Assembly: GCA_041545745.1 (NCBI GenBank)
Contig: CP168152.1
Location: 2,912,001 to 2,976,000 of the forward strand
Length of the DNA stretch: 64,000 nucleotides
Direction of reading: 5' to 3'
From: Stenotrophomonas indicatrix
Lineage (GTDB): Bacteria; Pseudomonadota; Gammaproteobacteria; Xanthomonadales; Xanthomonadaceae
Under the pieces are notes generated by a model that saw nothing but the letters and a program-made list of their open reading frames with translations, did no database searches and was not told the DNA's origin. Of this stretch, positions 1 through 64,000 are shown piece by piece; position 1 is the stretch's first letter; the number at the start of each line of letters is the position of its first letter. The translations under genes were made by a program, and so were the position numbers.

Positions 1-137
1 CCGGTGACGCGGCTCGGCACGATCTTGCCGTTCTCGGTCAGGTACTGGCGCAGGGTGTTGAGATCCTTGTAGTCGATCTCCTTGACACCTTCGGCCGTGA
101 ACTTGCAGAACTTGCGGCGACGGAAGAACTTGGACAT
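1..137 (-). CDS. rpsR: 30S ribosomal protein S18 (partial, cut by window edge)
   Basis: Small-subunit ribosomal protein that pairs with S6 on the platform of the 30S subunit. The minus-strand frame starts [13 protein letters not shown] and continues with the S18-typical [18 protein letters not shown]. About 45 of the roughly 76 residues expected are inside the window; the C-terminus lies beyond position 1. A strong AAGGAG ribosome-binding site sits just before the ATG at 137. The gene follows rpsF by 11 bases, the normal rpsF-rpsR order, so the two are almost certainly co-transcribed. Confidence 0.96.
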
Positions 138-148
138 GTCAGTGCTCC

Positions 149-586
149 TTAGGCGGCCGAAGCGGCGTCGTCGCCGGCATCGTTGTCAGCGGCGGGGGTG
201 GTTTCGCCTTCTTCGTCATCACGACGACGACGCTCACCACGCTCGGGCTTGTCGCCCTTCTCGTCCTTGCTCTTCATGATCAGCGACTGCTCGGTGTCAG
301 CCTCGTCACGCTTGATGACCAGGTTGCGCAGGACGGCGTCGTTGAAGCGGAAGCTTTCGGTCAGCTCGGTCAGCACGGCCTGGTCGACTTCGATGTTCAG
401 CAGCACGTAGTGCGCCTTCACCAGGTTCTGGATCGGGTACGCCAGCTGGCGGCGGCCCCAGTCTTCCAGACGGTGGATGGTGCCGTTGCCGTTCTCGACC
501 AGCGACTTGTAGCGCTCGATCATGGCCGGGACCTGCTCGCTCTGGTCCGGGTGGACCATGAACACGATTTCGTAATGACGACTCAT
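149..586 (-). CDS. rpsF: 30S ribosomal protein S6
   Basis: Ribosomal protein S6, partner of S18 on the 30S platform. Residues 1-95 carry the classic S6 fold, starting [19 protein letters not shown], with the conserved [14 protein letters not shown] segment. Residues from about 100 to 145 form a highly charged, low-complexity tail: first Lys/Glu/Arg-rich, then Glu/Asp/Ala-rich. E. coli S6 also has an acidic tail, which RimK extends with glutamates, but this one is longer and mixed in charge. The AAAGG motif 8 bases before the ATG supports the start. It is first in the operon, ahead of rpsR. Confidence 0.97.
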
Positions 587-787
587 GTTTTTCTACCTTT
601 CGGATGTGGCCTTGCGGCCGGACAGCCCCCCGCCGTTGATACCGCGGTGGGGCAAGGGATCCTGCCAGGGAGGCAGGAAGCTGCGCATTATGGCGCAGAT
701 GGGGCTGCCGGGCAACCGGCGAGCCGCAGAGCGACCTGAACCTGGTAGCGCCGGGCCATGCCCGGCGAACGCGGAAACCGCCCCGGG
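587..787 (-). promoter_or_regulatory. rpsF leader and promoter region
   Basis: Read on the minus strand, a CATAAT -10-like hexamer lies at 687-692, which would give a leader of about 95 nt before rpsF. The leader contains a GGCCGCAAGGCC hairpin near the start codon (608-619) and a CCTGCC/GGCAGG hairpin (662-678). In many bacteria the S6:S18 complex represses its own operon through a leader hairpin. Whether these stems do that here is inference. The distal part of this gap holds a SMAG repeat. Confidence 0.45.
745..767 (+). repeat. SMAG-type palindromic repeat (single)
   Basis: Starts with GTAG and continues as a CGCCGGG/CCCGGCG stem around a short loop, the form of the GTAG-headed repetitive extragenic palindromes of Stenotrophomonas. 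It lies between the rpsF promoter and the end of the CbrC-like gene. Confidence 0.75.
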
Positions 788-1330
788 CTACCCCAGATCC
801 ACATGCAGGCGGTGCTGGCCGCATTGCAGGCACTGGAACAGGCAGCCCACCATCTCCCCGTCCCGGCTCAGGTGTTCCAGCAACCAGTCGGAGTCGCGCG
901 GGTTGACCTCGGCCACGTCCGGCCGGACCTGGTCGAGGATGGGCAGGAGGTCCTCGCTGCCGGCAAAGCCGAGGAAGGCGCAGGGCCGTTCACAATGGCT
1001 CAGCCAGACCGATTGTTGCCAGGACGAGTAGCCCGGGGTGCGCTCGCAGATCTCCAGCAACTGCCCGCGGGGAATGGTCGGTGGCGGATCGGCCGGGTCC
1101 GGCGACACCCCCTCGATATCGCTCCAGCCGGTGAATTCACCCTCGTAACTGGCCGCTGCCCTGCCATCGGCGATACACCAGGGGCACAGGTAATCGGGAC
1201 GCAGAGGTGTGTAGAACGGCCCCCGGTAACGAAGCGTCCGCGACTGACCGCAGCAGTCACAGATCCCGTCAACCTCTTCGAAGGAGAGGGCGTAGGCGTT
1301 GGGGTGATAAATGAAAAGCGGTCGTTCCAT
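788..1330 (-). CDS. CbrC family (UPF0167) cysteine-rich protein
   Basis: A 180-residue soluble protein of the CbrC/UPF0167 family. The E. coli namesake is linked to colicin E2 tolerance, but its biochemical role is unknown. Cysteine pairs at residues 24-27 (CDCC), 49-52 (CPWC) and 163-170 suggest a metal-binding, zinc-ribbon-like N-terminal module and a second cysteine cluster at the C-terminus. The family-typical opening FIYHPNAY is present. It stands alone, flanked by SMAG repeats on both sides. The family assignment is by recognition of the cysteine pattern and overall sequence; no function is claimed. Confidence 0.78.
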   Translation of the reverse strand: MERPLFIYHPNAYALSFEEVDGICDCCGQSRTLRYRGPFYTPLRPDYLCPWCIADGRAAASYEGEFTGWSDIEGVSPDPADPPPTIPRGQLLEICERTPGYSSWQQSVWLSHCERPCAFLGFAGSEDLLPILDQVRPDVAEVNPRDSDWLLEHLSRDGEMVGCLFQCLQCGQHRLHVDLG

Positions 1331-1346
1331 CCGTGGATCCCTTCCC

Positions 1347-1407
1347 TGCCGACCAAGGTCGGCATCTACCAGAGCAGGTTCCGATAGCGCCGGACCACGT
1401 CCGGCGG
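1347..1407 (-). repeat. SMAG-type repeats (one good, one degenerate)
   Basis: The 1347-1370 unit is an inverted SMAG (stem TGCCGACC/GGTCGGCA ending in CTAC on this strand). The 1383-1407 unit is a degenerate copy headed by ATAG with a CGCCGGAC/GTCCGGCG stem. Both lie between the CbrC-like and IscA-like genes. Confidence 0.7.
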
Positions 1408-1423
1408 ACGCCAGAACCGGCCG

Positions 1424-1762
1424 TCAGGCCTTGTCGGCGTCGGTGGTGAAGCTCTCGCCGCAGCCGCACTCGGCGGTGGCATTCGGGTTGCTGAACGTGA
1501 AGGTCTCGCTCAGGCCATGCTTGCCGAAGTCGATCACGGTGCCGTCCACCAGGGCCAGGCTCTTGGCGTCTACATAGATCTTCACCCCGTCCTGGTCGAA
1601 CACGGTGTCGTCCGCGCGCTCGTCGCGGGCCAGGTCGGTGATGTGGCCCCAGCCGGAGCAGCCGGTCTTGGTCACGCCAAAACGCAGGCCCAGCGCGCCG
1701 GGGGTCTGGGCGACGAAGCGCTGTACGCGCTCGAAGGCAATAGGGGTCAGGCTGACAGCCAT
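1424..1762 (-). CDS. IscA/HesB-type iron-sulfur assembly protein
   Basis: A-type carrier that binds iron or an Fe-S cluster and passes it to target proteins. Length is 112 aa, normal for the family. The three ligand cysteines are visible: C35 in TGCSGWGH, and C99 and C101 in the ECGCGESF motif at the C-terminus. It is not beside an isc or suf operon but stands alone, divergent from asnS. It may be IscA or a related carrier; ErpA is less likely but cannot be excluded. A GGAG motif precedes the ATG by about 10 bases, and a TATAAT box lies at 1790-1795. Confidence 0.9.
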   Translation of the reverse strand: MAVSLTPIAFERVQRFVAQTPGALGLRFGVTKTGCSGWGHITDLARDERADDTVFDQDGVKIYVDAKSLALVDGTVIDFGKHGLSETFTFSNPNATAECGCGESFTTDADKA

Positions 1763-1789
1763 GATGGATCACTCCAGAGGTACCGGGAC

Positions 1790-1795
1790 ATTATA
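1790..1795 (-). promoter_or_regulatory. -10 box for the iscA-like gene
   Basis: On the minus strand this reads TATAAT, a perfect sigma-70 -10 hexamer, about 28 bases before the start codon. No good -35 is visible at 17 bp. The divergent asnS would start from the TAAACT-like box near 1845-1850. Confidence 0.55.
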
Positions 1796-1892
1796 GGGAG
1801 CCGATGACCGCAGAAATGCCTCGCAAGCAGAACGCTGCAACCGGTAAACTCCCGTGTTCATAGATCGAGTCGATCAGCAGAGGATTCAAGTC

Positions 1893-3287
1893 ATGACGGT
1901 GGTCAGCGTTGAACATGCGCTTGCCGGGAAGATCCCGGAAGGTGGCGAAGTCACGGTACGCGGTTGGGTGCGCACGGTGCGCGGTTCAGCAAATCTGGCT
2001 TTCGTGAATGTGACCGACGGCTCCTGCTTCGCCCCGATCCAGGTGGTGGCCGGCGACGCGCTGGCCAACTTCGACGAGATCAAGCGCCTGACCACCGGCT
2101 GCTCGCTGGTGGCCACCGGCACCCTGGTGAAGTCGCAGGGCAAGGGCCAGTCGTTTGAGATCCAGGCCAGCGCGGTCGAGGTGGTCGGCTGGGTCGAAGA
2201 CCCGCTCACCTACCCGATCCAGCCCAAGCCGATGACGCCGGAATTCCTGCGTGAAGTGGCGCACCTGCGCCCGCGCACCAACCTGTTCGGCGCAGTCACC
2301 CGCATCCGCAACTGCCTGGCCCAGGCTGTGCACCGTTTCTTCCACGAGAACGGCTTCAACTGGATCAGCACCCCGATCATCACCACCTCCGATGCCGAAG
2401 GCGCCGGCCAGATGTTCCGCGTGTCCACCCTGGACATGGTGAACCTGCCGCGTGACGCCCAGGGCGGGATCGACTTCAGCCGCGATTTCTTCGGCAAGGA
2501 AACCTTCCTGACCGTGTCCGGCCAGCTGAACGTCGAGGCCTACTGCCTGGCACTGAGCAAGGTGTACACCTTCGGCCCGACCTTCCGCGCCGAGAACAGC
2601 CACACCACCCGCCACCTGGCGGAGTTCTGGATGATCGAGCCGGAAATCGCCTTCGCCGACCTGGCCGAAGACGCACGCCTGGCAGAAGAGTTCCTGAAGT
2701 ACCTGTTCCGCGCGGTGCTGAACGAGCGCGGCGACGACCTGGCCTTCATCGCCGAGCGCGTGGACAAGAACGCGATCACCAAGCTGGAAGACTTCATCAA
2801 CGCGCCGTTCGAACGCATCGATTACACCGATGCGGTCAGCCTGCTGCAGAAGTCCGGAAAGAAGTTCGACTTCCCGGTCGAATGGGGCCTGGACCTGCAG
2901 ACCGAGCACGAGCGCTGGCTGACCGAGGAGCACGTGGGTCGCCCGGTGGTGGTGACCAACTACCCCGAGCACATCAAGGCCTTCTACATGCGCCTGAACG
3001 ATGACGGCAGGACCGTCGCGGCGATGGACGTGCTGGCCCCGGGCATCGGCGAGATCATCGGTGGCAGCCAGCGCGAAGAGCGCCTGGACGTGCTGGATGC
3101 ACGCATGGCGCAGTTCGGCCTGGATCGCGAGCACTACAGCTGGTACCGCGATTTCCGCCGCTACGGCTCGGTCCCGCACGCCGGCTTTGGCCTGGGCTTC
3201 GAGCGCCTGGTGGTCTACGTCTGCGGCCTGTCCAACATCCGCGATGCGATCCCCTACCCGCGCGCCCCGGGCAGCGCGGACTTCTAA
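1893..3287 (+). CDS. asnS: Asparaginyl-tRNA synthetase
   Basis: Class IIb synthetase that charges tRNA-Asn with asparagine. Length from this start is 464 aa, as expected. The N-terminal OB fold (about residues 15-110) is followed by the catalytic core with motif 2 ([16 protein letters not shown]) and motif 3 ([13 protein letters not shown]), then the terminal RAPGSADF characteristic of AsnRS. The open frame extends to 1854, but the ATG at 1893 is preferred: it has a CAGAGGA ribosome-binding site 8 bases upstream and begins [12 protein letters not shown] like relatives. A four-gene group of small proteins follows on the same strand. Confidence 0.97.
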
Positions 3288-3319
3288 GCCCTCACCCGCG
3301 ACCACGGAGGTACTACCCC

Positions 3320-3619
3320 ATGACCCTGTTCTTCGCCCTGTGTTTCGTCGGCGTAGCAGTGGCCGGGTTCAGTGCCTTCGTGATCTTCTGGCCGCTGACC
3401 CTGGTGCATGTGCGCGACCGCCATCCGGCGCTGGCACAGCGCTTCGGCAGTGGCGCCTTCCTCAAGCCCGATGCGCTGGGCTGGCTGCTGCGGCGCGAAT
3501 ACCGCACCCAGCCGGACCGCTCGCTGTCCGGGCTGGCGACGCCCGCCTGGGTATCGCTGCTGACCCTGCTGGCCGGACTGGGCATGGCTGCCCTGCTCTG
3601 GCTGGCCTCGCTCTGGTAA
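3320..3619 (+). CDS. Small two-pass membrane protein, function unknown
   Basis: A 99-residue protein not recognised beyond its topology. One hydrophobic segment covers about residues 3-28 and another about 76-98, separated by a charged middle with many Arg residues. It follows asnS by 32 bases with an AGG-containing site before the ATG, and is followed 7 bases later by another small gene. It probably sits in the inner membrane with the middle part facing one side; nothing more can be said. Confidence 0.75.
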   Translation: MTLFFALCFVGVAVAGFSAFVIFWPLTLVHVRDRHPALAQRFGSGAFLKPDALGWLLRREYRTQPDRSLSGLATPAWVSLLTLLAGLGMAALLWLASLW

Positions 3620-3626
3620 TACACAC

Positions 3627-3941
3627 ATGAACGACCTTTCCCACGTCCGCGACAGCTGGTGGCTGGCCAGCCTCGGCAACACCCTGATCTGGGCGCGCCT
3701 GCGTATCCGCGAGGCCGGCACTGCCGAAGTGCTGGACAGCGATGGCAATACGCTGAGCTACGACAGCGAAGACACCGCCCGCTCGCAGCTGTTCGATGCC
3801 GAGTTCGTCGAGTACGACGGCCTGGATGAAGAAGATGCGCTGGTGCGCGGCTTCTCGCTGCATGAAGTGCAGCCACCGCAGGCAGGCAGTGACGAAGGCC
3901 TGCGCGGACGCATGGTGCAGTCGCTGGGCAGCCGCGCCTGA
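3627..3941 (+). CDS. Small acidic conserved protein, function unknown
   Basis: A 104-residue soluble protein rich in Asp and Glu (for example YDSEDTARSQLFDAEF), with no signal peptide or membrane segment. It lies 7 bases after the membrane protein gene and 9 bases before the PaiB-like gene, so it is very likely part of one transcript. The opening DSWWLASLGNTLIWARLRI suggests a small beta-rich fold, but I do not recognise a named family. Confidence 0.75.
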   Translation: MNDLSHVRDSWWLASLGNTLIWARLRIREAGTAEVLDSDGNTLSYDSEDTARSQLFDAEFVEYDGLDEEDALVRGFSLHEVQPPQAGSDEGLRGRMVQSLGSRA

Positions 3942-3950
3942 GGCCAACCG

Positions 3951-4589
3951 ATGTTCACCCCGCGCGCTTTCGCCGAGACCGACCTGTTGTGGCTGGATCG
4001 CCTGCTGGCGCGTGATCCATTCGTCACCGTGCTCACCACTGGTAACGACGGGCTGCCGGAACTGACCCGGCTGCCGGTGCTGTACCAGCGCAACGGCGAC
4101 CACATCGAGCTGCGTGGCCACTGGGCCCGGGCCAACCCGCAGGCACGCCACACCGGTGTGTCCAAAGTGCTGGTGGACGGGCCGCATGGCTATGTATCGG
4201 CCAGCTGGTACCCGGACAAGGAGCCTGCCGCGCGGGTGCCTACCTGGAACTACGCCGCCGCCGAGCTGCGCGGCCAGCTGCAGCCGTTCGACGACACCGA
4301 TGCCCTGGCCCAGCTGGTCAGCGATATCGGCGACCACTTCGAAGCCAGCGTCGGCCAGGACTGGCGGTTCGAACCCGAACGAGACGACCACCGGCGCCAG
4401 CTGCGCGGCATCGTCGGCTTCCGCTTCACCGTCGAGCAGGTGCAGCTGAAGCTGAAGCTTAGCCAGAACCACCCCGGGGCCAACCAGCAGGTGGTGATCG
4501 CCGAACTGGAACGCCTGGAAACTCCCCGTTCCACCGAACTGGCGCAGTGGATGCGCCAGTATCGCGACGAAGCCGCCGCAAGCGGCTGA
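3951..4589 (+). CDS. PaiB-type FMN-binding negative regulator / split-barrel flavoprotein
   Basis: A 212-residue protein of the PaiB family (flavin-reductase-like split barrel). B. subtilis PaiB was reported as a negative transcriptional regulator. The family signature is clear: LRGHWARANPQ, then YVSASWYPDK, then VPTWNYAAAELRG, and a C-terminal KLKLSQNHP motif. It should bind FMN in the cytoplasm. There is no paiA-type acetyltransferase next to it. The regulatory role is inferred only from the family name, and FMN-dependent enzymology is an alternative. Confidence 0.88.
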   Translation: MFTPRAFAETDLLWLDRLLARDPFVTVLTTGNDGLPELTRLPVLYQRNGDHIELRGHWARANPQARHTGVSKVLVDGPHGYVSASWYPDKEPAARVPTWNYAAAELRGQLQPFDDTDALAQLVSDIGDHFEASVGQDWRFEPERDDHRRQLRGIVGFRFTVEQVQLKLKLSQNHPGANQQVVIAELERLETPRSTELAQWMRQYRDEAAASG

Positions 4590-4662
4590 GCGCCCTGTTT
4601 CCCGCGACGACGCGACCAGAACGGCCGCGCCTTGCCCTCACCCGACGTCAGGGACCCCGAAC

Positions 4663-5325
4663 ATGAAAGACATCCACAAGCTGCTGCAGAACAACCGCGA
4701 ATGGGCAGACCGGATCGAGAAGGAAGACCCGGACTTCTTCCATCAGCTGGCCAAGCAGCAGCATCCGGAATACCTGTGGATCGGCTGTTCCGATTCGCGC
4801 GTGCCGGCCAACCAGATCATCGGCATGGCCCCGGGTGAGGTGTTCGTGCATCGCAACGTGGCCAACGTGGTGGTGCATACCGACCTGAACTGCCTCAGCG
4901 TGATCCAGTACGCCGTGGACCAGTTGAAGGTGAAGCACATCCTGATCGTCGGCCACTACGGCTGCGGCGGCGTGCACGCCAGCTTGAACAACACGCGGGT
5001 GGGCCTGGCTGACAACTGGCTGCGCCATGTCGGTGACGTGGCACAGAAGCACGCCGCGATCATGGATGCGATCGAGGAGCCTGAGCTGAAGCATGCACGT
5101 CTGTGCGAGTTGAACGTGATCGAGCAGGTGGTCAACGCCTGCCGCTCGACGATCGTGCAGGACGCCTGGGCCCGCGGCCAGAAGCTGATGGTGCACGGCT
5201 GGGTGTACAGCCTGAAGGACGGTCGCGTGCGCGAAATGGGCATCGACGTGGGCGCACCGGAAGACCTGCAGCCTGCGTATGAGAAGGCCCTGTCCTACGT
5301 CCCGCGCCGCGGCCGGCGCGACTGA
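4663..5325 (+). CDS. can: Beta-class carbonic anhydrase
   Basis: Zinc enzyme that interconverts CO2 and bicarbonate in the cytoplasm. It is 220 aa, matching E. coli Can. Zinc and catalytic residues are all visible: C42, D44 and R46 in GCSDSRVPAN, and H98 and C101 in GHYGCGGVHA. Four bases upstream of the ATG is a purine-rich GGGACCCC stretch; the start begins MKDIHKLLQNNREW as in relatives. A 73-base gap separates it from the PaiB-like gene. Confidence 0.96.
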   Translation: MKDIHKLLQNNREWADRIEKEDPDFFHQLAKQQHPEYLWIGCSDSRVPANQIIGMAPGEVFVHRNVANVVVHTDLNCLSVIQYAVDQLKVKHILIVGHYGCGGVHASLNNTRVGLADNWLRHVGDVAQKHAAIMDAIEEPELKHARLCELNVIEQVVNACRSTIVQDAWARGQKLMVHGWVYSLKDGRVREMGIDVGAPEDLQPAYEKALSYVPRRGRRD

Positions 5326-5349
5326 CCCTCCCTCTCACGGACATCCCCC

Positions 5350-5871
5350 ATGCTTGCCTCCCCCATCAACCTGCTGGGCTGGATCGAGGAAAACCGGCAT
5401 CTGTTGAAGCCGCCGGTCGGCAACAAGATGATCGACAACGGCGATTTCATCGTGATGGTGGTCGGCGGGCCGAACAGCCGCACCGATTTCCACTACGACG
5501 AAGGCCCGGAGTGGTTCTATCAGCTGGAAGGCGAGATGGTGCTGAAGGTGCAGGAGGATGGCGCGGTGCGCGATATCCCGATCCGTGCCGGCGAAATCTT
5601 CCTGCTGCCGGGCAAAGTGCCGCACTCACCGCGGCGCCCACCCGGTGGCGTCGGCCTAGTGGTGGAACGCAAGCGCCTGCCGCATGAGCGCGATGGCGTG
5701 ATCTGGCATTGCGAGCGCTGCAATCACAAGCTGTACGAAGAGTACTTCACGCTGCAGAACATCGAGACCGACCTGCCGAAGGTGTTCGCACGCTACCAGG
5801 CCAGCCTGGAACTTCGCACCTGCAGCGAGTGTGGCCACGTGGATCCGTTGCCGGCACCGGCGGCGGCCTGA
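5350..5871 (+). CDS. nbaC: 3-hydroxyanthranilate 3,4-dioxygenase
   Basis: Opens the ring of 3-hydroxyanthranilate; the product cyclises to quinolinate, the precursor of NAD. The cupin fold carries R44, H48, E54 and H92, matching the catalytic and iron-binding residues known in the family. The C-terminus carries the bacterial rubredoxin-like iron site, C121/C124 and C158/C161. Length 173 aa is standard. It is followed by kynU and kmo, so three consecutive steps of the kynurenine route are together, though a SMAG dimer separates this gene from kynU. Confidence 0.95.
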
Positions 5872-5887
5872 CAACGCCACCGCGCTG

Positions 5888-5947
5888 GTAGATGCCCACC
5901 CTGGTTGGCGCTTGTTCGCACGTGCGCCAACCAAGGTTGGCGGCTAC
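5888..5947 (+). repeat. SMAG repeat dimer
   Basis: Two GTAG-headed palindromes in opposite orientation (5888-5910 and 5924-5947), each with a stem around GCCAACC/GGTTGGC, forming one larger inverted repeat between nbaC and kynU. Confidence 0.85.
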
Positions 5948-6038
5948 CGCATCATGCGGCGCTGGCGCTGGGTTCGCAGCCACCGGGTGATGCCCCAGGC
6001 GCTACACTGGCAGTCCCGTTGCAGCCTGTTGCCCGACC

Positions 6039-7313
6039 ATGTCCGACCTGCTCAGCCGCACCCACGCCATTGCCCTTGATGCCGCCGATCCGTTGCGGCC
6101 GCTGCGGCAGGAATTCCTGATTCCGCGCCACGGCGGCGGTGAGCAGACCTACTTCGTCGGCAACTCGCTGGGCCTGCAGCCGCGCGGCGCACAGGCGGCG
6201 GTGCAGGAAGTGATGAAGCAGTGGGGCGAACTGGCAGTGGAAGGCCACTTCACCGGGCCGACCCAATGGCTGTCGTACCACCGTCTGGTCAGCGCGCAGC
6301 TGGCACGCGTGGTCGGCGCACTGCCCAGCGAAGTGGTGGCGATGAATACGCTGAGCGTGAACCTGCACCTGATGATGGTCAGCTTCTACCGGCCAACGGC
6401 CGAACGCCCGGTGATCCTGATGGAAGCCGGCGCGTTTCCGACTGACCGCCATGCAGTGGAAGCGCAGATCCGCTTCCATGGCTTCGACCCGGCCGACTGC
6501 CTGGTGGAAGTGCAGCCGGATGAAGCCAACGGCACGATCTCGATGGCCGCGATCGAGCGCGCGATCGCCGCGCACGGTCCGCGCCTGGCGCTGGTGCTAT
6601 GGCCTGGCGTGCAGTACCGCAGCGGCCAAGCCTTCGACCTCGATGCCATCACCCGTGCCGCACGCCTGCAGGGCGCGCGCATCGGTTTCGACCTGGCGCA
6701 CTCGGTCGGTAACCTGCCACTGCACCTGCATGACGTCGCCCCGGATTTCGCCGTGTGGTGCCACTACAAGTACCTCAACAGCGGCCCGGGCGCTGTGGCC
6801 GGTGCGTTCGTGCACGAGCGCCATCATCGCGACACCACGCTGCCACGCTTTGCCGGCTGGTGGGGCCATGACGAAGCCACCCGCTTCCAGATGGCACCGC
6901 AGTTCCAGCCCGCGGTCGGTGCCGAGGGCTGGCAGCTGAGCAATCCGCCGATCCTCGGCCTGGCGCCACTGCGTGCATCGCTGGACCTGTTCGAACGTGC
7001 CGGCATGGAATCGCTGCGCAGCAAGTCGCTGGCACTGACCGGCATGCTCGACGCCCTGGTCCGCGCGCGCCTGCCGCAGGTGCTGGAGATCGTCACCCCG
7101 GCCGAGCCTGAGCGCCGCGGCTGCCAGCTGTCGCTGCGGGTGATCGGCGGCCGCGAGCGCGGACGCGCCCTGTTCGAACATCTGCGCGCCATCGGCGTGC
7201 TGGGTGACTGGCGCGAACCGGACGTCATCCGCATCTCGCCCACCCCGCTCTACAACCGTTACCTGGACGTGCACCACTTCGTCGAGGAAGTGGAAGCCTG
7301 GGCCGGCCTTTAA
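6039..7313 (+). CDS. kynU: Kynureninase
   Basis: PLP enzyme that cleaves 3-hydroxykynurenine to 3-hydroxyanthranilate and alanine. Length 424 aa is normal. The aspartate-aminotransferase fold is clear, with FVGNSLGLQPRGAQ near the N-terminus, FDLAHSVGN carrying the PLP-nitrogen Asp, and the PLP lysine around residue 244 in HYKYLNSGPGA. The C-terminus has the family RISPTPLYNRYLDV block. It lies upstream of kmo, which produces its substrate. Together with nbaC it converts kynurenine products toward quinolinate. Confidence 0.97.
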   Translation: MSDLLSRTHAIALDAADPLRPLRQEFLIPRHGGGEQTYFVGNSLGLQPRGAQAAVQEVMKQWGELAVEGHFTGPTQWLSYHRLVSAQLARVVGALPSEVVAMNTLSVNLHLMMVSFYRPTAERPVILMEAGAFPTDRHAVEAQIRFHGFDPADCLVEVQPDEANGTISMAAIERAIAAHGPRLALVLWPGVQYRSGQAFDLDAITRAARLQGARIGFDLAHSVGNLPLHLHDVAPDFAVWCHYKYLNSGPGAVAGAFVHERHHRDTTLPRFAGWWGHDEATRFQMAPQFQPAVGAEGWQLSNPPILGLAPLRASLDLFERAGMESLRSKSLALTGMLDALVRARLPQVLEIVTPAEPERRGCQLSLRVIGGRERGRALFEHLRAIGVLGDWREPDVIRISPTPLYNRYLDVHHFVEEVEAWAGL

Positions 7314-7343
7314 GCCGCCCTCCCCCTACTGCTGGACAGTTCG

Positions 7344-8711
7344 TTGATCGCACATGCATCCCGCTCGCTGAGCATAGTCGGCGCCGGCCTGGCCGGATCC
7401 CTGCTGGCCATCCTGCTATCTCGGCAGGGCTGGCGCATCACCCTGTACGAACGCCGTGGCGATCCGCGCATCGCCGATTATGAAAGCGGCCGTTCGATCA
7501 ACCTGGCCCTGGCCGAGCGCGGACGCAACGCGTTGCGCCAGGCCGGCGTGGAAGACGAAGTGATGGCGCGCGCGGTGATGATGCGCGGACGCATGGTGCA
7601 TCCACGCGAGGGGGAGCCGCAGCTGCAGCGCTACGGTCGCGACGACGGCGAAGTGATCTGGTCGATCCATCGCAGCGACCTCAACACCACACTGCTGGAA
7701 CTGGCCGAGCAGGCCGGTGCCATCGTGCATTTCCACCGCCGCCTGCATACGGTCGATTTCGATGCCGGCTACGCGCGCTTCATCGATGATCGTGACGACA
7801 GCCCGCACGATATCCGCTTCGATACGCTGGTGGGTGCCGATGGCGCCGGCTCGGCGCTGCGCGCGGCGATGAACCGGCGCGAACCGCTGGGCGAGGACAT
7901 TGCCTTCCTCGACCATTCCTACAAGGAACTGGAAATTCCGCCGAGCGACGATGGCGGCTTCCGCATCGAGCGCAATGCCCTGCATATCTGGCCGCGCGGC
8001 CACTACATGTGCATCGCCCTGCCCAATCACGAGGGCACGTTCACCGTGACCCTGTTCCTGCCCAACCAGGGCGATCCGAGTTTCGCTACGGTCAACACCG
8101 GCGTCCAGGCGGAAGCACTGTTCGCGCGCGAGTTCGCCGATACCCTGCCGCTGATCCCCAACCTGCGTGCGGACTGGGAGCAGCATCCGCCGGGCCTGCT
8201 CGGCACGCTCACCCTGGAACGTTGGCACCAGCAGGACCGCGCCGTGCTGATTGGCGATGCCGCGCACGCGATGGTGCCGTTCCATGGCCAGGGCATGAAC
8301 TGTGCGTTCGAGGACTGCGTGGCACTGGCCCGCCATCTGATGGCGGCGGATGACCTGCAGAGCGCCTTCGCCGCGTTCGAAGCCGAGCGCAAACCGAACG
8401 CGCGTGCGATCCAGCAGATGGCGCTGGAGAATTATCTGGAGATGCGCGACCGGGTGGCCGATCCGGCCTTCCTGCTGCAGCGCGAGCTGGAACAGGAACT
8501 GCAGCGGCGCTGGCCGACGCGTTTCGTCCCGCACTACACGATGGTGACCTTCCTGCACACGCCCTATGCCGAGGCACTGCGCCGCACCGACATCCAGCGC
8601 GAGATGCTGATCACCGCCACCGCTGGCCACGATACGCTGGACAACATCGACTGGAATGCACTGGAGGCGCAGATCCATGCGCGGCTGCCGGTGCTGGAGG
8701 GCGCGCACTGA
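7344..8711 (+). CDS. kmo: Kynurenine 3-monooxygenase
   Basis: FAD and NADPH monooxygenase that makes 3-hydroxykynurenine. The Rossmann GAGLAGSLLAILL is at residues 13-25 and the second FAD motif is LIGDAAHAMVPFHGQGMN. The length, 455 aa, fits. The start is a TTG at 7344: no in-frame ATG exists before the Rossmann motif, and the Shine-Dalgarno signal is weak (a CTGGACAG stretch), so translation may be modest. The stop overlaps the sbcB start by one base. Tryptophan or kynurenine dioxygenase and formamidase genes are not in this window. Confidence 0.95.
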   Translation: MIAHASRSLSIVGAGLAGSLLAILLSRQGWRITLYERRGDPRIADYESGRSINLALAERGRNALRQAGVEDEVMARAVMMRGRMVHPREGEPQLQRYGRDDGEVIWSIHRSDLNTTLLELAEQAGAIVHFHRRLHTVDFDAGYARFIDDRDDSPHDIRFDTLVGADGAGSALRAAMNRREPLGEDIAFLDHSYKELEIPPSDDGGFRIERNALHIWPRGHYMCIALPNHEGTFTVTLFLPNQGDPSFATVNTGVQAEALFAREFADTLPLIPNLRADWEQHPPGLLGTLTLERWHQQDRAVLIGDAAHAMVPFHGQGMNCAFEDCVALARHLMAADDLQSAFAAFEAERKPNARAIQQMALENYLEMRDRVADPAFLLQRELEQELQRRWPTRFVPHYTMVTFLHTPYAEALRRTDIQREMLITATAGHDTLDNIDWNALEAQIHARLPVLEGAH

Positions 8712-10150
8712 TGGCCGACAGCTTCCTGTTCTACGACCTGGAAACCTTCGGCCAGGATCCACGCCGTACCCGCATCGCCCAGTACGCGGCGATCCGTACC
8801 GACAGCGATCTCAACGAGATCGACACGCCGGCCAGCTTCTTCGTTCGCCCTGCCGATGATCTGCTGCCCTCGCCGATGGCCACGATGGTCACCGGCATCA
8901 CCCCGCAGCAGGCGCTGGCCGAAGGCATCAGCGAAGCCGAAGCATTCGATCGCATCAATGAGCAGCTGTCGCGTCCCGGCACCTGCGCGCTGGGCTACAA
9001 CACCCTGCGCTTCGACGACGAGTTCATCCGCTACGGCCTGTTCCGCAACTTCCACGACCCATACGAGCGCGAGTGGCGCAATGGCAATTCGCGCTGGGAC
9101 CTGCTGGACATGCTGCGGCTGATGCATGCCATCCGTCCGGACGGCATCCACTGGCCCAAGCGTGAGGATGGCGCCACCTCGTTCAGGCTCGAACACCTCG
9201 CCGAGGCCAACGGCGTGCGCGAGGGCGATGCGCACGAAGCACTGTCGGACGTGCGCGCGACGATCGGCATGGCGCGCCTGTTCAAGCAGTCGCAGCCGCG
9301 CCTGTGGGACTACGCGTTGAAGCTGCGCGACAAGCGTTTCGTCGGCAGCCTGCTCGACATCACCGCATTGAAGCCGGTGCTGCATATCTCGATGCGGTAC
9401 CCGGCCAGCCGCCTGTGCGCGGCGCCGGTATTGCCGCTGGCGGTACATCCGACCATCAACAACCGGGTGATCGTGTTCGACCTCGATGGCGACATCGATG
9501 ACCTGCTGGAGCTGCCCGCCGAGCTGATCGCCCAGCGTCTGTACCTGCGTGCCAGCGAACTGCCCGAAGGCGTCGCCCGGGTGCCGTTGAAGGAAGTGCA
9601 CCTGAACAAGGTGCCGGCGCTGGTGGCCTGGAACCACCTGCGCGCCGATGACCACGCACGACTCGGGCTGGACGTGGCAGCGATCGAAGCCAAGGTCGAA
9701 CGATTGCGCGCGTTCGCACCCCAGTTGGCCGAAAAGGCGCGCCAGGTCTACAACCAGCCACGCGCGGCGAGCGTGTCCGACGTGGACGCTTCGCTGTACG
9801 ACGGCTTCCTCGGTGCCGGCGACAAGCCGCTGCTGGCATTGGCACGGACCACGCCACCGGAACAGTTGGCTGCACTGGAAGGCCGCTTCCGCGACCCGCG
9901 GCTGCCCGAGCTGTTGTTCCGCTACCGCGCCCGCAATCATCCCGGCAGCCTCGCACCGGAAGAACGCGAGCGCTGGAATGCCTATCGCCGCCAGCGCCTG
10001 TCCGGCGAGGAAGGCATGGGCGAACTCAACCTGGCCCAGTACCAGCAGCAGTTGGATGCGCTGGCGGCCGAAGCACCCGACGACGTTCGCCGCGCCACGC
10101 TGCTGCAATCGCTGCGTGACTGGGGCCAGCACCTGCAGGAGGACCTGTGA
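8711..10150 (+). CDS. sbcB: Exodeoxyribonuclease I
   Basis: Single-strand-specific 3'-5' DNA exonuclease used in recombination and mismatch repair. It has the DEDD exonuclease signature: D9 and E11 in FYDLETFGQDP, then NTLRFDDEFIRYGLF and HEALSDVRATIGMA. The central SH3-like and C-terminal helical domains of ExoI follow; length 479 aa compares with 475 in E. coli. It is translationally coupled to kmo (one-base overlap) and to the next gene (four-base overlap), so a DNA repair enzyme rides in the kynurenine transcript. Confidence 0.95.
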   Translation: MADSFLFYDLETFGQDPRRTRIAQYAAIRTDSDLNEIDTPASFFVRPADDLLPSPMATMVTGITPQQALAEGISEAEAFDRINEQLSRPGTCALGYNTLRFDDEFIRYGLFRNFHDPYEREWRNGNSRWDLLDMLRLMHAIRPDGIHWPKREDGATSFRLEHLAEANGVREGDAHEALSDVRATIGMARLFKQSQPRLWDYALKLRDKRFVGSLLDITALKPVLHISMRYPASRLCAAPVLPLAVHPTINNRVIVFDLDGDIDDLLELPAELIAQRLYLRASELPEGVARVPLKEVHLNKVPALVAWNHLRADDHARLGLDVAAIEAKVERLRAFAPQLAEKARQVYNQPRAASVSDVDASLYDGFLGAGDKPLLALARTTPPEQLAALEGRFRDPRLPELLFRYRARNHPGSLAPEERERWNAYRRQRLSGEEGMGELNLAQYQQQLDALAAEAPDDVRRATLLQSLRDWGQHLQEDL

Positions 10151-10833
10151 GCACCTATTTCTCCGATGCCAGTTTCAAGTTCCTGCGCAGCCTGGCGCTG
10201 CACAACGACAAGACCTGGTTCAACGACCATCGCCAGCAGTACGAAGACCACGTGCGGCAGCCGTTCCTGCGCCTGCTGGGTGACCTGCAGCCGGCGCTGA
10301 CCGAGGTGAGCGGACACTTCCGCGCAGACACCCGTGGCGTGGGCGGCTCATTGTTCCGCATCCACCGCGACGCGCGTTTTTCCAACGATAAATCGCCGTA
10401 CAAAATCTGGCAGGGCGCGCGCCTGTTCCATGAGCGCCGCCGCGAAGTGGCCGCGCCCTCGTTCTACGTGCACCTGCAACCGGGCGAAAGCTTCGTCGGC
10501 GCCGGGCTGTGGCATCCCGAGCCGGAAACCCAGCGCCGCGTCCGCCACTTCATCCTCGACAACCCGGGCAGCTGGAAGGCAGCAGCGCATGCACCGGCGC
10601 TGCGCAGGCGTTTCGACTTCGAGGAAACCGAGAAACTGGTGCGCCCACCGCGCGGCTTCCCGGCCGACTTCGAGTTCATCGATGACCTCAAGCACCGCAA
10701 CTGGGTGATGTGGCGTTCGCTGGACGATGCCACGATGACCGGCCCGCGCCTGCTGTCCACGCTCGGCAAGGACCTGGCGGCGCTGGGCCCGTTCGTCGAC
10801 TACCTGTGCGCTGCACTGGATCTGGAATTCTGA
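10147..10833 (+). CDS. DUF2461 family protein
   Basis: A 228-residue protein of the DUF2461 (TIGR02453) family. Recognisable blocks are FKFLRSLALHNDKTWF at the start, RIHRDARFSNDKSPYK in the middle, and VHLQPGESFVGAGLWHPEPE. The biochemical role is unknown. It starts with GTG at 10147 inside the sbcB stop region (GTGA overlap), which implies translational coupling with sbcB. It is cytoplasmic by appearance, with no signal peptide or membrane helix. Confidence 0.88.
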   Translation: MSTYFSDASFKFLRSLALHNDKTWFNDHRQQYEDHVRQPFLRLLGDLQPALTEVSGHFRADTRGVGGSLFRIHRDARFSNDKSPYKIWQGARLFHERRREVAAPSFYVHLQPGESFVGAGLWHPEPETQRRVRHFILDNPGSWKAAAHAPALRRRFDFEETEKLVRPPRGFPADFEFIDDLKHRNWVMWRSLDDATMTGPRLLSTLGKDLAALGPFVDYLCAALDLEF

Positions 10834-10906
10834 TCGCCGCCAGAGCCATCACAGGCATCACCCATCGTTCACCACCGGCACCCCTACTTGCGGCAGGCTG
10901 TGCACC

Positions 10907-11458
10907 ATGAAGAAGCTCATTGGCATCCTCGTTCTGCTGATCGCCGTGGTGGCGGGCTGGTGGTTCGGTGGCCCGTACCTGACCGTGCATGGCCTGTCCA
11001 AGGCCATCGAACAGCGCGACACCGCGCGCCTGGAACGCTACGTGGATTTCCCTCGCGTACGCACCAGCCTGCGCGCCCAGCTCAATGATTACCTGGTGCG
11101 CCAGGCCGGCCCCGAGGTGGCTGCCAGCCCCTTCGGCGCCCTGCTGTATGGGTTGGGCGACCAGTTGGGCGGTGCCGCGGTGGAAACGATGGTCACCCCC
11201 ACCGGCATCGCCGCGATGCTGCAGGGCCACGTGCTATGGAAGCGCGGTCGCAATGAACTGCAGGGTGGCGATGCCTTCGGCACGACCGAACCGGCACGAC
11301 CGCTGAAGCATGCCGAACACCACTTCGAAGCGCTGGACCGCTTCGTGGTCGACGTTGATCGCGGCCCAGGCCAGCAACCGTTGAAGGTAGTGCTGGAACC
11401 GCAGGGCCTGCGCTGGAAGGTGGTGGACCTGCAGCTGGGGATGTCGGGAAGCCCGTAG
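10907..11458 (+). CDS. DUF2939 domain protein, membrane-anchored
   Basis: A 183-residue protein with one N-terminal hydrophobic anchor (about residues 4-27, IGILVLLIAVVAGWWF) and a periplasmic DUF2939-like domain. The family pattern GLSKAIEQRDTARLERYVDFPRVRTSLRAQL, seen here in pieces across residues 28-60, describes proteins of unknown function. It is monocistronic, separated from the DUF2461 gene by 73 bases, and followed by a block of four SMAG repeats. Confidence 0.82.
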   Translation: MKKLIGILVLLIAVVAGWWFGGPYLTVHGLSKAIEQRDTARLERYVDFPRVRTSLRAQLNDYLVRQAGPEVAASPFGALLYGLGDQLGGAAVETMVTPTGIAAMLQGHVLWKRGRNELQGGDAFGTTEPARPLKHAEHHFEALDRFVVDVDRGPGQQPLKVVLEPQGLRWKVVDLQLGMSGSP

Positions 11459-11468
11459 CCCCGCTCTG

Positions 11469-11605
11469 GTAGACGCCCACCTTGGTGGGCGCGGCTGCGC
11501 CGCGATGCCAACCAAGGTTGGCAACTACCGGGCATGGCGCTCTGGTAGATGCCCACCTTGGTGGGCGCCGATACATGGCAGTGCCAACCAACGGTTGGCA
11601 CCCAC
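11469..11605 (+). repeat. Block of four SMAG repeats (two dimers)
   Basis: Units at 11469-11491 and 11545-11567 face one way (GTAG first); units at 11505-11528 and 11582-11605 face the other. Each has a GCCCACC/GGTGGGC or GCCAACC/GGTTGGC stem. The arrangement is two inverted dimers in tandem in the convergent gap between the DUF2939 gene and the 5'-nucleotidase gene. Confidence 0.88.
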
Positions 11606-11616
11606 CGGCCATGGTT

Positions 11617-12561
11617 TCAGCCCTCGTTGGCGACCCCATGCGGCACATGGCCGGCGGCCACGTGTTCACGCGCACTGTCGATGTTGTGCTGCGAATCGTC
11701 AAAGAAGATATCGGCACCGAACGCCTGCAGGAACGGACCCTTGTGTCGCCCACCGAGGAACAGTGCCTCGTCCAGGCGCACGCCCCATTCGCGCAGGGTG
11801 CGGATCACCCGCTCATGCGCCGGTGCAGAACGCGCGGTCACCAGCGCCGTGCGGATGGGCGCGCTGTCGCCAGCCGGGAATACTTCCTGCAAGGTGTGCA
11901 GCGCAGAGAGGAAACCACGGAACGGACCGCCACTGAGTGGCTCGCGCGCACGCTCGCGTTCGTGCCGGCCGAAGGCTTCCACGCCCTGCTCGCGCGAGAT
12001 GCGCTCGCTCTCATCGCCGAAGATCACCGCATCACCATCGAAGGCGATGCGCAGCTGCCCGGCCGGGCGGGTGATGTCGATCTGGTCGGCGGCAGCGGCA
12101 GCGGTCTCGCCCGGTGGCTTGGGCAGGATGGTTGCCGCGGCGATGCCGTGGCGCAGCGCGCTGCGCACCGATTCCGGATTGGCCGACAGGAACAGGTCGG
12201 TGCCGAACGGCTTCACGTACGGCCAGGTCGGCTCACCGGCGGTGAAGGTCGCGCGGATGATGCCCAGCCCGTAGTGCTGGATGGAATTGAAGATGCGCAG
12301 GCCGGTATCGGCCGAGTTGCGCGACAGCAGGATCACTTCCACGCGCGGGTTCTCGGGGCTCGCGCCCTGGTTCAGCGCCAGCAGCTTGCGCACCACCGGG
12401 AAGGCCACGCCCGGCCCGAGGATGTCGTCCTCGTGCTGGCGCTGGTACTCGGCATAGGCGGCCACGCCATCGCTCTCGAACAGCGCATGGCTTTCTTCCA
12501 GGTCGAACAGCGCACGCGAGGTCACCGCGACGGTCAGCAAACGGGGGGAATTGTCGCCCAT
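11617..12561 (-). CDS. Cytosolic 5'-nucleotidase (NT5C1-like family)
   Basis: Dephosphorylates nucleoside 5'-monophosphates. The 314 residues match the bacterial 5'-nucleotidase family related to animal cytosolic NT5C1 proteins, with FDLEESHALFE near the start, EVILLSRNSADTGLRIFNS, the YVKPFGTDLFLSAN block, and a late IFFDDSQHN acidic motif that likely binds magnesium. Note that the nearby NAD kinase acts on related metabolites: breakdown of NMN or AMP is possible, but the substrate cannot be read from sequence. Confidence 0.88.
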   Translation of the reverse strand: MGDNSPRLLTVAVTSRALFDLEESHALFESDGVAAYAEYQRQHEDDILGPGVAFPVVRKLLALNQGASPENPRVEVILLSRNSADTGLRIFNSIQHYGLGIIRATFTAGEPTWPYVKPFGTDLFLSANPESVRSALRHGIAAATILPKPPGETAAAAADQIDITRPAGQLRIAFDGDAVIFGDESERISREQGVEAFGRHERERAREPLSGGPFRGFLSALHTLQEVFPAGDSAPIRTALVTARSAPAHERVIRTLREWGVRLDEALFLGGRHKGPFLQAFGADIFFDDSQHNIDSAREHVAAGHVPHGVANEG

Positions 12562-12607
12562 CGGTGGGGTCCTTCAAGCGGTCGGCAGTGCCGGCCGCCT
12601 ATTGTCG

Positions 12608-13381
12608 TCAAAAAACGAACTGTTCGCTCAGGATCCGGTCTTCCAGGTTGTGCTCCGGGTCGAACAGCAGGGTCACCCGGTGCTCGCGCGACTCACGGAT
12701 CGTCACTTCGACCACATCGCGGGTCTCGTGCGAATCGGCGGTGACGCTGACCGGACGCTTGTAGGGATCGAGCACGCGGAAGCGCACTTCGGTGTCAGCC
12801 TTGAGGATGGCGCCGCGCCAGCGGCGCGGGCGATACGGGGCCAGCGGCGTCAGGGCAATGGTGTGCGAGCCCAGCGGCAGCACCGGTCCATGCGCCGAGT
12901 AGTTGTAGGCGGTGCTTCCTGCCGGTGTGGCCACCAGCACACCATCACCGATCAGTTCGCCCACCCGCTCCTGGCCATTGAGGTCGATGCCGATATGCGC
13001 CGCCTGCCGGGTCTGGCGCAGCAGCGAGACGTCGTTGTAGGCCAGCGACCCGGTGGTAGTGCCCGATTCGGTAAGCGCCACCATCTCCAGCGGTCGCAGG
13101 TGGGCCGGCTCGGCACGGGCGATACGCGCGTGCACGTCGTCGTCGCCACGGTACTGGTTCATCAGGAAACCCACCGTGCCCAGCTTCATGCCGAAAACCG
13201 GTTTGCCCAGGTGTCCGTGACGATGCAAGGTCTGCAGCATGAAGCCATCGCCACCGAGCGGACACAGCACGTCGGCCTGGTCGGGCGCGTGGTCGCCATA
13301 GCGCGAGACCATCGCTGCGCGGGCCATCTGCGCGGGTTCGGTGGTACTGGCCAGGAAAGCGATGCGGGGGGTGTCGCTCAT
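12608..13381 (-). CDS. nadK: NAD kinase
   Basis: Phosphorylates NAD to NADP. The GGDG motif is in [18 protein letters not shown], followed by the conserved GTVGFLMN and the [19 protein letters not shown] block. From the ATG at 13381 it is 257 aa; the frame stays open farther upstream, but that extension runs into the structured repeat at 13448-13549 and has no family similarity. It is on the strand opposite to the kynurenine genes, and lies about 4 kb from kmo. Confidence 0.95.
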
Positions 13382-13447
13382 CGGTGGATCCGGGGGAAGG
13401 CGTGGTGGAGAGCATAACCGAGCGCCGGGGGATGGACCCCGCGTGGC

Positions 13448-13549
13448 GGATGACCGGCATATCCGCCGGGACACGCCGTAAACCCATCCATGGGGGCTCG
13501 ATCGCGCCATCCATGGCGCTCACGGTCCCGGCGGATATGCCGGTCATCC
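13448..13549 (-). repeat. Branched inverted-repeat element, copy 1
   Basis: Perfect 25-bp arms (13448-13472 and 13525-13549) enclose a 52-nt core. Read on the minus strand the core has hairpin 1 GCGCC-ATGGAT-GGCGC, the linker GATCGAGC, and hairpin 2 CCC-ATGGAT-GGG, ending in GGCGT. The core is 46/52 identical to copy 2, while the middle of the outer arms is unrelated. It lies between two minus-strand genes, so the canonical strand is the transcribed one. Confidence 0.9.
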
Positions 13550-13603
13550 ACCTGGCAGATTCACGGCCGGCGTCGGGTCAGGTGGTCGCAAAGGTCAAGG
13601 GCA

Positions 13604-13643
13604 GAAACAGAACGGCCCCGCTTTCGCGGGGCCGTTCTGTTTC
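13604..13643. terminator. Perfect 18-bp stem, probable terminator of the glutamate dehydrogenase gene
   Basis: Arms of 18 bases (13604-13621 and 13626-13643) with a 4-base loop, rich in G/C next to the loop and in A/T at the base. It lies 34 bases beyond the dehydrogenase stop codon. The T-rich outer arm (GTTCTGTTTC) could serve as the release tract in either direction. Confidence 0.8.
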
Positions 13644-13676
13644 ACGCACGCCAGGCAGCGCCCGGCGCTACATCAC

Positions 13677-16600
13677 TTACGCGCCGTGGGCAGCCAGCTG
13701 ACCCAGGCGCTGGACTGCGACCGAGACGGTCGGGTAGTCCAGGGTCTTCTGCTCGGCCAGTTCCGCCAGCATCGCAAGGGTAAAGCGCAGGCTGCTGTCG
13801 TCACGACCGATCCACGCGGCCACCTTGGCTTCAGCGGTGCTGCCCTTGGTGGCGAGCACCTGGCCGGCCAGGCTGCGATGGTGTGCGGCCAGTTCGTCAC
13901 GTAGCACGCCACGTGCCACCGCGTGCCAGCGGCCGTTGACCTCCAGCGCGTCGATCTGCTCGAACAGCCACGGCAGCTGCAGGGCGTCGCCCAGGCGGAA
14001 GTGGATCTTGGAGACATCCACCGGCTTCAGCTTGCGGGTACGGGCCAGTTCGATGATGTCGAATGCCGGTTCCAGGAAGTGCAGTTCGGCCAGCTGCTGT
14101 GCCAGTGCCGACGGCAGGCCCTTTTCCTTCCACTCGGCCACCAGGGCCTCGTAGGTCGGACGCTGCGAATCGGGCAGCACACCCGAAGCAACACGGATGT
14201 CATTGAACGGACCCTGGTAGCGGTTGACCGCCTCGGTGATGCCCGGCATCGGGCCCGGGCGCGACAGCAGCCAGCGTACGAACGAACGCTGCAGCTTCCA
14301 GATCACTTCCAGCGCATCGATCTGTACCGACTCCGGCAGAGTGCCGTCGAGGGCGTCGATCTGCGCCCACAGCGCACGTGCATCCAGCGTTTCGCGGCTG
14401 ATGGTGTAGGCCTTGGCGACCTCGGCAATGGAACGGCCGGTGTCTTCCTGCATGCGCATCAGGAAGGTGGCGCCCATGCGGTTGATGGTCTGGTTGGTCA
14501 CGGCCGTGGCGATGATTTCGCGCTTCAGGCGGTGACGCTCCATCGCGTCGGCGTACTTCTTCTGCAGCGGGGTCGGGAAGTAGCGCTGCAGTTCCTTGGA
14601 CAGGTACGGGTCTTCCGGGATGTCCGAATCCAGCAGCTGGGCGAACGCCACCAGCTTGGAGTAGGACAGCAGCACCGACAGTTCCGGACGGGTCAGGCCC
14701 TGGCCGCGCGCCTTGCGCTGGGACAGCTCGGCATCGGACGGCAGGAACTCGATCTGGCGATCCAGCAGGCCCTGCTGTTCCAGGGTACGGATGAAGTGCT
14801 GCTTGGAACCCAGGCGCTTGACCGCCATCCGCTCCATCAGGCTCAGGGCCTGGTTCTGGCGATAGTTGTCGTTGAGCACCAGCGCAGCGACTTCGTCGGT
14901 CATCGACGCCAGCAGCTTGTTGCGCTGCTCGACGGTCAGCTTCTTGGCCCGCACCACATCGTTGAGCAGGATCTTGATGTTGACTTCATGGTCGGAGGTA
15001 TCCACACCGGCCGAGTTGTCGATGAAGTCAGTGTTGAGCAGCACACCCGCCTGGGCGGCTTCGATGCGGCCCAGCTGGGTCATGCCCAGGTTGCCGCCCT
15101 CGCCTACCACCTTGCAGCGCAGCTCGCCACCATTCACGCGCAGGGCGTTGTTGGCGCGGTCGCCGACATCACTGTGCTGCTCGCTGGCGGCCTTGACGTA
15201 GGTACCGATGCCGCCGTTCCACAGCAGGTCCACCGGCGCCTTCAGGATCGCGCTCATCAGATCGTTCGGCGACAGCGCCTTGACGCTCTCGTCCAGGCCC
15301 AGCACCTCACGCACCTGCGGGGTGATCTCGATCGACTTCAGGCTGCGCGGATACACGCCGCCGCCCTTGCTGATCAACTTGGCGTCGTAGTCCGCCCAGC
15401 TCGAACGCGGCACGGTGAACAGACGCTCACGTTCGACGAACGTGGTCGCTGCATCCGGGTTCGGATCCAGGAAGATGTGGCGGTGATCGAACGCGGCCAC
15501 CAGGCGGATGTGACGCGACAGCAGCATGCCGTTGCCGAACACGTCGCCGGACATGTCGCCGACGCCGACCGCGGTGAAGTCCTGGGTCTGGCTGTCACGG
15601 CCCAGTGCACGGAAGTGGCGCTTGACCGACTCCCATGCGCCGCGCGCGGTGATGCCCATGCCCTTGTGGTCGTAACCAACCGAACCGCCGGAGGCGAACG
15701 CATCGCCCATCCAGAAGCCGTGCGCGATGGCCAGGCCGTTGGCGATGTCGGAGAAGGTCGCGGTGCCCTTGTCGGCAGCCACCACCAGGTACGGATCGTC
15801 CATGTCATGGCGCACGACATCCACCGGCGGCACGATCTTGTTGTTGACGATGTTGTCGGTGATGTCCAGCAGGCCCTGGATGAACAGCTTGTAGCAGGCC
15901 ACGCCGTTGGCGAAGATCGCATCGCGATCGCCATTCACCGGCGGCATCTTGGCGAAGAAGCCGCCCTTCGCGCCGACTGGCACGATGACGGTGTTCTTGA
16001 CCATCTGTGCCTTGACCAGGCCCAGCACTTCGGTACGGAAGTCTTCGCGACGATCCGACCAGCGCAGGCCGCCACGGGCGACGGCACCGAAGCGCAGGTG
16101 GGTACCTTCCACGCGCGGACCGTACACGAAGATTTCGCGGTACGGACGCGGCTTGGGCAGGTCCGGCACCAGGGCCGAATCGAACTTGAAGCTGATGACA
16201 TGGCCATGCTGGCCGTTGGCATCGGTCTGGTAGTAGCTGGTGCGCAGGGTCGCATCGATCACGCCCATGAAGGAACGCAGGATGCGGTCCTCGTCCAGGC
16301 TCGACACGCGGTCCATCAGCTTCAGCAGCGCTTCGCGCGCGGCCTGCATCTGCGCATCGCGGTCGCCCTTGCGGGCGTCGACCACGGTCTTGAGCACCTT
16401 CAGGGTGGCCTCGTCGCCGGCAGCCAGCACCTCGAGGTGGGCCTTCAGCTGCGCCTGGCCGGCGGCGATGTCTTCCTTGCTTTCATGGCCGGTGGCCGGA
16501 TCGAAGCGGGCTTCGAACAGTTCCACCAGCAGGCGCGCCAGCAGCGGATAGCGGGTGAAGGTACCTTCGACGTACGCCTGCGAGAACGGCACGCCGGTCT

Positions 16601-18653
16601 GCAGCAGGTACTTGCAGTAGCCGCGCAGCATGGCGACCTGGCGCCAGTGCAGACCGGCAGCCAGCACCAGGCGGTTGAAGGCATCGTTCTCGGCATCGCC
16701 GTGCCAGACGCGGGCAAAGGTCTCACCGAAGGCTTCGTCGACACTGGCCGCATCGATCGCACCGGCGGTCGACTCGACCTCGAAGTCCTGCACGTACACC
16801 GGTGCGTTGTCCACCGACAGGCGGTACGGACGCTCGGCGATCACGCGCAGGCCCATGTTTTCCATCATCGGCAGCGCGTCCGACAGCGGGATGTCATCCA
16901 GCTGGCGATACAGCTTCAGGCGCAAGCCATCACCGGATTCGCGCGGCACGGCCTGCAGGCTCAAACGCAGGTCATCCGGGCCGGTCAGCGCATCGAGCTG
17001 GCTGACATCGTTGGCGGCAACGGCGGTGCTGTTGTCTTCGATGTAACCGGCCGGCAGCGCCTTGCCGATACGCGCAGCAATGCGCAGGCCTTCGGCTTCG
17101 CCATGGCGGGTGACCAGCGCTTCGCGCAGATCGTCCTGCCAGTTGCGCAGCACCTGGGCCAGCTTCTGCTCCAGTTCGGCGGTATCGACGTCGAGCATTT
17201 CGCCCGGCTTCGGACGCACGATCAGGTGCACCTGGGCCAACGGCGATTCACCCAGCACCACCGAGCTGTCCACGTACTCGCCGTGCAGTGCTTCCTTGAG
17301 CATCGCTTCGATGCGCAGGCGCACGTCGGTGTTGAAACGCTCGCGCGGCAGGTAGACCAGCGCGGAAATGAAACGGCTGTACTTGTCGCGACGCAGGAAC
17401 AGGCGGCTGCGCACACGCTCCTGCAGGCCCAGCACGCCCATCGCGGTGCGGAACAGTTCGTCCTCGCTGGACTGGAACAGTTCTTCGCGCGGCAGGGTTT
17501 CCAGGATGTGGCGCAGGGCCTTGCCACTATGGCTGGAGCCGGCCAGGCCGGACTGCTTCATCACGTATTCGTAGCGCTGACGCACCAGCGGGATTTCCCA
17601 CGGGCGGCGGTTGTAGGCGCTGGAGGTGAACAGGCCGAGGAAGCGCTGTTCGCCGATGATCTTGCCCTTGGCGTCGAATTCCAGCACGCCGATGTAGTCC
17701 ATGTAACCGGCGCGATGCACGCGCGAACGGGCATTGGTCTTGGTCAGGATCAACGCGTCCTTCAGCCCGGACGTGGTGTTCAGGCCCTGGGCGGCCAACG
17801 TCTTGACCGGACGGGCGGCCGACTTGTCCTTGCCGCGCATCAGGCCCAGGCCGGTATCATTCAGCGGCGCCAGTACTTCTTCCTTGCCCTGCTTCTCGAC
17901 GCGGTACTCGCGGTAGCCGAAGAAGGTGAAGTGGTTGTCGGCGGCCCAGCGCAGGAATTCCTGTGCTTCCTTGCGCGAGGCAGCGTCGACCGGCAGCTGG
18001 CGGCTGCCGAGGTCATCGGCCAGCGCCAGCGCCTTGTCCTGCATCGGCTGCCAGTCGCGCACGATGGCGCGCACTTCATCCAGCGCCTTGTTGATGGCCT
18101 GCTCGATGCCTGCCATGGCTTCGGCCGGCTGGCGGTCGATCTCCAGCAGCATCACCGATTCCAGCTGGCCCTCGCCGACCTTGGTCAGCTTGCCGGCCTT
18201 GTCACGGGTGAAATGCAGCACCGGGTGGCCCAGCACATGCACGCCAACACCATGCTCGGCCAGCGACATGGTCACGGTGTCGACCAGGAACGGCATGTCG
18301 TCGTTGATGATCTGCAGCACGGTGTGCGGCGATTCCCAACCATTGGCCTTCGCGGTCGGATTGAACACGCGGACATTGGCCTTGCCGGCCTTGCGGGCAC
18401 GGGCGAATTCCAGTGTTTCGGCTGCGAGCGCGGCCCACTCCTCAGCGCTGTGGTGGGGGAACTCGTCCGCCTCCATGCGCTTGTAGAAATCGGCTGCGAA
18501 TGCCACTGCCTCGGCCTGAGCGGCCGCGGGGTAACGCTTGCGCAAGGCCGTGTACACCGGCTCCAGGGAGAAACCAGCGGTCACTGCGACCTCCGACTCA
18601 ACTGGTTTGCTTTTGTTTTTCACGGTCTTGGCTGCGGTTTTTTGCGGTTTCAT
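13677..18653 (-). CDS. NAD-specific glutamate dehydrogenase, large (GDH-180) type
   Basis: Oxidatively deaminates glutamate to 2-oxoglutarate with NAD. At 1658 aa it belongs to the giant bacterial class known from Pseudomonas and Streptomyces. The N-terminal half holds regulatory, ACT-like segments; the catalytic region in the second half includes RFGAVARGGLRWSDR, VPVGAKGGFFAKMPP and the Rossmann stretch VGVGDMSGDVFGNGM. Relatives are catabolic enzymes under allosteric control; regulation here is not visible. It is monocistronic, with a TACAAT box at 18690-18695. The opposite strand is also stop-free over most of its length, which looks like a codon-usage effect. Confidence 0.96.
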   Translation of the reverse strand: MKPQKTAAKTVKNKSKPVESEVAVTAGFSLEPVYTALRKRYPAAAQAEAVAFAADFYKRMEADEFPHHSAEEWAALAAETLEFARARKAGKANVRVFNPTAKANGWESPHTVLQIINDDMPFLVDTVTMSLAEHGVGVHVLGHPVLHFTRDKAGKLTKVGEGQLESVMLLEIDRQPAEAMAGIEQAINKALDEVRAIVRDWQPMQDKALALADDLGSRQLPVDAASRKEAQEFLRWAADNHFTFFGYREYRVEKQGKEEVLAPLNDTGLGLMRGKDKSAARPVKTLAAQGLNTTSGLKDALILTKTNARSRVHRAGYMDYIGVLEFDAKGKIIGEQRFLGLFTSSAYNRRPWEIPLVRQRYEYVMKQSGLAGSSHSGKALRHILETLPREELFQSSEDELFRTAMGVLGLQERVRSRLFLRRDKYSRFISALVYLPRERFNTDVRLRIEAMLKEALHGEYVDSSVVLGESPLAQVHLIVRPKPGEMLDVDTAELEQKLAQVLRNWQDDLREALVTRHGEAEGLRIAARIGKALPAGYIEDNSTAVAANDVSQLDALTGPDDLRLSLQAVPRESGDGLRLKLYRQLDDIPLSDALPMMENMGLRVIAERPYRLSVDNAPVYVQDFEVESTAGAIDAASVDEAFGETFARVWHGDAENDAFNRLVLAAGLHWRQVAMLRGYCKYLLQTGVPFSQAYVEGTFTRYPLLARLLVELFEARFDPATGHESKEDIAAGQAQLKAHLEVLAAGDEATLKVLKTVVDARKGDRDAQMQAAREALLKLMDRVSSLDEDRILRSFMGVIDATLRTSYYQTDANGQHGHVISFKFDSALVPDLPKPRPYREIFVYGPRVEGTHLRFGAVARGGLRWSDRREDFRTEVLGLVKAQMVKNTVIVPVGAKGGFFAKMPPVNGDRDAIFANGVACYKLFIQGLLDITDNIVNNKIVPPVDVVRHDMDDPYLVVAADKGTATFSDIANGLAIAHGFWMGDAFASGGSVGYDHKGMGITARGAWESVKRHFRALGRDSQTQDFTAVGVGDMSGDVFGNGMLLSRHIRLVAAFDHRHIFLDPNPDAATTFVERERLFTVPRSSWADYDAKLISKGGGVYPRSLKSIEITPQVREVLGLDESVKALSPNDLMSAILKAPVDLLWNGGIGTYVKAASEQHSDVGDRANNALRVNGGELRCKVVGEGGNLGMTQLGRIEAAQAGVLLNTDFIDNSAGVDTSDHEVNIKILLNDVVRAKKLTVEQRNKLLASMTDEVAALVLNDNYRQNQALSLMERMAVKRLGSKQHFIRTLEQQGLLDRQIEFLPSDAELSQRKARGQGLTRPELSVLLSYSKLVAFAQLLDSDIPEDPYLSKELQRYFPTPLQKKYADAMERHRLKREIIATAVTNQTINRMGATFLMRMQEDTGRSIAEVAKAYTISRETLDARALWAQIDALDGTLPESVQIDALEVIWKLQRSFVRWLLSRPGPMPGITEAVNRYQGPFNDIRVASGVLPDSQRPTYEALVAEWKEKGLPSALAQQLAELHFLEPAFDIIELARTRKLKPVDVSKIHFRLGDALQLPWLFEQIDALEVNGRWHAVARGVLRDELAAHHRSLAGQVLATKGSTAEAKVAAWIGRDDSSLRFTLAMLAELAEQKTLDYPTVSVAVQRLGQLAAHGA

Positions 18654-18689
18654 GGCAGAGCGGCGCGCTTGCTCAGTTGGGAAAATGAA

Positions 18690-18695
18690 ATTGTA
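18690..18695 (-). promoter_or_regulatory. -10 box for the glutamate dehydrogenase gene
   Basis: On the minus strand this reads TACAAT, a good -10 hexamer, about 37 bases before the start codon at 18653. No clear -35 was found at the usual spacing. Confidence 0.45.
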
Positions 18696-18883
18696 GCCCT
18701 ACCGCAAGAAAAGGCCTTGCTGCAGGACGGAATAACCAGATTCGGGTTTGCTGCGGTTTAGATGCCCTATTCAGTTCGCACCGGTATGGGCATCACCGTC
18801 GCGTGGCGTTGCCGACAGGATCGGCAAAATGTGTTACCGGAAGACACATGCGGCAACATCGGCGCGATTCCACAATCCTGAAC

Positions 18884-18904
18884 TGGACGGTATAGTCCAC
18901 CGCG
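18884..18904 (+). promoter_or_regulatory. Operator and -10 box of the TetR/RND operon
   Basis: TGGAC (18884-18888) and GTCCA (18895-18899) form an inverted repeat with six bases between. It overlaps TATAGT (18891-18896), a -10-like hexamer whose start point would be at or next to the GTG at 18904. A repressor bound here would block transcription. No Shine-Dalgarno motif precedes the GTG. Confidence 0.5.
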
Positions 18905-19560
18905 TGAATCCGGCCTACCTTCCTGTCGCCCTCGACGCGCGTGATGAGCGCGTGTTCGATGCCGTGCGCGAACTGCTGGCCCAACAGGGCATGCAGATGA
19001 GCATGGATGCGGTTGCCCAGCATGCAGGTTGCTCGAAGCAGACCCTGTACTCGCGCTACGGCAACAAGCAGGCCCTGCTGCGGCGGGTGATGCAGCGCCA
19101 CGTCGGTCACGCCACCGGGGCCATGCTGCGTGCACTCCGCGGTGACGACCTGCGTGGCAGCCTGCTGCAGTTCGCCACCGACTTCCTGGAGCACTTCAAC
19201 CAGCCCCACGTCGGCCAGGCCTGTCGCCTGATCGCCGCCGACGCAGCACAGTTTCCCGAAGAGGCGCGTACGCTGTACCGGCATGGCGCCGGCGCGTTGA
19301 CACTTCATCTTGCTGAATGGATTGAAACCGTTTGCAGTCGTGGTCTGCTGCGGCATGACGACCCGCACTTCATGGCCGAACTGCTGCTGAGCATGATCGC
19401 CGGTCAGGATTTCGACAAACAGCGCTTCCATACCCCCCATCGTGATGACGCAGCGTTGCGTCGACGCTGGGCAGAGTTCTCCGTCGATGGCTTCCTGCGC
19501 GCGTTCGCGCCGCAGCCCTCGCCGGCCCCGCCTTCAAACCAACCCCGGAGTTCCTCCTGA
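18904..19560 (+). CDS. TetR family repressor of the adjoining RND pump
   Basis: DNA-binding repressor, 218 aa from the GTG at 18904. The N-terminal helix-turn-helix is MSMDAVAQHAGCSKQTLYSRYGNK, given here only as its position, about residues 32-55; the C-terminal ligand domain has the TetR-type AcrR-like helices. The frame is open back to 18748, but that extension shows no family similarity. The GTG lacks a ribosome-binding site and sits just after a -10 box, so the message may be leaderless. It is first in the operon, overlapping the next gene by one base, which fits autoregulation together with the pump. Confidence 0.88.
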   Translation: MNPAYLPVALDARDERVFDAVRELLAQQGMQMSMDAVAQHAGCSKQTLYSRYGNKQALLRRVMQRHVGHATGAMLRALRGDDLRGSLLQFATDFLEHFNQPHVGQACRLIAADAAQFPEEARTLYRHGAGALTLHLAEWIETVCSRGLLRHDDPHFMAELLLSMIAGQDFDKQRFHTPHRDDAALRRRWAEFSVDGFLRAFAPQPSPAPPSNQPRSSS

Positions 19561-20825
19561 TGACCGCCCCACTCCGCACCCTTGCCTTGACGTGCGCCGT
19601 TGCTGTCGCCGTAGCTGCCTGCAAGAAGCCGGAACAGCCGACGCCTCCACCGCCGGAGGTGGGCGTGATCGACGCCAAGCCGCAGACCCTGCCGCTGCAG
19701 CGCGAGCTGGTCGGTCGCCTGTCGCCGTTCCGCAGCGCCGATGTGCGCGCCCGCGTCCCCGGCGTGCTGCTCAAGCGCGTCTATCAGGAAGGCAGCGAGG
19801 TCAAGCAGGGCCAGACCCTGTTCCTGATCGATCCGGCACCGTTGCGCGCCTCGCTCAGCGCCTCCGAAGCCCAGCTGGCTTCGGCACGCGCGACCTACGC
19901 CAATGCCAAGGTCGCCGCTGACCGCGCCCGTTCGCTGGCACCACAGAAGTTCGTGTCCAAGGCCGACCTGGACAACGCCGAGTCGGCCGAGCGCACCGCG
20001 CTGGCCGCGGTCAAGCAGGCCGAAGCCTCGGTGACCAGCAGCCGCATCAGCCTGGGCTATACCGACGTCACCGCCCCGATCAGTGGCGTGGCCAACAAGC
20101 AGCAGGTGACCGAGGGCGCGCTGGTCGGCCAGGGCGATGTAACCCTGCTGACCACCGTGGACCAGCTCGATCCGCTGTACGTGAACTTCTCGCTCAGCGT
20201 GGATGAATTGACCCAGCTGCGTGCGCAGCAGGCCAAGGGCACGCTGGCCCTGTCCGGCGACGGCAAGGCCACGGTCAACGTCAAGCTGGCCGACGGCAGC
20301 ACCTACAGCGAGCCAGGCACGCTGGACTTCTCCTCGACCACGGTCGACCCGGCCACTGGCGCAGTGTCGCTGCGTGCGGTGCTGCCGAACCCGCAGAAGA
20401 TCCTGCTGCCGGGCGCCTTCGTCAGCTTCCAGGCCAACCTGGGCGAGCGCAACAACGCCTACCTGGTGCCACAGCAGGCGCTGCTGCGTGACACCACCGG
20501 CGGCTATGTGATGGTGGTCGGCGCCGACGGCAAGGTCGTCCGCAAGAACGTCAAGACCGACGGCGCGCAGAACGGCAACTGGCTGGTCAGCGAGGGCCTG
20601 GCCGCTGGTGACAAGGTGGTCGTCGCCGGCGTGCAGAAGGTCAAGGAAGGCACGCCGGCCACGGCCAAGCCGTGGACCCCGGGCCAGGACGCCAACGGCA
20701 AGCCTGCCGCTGGCGCTGCTGCTCCGGGCGCGCCTGCCGCAGCTCCGGCCGACGCCAAGGCACCGGCCAAGGCTGACCAGGCCGACAAGGCCGAGCCGGC
20801 CGCCACCGATTCGAACAAGCAGTAA
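19560..20825 (+). CDS. RND efflux periplasmic adaptor (membrane fusion protein)
   Basis: Links the inner-membrane pump to an outer-membrane channel. The 421-aa protein begins with a lipoprotein signal; the lipobox VAAC puts the acylated cysteine at residue 21. The lipoyl/hairpin region (VGRLSPFRSADVRARVPG onward), the long coiled hairpin at about 95-150, and the beta-barrel with GYTDVTAPISG are typical of AcrA/MexA. Residues 370-421 form an unusual Ala/Pro/Lys-rich tail. It is translationally coupled to tetR. In S. maltophilia this arrangement resembles the SmeGH system, but I cannot prove that name. Confidence 0.93.
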   Translation: MTAPLRTLALTCAVAVAVAACKKPEQPTPPPPEVGVIDAKPQTLPLQRELVGRLSPFRSADVRARVPGVLLKRVYQEGSEVKQGQTLFLIDPAPLRASLSASEAQLASARATYANAKVAADRARSLAPQKFVSKADLDNAESAERTALAAVKQAEASVTSSRISLGYTDVTAPISGVANKQQVTEGALVGQGDVTLLTTVDQLDPLYVNFSLSVDELTQLRAQQAKGTLALSGDGKATVNVKLADGSTYSEPGTLDFSSTTVDPATGAVSLRAVLPNPQKILLPGAFVSFQANLGERNNAYLVPQQALLRDTTGGYVMVVGADGKVVRKNVKTDGAQNGNWLVSEGLAAGDKVVVAGVQKVKEGTPATAKPWTPGQDANGKPAAGAAAPGAPAAAPADAKAPAKADQADKAEPAATDSNKQ

Positions 20826-20839
20826 CGGGACCTTCCGTC

Positions 20840-23800
20840 ATGCCTAAATTTTTCATCGAACATCCAGTCTTCGCCTGGGTGGTGGCGATCCTGATCTCGC
20901 TCAGCGGCGTGATCGCGATCCTCAACCTCGGCGTAGAGTCCTACCCCAACATCGCCCCGCCGCAGGTGACCGTCTCGGCCACCTACCCGGGCGCGAGCGC
21001 GGATACCACGGAGAAGTCGGTCACCCAGGTGATCGAGCAGCAGCTGACCGGTATCGATCACCTGCTGTACTTCAGCTCCTCGTCCGCGTCCAACGGCCGC
21101 GCCTCGATCACCCTGACCTTCGAGACCGGTACCGATCCGGACATCGCCCAGGTGCAGGTGCAGAACAAGGTCTCGCTGGCCACGCCGCGACTGCCTTCGG
21201 AAGTCACCCAGCAGGGCGTGGTGGTGGCCAAGGCCAACGCCGGCTTCCTGATGGTGGTGGCGCTGCAATCCGATACGCCGACCATCAACCGTGACGCGCT
21301 GAACGACATCGTCGGCTCGCGCGTGCTCGACCAGGTCTCGCGCATCCCCGGCGTCGGCAGCACCCAGCAGTTCGGTTCCGAGTACGCCATGAACATCTGG
21401 CTCAACCCGGAAAAGATGCAGGGCTACGGCCTGTCGGCCAGCCAGGTGCTGGCGGCGGTACGCGCGCAGAACGTGCAGTTCGCTGCAGGTGCGCTGGGCT
21501 CCGACCCGTCGCCGGAAGGCCAGCACTTCACCGCCACGGTGTCGGCCGAAGGTCGCTTCAGCTCGCCGCAGGAGTTCGAGAACATCATCCTGCGGGCCAA
21601 TGCTGATGGCTCGCGCGTGCTGTTGAAGGATATTGCCCGCGTCGCCTTCGGTGCCAACAACTACGGCTTCGATACCCAGTACAACGGCAAGCCCACCGGC
21701 GCCTTCGCGATCCAGCTGCTGCCAGGCGCCAACGCCCTGAACGTGGCCGAGGCCGTGCGCGGCAAGATGGACGAGCTGCAGCCCAGCTTCCCGTCCGGCG
21801 TCACCTGGTTCTCGCCGTACGACAGCACCACCTTCGTCAAGATCTCGATCCAGGAAGTGGTCAAGACCCTGTTCGAAGCCGTGTTGCTGGTGTTCCTGGT
21901 GATGCTGATCTTCCTGCAGAACTTCCGCGCTACCCTGATCCCGACCCTGGTCATTCCGGTGGCCCTGCTGGGTACGTTCCTGGGCATGTGGATGATCGGC
22001 TTCACGATCAACCAGCTGACCCTGTTTGCGATGGTGCTGGCGATCGGCATCGTGGTCGATGACGCGATCGTGGTGATCGAGAACGTCGAACGCATCATGA
22101 CCGAGGAAGGCCTTGCGCCGAAGCCGGCCACGCAGAAGGCGATGACCCAGATCACCGGCGCGGTGGTGGCCATCACGGTCGTGCTGGCGGCGGTGTTCAT
22201 CCCCTCCGCCCTGCAGGGCGGTGCGGCCGGTGAAATCTACAAGCAGTTCGCCCTGACCATCGCCATCTCGATGGCGTTCTCGGCATTCCTGGCACTGGGC
22301 TTCACCCCGGCGCTGTGCGCGACGTTCCTCAAGCCGACGCACAACGACAACCCGAACATCGTCTACCGCACCTTCAACAAGTACTACGACAAGATCAGCC
22401 ACACCTATGTGGGCCACATCACCTCGGCGGTGCGCCATGCACCACGCTGGATGATCCTGTTCGTGGTGCTGACCGCGCTGTGCGGTTTCCTGTTCACCCG
22501 CATGCCGGGCAGCTTCCTGCCTGAAGAAGACCAGGGCTATGCACTGGCGATCGTGCAGTTGCCGCCGGGCTCGACCAAGAGCCAGACCAACGAAGCGTTC
22601 GCACAGATGCGCGGCATTCTGGAGAAGCAGGATGGCTATGAAGGCATGCTGCAGGTGGCCGGTTTCAGCTTCGTCGGCTCCGGCGAGAACGTGGGCATGG
22701 GCTTCATCCGCCTGAAGCCGTGGGAAGAGCGCAAGTTCACTGCTCCGGAATTCATCCAGAACATGAACGGCGCGTTCTACGGCATCAAGGAAGCGCAGAT
22801 CTTCGTGGTCAATCTTCCGACCGTGCAGGGCCTTGGGCAGTTCGGCGGCTTCGACATGTGGCTGCAGGACCGTAGTGGTGCCGGTTACGAGCAGCTGACC
22901 CAGGCCCGCAACATCCTGCTCGGCCAGGCCGCGCAGAAGCCGGACCACCTGGTCGGCGTGCGCCCGAACGGCCTGGAAAACGCCCCGCAGCTGCAGCTGC
23001 ACGTGGACCGCGTGCAGGCGCAGTCGATGGGCATGTCGGTGTCGGACGTGTACAGCACCATCCAGCTGATGCTGGCCCCGGTGTACGTCAACGACTTCTT
23101 CTACGAAGGCCGCATCAAGCGCGTGACCATGCAGGCCGATGGTCCGTACCGCACCGGCCAGGAATCGCTGAAGAGCTTCTACAGCCCGTCCAGCCTGACC
23201 ACCAATGCCGATGGCACCAACGCGATGATCCCGTTGAGCACGGTGGTCAAGTCCGAATGGGTCTCGGCACCGCCGTCGCTGAGCCGCTACAACGGCTACT
23301 CGGCGATCAACATCGTCGGTTCGCAGGCACCGGGCACCAGCTCGGGTGAAGCGATGCAGACGATGGAAGGCATCGTCAACGACGACCTGCCGGCGGGCTT
23401 CGGCTACGACTGGTCCGGCCTGTCCTACCAGGAAATCCTGGCCGGCAACGCCGCGACGCTGCTGCTGGTACTGTCCATCGTGGTCGTGTTCCTGTGCCTG
23501 GCCGCGCTGTATGAAAGCTGGTCGATCCCGGTGGCGGTGCTGCTGGTGGTACCGCTGGGCGTGCTGGGCGCACTCGCCCTGTCGATGATGCGTGGCCTGC
23601 CGAACGATCTGTTCTTCAAGATCGGCCTGATCACGGTGATCGGCCTGGCCGCGAAGAACGCGATCCTGATCGTGGAGTTCGCGGTGGAGCAGCGTGCGGC
23701 GGGCAAGACCCTGCGCGATGCCACCATCGAAGCGGCGCGCCTGCGGTTCCGCCCGATCCTGATGACGTCCTTCGCGTTCATCATGGGTGTCATTCCGATG

Positions 23801-24013
23801 GCGATCTCCACCGGTGCCGGCGCCAACTCGCGTCACGCCATCGGTACCGGCGTGATCGGCGGCATGCTGTTCGCCACCCTGCTCGGCCTGTTGATGATTC
23901 CGGTGTTCTTCGTGGTCGTGCGGCGCATGCTGGGCGACAAGCTGGATGAACCGTCGAAGGAATTCCTCGGCCGCCAGCGTGATGCGGAATCCGCCCACCG
24001 CCCGGATCGTTGA
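20840..24013 (+). CDS. RND multidrug efflux transporter, HAE1 family
   Basis: Proton-driven inner-membrane pump of the AcrB/MexB class, 1057 aa, with 12 predicted membrane helices and two large periplasmic loops. The proton-relay Asp pair is in GIVVDDAIVVIENVERI (TM4) and the matching Lys is in GLAAKNAILIVEFAVEQ (TM10). It opens MPKFFIEHPVFAWVV as the family does. It follows the adaptor by 14 bases and ends at a strong terminator, so no outer-membrane factor is encoded here; a TolC-like protein from elsewhere must be used. The substrate range cannot be read from sequence. Confidence 0.95.
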   Translation: MPKFFIEHPVFAWVVAILISLSGVIAILNLGVESYPNIAPPQVTVSATYPGASADTTEKSVTQVIEQQLTGIDHLLYFSSSSASNGRASITLTFETGTDPDIAQVQVQNKVSLATPRLPSEVTQQGVVVAKANAGFLMVVALQSDTPTINRDALNDIVGSRVLDQVSRIPGVGSTQQFGSEYAMNIWLNPEKMQGYGLSASQVLAAVRAQNVQFAAGALGSDPSPEGQHFTATVSAEGRFSSPQEFENIILRANADGSRVLLKDIARVAFGANNYGFDTQYNGKPTGAFAIQLLPGANALNVAEAVRGKMDELQPSFPSGVTWFSPYDSTTFVKISIQEVVKTLFEAVLLVFLVMLIFLQNFRATLIPTLVIPVALLGTFLGMWMIGFTINQLTLFAMVLAIGIVVDDAIVVIENVERIMTEEGLAPKPATQKAMTQITGAVVAITVVLAAVFIPSALQGGAAGEIYKQFALTIAISMAFSAFLALGFTPALCATFLKPTHNDNPNIVYRTFNKYYDKISHTYVGHITSAVRHAPRWMILFVVLTALCGFLFTRMPGSFLPEEDQGYALAIVQLPPGSTKSQTNEAFAQMRGILEKQDGYEGMLQVAGFSFVGSGENVGMGFIRLKPWEERKFTAPEFIQNMNGAFYGIKEAQIFVVNLPTVQGLGQFGGFDMWLQDRSGAGYEQLTQARNILLGQAAQKPDHLVGVRPNGLENAPQLQLHVDRVQAQSMGMSVSDVYSTIQLMLAPVYVNDFFYEGRIKRVTMQADGPYRTGQESLKSFYSPSSLTTNADGTNAMIPLSTVVKSEWVSAPPSLSRYNGYSAINIVGSQAPGTSSGEAMQTMEGIVNDDLPAGFGYDWSGLSYQEILAGNAATLLLVLSIVVVFLCLAALYESWSIPVAVLLVVPLGVLGALALSMMRGLPNDLFFKIGLITVIGLAAKNAILIVEFAVEQRAAGKTLRDATIEAARLRFRPILMTSFAFIMGVIPMAISTGAGANSRHAIGTGVIGGMLFATLLGLLMIPVFFVVVRRMLGDKLDEPSKEFLGRQRDAESAHRPDR

Positions 24014-24035
24014 TCCGACGGTGAGTTGAAACGAG

Positions 24036-24066
24036 AAAGGCCCCGGAGCGATCCGGGGCCTTTTTC
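24036..24066 (+). terminator. Rho-independent terminator of the RND operon
   Basis: A 12-bp stem AAAGGCCCCGGA/TCCGGGGCCTTT with a GCGA loop, followed by a run of T (24061-24065). It lies 22 bases after the transporter stop. Confidence 0.92.
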
Positions 24067-24085
24067 TTTGCTGCTTTTGAATCCA

Positions 24086-24150
24086 TGCCAACCAAGGTTG
24101 GCATCTACCAAAGCAGCGGCATGCCCGGTAGCCGCCAACCTTGGTTGGCG
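24086..24150. repeat. SMAG repeat dimer
   Basis: Inverted pair: 24086-24109 (ending CTACC) and 24128-24150 (starting GTAG), each with a GCCAACC/GGTTGGC stem. It lies between the RND terminator and the convergent small membrane protein gene. Confidence 0.85.
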
Positions 24151-24167
24151 CTTGCCAAGGCGACGTA

Positions 24168-24455
24168 TCAGCGCAGCAAGGCGGTCACCACGCACACTGC
24201 AACGAGAATCAGCGCAGCCCACTGCATCGGCACGAAGAAGAAATGATGGGGTGCGGCCTCACCCTTCTGCCGGGGCACACGGTTCAGCCACAGGCCCAGC
24301 AGCACGTTCACCGCCGCGCCGATGCCACCGCCCAGCAGCACTTGCTGCAGCGGAATGTTGCCCTTGGGGCCGTCGTTCGGGAAGAAGTACGCCAGCAAGA
24401 GGATGCCTGCGATCGGCGTCACCAGCGTCATGAAGCCCCAGCCGCGGTAGATCAT
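24168..24455 (-). CDS. Small membrane protein, three predicted helices, function unknown
   Basis: A 95-residue protein with hydrophobic segments at about 8-25 (TLVTPIAGILLLAYF), 37-58 (QVLLGGGIGAAVNVLLGLWL) and 74-94 (MQWAALILVAVCVVTALL). The motif FFPNDGPKGN between the first two is conserved-looking. I do not recognise a named family. It is monocistronic, 145 bases downstream of the acyl-CoA dehydrogenase on the same strand. Confidence 0.75.
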   Translation of the reverse strand: MIYRGWGFMTLVTPIAGILLLAYFFPNDGPKGNIPLQQVLLGGGIGAAVNVLLGLWLNRVPRQKGEAAPHHFFFVPMQWAALILVAVCVVTALLR

Positions 24456-24562
24456 GTGGTATCTCCAGAAAAACGAACCGCATTAGAGCAGCATGGATGT
24501 CCGGGGGCCAGGGTCGGGCACGCCATCTGGACGTAACGCCATCCATGCATGGCTTGGATTAC

Positions 24563-24591
24563 TGCCGCGCCGCCATTGCAGCGGCGCGGCA
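24563..24591. terminator. GC-rich stem after the acyl-CoA dehydrogenase gene
   Basis: A perfect 11-bp stem TGCCGCGCCGC/GCGGCGCGGCA with a 7-base loop, 9 bases beyond the dehydrogenase stop. There is no T run, so it may act as a weak terminator or an RNA-end stabiliser. Confidence 0.5.
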
Positions 24592-24599
24592 CAGGAATA

Positions 24600-25748
24600 T
24601 CAACGCAGCCCGGTCTCGTTGCGGGCGATCACCAGGCGCTGGATCTCCGAGGTGCCTTCGTAGATCTCGGTGATCTTGGCATCACGGAAGTAGCGCTCCA
24701 GCGGCATTTCCTTGGAATAGCCCATGCCGCCATGGATCTGCACGGCCTGATGGGTGATCCACATCGCCGCTTCCGATGCAGTCAGCTTGGCGATGGCCGC
24801 CTCGTTGCTGAAGCGTTTGCCCTCACCCTTCACCCACGCCGCACGCAAGGTCAGCAGCAGCGCCGCATCCAGCTTGCACTTCATGTCGGCGATCTTCGCC
24901 TGGGTCATCTGGAAGGTGCCGATGGCCGCACCGAAGGCCTTGCGGTCCTTCACGTACTCCAGGGTCGCCTCATAGGCGGCACGGGCGATGCCGATCGCCT
25001 GCGAGGCGATGCCGATACGACCGGCGTCAAGTACGCCCATGGCGATCTTGAAGCCCTCGCCTTCCTGGCCCAGCACGTCTTCGGGCTGCGCCACGTAATC
25101 GTTGAACTCGATCTCGCAGGTGGCCGAGGCACGGATGCCCAGCTTCGGTTCGGTCTTGCCGCGGCCGAAACCGGCCTTGTCGGTGTCGACCATGAACGCG
25201 GTGATGCCACGCGCGCCCTTGTCCGGCTCGCTCATCGCGAACAGCACGATGTACTTGGCCACCGGTCCGGAGGTGATCCAGCTCTTCTTGCCGTTGATGA
25301 CATAGCTGCCATCGGCCTGCTTGATCGCACGGCAACGCATCGCTGTGGCGTCCGAGCCCGACTGCGGCTCGGTCAGCGCGAACGCACCGATGGCCTCGCC
25401 CTCGGCGATGGCGCGCACGTATTTCTGCTTCTGAGCTTCGCTGCCATGGGTCAGGATGCCGTTGCAGAACAGCGAATTGTTGACCGACATGATGGTCGAG
25501 TGCGCAGCATCACCGGCGGCGACCTCCACCATCGCCAGCACGTATGCGATCGGGTCCATGCCCGCGCCACCGTATTCGGTCGGCACTTCGATGCCCATCA
25601 GGCCGTTCTCGCCCAGCAGGCGGATGTTGTCCAGCGGGAACTCGCCAGTACGGTCATGGTGCTCCGCACTCGGGGCGATCTTTTCCTGCGCGATCCGGCG
25701 CGCAACGTCCTGCAGCATCAACTGCTCTTCGGTAAAGCTGAAATCCAC
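24600..25748 (-). CDS. Acyl-CoA dehydrogenase
   Basis: FAD enzyme that introduces the alpha-beta double bond in acyl-CoA substrates. Length 382 aa is standard. The N-terminal helical domain opens MDFSFTEEQLMLQDVARR; the mid-domain has FALTEPQSGSDATAM and the KSWITSGPVAKYIVLFA block; the C-terminal domain carries the catalytic Glu in TEIYEGTSEIQRLVIAR and QIHGGMGYSKEMPLER. Sequence is closest in feel to short- or branched-chain enzymes, but chain length cannot be decided. The start codon is GTG with a GGGAGGG site 7 bases upstream. It is monocistronic. Confidence 0.94.
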   Translation of the reverse strand: MDFSFTEEQLMLQDVARRIAQEKIAPSAEHHDRTGEFPLDNIRLLGENGLMGIEVPTEYGGAGMDPIAYVLAMVEVAAGDAAHSTIMSVNNSLFCNGILTHGSEAQKQKYVRAIAEGEAIGAFALTEPQSGSDATAMRCRAIKQADGSYVINGKKSWITSGPVAKYIVLFAMSEPDKGARGITAFMVDTDKAGFGRGKTEPKLGIRASATCEIEFNDYVAQPEDVLGQEGEGFKIAMGVLDAGRIGIASQAIGIARAAYEATLEYVKDRKAFGAAIGTFQMTQAKIADMKCKLDAALLLTLRAAWVKGEGKRFSNEAAIAKLTASEAAMWITHQAVQIHGGMGYSKEMPLERYFRDAKITEIYEGTSEIQRLVIARNETGLR

Positions 25749-25825
25749 AACACCCTCCCGGGAAAATGGTTCACCGATTGTACCGGGGGCGGGGCATTGG
25801 CGGCTGACTCGGCCCTGGCGGCGGC

Positions 25826-25871
25826 TTGACCGGGCAGCCCCCGTCAGCGAATATATCTCTATATCGCGATA
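25826..25871 (+). promoter_or_regulatory. Promoter and palindromic operator of the arsR-metH unit
   Basis: A TTGACC -35-like box (25826-25831) is followed by an A/T-rich stretch that can serve as -10 (about 25849-25857). Overlapping it are ATATA-TCTC-TATAT (25851-25864) and a perfect TATCGCGATA (25862-25871). In this GC-rich DNA the palindromes stand out. ArsR-family dimers usually bind such sites, so autoregulation is likely but inferred. Confidence 0.55.
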
Positions 25872-25876
25872 GGTAG

Positions 25877-26812
25877 ATGTTTATGGATCTGGAAGACTGG
25901 TCGACCCGCCTGAAGGTGTTCGCCGATGCTACCCGGGTGCGCCTGCTGGCGCTGCTGGAGCAGGAAGAACTGACTGTGGCCGAGCTTTCGGCCATCACCC
26001 GGTTGGCGCAGCCGCGGGTATCGACGCATCTGGCACGCCTGAAGGAAGCCGGCCTGGTGCGCGATCGCCGTGCAGGCGTATCGGCGTACTACCGTTTCGA
26101 CGAAGCCCAGCTGGATCCGGCGCAGCGTGCATTGTGGCATGCCCTGAGCAACGGAAGCGATGACCCGTTGCTGCGCCAGGACGCTGAACGGGTCGCTGCG
26201 GTGCTCGCCCACCGCGCTTCCGACCAGAACTGGGCCGACAGCGTGGCCGGTGACATGGAACGCCACTACTCCCCGGGCCGCACCTGGGAAGCACTGGCAC
26301 GTACCGCGCTACCGTTGCTGGAAACCGGCGACGTGCTGGATATCGCCTCCGGCGACGGTGTGCTGGCCGAACTGGTCGCACCGCACGCCAGGCGTTATGT
26401 CTGCATCGACACCAGCGCGCGCGTGGTGGCCGCCGCCAGCGAACGCCTGCGCCGCCTGCCGAACGTGGAAGTCCGCGAGGGCGACATGCATGCCCTGCCC
26501 TTCAAGGACCGCAGCTTCGACCTGGTCGTGCTGATGCACGCACTGACCTACGCCAGCAAGCCGGCGCAGGCGGTGACCGAAGCTGCGCGCGTGCTGCGCC
26601 CGGGCGGTCGCCTGCTGCTGTGCAGCCTGGCCCGCCACGAGCACAAGGCTGCGGTCGATGCCTATGGCCACGTCAACCTCGGCTTCAGCGACAAGGAGCT
26701 GAAGAAGTTCGTCGACAAGGCCGGCCTGCAGGTCTCCAACCTGGAAACGGTCACCCGCGAAAAGCGTCCACCGCATTTCGAAGTGATTTCGCTGATCGCC
26801 AACAAGCCCTGA
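25877..26812 (+). CDS. ArsR-family regulator fused to a SAM methyltransferase domain
   Basis: A 311-residue fusion. Residues about 5-85 form a winged helix-turn-helix ([20 protein letters not shown] is the recognition region). Residues about 140-260 form a class I methyltransferase with motif [15 protein letters not shown] near residue 152. It sits 7 bases before the methionine synthase genes. The SahR regulators of Proteobacteria, which respond to S-adenosylhomocysteine and control the methionine cycle, are ArsR proteins; this may be one, with the methyltransferase-like domain as the sensor. That link is inference. The start could also be the second ATG at 25883, which has better spacing from AGG. 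Confidence 0.85.
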
Positions 26813-26819
26813 GGTCGAC

Positions 26820-27914
26820 ATGCCCGCCCTGCCCTGGCTACACCCGGAACGTGTGGAATTGCTGCTCGCTGCCCTGCGTGATCGCATCCTGATCATCGAC
26901 GGTGCGATGGGCACGATGATCCAGCGACACGGCCTGCAGGAAGACGATTACCGGGGCGAGCGCTTCGCCGGCGGCTACGACCACGCCCATGGCCCCGGCT
27001 GCGACCATGGCGGAACACCGCAAGGCCACGACCTGAAAGGCAACAACGACCTGTTGCTGCTGACCCGGCCGGAGGTCATCGCCGGCATCCATACCGCGTA
27101 CCTGGAAGCGGGCGCGGACCTGGTGGAAACCAATACCTTCAACGCCACCTCGGTCAGCCAGGCCGACTACCACCTCGAACACCTGGTGTACGAGCTGAAC
27201 AAGGCGGGCGCTGCCGTTGCCCGTGCCTGTTGTGATGCGGTGGCGGCGACCACGCCGGACAAGCCGCGCTTCGTCATCGGCGTGCTCGGCCCGACCAGCC
27301 GCACCGCCTCGATCAGCCCGGATGTCAATGATCCCGGCTTCCGCAACACCAGTTTCGATGAGCTGCGCGGTACCTACCGCGAAGCCATTGACGGCCTGAT
27401 CGATGGTGGCGCCGACACGATCATGGTCGAGACCATCTTCGATACGCTCAATGCCAAGGCCGCGCTGTACGCCATCGAGGAGGCCTTCGATGCACGTGGC
27501 GCACGGCTGCCGATCATGATCTCCGGCACCATCACCGATGCTTCCGGGCGCACCCTGTCCGGACAGACCGCCGAGGCGTTCCAGGCGTCACTCGCGCATG
27601 CACGGCCATTGTCGATCGGCCTGAACTGCGCACTCGGCGCCGATGCCATGCGTCCGCACGTGGAAACCCTGTCGCAGGTGTCGGACTGCTACGTCAGTGC
27701 CCATCCCAATGCCGGCCTGCCCAATGCCTTCGGCGAGTACGACGAAACGCCCGAGGAAATGGCCGCCACCCTGCGTGGCTTTGCCGAAGATGGCCTGCTC
27801 AACCTGGTCGGCGGCTGCTGTGGCTCCACCCCGGACCACATCCGCGCGATCGCGCTGGCGGTGGCCGGGCTGCCGCCGCGCGCCCTGCCTGCCACCCAGG
27901 TGCGGGCGGCATGA
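26820..27914 (+). CDS. metH: Methionine synthase, homocysteine-binding half (split MetH)
   Basis: Cobalamin-dependent methionine synthase, first module only: it binds zinc-activated homocysteine. The zinc ligands C270 (GLNCALG), C333 and C334 ([10 protein letters not shown]) are intact, and the opening [15 protein letters not shown] is typical. Length 364 aa matches the module in E. coli MetH. Residues about 51-70 are an insertion rich in Gly, His and Asp ([14 protein letters not shown]) where E. coli has only a few residues. The stop is clean and the second half starts 54 bases later, so this is a two-gene enzyme, not a broken one. Confidence 0.93.
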
Positions 27915-27968
27915 ACACCTCCTCTCCCTCCCGCACGTCCCCCTGTTGCCGCTGAGCCGCCGCCTGCC

Positions 27969-30653
<2,685 letters not shown>

Positions 30654-30723
30654 TCCGCCGACGGGGTTGGCCCGGTGCCAGCCCTGCCCGCGATTGCTCA
30701 GGAAGGCCGGATCATGCCCGGTT

Positions 30724-32796
30724 TCACGGTTGCAGAAGCACCTGCTGCAGCGACGGTAACAACATGCGATTGCCGTATGCGCTGAGGTGGTCGCCATCGA
30801 AGTACAGCGGCCTGCCCTCCCGCTGCGCCGGGCATTGGGCGGCATCGCACAGCACCGGCAATGGGTCCCACAGTACCGCACCGGGCAGGCCATCGACCAC
30901 CTGCCGCAGGCTGCCCAGCATGGGCGCACGCAGGGTATCCATGGCCACGCGGGTGCTGTCCATGCCGTTGCGGCAGACCTCGTTGCGGGCATTGAAGCGG
31001 TCCGAACAGCGATAGGGGGGCGCCGGCAGCACTGGCTTGGGTGCTTCCAGCACGATCCGCACACCGCGCTCGGCCAACGGCTTCCACAGCCTGATCGACT
31101 CAGCCACTTCCGCCTCGCGTCCGGCGGCGGCTTCCGGCGTCAGTTCACCGGCCAGCTGCGCCTGCGCATCGAACAATACAAACTGGTCGGACAGGCGCGG
31201 GATCCGCAATGACACCAGCACCACCACATCACCGGGCTGCGCCCGATGCGTGATGTCGGCCAGCACGGCCGCATCGAACGCAGCACAGCCAGCGCCGGCG
31301 CCTCGCCACTTCTGCAGGCTGATCTGCGGGCAACCGCCACGTCCATACAGCGATACCTGCGTCCCGGTATCCAGGGCCAGGCGCTGCAGCAGTTCGATAT
31401 AGGCCATGGCGTGTGAATCACCGGCAACGAATGCCTGCGCCGGCGCGCCTGCGACCACCGGACGGCTGCATTGGCCGCGGGCGAAGGTGCGTGCACTGCC
31501 TCCTTCGAAACGGTGCTTGCCGACGTCCAGCGCGCAGTCCGGGTAGTCGCGGGCCACGCTCTTGCCATTGGGGTACCAATCGGCCGGATGTCGACTCACC
31601 GTACTCAACGACAGCAGCGGCGCCTGCGCATACAGCAGCATCTGCATGCCCCCTGCCAGCAGCAGCACTACCCCACCGGTGACTACCCAGCGTGCGGACG
31701 TCAGGTGCTGCGCGAGTGGTCCACGGAAGGGTCGTTCCACCCAGCGCCAGGACAGCCAGGACAACACCACCACCAGTCCGACGGCGGCGGCCATCTGCAC
31801 CGGCGTCTGCAGGCCAACGGTCCAGCGCATCAGCACGAACACCGGCCAATGCCACAGGTACAGCGAATAGGAAAGCAGGCCGATGCGGCGCATCGGCGAA
31901 CTGGCCAGAAGACGGCCGATCCACGCCTGCGGGTGATGATGGAGGGACCACAGCAGGCCGGCGGTGGCGAAAGCTGGCAGCAGACCGTCAGGCCACGGCG
32001 AGTGCCCCGCGCGCGCGGACCACAGGGCCCACCCCAACAGCGCCAGCATCAACATGGCCAGCAGCGAGAACAATGGCGCACTGCGTTTTGCAGGTAGTCC
32101 GGTCAACGCAATGTGGGGTTCGCGCACATGAAGCAGTTGGAACAGCAGCACGCCCACGCCCAGCTGCCACAGACGGGTACTGGTGGCATAGAACGCCCAC
32201 GGCGGCGGCGCCTCGCGCATGCCCAGCACGGCGGCATGCGACAGCGACGCCACGCTGACCAGCGCGAACAGGCCCAGGCTGATCCAGCGCCCGTGCCGGC
32301 CGCGCGCCCAAGCCAGGAACAGCAACGGGAACAGCAGGTAGAACTGCTCTTCCACGCCCAGCGACCAGGTATGGGTATACGGATTGAACTCGGCCCTGGG
32401 CGCGAAATAGTCGTTGCCGATGGCCGCCAGCACCCAGTTGCTGAAACCGAAGAAGGCCATCAATCCGGTCTTGTCGCTGGCCTCGCTGAGCCAGGATTCG
32501 GGGATGAACAGAACGCTTGCCACGGCGGTCGCCAGCAGGCAGGTCAGCAGTGCCGGTGCGATGCGGCGGATGCGGCGCGCATAGAAGCGCAGCATCGACT
32601 GCCCCAGCGAAAGCGCCGGCAACCGATGTACGGAGGCACTGACCACGAAACCGGAGATGACGAAGAACACGTCAACGCCGGTGAACCCACCCGGCAACCA
32701 GGCCGGGTCCAGGTGGAACACGATGACGGCCAGCACGGCAATCGCACGCAGGCCGTCGATGTGCGGCACGTAGCCGCGGCTTGGATCCACAGTCAT
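30724..32796 (-). CDS. OafA-type acyltransferase with SGNH domain
   Basis: Membrane acyltransferase of the AT3 family fused to a periplasmic SGNH hydrolase-like domain, 690 aa. Residues about 8-370 carry some ten membrane helices, with the family opening YVPHIDGLRAIAVLAVIVFH and the FFVISGFV motif. Residues about 400-690 are the SGNH part: block I is AFVAGDSHAMAY and the late catalytic block is DGDHLSAYGN. Such enzymes O-acetylate surface polysaccharides or peptidoglycan. The target here is unknown. It is alone on the minus strand, near ugd, which supplies a polysaccharide precursor. Confidence 0.92.
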   Translation of the reverse strand: MTVDPSRGYVPHIDGLRAIAVLAVIVFHLDPAWLPGGFTGVDVFFVISGFVVSASVHRLPALSLGQSMLRFYARRIRRIAPALLTCLLATAVASVLFIPESWLSEASDKTGLMAFFGFSNWVLAAIGNDYFAPRAEFNPYTHTWSLGVEEQFYLLFPLLFLAWARGRHGRWISLGLFALVSVASLSHAAVLGMREAPPPWAFYATSTRLWQLGVGVLLFQLLHVREPHIALTGLPAKRSAPLFSLLAMLMLALLGWALWSARAGHSPWPDGLLPAFATAGLLWSLHHHPQAWIGRLLASSPMRRIGLLSYSLYLWHWPVFVLMRWTVGLQTPVQMAAAVGLVVVLSWLSWRWVERPFRGPLAQHLTSARWVVTGGVVLLLAGGMQMLLYAQAPLLSLSTVSRHPADWYPNGKSVARDYPDCALDVGKHRFEGGSARTFARGQCSRPVVAGAPAQAFVAGDSHAMAYIELLQRLALDTGTQVSLYGRGGCPQISLQKWRGAGAGCAAFDAAVLADITHRAQPGDVVVLVSLRIPRLSDQFVLFDAQAQLAGELTPEAAAGREAEVAESIRLWKPLAERGVRIVLEAPKPVLPAPPYRCSDRFNARNEVCRNGMDSTRVAMDTLRAPMLGSLRQVVDGLPGAVLWDPLPVLCDAAQCPAQREGRPLYFDGDHLSAYGNRMLLPSLQQVLLQP

Positions 32797-32847
32797 CCCT
32801 TCCCTCGCGGTCGCGACGACACTGGCTCCGCCGCGGCCATCCTGTGC

Positions 32848-33531
32848 TTACCAGACCAGGTCGTCGGGCACCTGGTACTGCGGGTCGGCGTAGGGATCTT
32901 CCTCGGCCGGCGCATTCGGGTCGACCTTCAACGCCACTGAAGCAGCAAATACCGCTTCAGACTGGGCCAGGACTTCAGCCGTCACCAGCAGGTAGCGACC
33001 GTTGAGCTGGACCACGCCCAGTTCGCCGGCGTTGAGTGCCTTGAGCTGGTCTGCGGTGACGTAGATACGCTTGATCTTGCCGCCGTACGGGAAGTGGCGC
33101 GCGATATCAGCCGCTTCGGCATTCAGGCTCTTGTCCTTCAGCAACTCTTCCAGCTTCACCTTGGCCTCGCGGCGCTGGCGTGCCTCTTCCTGCTTCAGGC
33201 GCTCGGTCTCGATGCGCTCTTCCTTTTCGCGCTGCGCACGGATCGCGTAGGCCTTGGCCAGATCCATTTCCTCAGCGGTACGTGGCTTGCGCGGGCCCTG
33301 CCCCTGGCCCTGGCCACGCTGCTGGCCGGGCTTGCCCGGACCACCATTGCCATGCACCCGCCGCTCGCCAGGCTTGTGTTCGCCCTTGCCTGCGTGCTGC
33401 GGCTTTCCATTGCCAGCGCCACCCTTGCCCTGCGGGCGGCCATCACGGCGGGGGCCATCATTCTTGCGCTCGGGCTTGGGCGCGGGCTTGAAGCCCAGGC
33501 CCATCAGCTGGTCGCGGAGGGTATCGCTCAT
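32848..33531 (-). CDS. DUF2058 family protein
   Basis: A 227-residue cytoplasmic protein of the DUF2058 (YaiL-like) family. The conserved opening SDTLRDQLMGLGFKPAPK and the C-terminal FPYGGKIKRIYVTADQ and DLVW ending are present. Between them, residues about 15-75 are a Gly/Lys/Arg/Gln-rich disordered stretch and residues about 80-140 a highly charged helix, probably coiled coil. E. coli YaiL is reported as nucleoid- or polynucleotide-associated; nucleic-acid binding is a reasonable guess from the charge. It lies ten bases after slyX. Confidence 0.85.
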   Translation of the reverse strand: MSDTLRDQLMGLGFKPAPKPERKNDGPRRDGRPQGKGGAGNGKPQHAGKGEHKPGERRVHGNGGPGKPGQQRGQGQGQGPRKPRTAEEMDLAKAYAIRAQREKEERIETERLKQEEARQRREAKVKLEELLKDKSLNAEAADIARHFPYGGKIKRIYVTADQLKALNAGELGVVQLNGRYLLVTAEVLAQSEAVFAASVALKVDPNAPAEEDPYADPQYQVPDDLVW

Positions 33532-33541
33532 AGGATATGGA

Positions 33542-33781
33542 TCAGTAGTGCGGCGGCGGCGGTTCGCTCGCCGGATCAGAAGAATTCAATGCATTGCGGA
33601 CCTTGCCCAGGTCCTCCAGCAGCACGCGCAGGATGCCGGCATTGCGGCTGCCTTCCATACGCGCGTCTGCCAGCGCATCGCTCAGTTCGGCCAGCGCGTG
33701 TTCCTGGAAGGACACGCGCATCTCCAGTTCGACCAGGCGCGCTTCCAGCGCCTGCTCGCGTTCGGTCGGTACTTCAGACAT
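33542..33781 (-). CDS. slyX: SlyX family protein
   Basis: A 79-residue acidic coiled-coil protein. The SlyX pattern is clear: [20 protein letters not shown], then [13 protein letters not shown], and the ending [10 protein letters not shown]. The function of SlyX is unknown; in E. coli the gene neighbours slyD, an FKBP-type isomerase. Here an FKBP gene is also near, beyond ugd. Its start overlaps the ugd stop by eight bases, so translation is coupled to ugd. Confidence 0.93.
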
Positions 33782-35123
33782 GCAGCGAACGCCCCCGGCC
33801 TATGCCGTAATACGCGAGGCCGGCGGCCTCGACTTCAGCCGGCTCGTAAAGATTGCGGCCATCGAACACCACCGCATCCTTCAGCCGCTCGCGCAGCATC
33901 TGGAAATCGGGGCTGCGAAACTGCTTCCACTCGGTCACCACGACCAACGCATCGGCGCCCTGCAACGCGTCGTCGGCGCTGTCACAGAACACCAGATCGT
34001 CGCGCTCGCCGAAGATCCGCTGCGATTCATGCATCGCCTCCGGATCGTAGGCGCGCACCGTCGCACCACCTTCCCACAACTGGGCCAGCAGGCGGCGGCT
34101 GGAGGCCTCGCGCATGTCGTCGGTGTTCGGCTTGAACGCCAGGCCCCATACGGCAAACGTCCTGCCGCGCACGCCTTCGTCTTCGCCCTTGTCGTAGTGG
34201 CGCTGGATCAGGGCGAACAGGTGCCCCTTCTGCGATTCATTGACCGCCTCCACCGCGTTCAGCAGCTTCGGCTCAAGGCCGGCCTGCTGCGCGGTGCGAG
34301 CCAGGGCCTGCACATCCTTGGGGAAACACGAACCGCCGTAACCCGCACCCGGATAGATGAAGTGCCAGCCGATGCGCGGGTCCGAACCGATGCCCTGGCG
34401 GACCTGCTCGACGTCGGCGCCCACGCGCTCGGCAATGTTGGCGATTTCATTCATGAACGAAATCTTGGTTGCCAGCATTGCATTGGCGGCGTATTTGGTC
34501 AGCTCGGCCGAACGCACGTCCATCTCCACCACGCGATCGTGGTTGCGATTGAACGGCGCGTACAGGCGACGCATCACTGCGACCGACTCGGCGCTGGTCG
34601 CACCGATGATGATGCGGTCAGGCCGCATGCAGTCGGCAACGGCATCGCCTTCCTTCAGGAATTCAGGGTTGGACACCACATCAAAGGCGATATCCGCCCC
34701 GCGCGCTGCCAATTCCTCGGCAATGGCCGCACGTACCTTGTCGGCAGTGCCCACCGGCACCGTCGACTTGTTGACCACCACGGTCGGCACCGAGATGTAC
34801 CGACCGATGGTGCGGGCCACAGCCAGCACGTACTGCAGGTCCGCGCTGCCATCCTCGTCCGGCGGCGTACCCACGGCGATGAACACCACCTGGCCGTGGC
34901 CGATGGCGGTCGCCGCGTCGGTGGTGAACACCAGCCGCGACGCAGCGTGGTTGGCCTTCACCATCGGCTCCAGGCCGGGCTCGTAGATCGGAATGATGCC
35001 TTGGTTGAGGCCATCCACCTTGGCCTGGTCGATATCGACGCAGACCACCTGGTGGCCGACGTCGGCCAGACAGGTGCCGGTCACCAGACCTACGTAGCCG
35101 GTACCAAAAATCGCAACGCGCAT
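33774..35123 (-). CDS. ugd: UDP-glucose 6-dehydrogenase
   Basis: Oxidises UDP-glucose to UDP-glucuronate for surface polysaccharide or lipid A modification. The 449-aa chain has the Rossmann motif [16 protein letters not shown] at the N-terminus, the [10 protein letters not shown] segment, and the catalytic cysteine in [10 protein letters not shown]. The C-terminal half carries the UDP-binding domain with [18 protein letters not shown]. It overlaps slyX by eight bases and follows the FKBP gene by 23 bases. Confidence 0.96.
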
Positions 35124-35146
35124 ATCCGTGCTGACTCCGTGTTGAC

Positions 35147-36124
35147 TTACGGCAGAACGCCCAGCAGCTCGACGTCGAAGGTCAGGGTGGAATTCGGACC
35201 GATCGGACCACCCGGGGTGCCGTTCTCGCCGTATGCCAGTTCACCCGGGATCCAGAAGCGGTACTTCGAGCCGACCGGCATCAGGGCCACGCCCTCGGTC
35301 CAGCCCTTGATGACCTGGTCCAGACCGAATTCGGCCGGGCCACGGCCGGCGGAACTGTCGAACACCGTGCCGTTGAGCAGCTTGCCTTCGTAGTTCACGC
35401 GCACCTTGCTGGAGGGCAGCGGACGCTCGCCACTGCCCGGACGGATCACCTGGTACTGCAGGCCCGACGGGGTGGTCACCACGCCCGGCTGGGTCTTGTT
35501 CTTGGCCAGGAACGCGTTGCCTTCCTGACGGTTGGTCTGCGCTGCCTGTGCGGCCTTGGCCTGCATCTCGGCCTGTTTGGCACCCATGAACGACTGGATG
35601 GTGGCAGTGGCATCGGCTTCGGTCATCTTCGGCTGGCCCTTGCTCAGGCCAGTGTTGATCGCGTCAAACAGCGAGGCGGTATCGATATCGTCCTTCAGCT
35701 GTGCCAGCGACGGACCCACCGAATAAGCGCCGATCATCTGCGCGACCTTGACCCGGTCGACCTTCGCCGGCTGCGAGCCCGGCGCGACGCCCGGCACCTG
35801 CTGGCCGCTGCGGGCCATCACTACCTGGCGCAGGGCGGCATCGGTCGCCTTGGCCTGCTCCTGGGTGATCTGCGGCTGCAGGCCTTCGAAGGAACGTTCC
35901 ACGGCAGTGCGCAGCGCGGCCGCATCGATTTCATCGGCGATCGGCGCGAACGACTTGGCCACATCCAGACCAATGGCGTAGCCGAGTTTCTGCTTGGGGG
36001 AATTCAAGGGTGCGGTCTCCTTGGCGGCCGAGGGAGCGGCCGGTTGTTGCGACAGGGCGACACCCGTGGTGCCCATCGCCAGAATCAGAACCGACGCCGC
36101 GGCGCCGCGCATTCCCATTTTCAT
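35147..36124 (-). CDS. FKBP-type peptidyl-prolyl isomerase, exported
   Basis: Periplasmic proline isomerase, 325 aa. A signal peptide (about residues 1-24, [20 protein letters not shown]) is followed by the FKBP N-terminal dimerisation region ([13 protein letters not shown] to about 215, with an acidic and Gln-rich helix) and the FKBP domain (about 215-325), which shows [18 protein letters not shown] and [16 protein letters not shown]. It resembles FkpA and Mip. The start at 36124 is chosen because AGGA lies 9 bases upstream; the frame is open farther upstream without similarity. Confidence 0.93.
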
Positions 36125-36220
36125 TCGCTGCATTCCTGGAAGTGACTGGACGCCGACGTCGGCGCGAAAACACGTATTGTCGCACGCATGCCGTCGATGT
36201 CGAGGCATCCGTGCCGGCAT

Positions 36221-36808
36221 TCAATGTGCGGCTGGTGCCGCCAGCGCCTTGTCGATGGCCGCTTTCAGCTGCGGATCATCCGGGGTGACCTTGCTGGCGA
36301 ACTGGGCGATGACCCTGCCATCGCGTCCGACCAGATACTTGTGGAAGTTCCAGGCCGGCGCCACGCCGGTAGCGGCGGTCAAGCGCTGGTACAGCGGCGT
36401 GGCCTGCGCGCCGGTCACGTGCACCTTTTCAAACATCGGAAACTTCACGCCATAAGTAAGCGTGCAGAAATCCTGGATCTGCTTTTCGTCACCGGGCTCC
36501 TGCCCCTTGAAATCGTTGGACGGGAAGCCGAGCACGGCAAAACCCTTGCCGGCGTACTGCTTCTGCAGCGCTTCCAGACCCTCGTACTGCGGGGTATAGC
36601 CGCACTTGCTTGCCGTATTGACCACCAGCAGCACCTGACCGTGGTAACGCTGCTGCAGGTTTACCTGCTGCTTGCCCGCCAGCGGCCGATACGACAGATC
36701 CAGCAGATCGGCGGCCGAAGCGGCGGCCGACGTGGCCAGGCCTGCGGCCAGCAGGGTCAACAGGGACAGGCCGCGAAGGCGGCGCGAGGAGGCAGTCGAC
36801 AAAGGCAT
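36221..36808 (-). CDS. Glutathione peroxidase family protein, exported
   Basis: Thiol peroxidase of the GPx family, 195 aa from the ATG at 36808. A signal peptide (RRLRGLSLLTLLAAGLATSA) suggests periplasmic location. The active Cys69 is in VNTASKCGYTPQYEGL; the companion FPSNDFKGQEPG and the Trp in PAWNFHKYLV are present. It uses cysteine, not selenocysteine, and bacterial GPx of this type usually take electrons from thioredoxin. A TATAGT -10 box lies on the minus strand at 36870-36875. Confidence 0.93.
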   Translation of the reverse strand: MPLSTASSRRLRGLSLLTLLAAGLATSAAASAADLLDLSYRPLAGKQQVNLQQRYHGQVLLVVNTASKCGYTPQYEGLEALQKQYAGKGFAVLGFPSNDFKGQEPGDEKQIQDFCTLTYGVKFPMFEKVHVTGAQATPLYQRLTAATGVAPAWNFHKYLVGRDGRVIAQFASKVTPDDPQLKAAIDKALAAPAAH

Positions 36809-37174
36809 GGGAGACGTTCCGCGGTAGCCATTCCAGGGGTCCGGCCGTGACCGGCCGGCGATCGGCCGAACTATAGCACCGGGGTCTGCACGCCCCTGCA
36901 GCGCAGACGCTGCTGGGCTTTGCGTGGCTTGGCGGAAGCCACCTGCGGTCCGTTTCGCCGCACCGGTGATGACATAGCATGAACATGGCTGAATGGCAGG
37001 CCAGCCCAAACCGGGCCACTGAAATTTCGTTTTTCCAATTAAAATCAATGCCTTAAATAAATATTTCAGCGCCATCAACACCCCTGCCATCAGTTGGGTG
37101 GGGGCAGGACTTGCACACAGGCGTGCCGGTGTTATAGTTTCATACAACACCAGTCACCTGAGACAGGGGGAACC
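36809..37174. other. Divergent gap with an A/T-rich island
   Basis: This 366-base gap separates the peroxidase from the YtrA operon and has no supported gene. Near the peroxidase is a CCGGCC hairpin (36842-36857) and its -10 box. At 37021-37066 only 9 of 46 bases are G or C, extreme for this genome, flanked by CTGAAAT (37019-37025) and ATTTCAG (37063-37069). The right edge is the YtrA promoter and operator. Confidence 0.75.
37111..37151 (+). promoter_or_regulatory. Promoter and GGTG-N16-CACC operator of the YtrA operon
   Basis: TTGCAC (37111-37116) and TATAGT (37133-37138) are spaced by 16 bases. Overlapping the -10 box is GGTG at 37128-37131 and CACC at 37148-37151, exactly 16 bases between, within a wider inverted repeat GTGTTATA/TACAACAC. 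A GGTG-N16-CACC operator is, as I recall, reported for YtrA-type GntR repressors of Xanthomonas. The regulator gene lies 280 bases downstream. Confidence 0.8.
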
Positions 37175-37429
37175 ATGAACAGCCGGATGCGTCGCAGCCT
37201 TGCCGCCCCCGCGGTCACCGCGGTATCAACCCTGCTCGTGCTGGTCTGGCTGGCCATGCCGGCACCGCCGGCCGCGTCCTCCCCCGCCCTCTCCGAAGAC
37301 AGTACGCAGGACGCAGCAGCACCCACGGCAGGGAATGCCGCTCCCTCCCCCTCCCCCCCGCGTCGGCTGCACAGCTCCCTGTCCATGCCGTATTTCTCGT
37401 TCGCACAGCCGCTGACCCCACGGAGCTGA
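37175..37429 (+). CDS. Small Ala/Pro/Ser-rich protein with one membrane segment
   Basis: An 84-residue protein, first gene of the YtrA operon. A CAGGGGG site lies before the ATG at 37175. Residues about 8-30 are hydrophobic (APAVTAVSTLLVLVWLAMP) and could be an anchor or signal peptide with cleavage near PAAS. The rest is low-complexity and Pro/Ser/Ala-rich. No family is recognised. The distance to the GntR gene is two bases, so it is expressed under the same operator. Confidence 0.65.
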   Translation: MNSRMRRSLAAPAVTAVSTLLVLVWLAMPAPPAASSPALSEDSTQDAAAPTAGNAAPSPSPPRRLHSSLSMPYFSFAQPLTPRS

Positions 37430-37431
37430 AT

Positions 37432-37791
37432 ATGAGCGACATCCAGTGGAGCGACGGCGCTCCCATCTACCGCCAGCTGAAGGAACGCGTGATCGCCATG
37501 ATGCTTGACGGAATCCTCAAGCCGGGCGATGCCCTTCCTTCGGTGCGCCAGGTGGCCGCCGATTACCAGCTCAACCCCATCACCGTTTCGCGCGCCTACC
37601 AGGAGCTGGCCGATGAAGGCCTGGTCGAGAAGCGCCGCGGGCTGGGCATGTTCATGACCGAACAGGCGGCCACGCAGCTGCGCAGCAGCGAGCGCGAACG
37701 CTTCCTCAATGAAGAATGGCCGGCCGTACTGGAACGCATCCAGCGACTGGGCCTGAGTCTCGACGAATTGTTGCCCCAGGGGAAATTCTGA
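37432..37791 (+). CDS. GntR-family regulator, YtrA subfamily
   Basis: A 119-residue repressor. The N-terminal winged helix (residues about 8-75) has DGAPIYRQLKERVIAMML and the recognition helix LPSVRQVAADYQLNPITVSR. The C-terminal dimerisation part is only about 40 residues, as in the YtrA subgroup. YtrA proteins usually control their own operon with an ABC transporter, and here the ABC ATPase follows with a one-base overlap. The operator at 37128-37151 is a probable binding site. Confidence 0.93.
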   Translation: MSDIQWSDGAPIYRQLKERVIAMMLDGILKPGDALPSVRQVAADYQLNPITVSRAYQELADEGLVEKRRGLGMFMTEQAATQLRSSERERFLNEEWPAVLERIQRLGLSLDELLPQGKF

Positions 37792-38681
37792 TGAATGCCA
37801 GTCCCACTACCGCTGTGCCAAGCGACGCTGTCATTACCGCCCGTGGCCTTCGCAAGGCTTACAAGAACACGCTCGCGCTCGACAACGCCAGCTTCTCCAT
37901 TCCGGCAGGCCGCATCATCGGCCTGATCGGCCCCAATGGTGCCGGCAAGACCACCGCGCTGAAGGCGGTGCTCGGGCTGACCTCGGTGGAAGGCGAGCTG
38001 AGCGTGCTTGGCCGTGACCCGCGCGCGCATCGCGACGATCTGATGAACGACATCTGCTTCATCGCCGATGTCGCCGTGCTGCCGCGCTGGCTGAAGGTGC
38101 GTGAGGCGATCGACTTCGTCGCCGGCGTGCACCCGCGCTTCGACCGGGCCCGTTGCGAACGCTTCCTGGCCAACACCAAGCTGCAGCCAAAGCAGCGCGT
38201 GCGTGAACTGTCCAAGGGCATGATCGTGCAGCTGCACCTGGCCCTGGTGATGGCCATCGACGCCAAGGTGCTGGTGCTGGATGAACCCACGCTCGGCCTG
38301 GACATCCTGTACCGCAAGGAGTTCTACCAGCGCCTGCTGGAAGACTACTTCGACGAGCAGAAGACCATCATCGTCACCACCCATCAGGTGGAGGAGATCG
38401 AGCACATCCTCACCGACGTGATGTTCATCCGCGATGGCCGCATCGTGCTCAACGCGGAAATGGACGAGGTCGGCGAGCGCTATACCGAGCTGCTGGTCGG
38501 CGCCGATCAGCTTGAAACCGCCCGCGCACTGAAGCCCATCGACGAGCGCAGCCAGGCCTTCGGCAAGACGGTCCTGCTGTTCGACGGGGTGCCGCGCAGC
38601 CAGCTGGCCAGCCTGGGTGAAACCCGCAACGCCGGCCTTGCCGATCTGTTCGTCGCTGTCATGAAGGGGACCTACGCATGA
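37791..38681 (+). CDS. ABC transporter ATP-binding protein
   Basis: ATPase of an ABC-2-type transporter, 296 aa. Walker A is GPNGAGKT at residues 47-54; Walker B is VLVLDEPTLGLD. The signature is a variant, ELSKGMIVQLHLAL rather than LSGGQ, as often seen in YtrB-like ATPases. The C-terminal 70 residues after VTTHQVEEIEHIL form an accessory region. The start overlaps the ytrA stop by one base, and the permease starts within its last codons. Confidence 0.94.
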   Translation: MNASPTTAVPSDAVITARGLRKAYKNTLALDNASFSIPAGRIIGLIGPNGAGKTTALKAVLGLTSVEGELSVLGRDPRAHRDDLMNDICFIADVAVLPRWLKVREAIDFVAGVHPRFDRARCERFLANTKLQPKQRVRELSKGMIVQLHLALVMAIDAKVLVLDEPTLGLDILYRKEFYQRLLEDYFDEQKTIIVTTHQVEEIEHILTDVMFIRDGRIVLNAEMDEVGERYTELLVGADQLETARALKPIDERSQAFGKTVLLFDGVPRSQLASLGETRNAGLADLFVAVMKGTYA

Positions 38682-39703
38682 ATGCCGTCAACCATCCCGT
38701 CAGTCCGGCCGGCACCCTGCGCTGGCTGCTCAAGCGCGAATACTGGGAAAACCGCGGTGGTTTCCTGTACGCCCCGGTGATTGCCGGCATCGTCTCGTTG
38801 CTGATGAGCGGCATCGGCATCGGCCTGGGCCTGTTCGCCCTGCATCGTGCCGCCCGCGATGGCGGCCTGCACATCGACGGCGAGAGCGTGAACATCAACG
38901 GCCTGGACCTGGCCGTGCTGACCCGCGACATCAACGCCAAGGACATGGCCGACCTGGGCAACGGTCTGGACCTTGCGATGATACTGACCTCGTCCTGGCC
39001 GCTGATCGTGCTCGCATTCGTGGTGTTCTTCTATTGCCTGGGTGCACTGTATGACGACCGCCGCGACCGCAGCATCCTGTTCTGGAAATCGCTGCCGCTG
39101 TCGGACACCCAGACCGTGTTGTCCAAGGTGTTCAGTGCGCTGATCGTCGCACCGCTCATCGCCATCATCGCGTCCAGTCTGACCCTGCTGGTGTTCATGC
39201 TGGTGCTGTGCCTGGTGGTGGTCTCCCATGGCGGTGACGCGATGCAGCTGATCGTCGGCCCGGCCAACCCGATGAGCCTGGTGCTGGGCATGTTCGTGTC
39301 CATCCCGGTATACGCCCTGTGGGCGCTGCCTACTGCCGGCTGGCTGCTGCTGTGCTCGGCCTGGGCCAGGAGCAAGCCGTTCCTTTGGGCGGTGATGCTG
39401 CCGCTGTTCGCCGGCATCATCGTCAGCACCACCAAGCTGATGCACCTGTTCGACCTGACCACCGACTGGTTCTGGCAGCACATCGTCGGCCGCCTGCTGC
39501 TGGGTGCGATGCCGGGGATGGACCTGCTGTACCGCGCCGGCGGCGGCGAATCCAGGCAGGACCTGGACTCGATCGTTGCCCTGATGTCACCCGCCGCGCA
39601 GCTGAAGTCGCTGGCAATGCCCGGTCTGTGGATCGGCGCGGCCTTCGGCGTGGTCTTCATTTTCATCGCCATCCGCCTGCGCAAGCGCGCTGGCGAAATC
39701 TGA
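38678..39703 (+). CDS. ABC transporter permease
   Basis: Inner-membrane partner of the preceding ATPase, 341 aa with about six hydrophobic segments (near residues 29-55, 100-120, 145-175, 195-225, 230-248 and 315-335). The segment GALYDDRRDRSILFWKSLP after the second helix is typical of YtrC/ABC-2 permeases. It overlaps the ATPase gene by four bases (ATGA). Whether it exports a peptide, a lipid or an antibiotic is unknown; YtrA-type operons in other bacteria respond to cell-wall-active compounds. Confidence 0.92.
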   Translation: MNAVNHPVSPAGTLRWLLKREYWENRGGFLYAPVIAGIVSLLMSGIGIGLGLFALHRAARDGGLHIDGESVNINGLDLAVLTRDINAKDMADLGNGLDLAMILTSSWPLIVLAFVVFFYCLGALYDDRRDRSILFWKSLPLSDTQTVLSKVFSALIVAPLIAIIASSLTLLVFMLVLCLVVVSHGGDAMQLIVGPANPMSLVLGMFVSIPVYALWALPTAGWLLLCSAWARSKPFLWAVMLPLFAGIIVSTTKLMHLFDLTTDWFWQHIVGRLLLGAMPGMDLLYRAGGGESRQDLDSIVALMSPAAQLKSLAMPGLWIGAAFGVVFIFIAIRLRKRAGEI

Positions 39704-39725
39704 TCGTCAACCTGGAGGCACCACC

Positions 39726-40610
39726 ATGCGTTCCTTGATTGCCTGTACTGCAATGTTGCTGTTGCCGCTGTCGGCGCTGGCCGCCGATGCACCGAACTGC
39801 AGATTCTCCGCGCCGCGCGCGTTGAAGATCGACGCGGCCGGTGCCAAAGCGGTGGTGTTCGAGATCAACCAGCATGACCTGAAGGTGGTCGCCAACGCTG
39901 GCGGCGGCCAGCTCGAAGGCCGCGCCTGCGCGTCCAACAAGGACTGGCTGGACCAGCTGGTGCTGGACCAGCGCCGCGTGGGAGACAAGCTGGTGGTAAG
40001 CCTGCGCCGCGACAGCCGCGACGCGCTGTCGATGGGTAGCAGCTACGCCTGGCTGGACATCCGTGGCAGCGTGCCGGACAACCTGCCGCTGCAGTTCAAG
40101 ATCGGCTCGGGCGATGGCAGCATCGAGAACGCGCAGTCGCTGAGCATGGACGTGGGCTCCGGTGATGGCATCGCCCGCGGCACCCGTGGCAGCGTGCATG
40201 CCGCCGTGGGTTCGGGCGACCTGGATGTCGATGGCGCCGCATCGTTCAACCTGCTCTCGCTGGGTTCTGGCGACGCCAACGCCCGCAACATCGGTGGTGA
40301 TGCCAGCGTCGGCACCGTCGGCTCCGGTGACCTGAAGGTGACCGACGTGCGTGGCAACGCGCGGCTGGATACCGTCGGTTCGGGCGACATCGGCTTCAAG
40401 CAGGTGCAGGGCAACGTCGAGGTCGGCGTGGTCGGCTCCGGCAACGTCGAGATCGAGCAGGTCGGCGGCAATGTCCGCGTGCGCAGCCACGGCTCGGGCG
40501 ACATCGATGTCGACGGCGTGCGCGGCAACCTCACCGTCGAGCACAGCGGCAGCGGCGATGTCCAGCATCGCAGTGTGGCCGGCACCGTCACCCTGCCGCG
40601 CGGCAAGTAA
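39726..40610 (+). CDS. Secreted protein with GSGD-type repeats (GIN/DUF2807-like beta structure)
   Basis: A 294-residue exported protein. The signal peptide is residues about 1-19 (SLIACTAMLLLPLSALA). From about residue 115 onward a short beta-strand repeat with GSGD or GSGN occurs roughly every 17 residues, about ten times, predicting a right-handed beta solenoid like the putative auto-transporter adhesin head (GIN) domain. It follows the permease by 22 bases in the YtrA operon. Role unknown: a periplasmic sensor or binding scaffold for the transporter is possible. Confidence 0.82.
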   Translation: MRSLIACTAMLLLPLSALAADAPNCRFSAPRALKIDAAGAKAVVFEINQHDLKVVANAGGGQLEGRACASNKDWLDQLVLDQRRVGDKLVVSLRRDSRDALSMGSSYAWLDIRGSVPDNLPLQFKIGSGDGSIENAQSLSMDVGSGDGIARGTRGSVHAAVGSGDLDVDGAASFNLLSLGSGDANARNIGGDASVGTVGSGDLKVTDVRGNARLDTVGSGDIGFKQVQGNVEVGVVGSGNVEIEQVGGNVRVRSHGSGDIDVDGVRGNLTVEHSGSGDVQHRSVAGTVTLPRGK

Positions 40611-40640
40611 CGCCCAACCATCCGATTCGAGGGGAATGCC

Positions 40641-41243
40641 ATGAACCTGCTGCGCCTGTTGCCTGCTGCCCTGCTGTGCCTGCCGCTGATCGCCTGTGGC
40701 GACACCTCCAGCCCCGACAAGACCGCCGGCAAGGCGGTGGCCGAGACCGCCGGTGGCGTCGGCCAGACCGTCAAGGAAGCGATGGACGACGCCCGCAAGG
40801 AAATCGCCGAAGGCAACATCAAGATCTCGGCCGACAACCAGCCGCGCGCGGAGATCACCCCGCAGGGACAGCTGCTGATCGGCGGCAAGCAGGTAACGCT
40901 GGACGATGGCCAGCGTCACCAGCTGCTCGATTACCGCAGCCACGTGGTGGCGGTGGCGATGGACGGCATGGATGTGGGCCTGGCGGGCGCCAAGCTCGGT
41001 GCCAACGCTGCCGGTGAAGCACTGAAGGGCATCTTCAGCGGTGACAGCGAAGGCATCGAGAAACGGATCAACGCCGAGGCCGCCAAGATCGAGGCGCAGG
41101 CCAAGCGCATCTGCGACCGCATGCCGGCCCTGCTGGCCAGCCAGCAGGCCCTGGCGGCCTCGCTGCCGGCGTTCAAGCCCTACGCCACGATGGACCAGAG
41201 CGATGTGGACGACTGCGGCAAGGACACCGTCGTCAACCGCTGA
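40641..41243 (+). CDS. YggN-like lipoprotein (DUF2884)
   Basis: A 200-residue lipoprotein; the lipobox LIAC places the acylated cysteine at residue 19. The DUF2884/YggN pattern is visible: ITPQGQLLIGGKQVTLDDGQ followed by a long helical region, with a C-terminal CDRMPALLASQQALAAS. YggN function is unknown. It is next to last on this strand before a second lipoprotein sharing the same core, and 30 bases after the repeat protein. Confidence 0.87.
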   Translation: MNLLRLLPAALLCLPLIACGDTSSPDKTAGKAVAETAGGVGQTVKEAMDDARKEIAEGNIKISADNQPRAEITPQGQLLIGGKQVTLDDGQRHQLLDYRSHVVAVAMDGMDVGLAGAKLGANAAGEALKGIFSGDSEGIEKRINAEAAKIEAQAKRICDRMPALLASQQALAASLPAFKPYATMDQSDVDDCGKDTVVNR

Positions 41244-41313
41244 CCCCTGTGACAGATCAGCGCACCCGGCCGGCCGCGCACCTGCGTTGCCGGCCGTTGC
41301 ACCCCGGCGGGCT

Positions 41314-41319
41314 TACAAT
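41314..41319 (+). promoter_or_regulatory. -10 box ahead of the second lipoprotein gene
   Basis: TACAAT, 32 bases before the ATG at 41351. No clear -35 at the right spacing. It suggests the second lipoprotein can also be made from its own promoter. Confidence 0.4.
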
Positions 41320-41350
41320 GGCGGCCCCGGATGCACTTCATTGAACCGCC

Positions 41351-41776
41351 ATGAAAAAGCTGTTTCTGCTGCTGGCCGCCCTGCTCTGCCTGGGCCTGGT
41401 CGGCTGTGACCAGGACTACCGCAACCACCGCGCCGAGCGTGGCAAACCCAAGATTTCCGTCAGCGAGAGCATCGTGACCGTGCGCCGCCAGCCGGCACCG
41501 AACATCATCATCCTGCCCGACGGGCAGATGAAGATCGACGAGATCCTGATCCCGCTGAACGCCGAGCAGAAGCACATGCTGCAGACGATGTTCGGCAAGC
41601 TGCAGGTGCTGCGCCAGAACACGCTGGTGGCCGCACCGGCCGACCCCAACATGCAGCCGGTGAAGATCGTGCCGCCGGAGGGCATGCAGGTGATTCCGCC
41701 GGACCTGGTGCAGACCATTCCCGAGTTCAAGGATTACACCGAGACCTTCGGCAACATCGTCGCCGACCGTCGCTGA
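41351..41776 (+). CDS. Lipoprotein related to the YggN core
   Basis: A 141-residue lipoprotein with lipobox LVGC (Cys at residue 19). Its middle, IIILPDGQMKIDEILIPLNA then EQKHMLQTMFGKLQVLRQN, has the same pattern as ITPQGQLLIGGKQVTLDDGQ in the neighbouring YggN-like lipoprotein, so the two are probably paralogues, this one lacking the long helical tail. The rest is Pro-rich (VPPEGMQVIPPDLVQTIPEF). Function unknown. It ends at a good terminator. Confidence 0.78.
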   Translation: MKKLFLLLAALLCLGLVGCDQDYRNHRAERGKPKISVSESIVTVRRQPAPNIIILPDGQMKIDEILIPLNAEQKHMLQTMFGKLQVLRQNTLVAAPADPNMQPVKIVPPEGMQVIPPDLVQTIPEFKDYTETFGNIVADRR

Positions 41777-41783
41777 AACGAAC

Positions 41784-41814
41784 AACGCCGCCCTCCCGGG
41801 CGGCGTTCTTCTTT
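41784..41814 (+). terminator. Rho-independent terminator of the YtrA operon region
   Basis: 10-bp stem AACGCCGCCC/GGGCGGCGTT with loop TCCC, followed by a T-rich tail. It lies 8 bases after the lipoprotein stop and faces the convergent fumC gene. Confidence 0.9.
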
Positions 41815-41821
41815 CTCGCCT

Positions 41822-41848
41822 GTAGTGGGTGCGGGCCTCGGCCCGCAC
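41822..41848 (+). repeat. SMAG-type palindrome
   Basis: GTAG followed by a GTGCGGGC/GCCCGCAC stem. It lies between the terminator and the fumC stop. Confidence 0.7.
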
Positions 41849-41857
41849 ACCGCTCGA

Positions 41858-44900
<3,043 letters not shown>

Positions 44901-44940
44901 GGTTTTCCTGCGGCGGCGGCCGCGTGCGCTGCCTGCGGCA

Positions 44941-45000
<60 letters not shown>

Positions 45001-45038
45001 GTCAAGAGCGGCTCTGGATTGCTGCTAGCTGGGCGGGT

Positions 45039-45128
45039 CGGGATGGGCCAGCGGGACACGCCGTGAACCCGTCCCTGGGGGCTCGATGGCGCCATCCATG
45101 GCGCCAACGGTCCCGCTGGCCCATCCCG
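45039..45128 (-). repeat. Branched inverted-repeat element, copy 2
   Basis: Perfect 19-bp arms (45039-45057 and 45110-45128) around a 52-nt core that matches copy 1 at 46 of 52 positions. On the minus strand, hairpin 1 is GGCGCC-ATGGAT-GGCGCC, then ATCGAGC, then hairpin 2 CCC-AGGGAC-GGG. The outer arm differs from copy 1 except for GGATG and GGGAC blocks. Its canonical strand is opposite to the flanking genes. Confidence 0.9.
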
Positions 45129-45191
45129 CCCCACCTCTGACAGATTCCCGGTGACGGATCGAAGAGCATTGGGTTGTCGGGACGGAATTTG

Positions 45192-45226
45192 AAAGAGGGA
45201 CGCGGCTTCGCCGCGTCCCTCTTTGG
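45192..45226. terminator. Strong bidirectional stem downstream of purB
   Basis: AAAGAGGGACGCGG paired with CCGCGTCCCTCTTT around CTTCG, with T-rich DNA (GGTTTTGGGTTTTGGGG) after it on the plus strand. It is almost 300 bases past purB, so read-through of copy 2 would end here. Confidence 0.8.
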
Positions 45227-45246
45227 TTTTGGGTTTTGGGGTCTTT

Positions 45247-45310
45247 GTAGAGCCGAGCCCATGCTCGGCTGCTTGTTCCAACAGCAAGCCGAGCATGGGC
45301 TCGGCTCTAC
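45247..45310. repeat. SMAG dimer, AGCCGAGC type
   Basis: GTAGAGCCGAGCCCATGCTC at 45247 onward is repeated inverted at 45286-45310, ending GGCTCTAC. The pair is separated by 14 bases. A decayed relative lies at 58924-58950. Confidence 0.85.
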
Positions 45311-45399
45311 AGATGCACGAGCAAGCGCAGCGCGCGACCCGCTCTTGCCTTTGATTTTCTTCTTCCATTCCGTGGCGGACCGCGCAGGAAACTGTCAGG

Positions 45400-45503
45400 G
45401 GCCGGGCGGGTGGGCTGCGCGGGGGCGTGAGCCGCATGGATGCGGCGATCGAGCTTACATGGACGTACTTGCAGCGTCCCCCGCGCAGCCCACCCGCCCG
45501 GCC
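45400..45503 (+). repeat. Branched inverted-repeat element, copy 3
   Basis: Perfect 26-bp arms (45400-45425 and 45478-45503) around a core of 52 nt. The core reads CGTGA, hairpin 1 GCCGC-ATGGAT-GCGGC (45431-45446), linker GATCGAGCT, hairpin 2 TAC-ATGGAC-GTA (45456-45467), then a tail ending GCGT. Core layout and length are the same as copies 1 and 2, but both internal stems and the arm have changed on both sides at once. Confidence 0.9.
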
Positions 45504-45679
45504 AAACCCGGCTTTTGCTTTCAGCGACCCACCCAGACCCCGCCACGAGGGGCTCAGCCGTTGGCCGGAACCCCGCGACAAACCACCACACGTGCGCAAT
45601 CCCATCGAACGTCGGACAATGGAGCCCTTGGCGGCCCGCCACGCCGCCCCTCCCGCTTTCCGCTGCAAGGAACTCCCCC

Positions 45680-47077
45680 ATGGCCGCCCGCAAGTCCACC
45701 TCCCCCCTGATCGAAGTCCACGCCCGTCGCGGCCAGCCGCTGGGCATGGCCCCGGCCACCTTCCTGCGCGACTTCTGGCAGAAGCGCCCGCTGTTGATCC
45801 GTAATGCGTTCGCCGACTTCCAGACCCCCGTACAGCCGGAAGACCTGGCGGGCCTAGCCTGCGAAGAGGGCGTGCTGGCCCGCCTGATCGAGCATGATAA
45901 GACCCAGGACAGCTGGCGCGTGCGCAGCGGCCCGTTCCAGGAAGACATCTTCCCCGCCCTGCCCGACCACGACTGGACGCTGCTGGTGCAGGACGTGGAC
46001 AAATGGGACAAGGACGTGCGCGCCCTGATCGAACACTTCAGCTTCCTGCCGCGCTGGCGCATGGACGATGTGATGATCAGCTTCGCCGCTACCGGTGGCT
46101 CGGTCGGTGCCCATGTCGACCAGTACGACGTGTTCCTGCTGCAGGCCCACGGCCACCGCCGCTGGCAGATCGATGCCAGCGAATCGATCAAGGGCAAGCG
46201 CCCGCCGCTGGGCTTCCGCCCCGACGTGGAACTGAAGCTGCTGGAAGTGTTCAAGCCGACCCACGACTGGGTGCTGGCGCCGGGTGACATGCTGTACCTG
46301 CCGCCGAACGTCCCGCATCACGGCGTCGCCGAAGACCCGTGCCTGACCTTCTCGTTCGGCATGCGCGCGCCGTCCTCGGCCGAGCTGATCAGTGACTATC
46401 TGGACACGTTGATCGCCGACGCCGACGAGAACATCCGCTACCAGGATGCCGACCTGAAGGCACCGGCCGACCCGAACGAAATCGACACCGTGGCGATGGC
46501 GCGGGTGATCACCGCGCTCAACGCCATCCGTATGAACGACCCGGACAAGCTGGGCGACTGGTTCGGCCGCTTCATCACCACCTACCGCGCCGCCGGCGAG
46601 GTGATGGCCCACCAAGCCGCGCCACCGCAGGAAGAAGTACTCGAGGCCCTGCAATCGGGCCTGCTGCTGCAGCGTCACCCGTGGGCGCGCCTGGCCTGGC
46701 GCCGGGCCAAGCGCGGCGCCAGCCTGTATGTCAGCGGCCAGGACTTCGCGCTGCCGGTCAAGGACGCGCAGCGCCTGGCCGGTGCCGAGCAGCTCGATGC
46801 TGCCGCCTACCGCGGCCTGTCCGACAAGGGACGTGCGGTGGTCCAGCAGCTGCTGGTCGGCGGCGTATTCCAGCTGATCGATCCGAACGAGGTGTATGCC
46901 GACGAGGAGGAAGAGGTGCTGGGTGAGGTGATCGAGGGCCGTGAGCAGGTCGAAGTCATCGACGCTGACGCCGTGTCCGATGACGTCCACCTGGTGACCG
47001 TGCACGACGACGGCATTGAAGTGATCGTCAACTTCGACGACCACGACGAAGACGACAGCGACCCCAGCCGCGGCTGA
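45680..47077 (+). CDS. roxA: Ribosomal oxygenase, JmjC/cupin type (RoxA-like)
   Basis: Fe(II)/2-oxoglutarate oxygenase related to E. coli YcfD/RoxA, which hydroxylates an arginine of ribosomal protein L16. The start MAARKSTSPLIEVHARRG is followed by RDFWQKRPLLIRNAF; metal ligands are H145 and D147 in GAHVDQYDVF, and His213 or 214 in LPPNVPHHGVAED. The protein is 465 aa, about 90 longer than E. coli RoxA; the extra part is at the C-terminus and ends in a very acidic stretch. The next gene starts four bases after its stop. It needs 2-oxoglutarate, the substrate of the sucAB operon downstream. Confidence 0.93.
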   Translation: MAARKSTSPLIEVHARRGQPLGMAPATFLRDFWQKRPLLIRNAFADFQTPVQPEDLAGLACEEGVLARLIEHDKTQDSWRVRSGPFQEDIFPALPDHDWTLLVQDVDKWDKDVRALIEHFSFLPRWRMDDVMISFAATGGSVGAHVDQYDVFLLQAHGHRRWQIDASESIKGKRPPLGFRPDVELKLLEVFKPTHDWVLAPGDMLYLPPNVPHHGVAEDPCLTFSFGMRAPSSAELISDYLDTLIADADENIRYQDADLKAPADPNEIDTVAMARVITALNAIRMNDPDKLGDWFGRFITTYRAAGEVMAHQAAPPQEEVLEALQSGLLLQRHPWARLAWRRAKRGASLYVSGQDFALPVKDAQRLAGAEQLDAAAYRGLSDKGRAVVQQLLVGGVFQLIDPNEVYADEEEEVLGEVIEGREQVEVIDADAVSDDVHLVTVHDDGIEVIVNFDDHDEDDSDPSRG

Positions 47078-47080
47078 ACC

Positions 47081-47983
47081 ATGAGCCCGCTCCGGGTCCA
47101 GCAGGTACGCCATGCCGAGGCCCACGTGGCCATCCACGACGTGCGCCAGCGGGTGTTCGTACAGGAACAGGGCATCGACGCCGCTCTGGAGCGCGATGCC
47201 CTGGACCCGGTCTGCGCCCACGTGCTGGCACTGGATGCCGACGGGCAGCCGGTCGGCACCGGGCGGCTGGCACCGGATGGCCGCATCGGCCGCATGGCGG
47301 TGCTGGCGGCGTATCGCGGCCACGGCATTGGCGAGGCCCTGCTTGAAGCACTGGTGCAGGCCGGGCGCCAGCTCGGCCTGGCCGAACTGCACCTGCATGC
47401 GCAACTGCCGGCACGCGACTTCTACGCCCGCCAGGGCTTCCTGCCGGAAGGCCCGGACTTCGAAGAAGCCGGCATTGGCCACCAGCAGATGCGGCGCCGG
47501 CTGCAAGCCGTTTCCGCCATCAACAGCCGCGCTGAAGCGGTGGCGATCACCACGGCGATCATCCATCGCGCCCGCCGCCGATTGTGGCTGCACAGCCGGC
47601 AGCTGGACCCCGGCCTGCTGGATGTGCCACCGGTGCAGACGGCCCTGCGCCGCTTCGTCACCGCCCGCCACGACAAGCAGCTGCGGGTGATCGTGCATGA
47701 CGCCGCAGCCATCGCCAGTGCCGGCGCGCCGCTGCTGGCGCTGTTCCAGCGCCTTCCCAGTGTGATCCAGTTCCGCGAGGTGGCCGATCCGATCGATCGC
47801 GCCCTAGCCTCGGCCTGCCTGCTCAACGATGCAGGCGACTTCTACTTTCGTCTCATCGGTCATCGCCTCGACGGCGAATCCGCAATCGCGCTGCCGGCAC
47901 GTTCACAGCCGTTCGAGCAGCAATTGCAGCGTGTCTGGGACCGTTCGCGCGAATGCAGCGAATTGCGCGCACTCGGCATCTGA
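47081..47983 (+). CDS. GNAT acetyltransferase with extra C-terminal domain
   Basis: A 300-residue two-domain protein. Residues about 1-145 are a GNAT fold with the acetyl-CoA motif MAVLAAYRGHGIGEALLEAL and the late FYARQGFLPEG strand-loop. Residues about 150-300 (SRAEAVAITTAIIHRARRRLW to the end) form a separate helical/alpha-beta domain that looks phospholipase-D-like but lacks an HKD motif. The target is unknown. The gene begins four bases after the roxA stop and is very probably co-transcribed with it. Confidence 0.87.
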   Translation: MSPLRVQQVRHAEAHVAIHDVRQRVFVQEQGIDAALERDALDPVCAHVLALDADGQPVGTGRLAPDGRIGRMAVLAAYRGHGIGEALLEALVQAGRQLGLAELHLHAQLPARDFYARQGFLPEGPDFEEAGIGHQQMRRRLQAVSAINSRAEAVAITTAIIHRARRRLWLHSRQLDPGLLDVPPVQTALRRFVTARHDKQLRVIVHDAAAIASAGAPLLALFQRLPSVIQFREVADPIDRALASACLLNDAGDFYFRLIGHRLDGESAIALPARSQPFEQQLQRVWDRSRECSELRALGI

Positions 47984-48070
47984 CCGCGACCGGTGCGCTC
48001 AACCTGTCTGGGACCGACACCGGGGGACGCCCGATGCCCTCCTTGCTGCCCCTTCGTGTCCGGATGGGGG

Positions 48071-48076
48071 TACAAT
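48071..48076 (+). promoter_or_regulatory. -10 box of the sucA-sucB-lpdA operon
   Basis: TACAAT, about 94 bases before the GTG of sucA, giving a leader of roughly 87 nt. No good -35 is visible. Confidence 0.45.
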
Positions 48077-48169
48077 TTGGCCGTTTGAACGCGCCCGTGC
48101 ATGGCTATTCATCTTCGTGCCGGGTCCTTCTGAAGCCATACCCCACAAAGCGAATCAGCACCCTCCATC

Positions 48170-51001
48170 GTGGACAATCAACTGAAGCAGTTTGCGCAAT
48201 CTTCGCAACTCGCCGGCGGCAACGCCTCCTATGTCGAGGACCTGTACGAGCAGTACCTGGTCTCCCCGGATAGTGTCGATCCCAAATGGAAAACCTACTT
48301 CGACGGCTTCAAGGGCCGCGAAGCAGGCGACATTCCGCACTCGGCCGTCATTTCCCATATCGCGGACGCGGCCAAGGATGCGCTGAAAGCAGGCACCGGC
48401 ACCGGTGCAGGCGATGAGCGCGAGCGCAATGTCGGTCGCCTGATCACCGCCTACCGTTCGCGTGGTCATCTGGACGCCCGCCTGGACCCGCTGGGCCTGG
48501 CCGCTCCGGTCAACACCCCGGACCTCGGCCTGCCCTTCCACAACCTGTCCGATGCTGACCTCAACAGCGAGTTCAGCACCGGCGGCGTGGGTGGTCAGCC
48601 GCGCATGAAGCTGCGTGACCTGCTGGCGCGCCTGAAGGCGACCTACACCGGCTCGATCGGTGCGGAGTTCATGCACATCTCCGAGGTCGAGCAGCGCCAG
48701 TGGATCTACAAGAAGCTGGAACTGGCCGGTGGCAACTACCAGCTGGACGCTGACACCCAGCGCCGTACGCTGGAGCGCCTGACCGCCGCCGAAGGCCTCG
48801 AGCGCTACCTGCACACCAAGTACGTCGGCCAGAAGCGCTTCTCGCTGGAAGGCGGCGACTCGCTGATCCCGATGATGGACACCATCATCCGCAGCGCCGG
48901 CAAGGATGGCGTCAAGGACGTGGTGGTCGGCATGGCCCATCGTGGCCGCCTGAACGTGCTGGTCAACACCCTCGGCAAGAACCCGCGCAAGCTGTTCGAC
49001 GAGTTCGAAGGCAAGTTCGAGCACGACGAGCACGCCTCGGCGGGCGACGTGAAGTACCACATGGGCTTCTCCGCCGACGTGGCCACCGAGGGTGGCCCGG
49101 TGCACCTGGCACTGGCGTTCAACCCGTCGCACCTGGAAATCGCCGACCCGGTGGTTGCCGGTTCCGTGCGTTCGCGCCAGGAGCGCCGCAAGGACACCGC
49201 GCGCAAGCAGGTGATGCCGATCCTGATCCACGGCGACGCGGCCTTCTCCGGCCAGGGCGTGGTCATGGAGCTGTTCCAGATGTCGCAGGCCCGCGGCTTC
49301 GCCGTGGGCGGCACCGTGCACATCGTGGTCAACAACCAGGTCGGCTTCACCACCTCCAATCCGCTGGACACGCGCTCCACGCGCTATGCCACCGACGTGG
49401 CGAAGATGATCGCCGCACCGGTGCTGCACGTGAACGGCGATGATCCGGAAGCGGTGGTGTTCGCCGCGCAGCTGGCCTTCGAGTTCCGCCAGAAGTTCGC
49501 CAAGGACGTGGTCATCGACCTGATGTGCTACCGCCGTTGGGGCCACAACGAGGCCGACGAGCCGGCGATCACCCAGCCGCTGATGTACCAGGTGATCCGC
49601 AAGCACGCCACCACCCGCGAGATGTACGCCGAGCAGCTGGAAAAGGCGGGCGTGATCGCCGCCGGTGCCGGCAAGGCGATGGTCGATGCGTACCGCGAGA
49701 AGCTCGATGCCGGTGAAGTGACCACCGAGCTGGCCAAGGTCGAGAAGACCCCGCCGACCAGCCCGCTGTTCGTTGATTGGCCCAAGCTGCTGGAAGGCAA
49801 GCTGTCCGATCCGGTGTCGACCAAGGTCGACAAGGACAAGCTGCTGGCACTGGCCAAGCTGATCAACACCGTGCCCGAAGAAGTGCAGCTGCACTCGCGC
49901 GTGTCCAAGGTGTACGACGACCGTCGCAGGATGGCCGCTGGCGAGATCCCGGGCGACTGGGGCTTTGCCGAGAACCTGGCCTACGCCACCCTGCTGGACG
50001 AAGGCAGTGCCCTGCGCCTGGTCGGCCAGGACGTCGGCCGCGGTACGTTCACCCACCGCCACGCGATCCTGCACGACCAGAAGACCGACAACTACTACCT
50101 GCCGCTGCGGCAGCTGGTGGATTCGCCGGAGAAGGCCACCATCATCGATTCGCTGCTCAGCGAAGAAGCCGTGATGGCCTATGAGTACGGTTTCTCGACC
50201 ACCGATCCGAACACCCTGTGCATCTGGGAAGGCCAGTTCGGCGACTTCGCCAACGGCGCCCAGGTGGTGATCGATCAGTTCATCGCTGCCGGCGAAGCAA
50301 AGTGGGGCCGCATTTCCGGCCTGACCCTGCTGCTGCCGCACGGTTATGAAGGTCAGGGCCCGGAACACAGCTCGGCGCGCCTGGAGCGCTTCCTGCAGCT
50401 GTGCGCGCTGGAGAACATGCTGGTGGTGGTGCCGTCGACCCCGGCGCAAGCCTTCCACATGCTGCGGCGCCAGCAGCACCTGACCACCCGCAAGCCGCTG
50501 GTGGTGATGTCGCCCAAGTCGCTGCTGCGCCACAAGCTGGCCGTGTCGACCCTGGACGAGCTGGCCAATGGCGAGTTCCAGCACCTGATCGGCGATGCCA
50601 ATGCAGATGCCAAGAAGGTCAAGCGCGTGGTGCTGTGCTCGGGCAAGGTCTACTACGACCTGCTGGAAGACCAGACCAAGCGTGGCCAGGACGACGTGGC
50701 GATCATCCGCGTGGAGCAGCTGTATCCGTTCCCGCGTGCGCTGCTGGCTGCCGAACTGAAGAAGTACGGCAAGGCCACCGACGTGGTGTGGACGCAGGAA
50801 GAACCACAGAACCAGGGCGCGTGGTACCAGATCCGCCACCACCTGCAGTTCTGCCTGGCCGATGGCCAGAGCCTGCACTACGCCGGTCGCGCACGTTCGG
50901 CTTCGCCGGCTGCCGGTCACATGGCTGACCACGTCCGCGAACAGCAGCAGCTGGTCGCCGATGCACTGGTCAACCCGTTCAACGACTCGTTCGCTGAATA
51001 A
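48170..51001 (+). CDS. sucA: 2-oxoglutarate dehydrogenase E1 component
   Basis: Thiamine diphosphate enzyme that decarboxylates 2-oxoglutarate and hands succinyl to E2. At 943 aa it matches E. coli SucA. The N-terminal SNASYVEDLYEQYLVS-like opening is NASYVEDLYEQYLVSPD; the core has VVVGMAHRGRLNVLVN, the ThDP-binding region IHGDAAFSGQGVVME with IVVNNQVGFTTS, and the C-terminal VWTQEEPQNQGAWYQI. The start is GTG at 48170 beginning VDNQLKQFAQ. A 39-base gap leads to sucB. Confidence 0.97.
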   Translation: MDNQLKQFAQSSQLAGGNASYVEDLYEQYLVSPDSVDPKWKTYFDGFKGREAGDIPHSAVISHIADAAKDALKAGTGTGAGDERERNVGRLITAYRSRGHLDARLDPLGLAAPVNTPDLGLPFHNLSDADLNSEFSTGGVGGQPRMKLRDLLARLKATYTGSIGAEFMHISEVEQRQWIYKKLELAGGNYQLDADTQRRTLERLTAAEGLERYLHTKYVGQKRFSLEGGDSLIPMMDTIIRSAGKDGVKDVVVGMAHRGRLNVLVNTLGKNPRKLFDEFEGKFEHDEHASAGDVKYHMGFSADVATEGGPVHLALAFNPSHLEIADPVVAGSVRSRQERRKDTARKQVMPILIHGDAAFSGQGVVMELFQMSQARGFAVGGTVHIVVNNQVGFTTSNPLDTRSTRYATDVAKMIAAPVLHVNGDDPEAVVFAAQLAFEFRQKFAKDVVIDLMCYRRWGHNEADEPAITQPLMYQVIRKHATTREMYAEQLEKAGVIAAGAGKAMVDAYREKLDAGEVTTELAKVEKTPPTSPLFVDWPKLLEGKLSDPVSTKVDKDKLLALAKLINTVPEEVQLHSRVSKVYDDRRRMAAGEIPGDWGFAENLAYATLLDEGSALRLVGQDVGRGTFTHRHAILHDQKTDNYYLPLRQLVDSPEKATIIDSLLSEEAVMAYEYGFSTTDPNTLCIWEGQFGDFANGAQVVIDQFIAAGEAKWGRISGLTLLLPHGYEGQGPEHSSARLERFLQLCALENMLVVVPSTPAQAFHMLRRQQHLTTRKPLVVMSPKSLLRHKLAVSTLDELANGEFQHLIGDANADAKKVKRVVLCSGKVYYDLLEDQTKRGQDDVAIIRVEQLYPFPRALLAAELKKYGKATDVVWTQEEPQNQGAWYQIRHHLQFCLADGQSLHYAGRARSASPAAGHMADHVREQQQLVADALVNPFNDSFAE

Positions 51002-51040
51002 CTCTCCCCCTATTTAGAAGACAAACCAGGAAGCTCCCGC

Positions 51041-52240
51041 ATGGCCACCGAAGTCAAAGCCCCGGTACTGCCCGAATCCGTCGCCGACGGCACCATCGCC
51101 ACCTGGCACAAGAAGGTGGGCGACGCCGTCAAGCGCGACGAAAACCTGCTTGACCTGGAAACCGACAAGGTCGTCCTGGAAGTGCCGTCGCCGGTCGATG
51201 GCGTGATCAAGGAAATCAAGTTCAAGGAAGGCGACACCGTCACTTCCAGCCAGGTCGTGGCGATCATCGAAGAAGGCGCCGTGGCCGCTGCACCGGCACC
51301 GGCTGCCGAAGAGAAGAAGGCTGAGGCCGCTCCGGCCGCTGCTGCTCCCGCCGCTGCCGCTGCTCCGGCCCCGGCTGCCAAGTCGGCTGCCGACGCACTG
51401 CCGCCGGGCGCCCGCTTCACCGCCATCACCGAAGGCGTGAACCCGGCCGACGTCGATGGCACCGGCCGTCGTGGCGCCGTCACCAAGGAAGACATCGTCA
51501 ACTTCGCCCGCAACGGCGGCGCCGGCAAGGCCGGTGGCGCACGTCCGGAAGAACGCGTGCCGATGACCCGCATCCGCAAGCGCATCGCCGAGCGCCTGAT
51601 GGAGTCGAAGAACTCCACGGCCATGCTGACCACCTTCAACGAAGTCGACCTGTCCAAGGTCTCGGCGGCGCGCAAGGAACTGCAGGACGAGTTCGTCAAG
51701 GCACACGGCATCAAGCTCGGCTTCATGAGCTTCTTCGTGAAGGCCGCCGCCAACGCGCTGCAGCGCTTCCCGTTGGTCAATGCCTCGATCGACGGCGAAG
51801 ACATCATCTACCACGGCTACTCGGACATCTCGATCGCCGTGTCGACCGAGAAGGGCCTGGTCACGCCGGTGCTGCGCAACGTCGAGCGCATGTCGTTCGC
51901 CGACATCGAAAAGACCATCGCCGACTACGCCAAGAAGGCCCGTGACGGCAAGCTGAGCCTGGAAGAACTGCAGGGCGGCACCTTCACCGTGACCAACGGC
52001 GGCACCTTCGGTTCGCTGCTGTCGACCCCGATCATCAACCCGCCGCAGAGCGCCATCCTCGGCATGCATGCCATCAAGGAGCGCCCGATCGCCCAGAACG
52101 GCCAGGTCGTGATCGCGCCGATGATGTACCTGGCGCTGTCCTACGACCATCGCATCATCGACGGCAAGGACTCGGTGCAGTTCCTGGTGGACATCAAGAA
52201 CCAGCTGGAAAACCCGGGCCGCATGCTGTTCGGCCTGTAA
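51041..52240 (+). CDS. sucB: 2-oxoglutarate dehydrogenase E2 (dihydrolipoyl succinyltransferase)
   Basis: E2 core of the complex, 399 aa. Residues about 1-75 are the lipoyl domain with the lipoylated K43 in [11 protein letters not shown]. An Ala/Pro-rich linker (about 85-115) leads to the E3-binding domain ([17 protein letters not shown]) and the catalytic domain, which carries the [11 protein letters not shown] motif with the catalytic His. The hairpin at 52252-52275 separates it from lpdA. Confidence 0.97.
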
Positions 52241-52251
52241 GAGACCTCCCG

Positions 52252-52277
52252 CCCCTCCGCGCCTGCGCGGAGGGGTT
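52252..52277. promoter_or_regulatory. Intercistronic hairpin between sucB and lpdA
   Basis: Perfect 10-bp stem CCCCTCCGCG/CGCGGAGGGG with loop CCTG, 11 bases after sucB and 28 before lpdA. There is no T run, so attenuation or RNA processing that adjusts E3 levels is more likely than full termination. Confidence 0.6.
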
Positions 52278-52303
52278 CTGGTAATGCAACAAGGACTATT
52301 TCA

Positions 52304-53740
52304 ATGGCTGAACAATTCGACGTCGTCGTCATCGGTGCCGGCCCGGCCGGTTACCACGCTGCCATCCGCGCAGCCCAGCTTGGCCTGAAGACCGCCTGCA
52401 TCGACGCAGCGCTGGGCAAGGACGGCAAGCCGGCCCTGGGTGGCACCTGCCTGCGCGTAGGCTGCATCCCGTCCAAGGCGCTGCTGGATTCCTCGCGCCA
52501 GTTCTGGAACATGGGCCACATCTTTGGCGACCACGGCATCAGCTTCAAGGATGCCAAGATGGACGTCGAAGCGATGGTTGGCCGCAAGGACAAGATCGTC
52601 AAGCAGTTCACCGGCGGCATCGCCATGCTGTTCAAGGCCAACAAGGTCGCCGCCTATTACGGCTTCGGCGAACTGCAGCCGGGCAACGTGGTCAAGGTCA
52701 CCCAGCATGACGGTTCGGTCGTCGAGCTGAAGGGCACCAACGTCATCATCGCCGCCGGTTCGGATTCGATCGAACTGCCGTTCGCCAAGTTCGACGGCGA
52801 GACCATCGTCGACAACGTCGGCGGCCTGGACTTCACCGAAGTGCCGGCGCGCCTGGCGGTGATCGGCGCCGGTGTGATCGGCCTGGAACTGGGCAGCGTG
52901 TGGAAGCGCCTGGGTTCGGAAGTGACCATCCTGGAAGCGCTGCCGGACTTCCTGGCGGCGGCTGATACCGAAGTGGCCAAGACCGCCGCCAAGGAATTCA
53001 AGAAGCAGGGCCTGGACATCCGCCTGGGTGCCAAGGTCTCCAAGGCCGAGGTGACCGGCAAGGGCAAGAAGAAGGAAGTCGCCCTGACCTACACCGACGC
53101 CGAAGGCGAGAAGTCGCTGGTGGTGGACAAGCTGCTGGTGGCCGTCGGCCGTCGCGCCGCCACCAAGGGCCTGCTGGCCGAAGGTACCGGCGTCAAGATC
53201 AACGAGCGTGGCCAGATCGAAGTCGACGCGCACTGCCACACCGGCGTCAACGGCGTCTGGGCGGTCGGTGACTGCGTGCGCGGCCCGATGCTGGCGCACA
53301 AGGGCTTCGAGGAAGGCATCGCGGTTGCCGAACTGATCGCCGGCCTGCCGGGCCACGTCAACTTCGACACCATTCCGTGGGTCATCTACACCGAGCCGGA
53401 GCTGGCCTGGGTCGGCAAGACCGAGCAGCAGCTGAAGGCCGAGGGCATCCCGTACAAGGCCGGCAGCTTCCCGTTCGCCGCCAACGGCCGTGCCGTGGCG
53501 ATGATCGAGCCGGCAGGCTTCGTGAAGGTTCTGGCCCACGCCGAAACCGATCGCATCCTGGGCATGCACCTGGTCGGCGCCAACGTGTCCGAGCTGGTGC
53601 ACGAAGGCGTGCTGACCATGGAGTTCAGCGGTTCGGCCGACGACCTGGCGCGCATCTGCCACGCCCACCCCTCGCTGTCGGAAGTGGTGCACGACGCGGC
53701 AATGGCCGTGAGCAAGCGCGCGATCCACAAGGCGAACTGA
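52304..53740 (+). CDS. lpdA: Dihydrolipoyl dehydrogenase (E3)
   Basis: FAD enzyme that reoxidises the lipoyl groups of E2 with NAD, 478 aa. The FAD motif VVIGAGPAGYHAAIRAAQL is at the start; the redox disulfide is C49/C54 in GGTCLRVGCIPSKALL; the catalytic His is in HAHPSLSEVVHDAAM near the end. The NAD-binding region has VIGAGVIGLELGSVW. It is third in the sucABlpd operon. Confidence 0.97.
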   Translation: MAEQFDVVVIGAGPAGYHAAIRAAQLGLKTACIDAALGKDGKPALGGTCLRVGCIPSKALLDSSRQFWNMGHIFGDHGISFKDAKMDVEAMVGRKDKIVKQFTGGIAMLFKANKVAAYYGFGELQPGNVVKVTQHDGSVVELKGTNVIIAAGSDSIELPFAKFDGETIVDNVGGLDFTEVPARLAVIGAGVIGLELGSVWKRLGSEVTILEALPDFLAAADTEVAKTAAKEFKKQGLDIRLGAKVSKAEVTGKGKKKEVALTYTDAEGEKSLVVDKLLVAVGRRAATKGLLAEGTGVKINERGQIEVDAHCHTGVNGVWAVGDCVRGPMLAHKGFEEGIAVAELIAGLPGHVNFDTIPWVIYTEPELAWVGKTEQQLKAEGIPYKAGSFPFAANGRAVAMIEPAGFVKVLAHAETDRILGMHLVGANVSELVHEGVLTMEFSGSADDLARICHAHPSLSEVVHDAAMAVSKRAIHKAN

Positions 53741-53750
53741 TCCATCTGAT

Positions 53751-53774
53751 GGTGCCGGCCGCTGGCTGGCATCC
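53751..53774 (+). repeat. Degenerate SMAG-type palindrome
   Basis: GGTGCCGGCCGCTGGCTGGC with one arm mismatch; a worn relative of the GCCGGCC type units at 43406 and 54893. It lies between lpdA and its terminator. Confidence 0.5.
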
Positions 53775-53784
53775 CCGGATGCTG

Positions 53785-53812
53785 AAAACCCCGCCTCGGC
53801 GGGGTTTTTTGT
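53785..53812 (+). terminator. Rho-independent terminator of the sucAB-lpdA operon
   Basis: AAAACCCCGCC/GGCGGGGTTTT stem with a 2-base loop, followed by a T run, 44 bases after lpdA. Confidence 0.93.
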
Positions 53813-54017
53813 TGCACGATGACTGCAGCACAAGGGCGGAGCCCATTGGCACTCGGCGCGTGGCAGGCAAGCGGTGTCACCCTCGCCCTCACACGGGCGT
53901 CGACCTCCAGTGCTGTAGGCTCAGCCCTGAGGTCGCGTTGCATCGCCAAGCCACGGATGCGCGACAGGTGGTGCTCCCGCACCTGCTCGTGGGGCTGCTC
54001 AGACAGTGGAGATCTCC

Positions 54018-54254
54018 ATGGAAAACGAACGAATCGAGACCCGGGGCGAAGATGGCCGCAGGGTGTTGGTGTTCAAGTTCTGGCCGCACTTTGACGCAAC
54101 GATTCTTCCCGGCACAAGCCTGGTCGAAGGCCTGCCGAGGTATGCGCTGGCAAACGGCAATTCCGTAACCTTCAATGGCGTGGATTTCGAAATCGCCGCT
54201 ACCGGCGAAGAGCTGGTCCGGTCGTTGGCCATCGGGCGACCGCCATCGGGCTGA
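54018..54254 (+). CDS. Small orphan protein, function unknown
   Basis: A 78-residue soluble protein with no recognised family, no signal peptide and no cysteine. GGAG lies 6 bases before the ATG at 54018; an in-frame GTG at 54006 would add four residues. The sequence ENERIETRGEDGRRVLVF then GNSVTFNGVDFEIAATGEELV suggests a small beta-rich fold. It is alone, 200 bases after the lpd terminator and convergent with the next gene. Confidence 0.6.
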   Translation: MENERIETRGEDGRRVLVFKFWPHFDATILPGTSLVEGLPRYALANGNSVTFNGVDFEIAATGEELVRSLAIGRPPSG

Positions 54255-54293
54255 TTCATCTGATGCTGCTTGACCGAAGATCGGCATCCTGCT

Positions 54294-54554
54294 TCAACGC
54301 TGCTGCGGGGTCCGTTTCCGGTCCGTGGCGTCCAGCTCTGAAGGATCGTCACAGATGCGGTGCTGGGCGATCACCTCACCCACTTTCCATTCCTTCACCA
54401 CCCGGCAGCGTTCCTTGCCGGCGTCCTTGTCGGTCGCTTTGATTTCCGCCTTGCCGGCAGGGTGCTGACGCTCAAGGTAGGCCGATAGCGGTTGCTTGGC
54501 CCAGACCGGCGCCGCCATCAGCAGCGCCAGCGTCGCGATGGCAAGCGGCCTCAT
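54294..54554 (-). CDS. Small secreted protein, function unknown
   Basis: An 86-residue protein with a clear signal peptide (RPLAIATLALLMAAPVWA, cleavage after residue 19). The mature part is about 67 residues, with two Cys (AGKERCRVVKEW and HRICDDPSELD) that could form a disulfide in the periplasm. It overlaps the upstream membrane protein gene by four bases, so the two are translationally coupled. Confidence 0.7.
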   Translation of the reverse strand: MRPLAIATLALLMAAPVWAKQPLSAYLERQHPAGKAEIKATDKDAGKERCRVVKEWKVGEVIAQHRICDDPSELDATDRKRTPQQR

Positions 54555-54769
54555 GCCGTCACCACGCCGCGGCCACCGCCCAGCAGGCGTGCCGGCAGCA
54601 TGAACAGTGCATGCAGGAAGGCGAACAGCGCCGAGAACGTGATGCCGACCAGGCGGAACGGCAGGCTCAGCAGCCATACGAACGGCCAGGCGATCAAGGC
54701 GAGGATCGCCAACGGCCAGCACAGCACGAACAGCAGGCACCACACACCGAGCGCGAACAAGGTCTTCAT
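54551..54769 (-). CDS. Small two-helix membrane protein, function unknown
   Basis: A 72-residue protein, almost entirely hydrophobic: about residues 2-35 (LFALGVWCLLFVLCWPLAIL and on) and 38-62. A GGGAG site lies about 6 bases before the ATG. It ends in LLGGGRGVVTA and overlaps the next gene's start by four bases. No family recognised. Confidence 0.7.
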   Translation of the reverse strand: MKTLFALGVWCLLFVLCWPLAILALIAWPFVWLLSLPFRLVGITFSALFAFLHALFMLPARLLGGGRGVVTA

Positions 54770-54892
54770 CACAGGCTCCCTTGGCGGCACCCCGCCGCCT
54801 GTCGTCACCTTGGCGCCCTGCTCCGACCCGGGCAAACGGTTTGCGACGAAACCCGGCTGGGGGCGATGAAACCGGTGGTGCCGCCGGTTCAA

Positions 54893-54919
54893 TGGTTGCC
54901 GGCCAGCGGCCGGCACTAC
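54893..54919 (-). repeat. SMAG-type palindrome, GCCGGCC type
   Basis: GGTTGCCGGCCAGCGGCCGG followed by CACTACC, the same type as the dimer at 43406-43480. It lies just downstream of phoD. Confidence 0.8.
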
Positions 54920-54935
54920 CCCGCCGCAAGCGGGT

Positions 54936-56525
54936 CTACACCGGCACTGCGCCAGGACGGCCGTGGCTCACCTGGAACCGGGCGGCAGTGCGAACCTCGG
55001 CATCACGCCGCAGCACACTGTCGGCGAAGCGCAGTTCCGCGTCCACGGTCTGTCGGTTCAACTGCAGCTTCCACCAGCCACGCCGGTCGCCATCGAAGTA
55101 CCGGATGTGCGGATTCTGCGGGATCGACGGGCCGTAGTACGGGCCATACGGGGTGTCATCGCCACCGCTGCTGATCGCCGGGGCGATGAACTCGGTGGCG
55201 ATCACCGGCGCGTCCGCGGCATCGAAATCCAGCTTCAGGTCATTGACGAACGTGGAGTGCCAGTCGCCGCCCAGCACGATGGCGTTGCCCTGCCCCCCGG
55301 CCTGCATCGCCTGCAGCAGGCGCTTGCGGGCGGCCGGGTAGCCATCCCAGGCATCGTTCCAGAAGCGTTCGCGCGGCGTGCCCTGCTCCAACCGCAACTG
55401 CGCCATCAGCAGCTGCTGCACCACCACGTTCCAGCGTGTTCCCGCCGCGGCCGCCATCGACTGCGCGAACCAGGCCTCCTGCCCCACGCCGAGCATGCTC
55501 ATGCGCGGATCCAGCGCCGCTTCACAGCGTGGCGATTCGCCGACGCCACAGGGATTGGCCGGACGGAACTGACGGCAATCCAGCAGCGTCAGCTGGGCCA
55601 GGTCGCCGTAGCGCAGGCGGCGGTGCACGCGCAGGCCACCGTTGCCGGCCGGCGTGCTACGCATCGGCAGGTGTTCGTAGAACGCGCGATACGCAGCGGC
55701 GCGGCGAACGATGAAGTCCTCGGTCGGTACGTCGCTCTTTTCCGGATGGATGCCGGAATAGTCGTTCTGCACTTCGTGGTCGTCCCAGATCACCGCGAAG
55801 GCGTGCGCGGCGTGCGCGGCCTGCAGGTCCGGGTCGAGCTTGTACAGCGCGTACTGGTCGCGATAACGCTCCAGGCTGAGCGTTTCACCGCTGAAGCGCT
55901 GTGCATCCAGCGTGCTGCCACGCGCGTTCTGCAGCGGGCTGTATTCGTACAGGTAATCACCGGCATGCAGCACCAGATCGACATCGCTGCGGGCGATATC
56001 CGCCAGTACCGGGTAGTAGCCGCTGTTCCAGGCCTGGCAGGTGCACAACGCCAGCCGCAGCTGCTGCAGCTGCGCATCCGGCATCGGCGCGGTGCGGAAA
56101 TGCCCGACCGGACTCTCCTCGCCACCGTCGCAGGCGAATCGATAGTAGTAATCGCGCCCTGGACGCAGGCCGGTCACTTCCACGTGCACCGAATGGGCCA
56201 ACTCCGGCACGGCCGCCGCCACGCCACGCTGCACCAGCCGTCGCATCGCCGGATCTTCGGCAATGAACCAGCGCACCGGGATCGCGCGCGACGGCATGCC
56301 ACCGCCGTTGAGGGGGTCCGGTGCAAGACGCGTCCACAGCACCGCACCCTGCGGATCCGGATCACCCGCGGCGATGCCGAGGGTGAACGGATCGCGCCCC
56401 AGTCGCGGCCGCGGACCGGTGGCGGCTATGCCGGGCATGGCCGCCAGTGCGATCGCCGCTCCGGTCCCCTGCCAGGCCAGGCGCAGCAGACGACGGCGGG
56501 TTTCCGGATCGGCGATGCGCTTCAT
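54936..56525 (-). CDS. phoD: Alkaline phosphatase D family protein
   Basis: Secreted metallophosphodiesterase/phosphatase of the PhoD family, 529 aa. The N-terminus has a twin-arginine-type signal (RRRLLRLAWQGTGAAIALAA), so it is probably exported folded by Tat. The PhoD blocks are visible: FTLGIAAGDPDPQGAVLWTR, VLHAGDYLYEYSP, FAVIWDDHEVQNDYSG and VLGGDWHSTFVNDLK. It overlaps the TonB receptor stop by one base, so the pair acts as an operon, plausibly for phosphate-ester scavenging. Confidence 0.93.
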   Translation of the reverse strand: MKRIADPETRRRLLRLAWQGTGAAIALAAMPGIAATGPRPRLGRDPFTLGIAAGDPDPQGAVLWTRLAPDPLNGGGMPSRAIPVRWFIAEDPAMRRLVQRGVAAAVPELAHSVHVEVTGLRPGRDYYYRFACDGGEESPVGHFRTAPMPDAQLQQLRLALCTCQAWNSGYYPVLADIARSDVDLVLHAGDYLYEYSPLQNARGSTLDAQRFSGETLSLERYRDQYALYKLDPDLQAAHAAHAFAVIWDDHEVQNDYSGIHPEKSDVPTEDFIVRRAAAYRAFYEHLPMRSTPAGNGGLRVHRRLRYGDLAQLTLLDCRQFRPANPCGVGESPRCEAALDPRMSMLGVGQEAWFAQSMAAAAGTRWNVVVQQLLMAQLRLEQGTPRERFWNDAWDGYPAARKRLLQAMQAGGQGNAIVLGGDWHSTFVNDLKLDFDAADAPVIATEFIAPAISSGGDDTPYGPYYGPSIPQNPHIRYFDGDRRGWWKLQLNRQTVDAELRFADSVLRRDAEVRTAARFQVSHGRPGAVPV

Positions 56526-58768
56526 CAGAAGCGCACGGTTGCGGTGGCCATCACCTGCCGCGGCGCACCGACCTGCATGGTCGCCAGGCTGCGGGTCGGA
56601 TCAGCGGCGTAGGTGCCGTTGGTGTTGATGGTCGCCAGATACTGCTTGTCGGCCAGGTTGGTCAGGTTCAGCGCCAGGGTCAGGTTCTGCGCCGGGCCGA
56701 GCTTGCCCATGTCATAGGCCACCGACGCGTTGATCAGCCAGTAGCTCGGCACGGAGACGTCATTGGTGTAGGTCACGTAGCGCTTGCCGACGTGGTTGGC
56801 GGCCAGGCGCAGGTCCCACGGGCCCGGCGTCCACGCCAGGGTGCTGGCGAACATCCATTCCGGGGTGTCGACCGTCTTCTTGCCGCGGGTCGGCACCACA
56901 CCGTTGTTGACGTAGTCGTTGTCGTAGCTGCTGTCATTCCACGACAGCGCATTGGACCAGACCAGGTCCTGCATCGGCTTCAGCTGCAAGGTCGCCTCGG
57001 CACCGCGGCTGGTGACTGAACCCACGTTGGAATACAGCGCCGGGCAACCGAGGATGCCCACGCACTGGGCAATGGCCAGCAGGCGGTTGTCGAACTTGAC
57101 GTCGTACACCGCGACCGAGGCTTCATACCCCTGGCCGTAGCCGCGCCAGCCCAGTTCGATGGTGCGCGACTGTTCCGGCTTCAGGTCCTTGGCGCTGGCA
57201 TCGAACGCCACCTGCGGAACATTGAACGGACTGCCCACGCCCAGCGCATAGGCCGCGATGTTCTTCGCATAGGAACCGAAGATTTCATTGCGCTCGTCCA
57301 GCTTGAAGTTGAAGCCGGCCTGCGGCAGCAGCCCCTTCTTCGCGGTCAGGCTGCTGTTGCTAGCATAGCTGCCCAGTGGCGTGCGCACACTGGTGCGGGT
57401 GTTGGGCGACTTGGCGCCGACGTCGATGGTCAGGCGGTCATCGAACAGGCGGAAGCGGTCCTGCACGTAGAACTGGCGGGTGATGGTGGTGTAGCGCTGG
57501 TGCCACACGCGCTGGTCCGGATTGCGCAGGAAGAAGTCGTCGGTGATCGGTCCATCGATGTAGTAGAAGTTGCGCTGCACGCTGTGGCCGTTGTCTTCGT
57601 ACCACAGGCCGGCTTCCAGCTCGTGGCCACCCACGTTCCAGGTGAACGCCGAGGTCACGCCGGTGCGGTCGATCGCATATTCGGTGGTGCGGATCGAAAT
57701 CGGAATCTCGCGGCTGGTGCCCGGGTTGGACGGATTGGACGGGCTGAACCAGTGGCCCTGGCCGCGGTTGCTGTGGTTGTAGACGTTGACCTTCAGGCGC
57801 ATCGTCTCGTTGAGGCCGAAGTCACCGGCGATGCTGGATACATCATCGTTGCGCAGGCCGTGACCCGAGTAATACGCATCCCACGGGCTGTTGACGCCAC
57901 CGCTGTACTGGCCTCGGGCAGCGGCCAGTGCACGGTTCCAGTCCGGCGCATAGTTGTCCCAGTTCCAGCCCAGGCGATCGATCATCTCCAGCGACAGGTC
58001 CTGGTAATCGGCTTCAACCCGGCGCGAGGCGTTGAACAGCGCGGTGATGCGGCTGTCGACGCCGAAGTTGTAGGTCGCCTTGCCGTTGAACTGCTTGAGT
58101 TCATGCGAGCCCTTTCCCTTCCACTTGTCGCTCTCCGAATACGCACCGGACAGGTAGGCGGCGAAGCCCTGGTGTTCGCCGGTTTCCAGGCGGGCATAGC
58201 TGCGGCGTGCGCTGTCACTGCCCAGGCTCTGCGCCAGCACGACACCGTATTCGGTGGAGGGATCGATCGAATAGAACTGGAACACGCCGCCCAGGTTGCT
58301 GGTCGACGGCGTACCCAGCGCGCCGATGCCGGTGGAGACTTCGGCACCGCCCAGGTTCTCGCTGATCACCGCGCGGCTGATGTGCAGGCCGTTGCTGTTG
58401 CCATAGCTCATGTTGCCCAGCGGGATGCCATCCAACGTGTAGCCCAGGCGGTTCTGGTTGAAGCCGCGCAGGCTGATGCTGGTGGACCACTCGTAGGCAC
58501 CGGTGGCATCGGCCGATTCGAAATGCACGCCCGGCTTGCTGGCCAGCAGCTTCAGCGGGTTGGCGCCGGGCGGCAGCACCTTCATGTCCTCGGCGGTCAC
58601 GCGCTGGACCTGGCGTGCCTCGCCCCGGCCGATTACCGAGACCGAATCCAGGGTGGTGGCCGACTGTGCGTCGACGGCAGGAGCGGTTTCAGCGGCGGCC
58701 AGCGAAGGCAGCGAGGCACAGACCAGCAGGGCCAGCAGATTGCGGCGAAGCGGAGCATGGCAAGACAT
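56525..58768 (-). CDS. TonB-dependent outer-membrane receptor
   Basis: Active outer-membrane transporter, 747 aa from the ATG at 58768, which has an AAGGAAT site upstream. A signal peptide ends near LPSLAAAETA; the plug domain (about 40-160) has TLDSVSVIGRG and NQNRLGYTLDGIPLGNMSYG; the rest is a 22-strand barrel ending in the terminal Phe (TATVRF). It overlaps phoD by one base. The ligand is unknown, but pairing with PhoD and the Pho-box-like sequence upstream suggest a phosphorylated compound. Confidence 0.93.
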   Translation of the reverse strand: MSCHAPLRRNLLALLVCASLPSLAAAETAPAVDAQSATTLDSVSVIGRGEARQVQRVTAEDMKVLPPGANPLKLLASKPGVHFESADATGAYEWSTSISLRGFNQNRLGYTLDGIPLGNMSYGNSNGLHISRAVISENLGGAEVSTGIGALGTPSTSNLGGVFQFYSIDPSTEYGVVLAQSLGSDSARRSYARLETGEHQGFAAYLSGAYSESDKWKGKGSHELKQFNGKATYNFGVDSRITALFNASRRVEADYQDLSLEMIDRLGWNWDNYAPDWNRALAAARGQYSGGVNSPWDAYYSGHGLRNDDVSSIAGDFGLNETMRLKVNVYNHSNRGQGHWFSPSNPSNPGTSREIPISIRTTEYAIDRTGVTSAFTWNVGGHELEAGLWYEDNGHSVQRNFYYIDGPITDDFFLRNPDQRVWHQRYTTITRQFYVQDRFRLFDDRLTIDVGAKSPNTRTSVRTPLGSYASNSSLTAKKGLLPQAGFNFKLDERNEIFGSYAKNIAAYALGVGSPFNVPQVAFDASAKDLKPEQSRTIELGWRGYGQGYEASVAVYDVKFDNRLLAIAQCVGILGCPALYSNVGSVTSRGAEATLQLKPMQDLVWSNALSWNDSSYDNDYVNNGVVPTRGKKTVDTPEWMFASTLAWTPGPWDLRLAANHVGKRYVTYTNDVSVPSYWLINASVAYDMGKLGPAQNLTLALNLTNLADKQYLATINTNGTYAADPTRSLATMQVGAPRQVMATATVRF

Positions 58769-58829
58769 GGGGATTCCTTGGGCGCGCTGGACGCCGAAGG
58801 GCGGCGTCAAAAAGGGCAGCAGCGGCGGA

Positions 58830-58863
58830 ATCGTAGAAGCGTTGCGTTACATGTCATTTACAC
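58830..58863 (-). promoter_or_regulatory. Possible Pho box and -10 of the TonB receptor-phoD operon
   Basis: On the minus strand, TGTAA occurs twice, 11 bases apart (within 58846-58863), the spacing of PhoB half-sites. About 10 bases farther is TACGAT (58830-58835), a -10-like hexamer. It matches the E. coli Pho-box consensus at about 10 of 18 positions, so it is a candidate only. Confidence 0.35.
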
Positions 58864-58923
58864 GCCACATACGGATTTTCGGCGATCCGGATGGAGAATA
58901 TGACGTCGCGCGCCCGAACGGAA

Positions 58924-58950
58924 AGAGCCGAGCGTGGGCTTGGCTTTACA
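58924..58950. repeat. Degenerate SMAG-type palindrome
   Basis: AGAGCCGAGCGTGGGCTTGG and so on, ending in TTTAC: a decayed form of the unit at 45247. Between dnaB and the TonB receptor. Confidence 0.5.
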
Positions 58951-58970
58951 GGGCACGCCGGAATCATCCG

Positions 58971-60401
58971 TTATTCGAACGAACCAACCGAGTCGTGGGC
59001 CAGGTTGTCGAAACGGGTGTATTCGCCGAAGAACTTCAGCTTGCACGAGCCGGTGGGGCCACCACGGTGCTTGCCGATGATGATCTCGGCCAGGCCCTTG
59101 TCCGGCGAATTTTCCTTGTTGTAGTAATCGTCGCGGTAGATGAAGACGATCATGTCCGCATCCTGCTCGATTGCGCCCGATTCGCGAAGGTCGGCCATCA
59201 CCGGGCGCTTGTCGGTACGCGTTTCCAGCGAGCGGTTGAGCTGGGACAGCGCGATGACCGGCACGTGCAGTTCCTTGGCCAGGCCCTTCAGCGAACGCGA
59301 GATCTCGGAGATTTCGGTCGCGCGGTTTTCGCTGTTGCCCGGCACGCTCATCAGCTGCAGGTAGTCGATCACGATCAGGCCCAGGTCGTGCTCGCGCTTG
59401 AGGCGGCGGCACTTGGAACGCAGGATCTCCGGCGACACGCCCGGCGTATCGTCGATGAAGATCTTGGTTTCCTTCAGCATCTTGATCGCACCGGTCACCC
59501 GGCTCCAGTCCTCGTCCTCCAGCTGGCCGGTGCGCAGGCGCTGCGCGTTGATGCGGCCATTGGAGGAGATCAGGCGCATCGCCAGCTGCGATGCGGACAT
59601 TTCCATAGAGAACACCGCCACGCCCTTCTTCGACTTGATCGCCGCGTACTCGGCGATGTTCAGGGCGAAGGTGGTCTTGCCCATCGCAGGACGCGCGGCG
59701 AGGATGATCAGGTCGGTCGGCTGCAGGCCGGCGGTCATCGCGTCGAAATCGGTGTAGCCGGTCGGCAGGCCAGTGATGTTGCCGCCATTCTCGAAGCGGT
59801 TGCGCAGCTCTTCGAATGCGTCCTTCAACGCACCGGGCATGGCCACGAAGTCGGTACGGCCGCGCGCGCCCTGCTCGGCAATGGCGAACACGCTCTTTTC
59901 CGCAGCGGACAGCAACTCGCTGCTGTCGCGACCCTCGGGCTGGAAACCATCGTTGACGATGTCGGTGCCGACCTGGATCAGCTGCCGCAGCACCGCCTTG
60001 TCGCGCACGATCTCGGCATAGGCCACGATGTTGGCCGCCGACGGCGTGGTGCTGGCCAGTTCGATCAGATAGGCGCCGTCGCCCACCAGCTCCATCTTGC
60101 CCTGCGATTCGAACCACTCGCCCAGGGTCACCGCATCGAACGGGCGCTCGCGCTCGGACAGCTCGCGGATCGCCCGGTAGATCATCTGGTGGTCGCGGCG
60201 GTAGAAGTCCCCCTCGGTCAACTGATCGTTGACCCGGTCGTAGGCGTCTGGTGCCAGCATCAGGCCGCCCAGCACCGCCTGTTCGGCTTCCACCGAGTGC
60301 GGCGGCACGCGCAACTGGTCGATACGCGATTCATCGCGATCGCGATCGAAGCCATCGCCGCGCTCTCTGCGGTTGGAACGGAAGCCGGAACGGGCGGACA
60401 T
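58971..60401 (-). CDS. dnaB: Replicative DNA helicase
   Basis: Hexameric helicase that unwinds DNA at the fork, 476 aa from the ATG at 60401. The N-terminal domain (RVPPHSVEAEQAVLGGLML) and the RecA-like motor are clear: Walker A AARPAMGKTTFALN, Walker B region LGLIVIDYLQLM, and the late SQLNRSLETRTDKRPVMADL. Residues about 2-27 are a short charged, disordered start (SGFRSNRRERGDGFDRDRDE). The upstream leader holds DnaA-like boxes. Confidence 0.97.
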   Translation of the reverse strand: MSARSGFRSNRRERGDGFDRDRDESRIDQLRVPPHSVEAEQAVLGGLMLAPDAYDRVNDQLTEGDFYRRDHQMIYRAIRELSERERPFDAVTLGEWFESQGKMELVGDGAYLIELASTTPSAANIVAYAEIVRDKAVLRQLIQVGTDIVNDGFQPEGRDSSELLSAAEKSVFAIAEQGARGRTDFVAMPGALKDAFEELRNRFENGGNITGLPTGYTDFDAMTAGLQPTDLIILAARPAMGKTTFALNIAEYAAIKSKKGVAVFSMEMSASQLAMRLISSNGRINAQRLRTGQLEDEDWSRVTGAIKMLKETKIFIDDTPGVSPEILRSKCRRLKREHDLGLIVIDYLQLMSVPGNSENRATEISEISRSLKGLAKELHVPVIALSQLNRSLETRTDKRPVMADLRESGAIEQDADMIVFIYRDDYYNKENSPDKGLAEIIIGKHRGGPTGSCKLKFFGEYTRFDNLAHDSVGSFE

Positions 60402-60461
60402 GCTGCGGTGTTTCCTGCAAAAGGGGCCAGACGAGTGTAGGCATGCGCCGACCCCGGCGAC

Positions 60462-60493
60462 CATGGACAAACCTGTGGATAAGCCGTGGAAAA
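60462..60493. promoter_or_regulatory. Cluster of DnaA-box-like sites upstream of dnaB
   Basis: 60474-60482 is TGTGGATAA, the exact complement of the consensus DnaA box TTATCCACA. Weaker matches flank it: CATGGACAA (60462-60470) and CGTGGAAAA (60485-60493). Their starts are 12 and 11 bases apart, about one helical turn. Confidence 0.6.
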
Positions 60494-60536
60494 ACGGGGG
60501 ATATCCGCCTGAGCCTGTCCAGACTGGCGCGGGGAC

Positions 60537-60588
60537 GTCGCATTGCCTGCGACGGGCGTCGTTGCGACGCCCGCAGCGGAGCATTATC
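60537..60588 (-). promoter_or_regulatory. dnaB -10 box and two leader hairpins
   Basis: Minus-strand GATAAT (60583-60588) is a likely -10, giving a leader of about 175 nt. Right after it are hairpins GGGCGTCG/CGACGCCC (60554-60572) and GTCGCA/TGCGAC (60537-60553). These come before the DnaA-like boxes, so bound DnaA would be in the path of transcription. Confidence 0.45.
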
Positions 60589-60614
60589 GCAGATGGCGAC
60601 CGCGGCCGCTGGCG

Positions 60615-61175
60615 TCAATCGCCCTTGGCATGCACCGCGATCAGGGCCAGGAACCGGTCCACGTAGCCTTGCAGGAACGTCTGCGTGCCTTCATTGTGGA
60701 TCGTGCCGTCGGCATCGATCAGGCCATCCTTGAAGTGGATGAACGCCTCGGGCTGGCCAAGCACGTGCATGTCCAGGAAGGCCAGGCTGTTGCGCAGGTG
60801 CTGCTGGGCCACCGCCGTGCCGATCTGGCCGATGGAGGCGCCGATCACCGCCGCTGGCTTGCCCGCGAAGGCGCTGTCGCCGTAGGGGCGCGAGCCGATG
60901 TCGATCGCATTCTTCAACACGCCCGGCACGGAACGGTTGTACTCGGGGGTTACGAACAGCACGGCCTCGGCGGCGCGTACCTGGTCCTTCAGGCGCGTGC
61001 CCTGCGCCGGGTAACTGGCGTCGAAATCCTGGTCGTACAGCGGCAGGTCACCGATCTGCACATACTGGAAGCGCGCCTTGTCGCCAGCCAGCTTCTCCAG
61101 CGCGTGCGCCAGCTTGCGGTTGCACGATTCCTTGCGCAGGCTGCCGACGAAAACGGCAATGGTGGGGACGGACAT
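60615..61175 (-). CDS. NADPH-dependent FMN reductase family protein
   Basis: Flavodoxin-like reductase, 186 aa, related to ChrR/SsuE/azoreductases. The FMN phosphate loop is VFVGSLRKESCNRKLA and the LFVTPEYNRSVPGVLKNAID block is characteristic. Such enzymes reduce quinones, chromate or flavins. The ATG at 61175 is chosen because the protein then begins MSVPTIAVFVGS; farther upstream sequence has no similarity. It is next to dnaB by chance as far as can be seen. Confidence 0.92.
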   Translation of the reverse strand: MSVPTIAVFVGSLRKESCNRKLAHALEKLAGDKARFQYVQIGDLPLYDQDFDASYPAQGTRLKDQVRAAEAVLFVTPEYNRSVPGVLKNAIDIGSRPYGDSAFAGKPAAVIGASIGQIGTAVAQQHLRNSLAFLDMHVLGQPEAFIHFKDGLIDADGTIHNEGTQTFLQGYVDRFLALIAVHAKGD

Positions 61176-61241
61176 CAGGACATTCTCCTCACGGTGCGGG
61201 AGAGCCAGCCTAGCGGCCGCGCCCTTCCCCACCGGTGAAGA

Positions 61242-63185
61242 TCAGCCGCGCTGGACGCCTGCGCGCACCTGCCGCCAATGGTCCTGCCATGCCTGGAACA
61301 TCAGCACATTCCACAGGTGCGTGTGCCACTTGCGCTGGCCGCCCAGGAACTGCTGCCACAGCGGCTGCACGGCCGCCGCCGACAATACCCCTTCACGTTC
61401 CAGCCGCGCCGGCTGCAGCAGTTCGTCCGCCCAGGGTTTCAGATCGCCCTTCAGCCAATCACTGACCGGCGCGCCGAATCCACGCTTGGGCCGGTGCACC
61501 ATCGACTGCGGCACGTACCGCCCCAGCACGCGCTTGAGCAGCACCTTGCTGGTCGATTCACGGCGCTTGAAGCCCAGCGGCAACGTCCACGCGAATTCGG
61601 CCACGCGCCAGTCCAGCAAGGGCGCGCGCGCTTCCAGGCTGACCGCCATCGAGGTGCGGTCAACCTTGCACAGCAGATCATCGGGAAGATAGCTGACGAA
61701 GTCGGCCAGCATCATCGCGTCGGCCGGCGTACCGGCACCGTGCAGCGGATCGGCCAGATCGTAGAAGCTGCCCGCCTCGCTCGCACCGATCACCGCCGCC
61801 GCTGGATCGCGCCAGCGCGAAATACGGTTGCGATACACATCGCCGATGCCGCGCGCGCCGGTTTCGGCCAGCAACGCGGCCAACCCGCCGGTGCGCGACG
61901 CTTCACCCTGCTGGTGTGCACGCGCGCCCATCCAGCGCCGCAGCGGCGCTGGCACCCGTCCCAGCATCTGCCAGTTGCGCAGCGCGCGTACATAGCGGGT
62001 ATAGCCGAAAAACAGTTCATCGCCACCATCGCCGGACAACGCGACGGTCACGCCCTCCCGGGCGAGGCGGGCGACCAGGGCGGTCGGCACCTGCGAGGCA
62101 TCGGCGAAGGGTTCATCGAACATCGCCGGCAGCTGCGGCACCACCGCCAGCGCATCCGCGCCGCTGACATACAGTTCGGTGTGATCGCAGCCAAGGTGGG
62201 TGGCAACTTCCCTGGCCAACGGCGCCTCGTCGTGGTGGGAGCCGCTGAAGCCGATGCTGAAGCTGTGCACCGGCTGCCCGCTCTGCGCCTGCATCAGCGC
62301 CGCCACCAGCGATGAATCGGTGCCGCCGGACAGGAACACGCCCACCGGCACATCGGCCACCATGCGCAGCGCCACTGCGTCCCGCAACAGGCCATCCAGC
62401 TGCTCCTCGGCCTCCTCGATGCGGCCCTGGAACGGTGCGGCCAGTGCGGCCTGCATGCGCGCACGCGCGTCCCAGTACGGGCGCTGTGCCTGCTCAGGGC
62501 GATGTGCGCTGGCCCCTGCCGCCACCGCCGCCGCATCCAGCCGCAGCACGCGGCCAGGCATCAGCTTGTAGCAGCGCTGGTGGATGCTGTGCGGTGCGGG
62601 GATGTAATCCAGCCGCAGCAGCAGGGTCAGCGCATCGCGGTCGATATCGTTGTCGAAATCCGGATGCTGCCACAGCGCCTTCAGCTCGGAGCCGAACACC
62701 AGCGTATCACCGGCCCAGCCGTAGTACAGCGGCTTCTTGCCGACCCGGTCACGGGCCAGCCACAGGCACTGTTCCTGGCGATCCCACAAGGCAATGGCGA
62801 ACATGCCGTTGGCGCGCTGCAGGGTGTCCTCGACGCCCCATTGCAGGATCGCGGCCAGCAGCACCTCGGTATCGGAATGGCCACGGAACGCATGGCCCAG
62901 CGGCTCCAGTTCGGCGCGCAGCGTGGCGAAGTTGTAGACCTCGCCGTTGTAGGCCATCACATAGCGGCCGTCGGCCGAGGCCATCGGCTGGTGGCCCAGC
63001 GGTGAAAGATCGAGGATGCTCAGGCGTCGGTGGGCCAGGGCAACGCCGGCGGCGGCATCAACCCAGGTACCGCCGTCATCCGGCCCGCGATGGTGCAGTG
63101 CCTGGCCCATGGCCAGCGCCTGCGCCTGCAGGACCTCGGCCGGCGTCTGTGCCGCCGGCAACAACATTCCCGCCAATCCACACAT
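61242..63185 (-). CDS. asnB: Glutamine-hydrolysing asparagine synthetase
   Basis: Class II amidotransferase, 647 aa. Residues 1-210 hold the glutaminase with the N-terminal catalytic Cys2 (MCGLAGMLLP) and RRLSILDLSPLGHQPM; residues about 230-600 hold the synthetase with the ATP loop LSGGTDSSLVAAL and SGDGGDELFFGYTRY. In many Proteobacteria, AsnB-like enzymes lie in polysaccharide or secondary-metabolite loci and modify sugars or peptides; the substrate need not be free aspartate. It is three bases downstream of the next gene on the same strand. Confidence 0.92.
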   Translation of the reverse strand: MCGLAGMLLPAAQTPAEVLQAQALAMGQALHHRGPDDGGTWVDAAAGVALAHRRLSILDLSPLGHQPMASADGRYVMAYNGEVYNFATLRAELEPLGHAFRGHSDTEVLLAAILQWGVEDTLQRANGMFAIALWDRQEQCLWLARDRVGKKPLYYGWAGDTLVFGSELKALWQHPDFDNDIDRDALTLLLRLDYIPAPHSIHQRCYKLMPGRVLRLDAAAVAAGASAHRPEQAQRPYWDARARMQAALAAPFQGRIEEAEEQLDGLLRDAVALRMVADVPVGVFLSGGTDSSLVAALMQAQSGQPVHSFSIGFSGSHHDEAPLAREVATHLGCDHTELYVSGADALAVVPQLPAMFDEPFADASQVPTALVARLAREGVTVALSGDGGDELFFGYTRYVRALRNWQMLGRVPAPLRRWMGARAHQQGEASRTGGLAALLAETGARGIGDVYRNRISRWRDPAAAVIGASEAGSFYDLADPLHGAGTPADAMMLADFVSYLPDDLLCKVDRTSMAVSLEARAPLLDWRVAEFAWTLPLGFKRRESTSKVLLKRVLGRYVPQSMVHRPKRGFGAPVSDWLKGDLKPWADELLQPARLEREGVLSAAAVQPLWQQFLGGQRKWHTHLWNVLMFQAWQDHWRQVRAGVQRG

Positions 63186-63188
63186 GCA

Positions 63189-64000
63189 TCAGGGTTCCTG
63201 CGCCAGGTCGAGGGCGGCGCCAATCACCGCATTGTCGCTTGGAAGCCCGAACATTGCTGCCCCCGCCAGCGGCGTATAGGTATCGGCACCACAGACCCGG
63301 CGCACCGGCAGGTGGCCATGGCCGGCCTCGACCAGTGCGGTGATCACGCCCTCGCCGACGCCCCCGCTCTGCCGCCCCTCGTCCAGCACCAGCACCCGTT
63401 GCGCGGTGGCAGCCTGGGTGCCGATGAAGGCGGCATTCAACGGCACCAGCCAGCGCAGGTCGACCACCCGCACCTGCCAGCCCAGCTGCTGCTCGATCGC
63501 GATTGCTGCGCGCAGCGCCATCGGCACACCGTTGCCGTAGGTGAAGACCACCAGATCGGTGGCATCCGGCGCGTACACCCTGCCCTCGCCCAGCACCAGC
63601 GCCTGCCCGGGTGCGGGGTAGTCGAACAACCACTGGCCGTCGCCGGCCGCGTGCAGATCCTTGGTCATGTACAGGGCGATCGGTTCCAGGAACACCGCTA
63701 CCCGGCCGTCCACGCGGGCCAATGCCGCCAAAGTGCGCAGCATCATCACCGCATCATCGCCACGCGACGGGCAGCCCACCACCAGCCCCGGGATGTCACG
63801 CAGCGCCGTGATCGAGTTGTCGTTGTGGAAATGACCGCCGAACCCCTTCTGGTAGCCCAGCCCGGCCACCCGCACCAGCATCGGGTTGCGGAACTGGTCA
63901 TTGGAGAAGAACTGCAGCGAGCAGGCCTCGCCACGCAGCTGGTCGATGGCGTTGTGCAGGTAGGCCAGGTACTGGATTTCCGGAATCGGCAACATGCCCA
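63189..64000 (-). CDS. Alpha-ketoacid dehydrogenase beta-type region (partial, cut by window edge)
   Basis: About 270 residues of the C-terminal part of a thiamine-dependent ketoacid dehydrogenase E1: the pyrimidine-binding (transketolase-like) part LPIPEIQYLAYLHNAIDQLR, then FLEPIALYMTKDL, then the C-terminal domain LVVFTYGNGVPMALRA and LVLDEGRQSGGVGEG. The frame stays open to the edge with no convincing start, so it could be a beta subunit or the second half of an alpha-beta fusion. Its partner is asnB, three bases downstream, which is unusual. Confidence 0.8.
   Translation of the reverse strand, partial: GMLPIPEIQYLAYLHNAIDQLRGEACSLQFFSNDQFRNPMLVRVAGLGYQKGFGGHFHNDNSITALRDIPGLVVGCPSRGDDAVMMLRTLAALARVDGRVAVFLEPIALYMTKDLHAAGDGQWLFDYPAPGQALVLGEGRVYAPDATDLVVFTYGNGVPMALRAAIAIEQQLGWQVRVVDLRWLVPLNAAFIGTQAATAQRVLVLDEGRQSGGVGEGVITALVEAGHGHLPVRRVCGADTYTPLAGAAMFGLPSDNAVIGAALDLAQEP

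What the first reader, a model, noticed from the sequence alone, without database searches (positions are those of the whole stretch)
45400..45503. Structured repeat family with covarying stems (copy 3, defines the architecture)
Seen directly: a perfect 26-bp outer stem encloses a core of exactly 52 nt with two internal hairpins. Compared with copies 1 and 2, read in the canonical orientation, the layout is the same: CGT, hairpin 1 with loop ATGGAT, linker ATCGAGC, hairpin 2 with loop ATGGAC/ATGGAT, tail ending GCGT. Stems change in pairs: hairpin 1 GCCGC/GCGGC versus GCGCC/GGCGC; hairpin 2 TAC/GTA versus CCC/GGG; inner outer-stem GGGGG/CCCCC versus GGGAC/GTCCC. Loops and linker stay fixed while stems covary in all three helices. 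That is the mark of selection on a branched shape, either a structured RNA or a cruciform DNA site handled by a protein. I know of no named family with this architecture, though such repeats may be common in Xanthomonadaceae genomes.
Basis: partly seen in the sequence, partly recalled or inferred. Interest (0 to 1): 0.85.

Follow-up and report, generated by a model that had tools for sequence, protein, structure and literature searches.

The report
Repeat with two CsrA-like hairpin loops
Scattered between the genes of this bacterium are at least 150 copies of a branched hairpin repeat that belongs to a little-studied family found across Gammaproteobacteria, and both of its loops look like landing sites for the global RNA regulator CsrA/RsmA, a prediction that can now be tested.

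Summary
The element is a three-way junction: a copy-specific outer stem and two hairpins, with compensatory changes in each helix (93.6% of cells paired, 62.2% shuffled; RNAalifold finds the same fold unaided). The genome holds at least 150 copies at 100 sites, none inside a gene called by my ORF caller; 49 of 50 close neighbour pairs are head-to-head. The class search found it in 60 of 369 genomes. G·T mismatches exceed A·C 92:7 here and 162:26 in a cross-genus set, so one strand is the folded one.

Both loops are nearly always C-ANGGAN-G, the CsrA/RsmA hexaloop. A model with the loops masked still gave 60 of 60 such loops in a sister genome and 22 of 26 in 13 other loci.

It is not nameless: the core is homologous to Yersinia YPAL/RU-2, Rfam TwoAYGGAY (Csr-Rsm clan) matches some copies below threshold, and Ysr224 reads as its reverse complement.

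Best reading: a YPAL-type repeat carrying a two-site CsrA dock. Binding and transcription are untested; a single-stranded-DNA role is a serious rival.

The parts
45400..45503 (+). copy 3 (the finding): whole element, canonical strand +
45400..45425 (+). outer stem, 5' arm of copy 3 (pairs with 45478-45503)
   Evidence: 26 nt, 100% complementary
45478..45503 (+). outer stem, 3' arm of copy 3
45426..45451 (+). hairpin 1 of copy 3: stem 45426-45435 / 45442-45451 (two G-A mismatches and a T-T mismatch inside), loop ATGGAT 45436-45441
   Evidence: structure by covariation; letters
45453..45475 (+). hairpin 2 of copy 3: 3 bp + 3 bp with 5-nt bulge, loop ATGGAC 45459-45464
   Evidence: not in the single-sequence fold
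45032..45135 (-). copy 2, head-to-head partner of copy 3
13445..13552 (-). copy 1, single copy between two minus-strand genes
45136..45399 (.). centre of the head-to-head pair: terminator-like hairpin 45192-45224 and a GTAG-type REP doublet 45246-45311
   Evidence: the REP letters equal the Smal1 REP printed in PMC2817692 (passages)
43533..44900 (+). gene whose stop lies about 130 nt before copy 2 (purB-like by my reading of the translation; not tested against a family library)
45680..47077 (+). gene starting about 175 nt after copy 3 (cupin/ROXA-like by my reading; not tested against a family library), used as synteny anchor

Best explanation
The element is a member of a class-wide family of small palindromic repeats that share their core with Yersinia YPAL/RU-2. 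Its functional form is the folded canonical strand, a three-way junction that holds two CsrA/RsmA-type hexaloops (C-ANGGAN-G) with 20 nt between the GGA triplets. The most likely job is to dock one CsrA/RsmA dimer across both loops when the canonical strand is transcribed. The copies would then act together as a dispersed CsrA/RsmA-binding (titrating or RNA-tethering) set, spread by old mobility and reshuffled by recombination between copies. Shown: fold, folded strand, loop identity, copy number, placement, core exchange at fixed loci. Inferred: transcription of the canonical strand, CsrA binding, any regulatory effect, the original mobility.
For: Covariation in each helix. G-T 92 vs A-C 7 mismatches in 123 distinct arm sets of this genome, and 162 vs 26 in 132 copies of a cross-genus set that includes some Stenotrophomonas and Xanthomonas loci. 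Loop-masked model: 60 of 60 loops in the 30 ungapped of 32 hits in G021 are CANGGANG and vary only at the N positions; 22 of 26 loops in 13 other loci, one of them of the own genome. PMC7652899 (passages) gives the ANGGAN hexaloop, the SELEX consensus RUACARGGAUGU and bridging of sites 10-63 nt apart. [quoted passage not shown] PMC4333381 (passages) proposed that it binds CsrA. For 84 of 127 classified copies an upstream gene lies on the canonical strand and could transcribe it. CsrA is found in 49 of 50 near-complete element-bearing genomes against 231 of 264 others (Fisher p 0.025).
Against: No binding or expression data. Copies antisense to both neighbouring genes show the same strand bias (26:2 in 35 copies) as copies sense to both (15:3 in 35), so read-through from neighbours is not needed for the constraint; in other genera antisense to both is the commonest context (24 of 81 copies outside called ORFs, 19 convergent, 14 sense to both, 9 divergent, 15 with a neighbour missing). 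The expression reports met are for Ysr224, the opposite strand (passages). Hairpin 1 stems are long, while most SELEX ligands had four or fewer contiguous pairs. Five of 25 same-genus genomes gave no match, so the element looks dispensable. Of all 60 element-bearing genomes, 5 gave no CsrA hit, one of them near-complete (G235). Loop exceptions exist (4 of 26; single cases in this genome).
Confidence: 0.5

Rival explanations
1. A single-stranded-DNA element: the folded canonical strand is the substrate of a transposition or recombination protein, as in REP/IS200-type systems, and the loops are read as DNA; the CsrA likeness is coincidence or secondary.
For: One-strand constraint that does not depend on gene orientation; YPAL is reported as mobile, with target duplications and filled/empty sites (PMC2229807, passages); head-to-head dimers with unlike partners resemble REP families (PMC3733652, passages; 49 of 50 close pairs; 0 of 44 readable pairs with partners 70 or more of 78 identical against 4.2 expected).
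Against: The two loops keep the CsrA determinant and vary mainly at its free positions. Of 20 syntenic sites in a sister species, 18 hold at least one model match in the same gap; the other 2 have 1.4-1.5 kb instead and were not examined, so no clean empty site was seen. No orientation skew of the 51 singles (28+/23-).
Confidence: 0.33
2. A 3'-end hairpin of a neighbouring gene's mRNA that slows decay or ends transcription, as proposed for YPAL transcripts.
For: 100 of 100 sites lie between called genes: 38 convergent, 53 tandem, 7 divergent, 2 undetermined (no genome-wide baseline was computed). 84 of 127 copies have an upstream gene on the canonical strand. PMC2229807 (passages) mentions an effect on upstream transcripts for YPAL.
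Against: 35 copies antisense to both neighbours carry the same strand bias, and in convergent sites the nearer opposing gene would carry the strand that is not selected. A plain barrier does not need conserved loop letters.
Confidence: 0.12
3. Palindrome arms kept perfect by template-switch correction or gene conversion alone, without selection on a fold.
For: Cores, and in some copies inner arms, differ between species at the same locus.
Against: Does not explain the excess of G-T over A-C mismatches in unrelated arms or near-fixed loop letters with freely varying stems.
Confidence: 0.05

Closest known systems
YPAL / RU-2 (Yersinia palindromic sequences, about 168 bp)
   Same: Homologous 52-53-nt core from CGT to GCGT: gapped local scores 24, 26 and 34 for the three window copies against shuffle maxima of 15-16; multi-copy, intergenic.
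   Different: Outer arms and flanks unrelated; the core has one base less between the loops; no target duplications or empty sites shown here; here head-to-head pairs and at least 150 copies.
TwoAYGGAY RNA (Rfam RF01731, clan CL00106)
   Same: Outer stem, hairpin with CANGGANG loop, AG, second hairpin with a GGA loop, CG; same strand.
   Different: Second hairpin is a long uninterrupted stem in Rfam, 3+3 bp with a 5-nt bulge here; own-genome matches stay under the cut-off (best 34.1 of 43 bits).
Ysr224 (Rfam RF02770, Yersinia sRNA)
   Same: Its consensus reads as the reverse complement of this core (alignment); more than one copy in Y. ruckeri (PMC12112432, passage).
   Different: Modelled on the opposite strand; matches here 23-40 bits against a cut-off of 70.
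GTAG-type REPs (SMAG) with RAYT transposases
   Same: High copy number, intergenic, head-to-head dimers; such REPs sit in the centre of pairs.
   Different: No GTAG head, three-way junction instead of one hairpin, loops conserved rather than stems.

Membership tests
YPAL / RU-2 | conserved core sequence | tested here: met
   sequence printed in PMC2759123 (passage)
YPAL / RU-2 | about 168 bp with conserved YPAL flanks | tested here: not met
   arms and flanks differ; so it shares the core family and is not filed as YPAL in the strict sense
YPAL / RU-2 | intergenic position, close after stop codons (the second half is recalled, not read in a call) | tested here: met
   own ORF caller, 100 sites, 0 inside called genes
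YPAL / RU-2 | target duplications and filled/empty sites | tested here: inconclusive
   20 syntenic sites, no clean empty site seen; target duplications not examined
YPAL / RU-2 | targets that span or adjoin dyad symmetry (PMC2229807) | tested here: inconclusive
   two common arm types without core sought as exact patterns in 25 genomes; one possible deletion product, otherwise none; unique arms not tested
TwoAYGGAY (RF01731) | score over the Rfam cut-off of 43 bits | tested here: not met
   whole window, cut-off; 44900-45690, none at E<=10; own genome, 9 matches, best 34.1 bits
TwoAYGGAY (RF01731) | two terminal ANGGAN-type loops on a branched stem | tested here: met
Ysr224 (RF02770) | score over the Rfam cut-off of 70 bits | tested here: not met
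   23-40 bits, reverse strand
CsrA/RsmA-binding RNA | ANGGAN hexaloop closed by C-G | tested here: met
CsrA/RsmA-binding RNA | two sites 10-63 nt apart | tested here: met
   20 nt between the GGA triplets (alignment)
CsrA/RsmA-binding RNA | binding of the protein | not testable with these tools
   needs a gel shift or CLIP-seq
CsrB/RsmX/Y/Z sponge sRNA | discrete sRNA gene with own promoter and terminator | not tested
   no expression data; no promoter scan was run; no shared flanks across genera seen by eye
GTAG REP (SMAG) | GTAG/GTGG head next to the palindrome | tested here: not met
   upstream consensus around GGAAACTGTCGAAGG

The most novel reading that the evidence does not exclude
A class-wide mobile repeat that carries a two-site CsrA/RsmA dock and has turned many gammaproteobacterial genomes into dispersed CsrA sponges, including Xanthomonadaceae, where CsrB/CsrC homologues are reported absent.
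Probability: 0.25. Interest if true: 0.85.

Novelty: new variant of a known kind. Interest (0 to 1): 0.6.

Why it matters
It ties together three things filed apart, the YPAL mobile repeats, the TwoAYGGAY RNA of unknown function and the Ysr224 sRNA, and gives them a shared core layout and one testable partner, CsrA/RsmA. [quoted passage not shown] My literature searches listed no paper that I recognised as linking YPAL or this repeat to CsrA; that covers listings and passages of the held open library only, and the original YPAL paper was not read.

Tried and rejected
Chance or low complexity: rejected. Function as a plain 3' hairpin of a neighbouring gene: weakened, not excluded. Core inserted into a ready-made palindrome: for two common arm types, arms without the core were sought as exact patterns in 25 genomes; one type was found 0 times, the other in one genome as what looks like a deletion product. 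Shared promoter beside the element: no shared flanks across genera by eye. Pairing of column 14 with 64 replaced by 14 with 39, which covaries. A first ungapped comparison with RU-2 was in the wrong register because RU-2 has one extra base (8 of 17 invariant columns, 17 of 28 pairs) and was replaced by a gapped one. A pattern for genome contigs and viral contigs was off by one base and found nothing, then corrected. The sequence-string literature search listed papers that look unrelated. An earlier count said that the purB-ROXA gap holds the pair in all 10 relatives; the calls bear out 9 of 10 with a match and 8 of 10 with a pair.

Rows dropped or chosen: alignment A2 holds 76 of 80 pattern matches (2 dropped for a poor outer stem, 2 for a one-base deletion). 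Alignment A3 holds 52 of 81 rows, and the 81 were chosen by the loop pattern and by at least 10 of 13 paired outer positions, which raises the paired fraction of the outer stem and fixes the loops there; the masked model was trained on rows chosen the same way. In one search, 7 of 130 arm sets were dropped for register. In one search, 51 of 132 copies fell inside ORFs of a crude longest-ORF caller and were left out of the context counts. Of 125 masked-model hits only the 32 in G021 were counted, because nearly all other loci had been fetched by a loop pattern; 2 of the 32 were not ungapped (one lacks part of hairpin 1, one has an insertion in loop 2). Of 17 new loci (L358-L374), 4 were not read because of their length. 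In one search, 44 of 49 pairs could be read in register. On A3, 5 of 500 shuffles reached the number of pairs with double changes and 27 of 500 the number of further pair types; the other measures were never reached.

Full report
Check of the observation. Copy 3 (45400-45503) is a perfect 26-nt inverted repeat around 52 nt; copies 1 and 2 have the same layout on the minus strand. A loose pattern for the two loops and linker found 57 places in the 4.66-Mb genome and 0 for the reversed control. A covariance model from 76 copies matched 150 places, which is the number of candidates that call scored, so 150 is a lower bound; the weakest match is a broken copy.

Structure. On 76 own-genome rows (72 distinct), 95.6% of cells form standard pairs against 68.9% shuffled. 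On 52 rows from across the class, 93.6% against 62.2%, 464 double changes against 125, and the slid controls pair only 33-46% of cells. These rows were pre-selected for a mostly paired outer stem, so the outer-stem share is biased upward; hairpins 1 and 2 were not selected for pairing. RNAalifold, given no structure, returned the same fold with 28 pairs, 25 of them with double changes. The junction holds an outer stem whose letters differ from copy to copy (some arm types are shared by many copies), hairpin 1 (columns 14-23 with 30-39, with T16 fixed and columns 16-37 not a standard pair in 41 of 52 rows), A40, and hairpin 2 (41-46 with 53-55 and 61-63, with a 5-nt bulge). Outside the loops and their closing pairs, T16, A40, G41, C60 and C63 are invariant in the 52 rows. 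The single-sequence fold of copy 3 does not show hairpin 2.

Which strand. If DNA on both strands or either RNA were used alike, G·T and A·C mismatches should be equally common. In 123 distinct arm sets there are 92 G·T, 7 A·C and 40 other mismatches on the canonical strand. In 132 copies with distinct arms from a cross-genus set, which includes Stenotrophomonas and Xanthomonas loci, 162, 26 and 74. So one strand is the folded one. The bias is similar for copies antisense to both neighbouring genes (26:2, 35 copies), sense to both (15:3, 35 copies) and convergent (48:2, 49 copies); 8 divergent copies are too few (2:0). This speaks against a need for read-through from neighbours and is the main point for a DNA-level or autonomous-transcript reading. 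The rows are related through exchange between copies, so the p-values are too small.

Loops. From model hits rather than from the pattern, loop 1 is ATGGAT in 140 of 150 and loop 2 is A-N-GGA-Y in 145 of 150 rows read at fixed columns; the remainder are shifted registers, other ANGGAN loops and a few true exceptions such as ATGAAT, ATGCAT and AACGAC. Because that model knew the loops, I masked C-ANGGAN-G and rebuilt it. In 400 kb of the sister genome G021 it found 32 copies; in the 30 ungapped ones, 60 of 60 loops are CANGGANG and vary only at the two N positions. In 13 other loci, one of the own genome and 12 of others, 22 of 26 are; the exceptions are CAGGGATA, CATGGGCG, CAGGAAGG and CTGGGAGG. 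This is the RsmE/CsrA hexaloop as described in PMC7652899 (passages), and the TAC-ANGGAC-GTA form of hairpin 2 is close to the SELEX consensus given there.

Placement. The 150 copies form 100 sites, none inside a gene called by my own codon-usage ORF caller: 38 convergent, 53 tandem, 7 divergent, 2 undetermined; no genome-wide baseline was computed. Of 50 neighbour pairs closer than 700 bp, 49 are minus-then-plus (head-to-head) and one is minus-minus. In 44 of 49 pairs that could be read, partners are never 70 or more of 78 identical, against 4.2 expected; the mean identity of partners is only slightly low (P 0.10 for 78 nt, 0.03 for the core). Preference for head-to-head dimers and for unlike partners is reported for REP families (PMC3733652, passages). 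The centres hold REPs and terminator-like hairpins by eye; in this window the Smal1 REP of PMC2817692 (passages).

Evolution. In 400 kb of G021, 20 syntenic sites could be placed. By the loop pattern 16 keep the element in place and orientation; by the masked model 18 hold at least one match in the same gap, and 2 (3374928, 3674638) hold 1.4-1.5 kb with none. Of 26 orthologous copies compared, 8 differ at 5 or more core positions while both arms together differ at 2 or fewer; 6 have 3 or fewer core differences; some of the rest are affected by one-base shifts. This fits exchange of cores between copies. At the purB-ROXA gap, 9 of the 10 close relatives examined (loci L154-L163) have model matches at the same place, 8 of them as a pair, 5 of these with one partner at only 26-40 bits; L157 gave none. 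Of 25 same-genus genomes including this one, 20 have matches and 5 have none. In the class draw, 60 of 369 genomes match with at most 12 candidates scored each, 54 of 369 with the masked model. In a phylum draw, 19 of 299 match, all of the same class; how many of the 299 lie outside the class was not shown.

Known relatives. TwoAYGGAY (RF01731): 9 sub-threshold matches in this genome, 5 of them on copies in the list and on the same strand; over threshold in 2 of 31 genomes, G030 and G027. Its consensus has the same order of parts, but a long second hairpin. [quoted passage not shown] Ysr224 (RF02770) reads as the reverse complement. The RU-2/YPAL sequence printed in PMC2759123 (passages) contains the core; gapped local scores 24, 26 and 34 against shuffle maxima of 15-16, and 7-11 on the reverse strand. 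PMC2229807 (passages) reports YPAL target duplications and mobility.

Judgement. The fold, the folded strand, the loops and the family tie are shown. CsrA/RsmA binding is the best explanation for two loops that keep that protein's determinant. It is an inference, and orientation independence keeps a single-stranded-DNA role alive. CsrA is present in 49 of 50 near-complete element-bearing genomes against 231 of 264 others, and in 55 of all 60 element-bearing genomes, which is weak because CsrA is nearly universal and, I believe, mostly missing from small genomes. The recount for this report changed several numbers but none of the odds.

Noticed in passing
window 45246-45311: Inverted doublet of the GTAG-type REP TGTAGAGCCGAGCCCATGCTCGGCT (Smal1 of PMC2817692) in the centre of the head-to-head pair.
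   Followed up: partly
window 5887-5948, 24087-24149, 43405-43480: Further REP-like inverted repeats.
   Followed up: no
L199 10084-10235; L160 near 891-961; L162 near 1153-1227: A stretch beginning GTGAGGGCGCTTTGC (about 75 nt in L199) inserted at about the same place in the hairpin-2 loop of copies at different loci and genomes: perhaps a small element that targets this loop.
   Followed up: partly
L156 958-1026 and L154 3448-3530: Other copies broken in hairpin 2 by different sequences, one looking like an insertion-sequence end (by eye).
   Followed up: no
L169 3060-3134: Variant with a 10-bp A+T-rich hairpin 1 (GCTAGAAAAC/GTTTTCTAGC) but unchanged loop.
   Followed up: no
L357 1137 and 1556: A same-genus genome without R1 matches (G018) carries a plus-then-minus pair of TwoAYGGAY-like elements with longer second hairpins.
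   Followed up: partly
window 44940-44995: Six-base tandem repeat (GGCAAC)n on the downstream flank of copy 2; similar GTTGCN runs follow many copies (by eye).
   Followed up: no
L351, L352, L353: Three viral contigs carry exact core-pattern matches.
   Followed up: no
L354 789-1135 and 1501-1607: TwoAYGGAY elements next to the RNase P RNA gene in G030.
   Followed up: no
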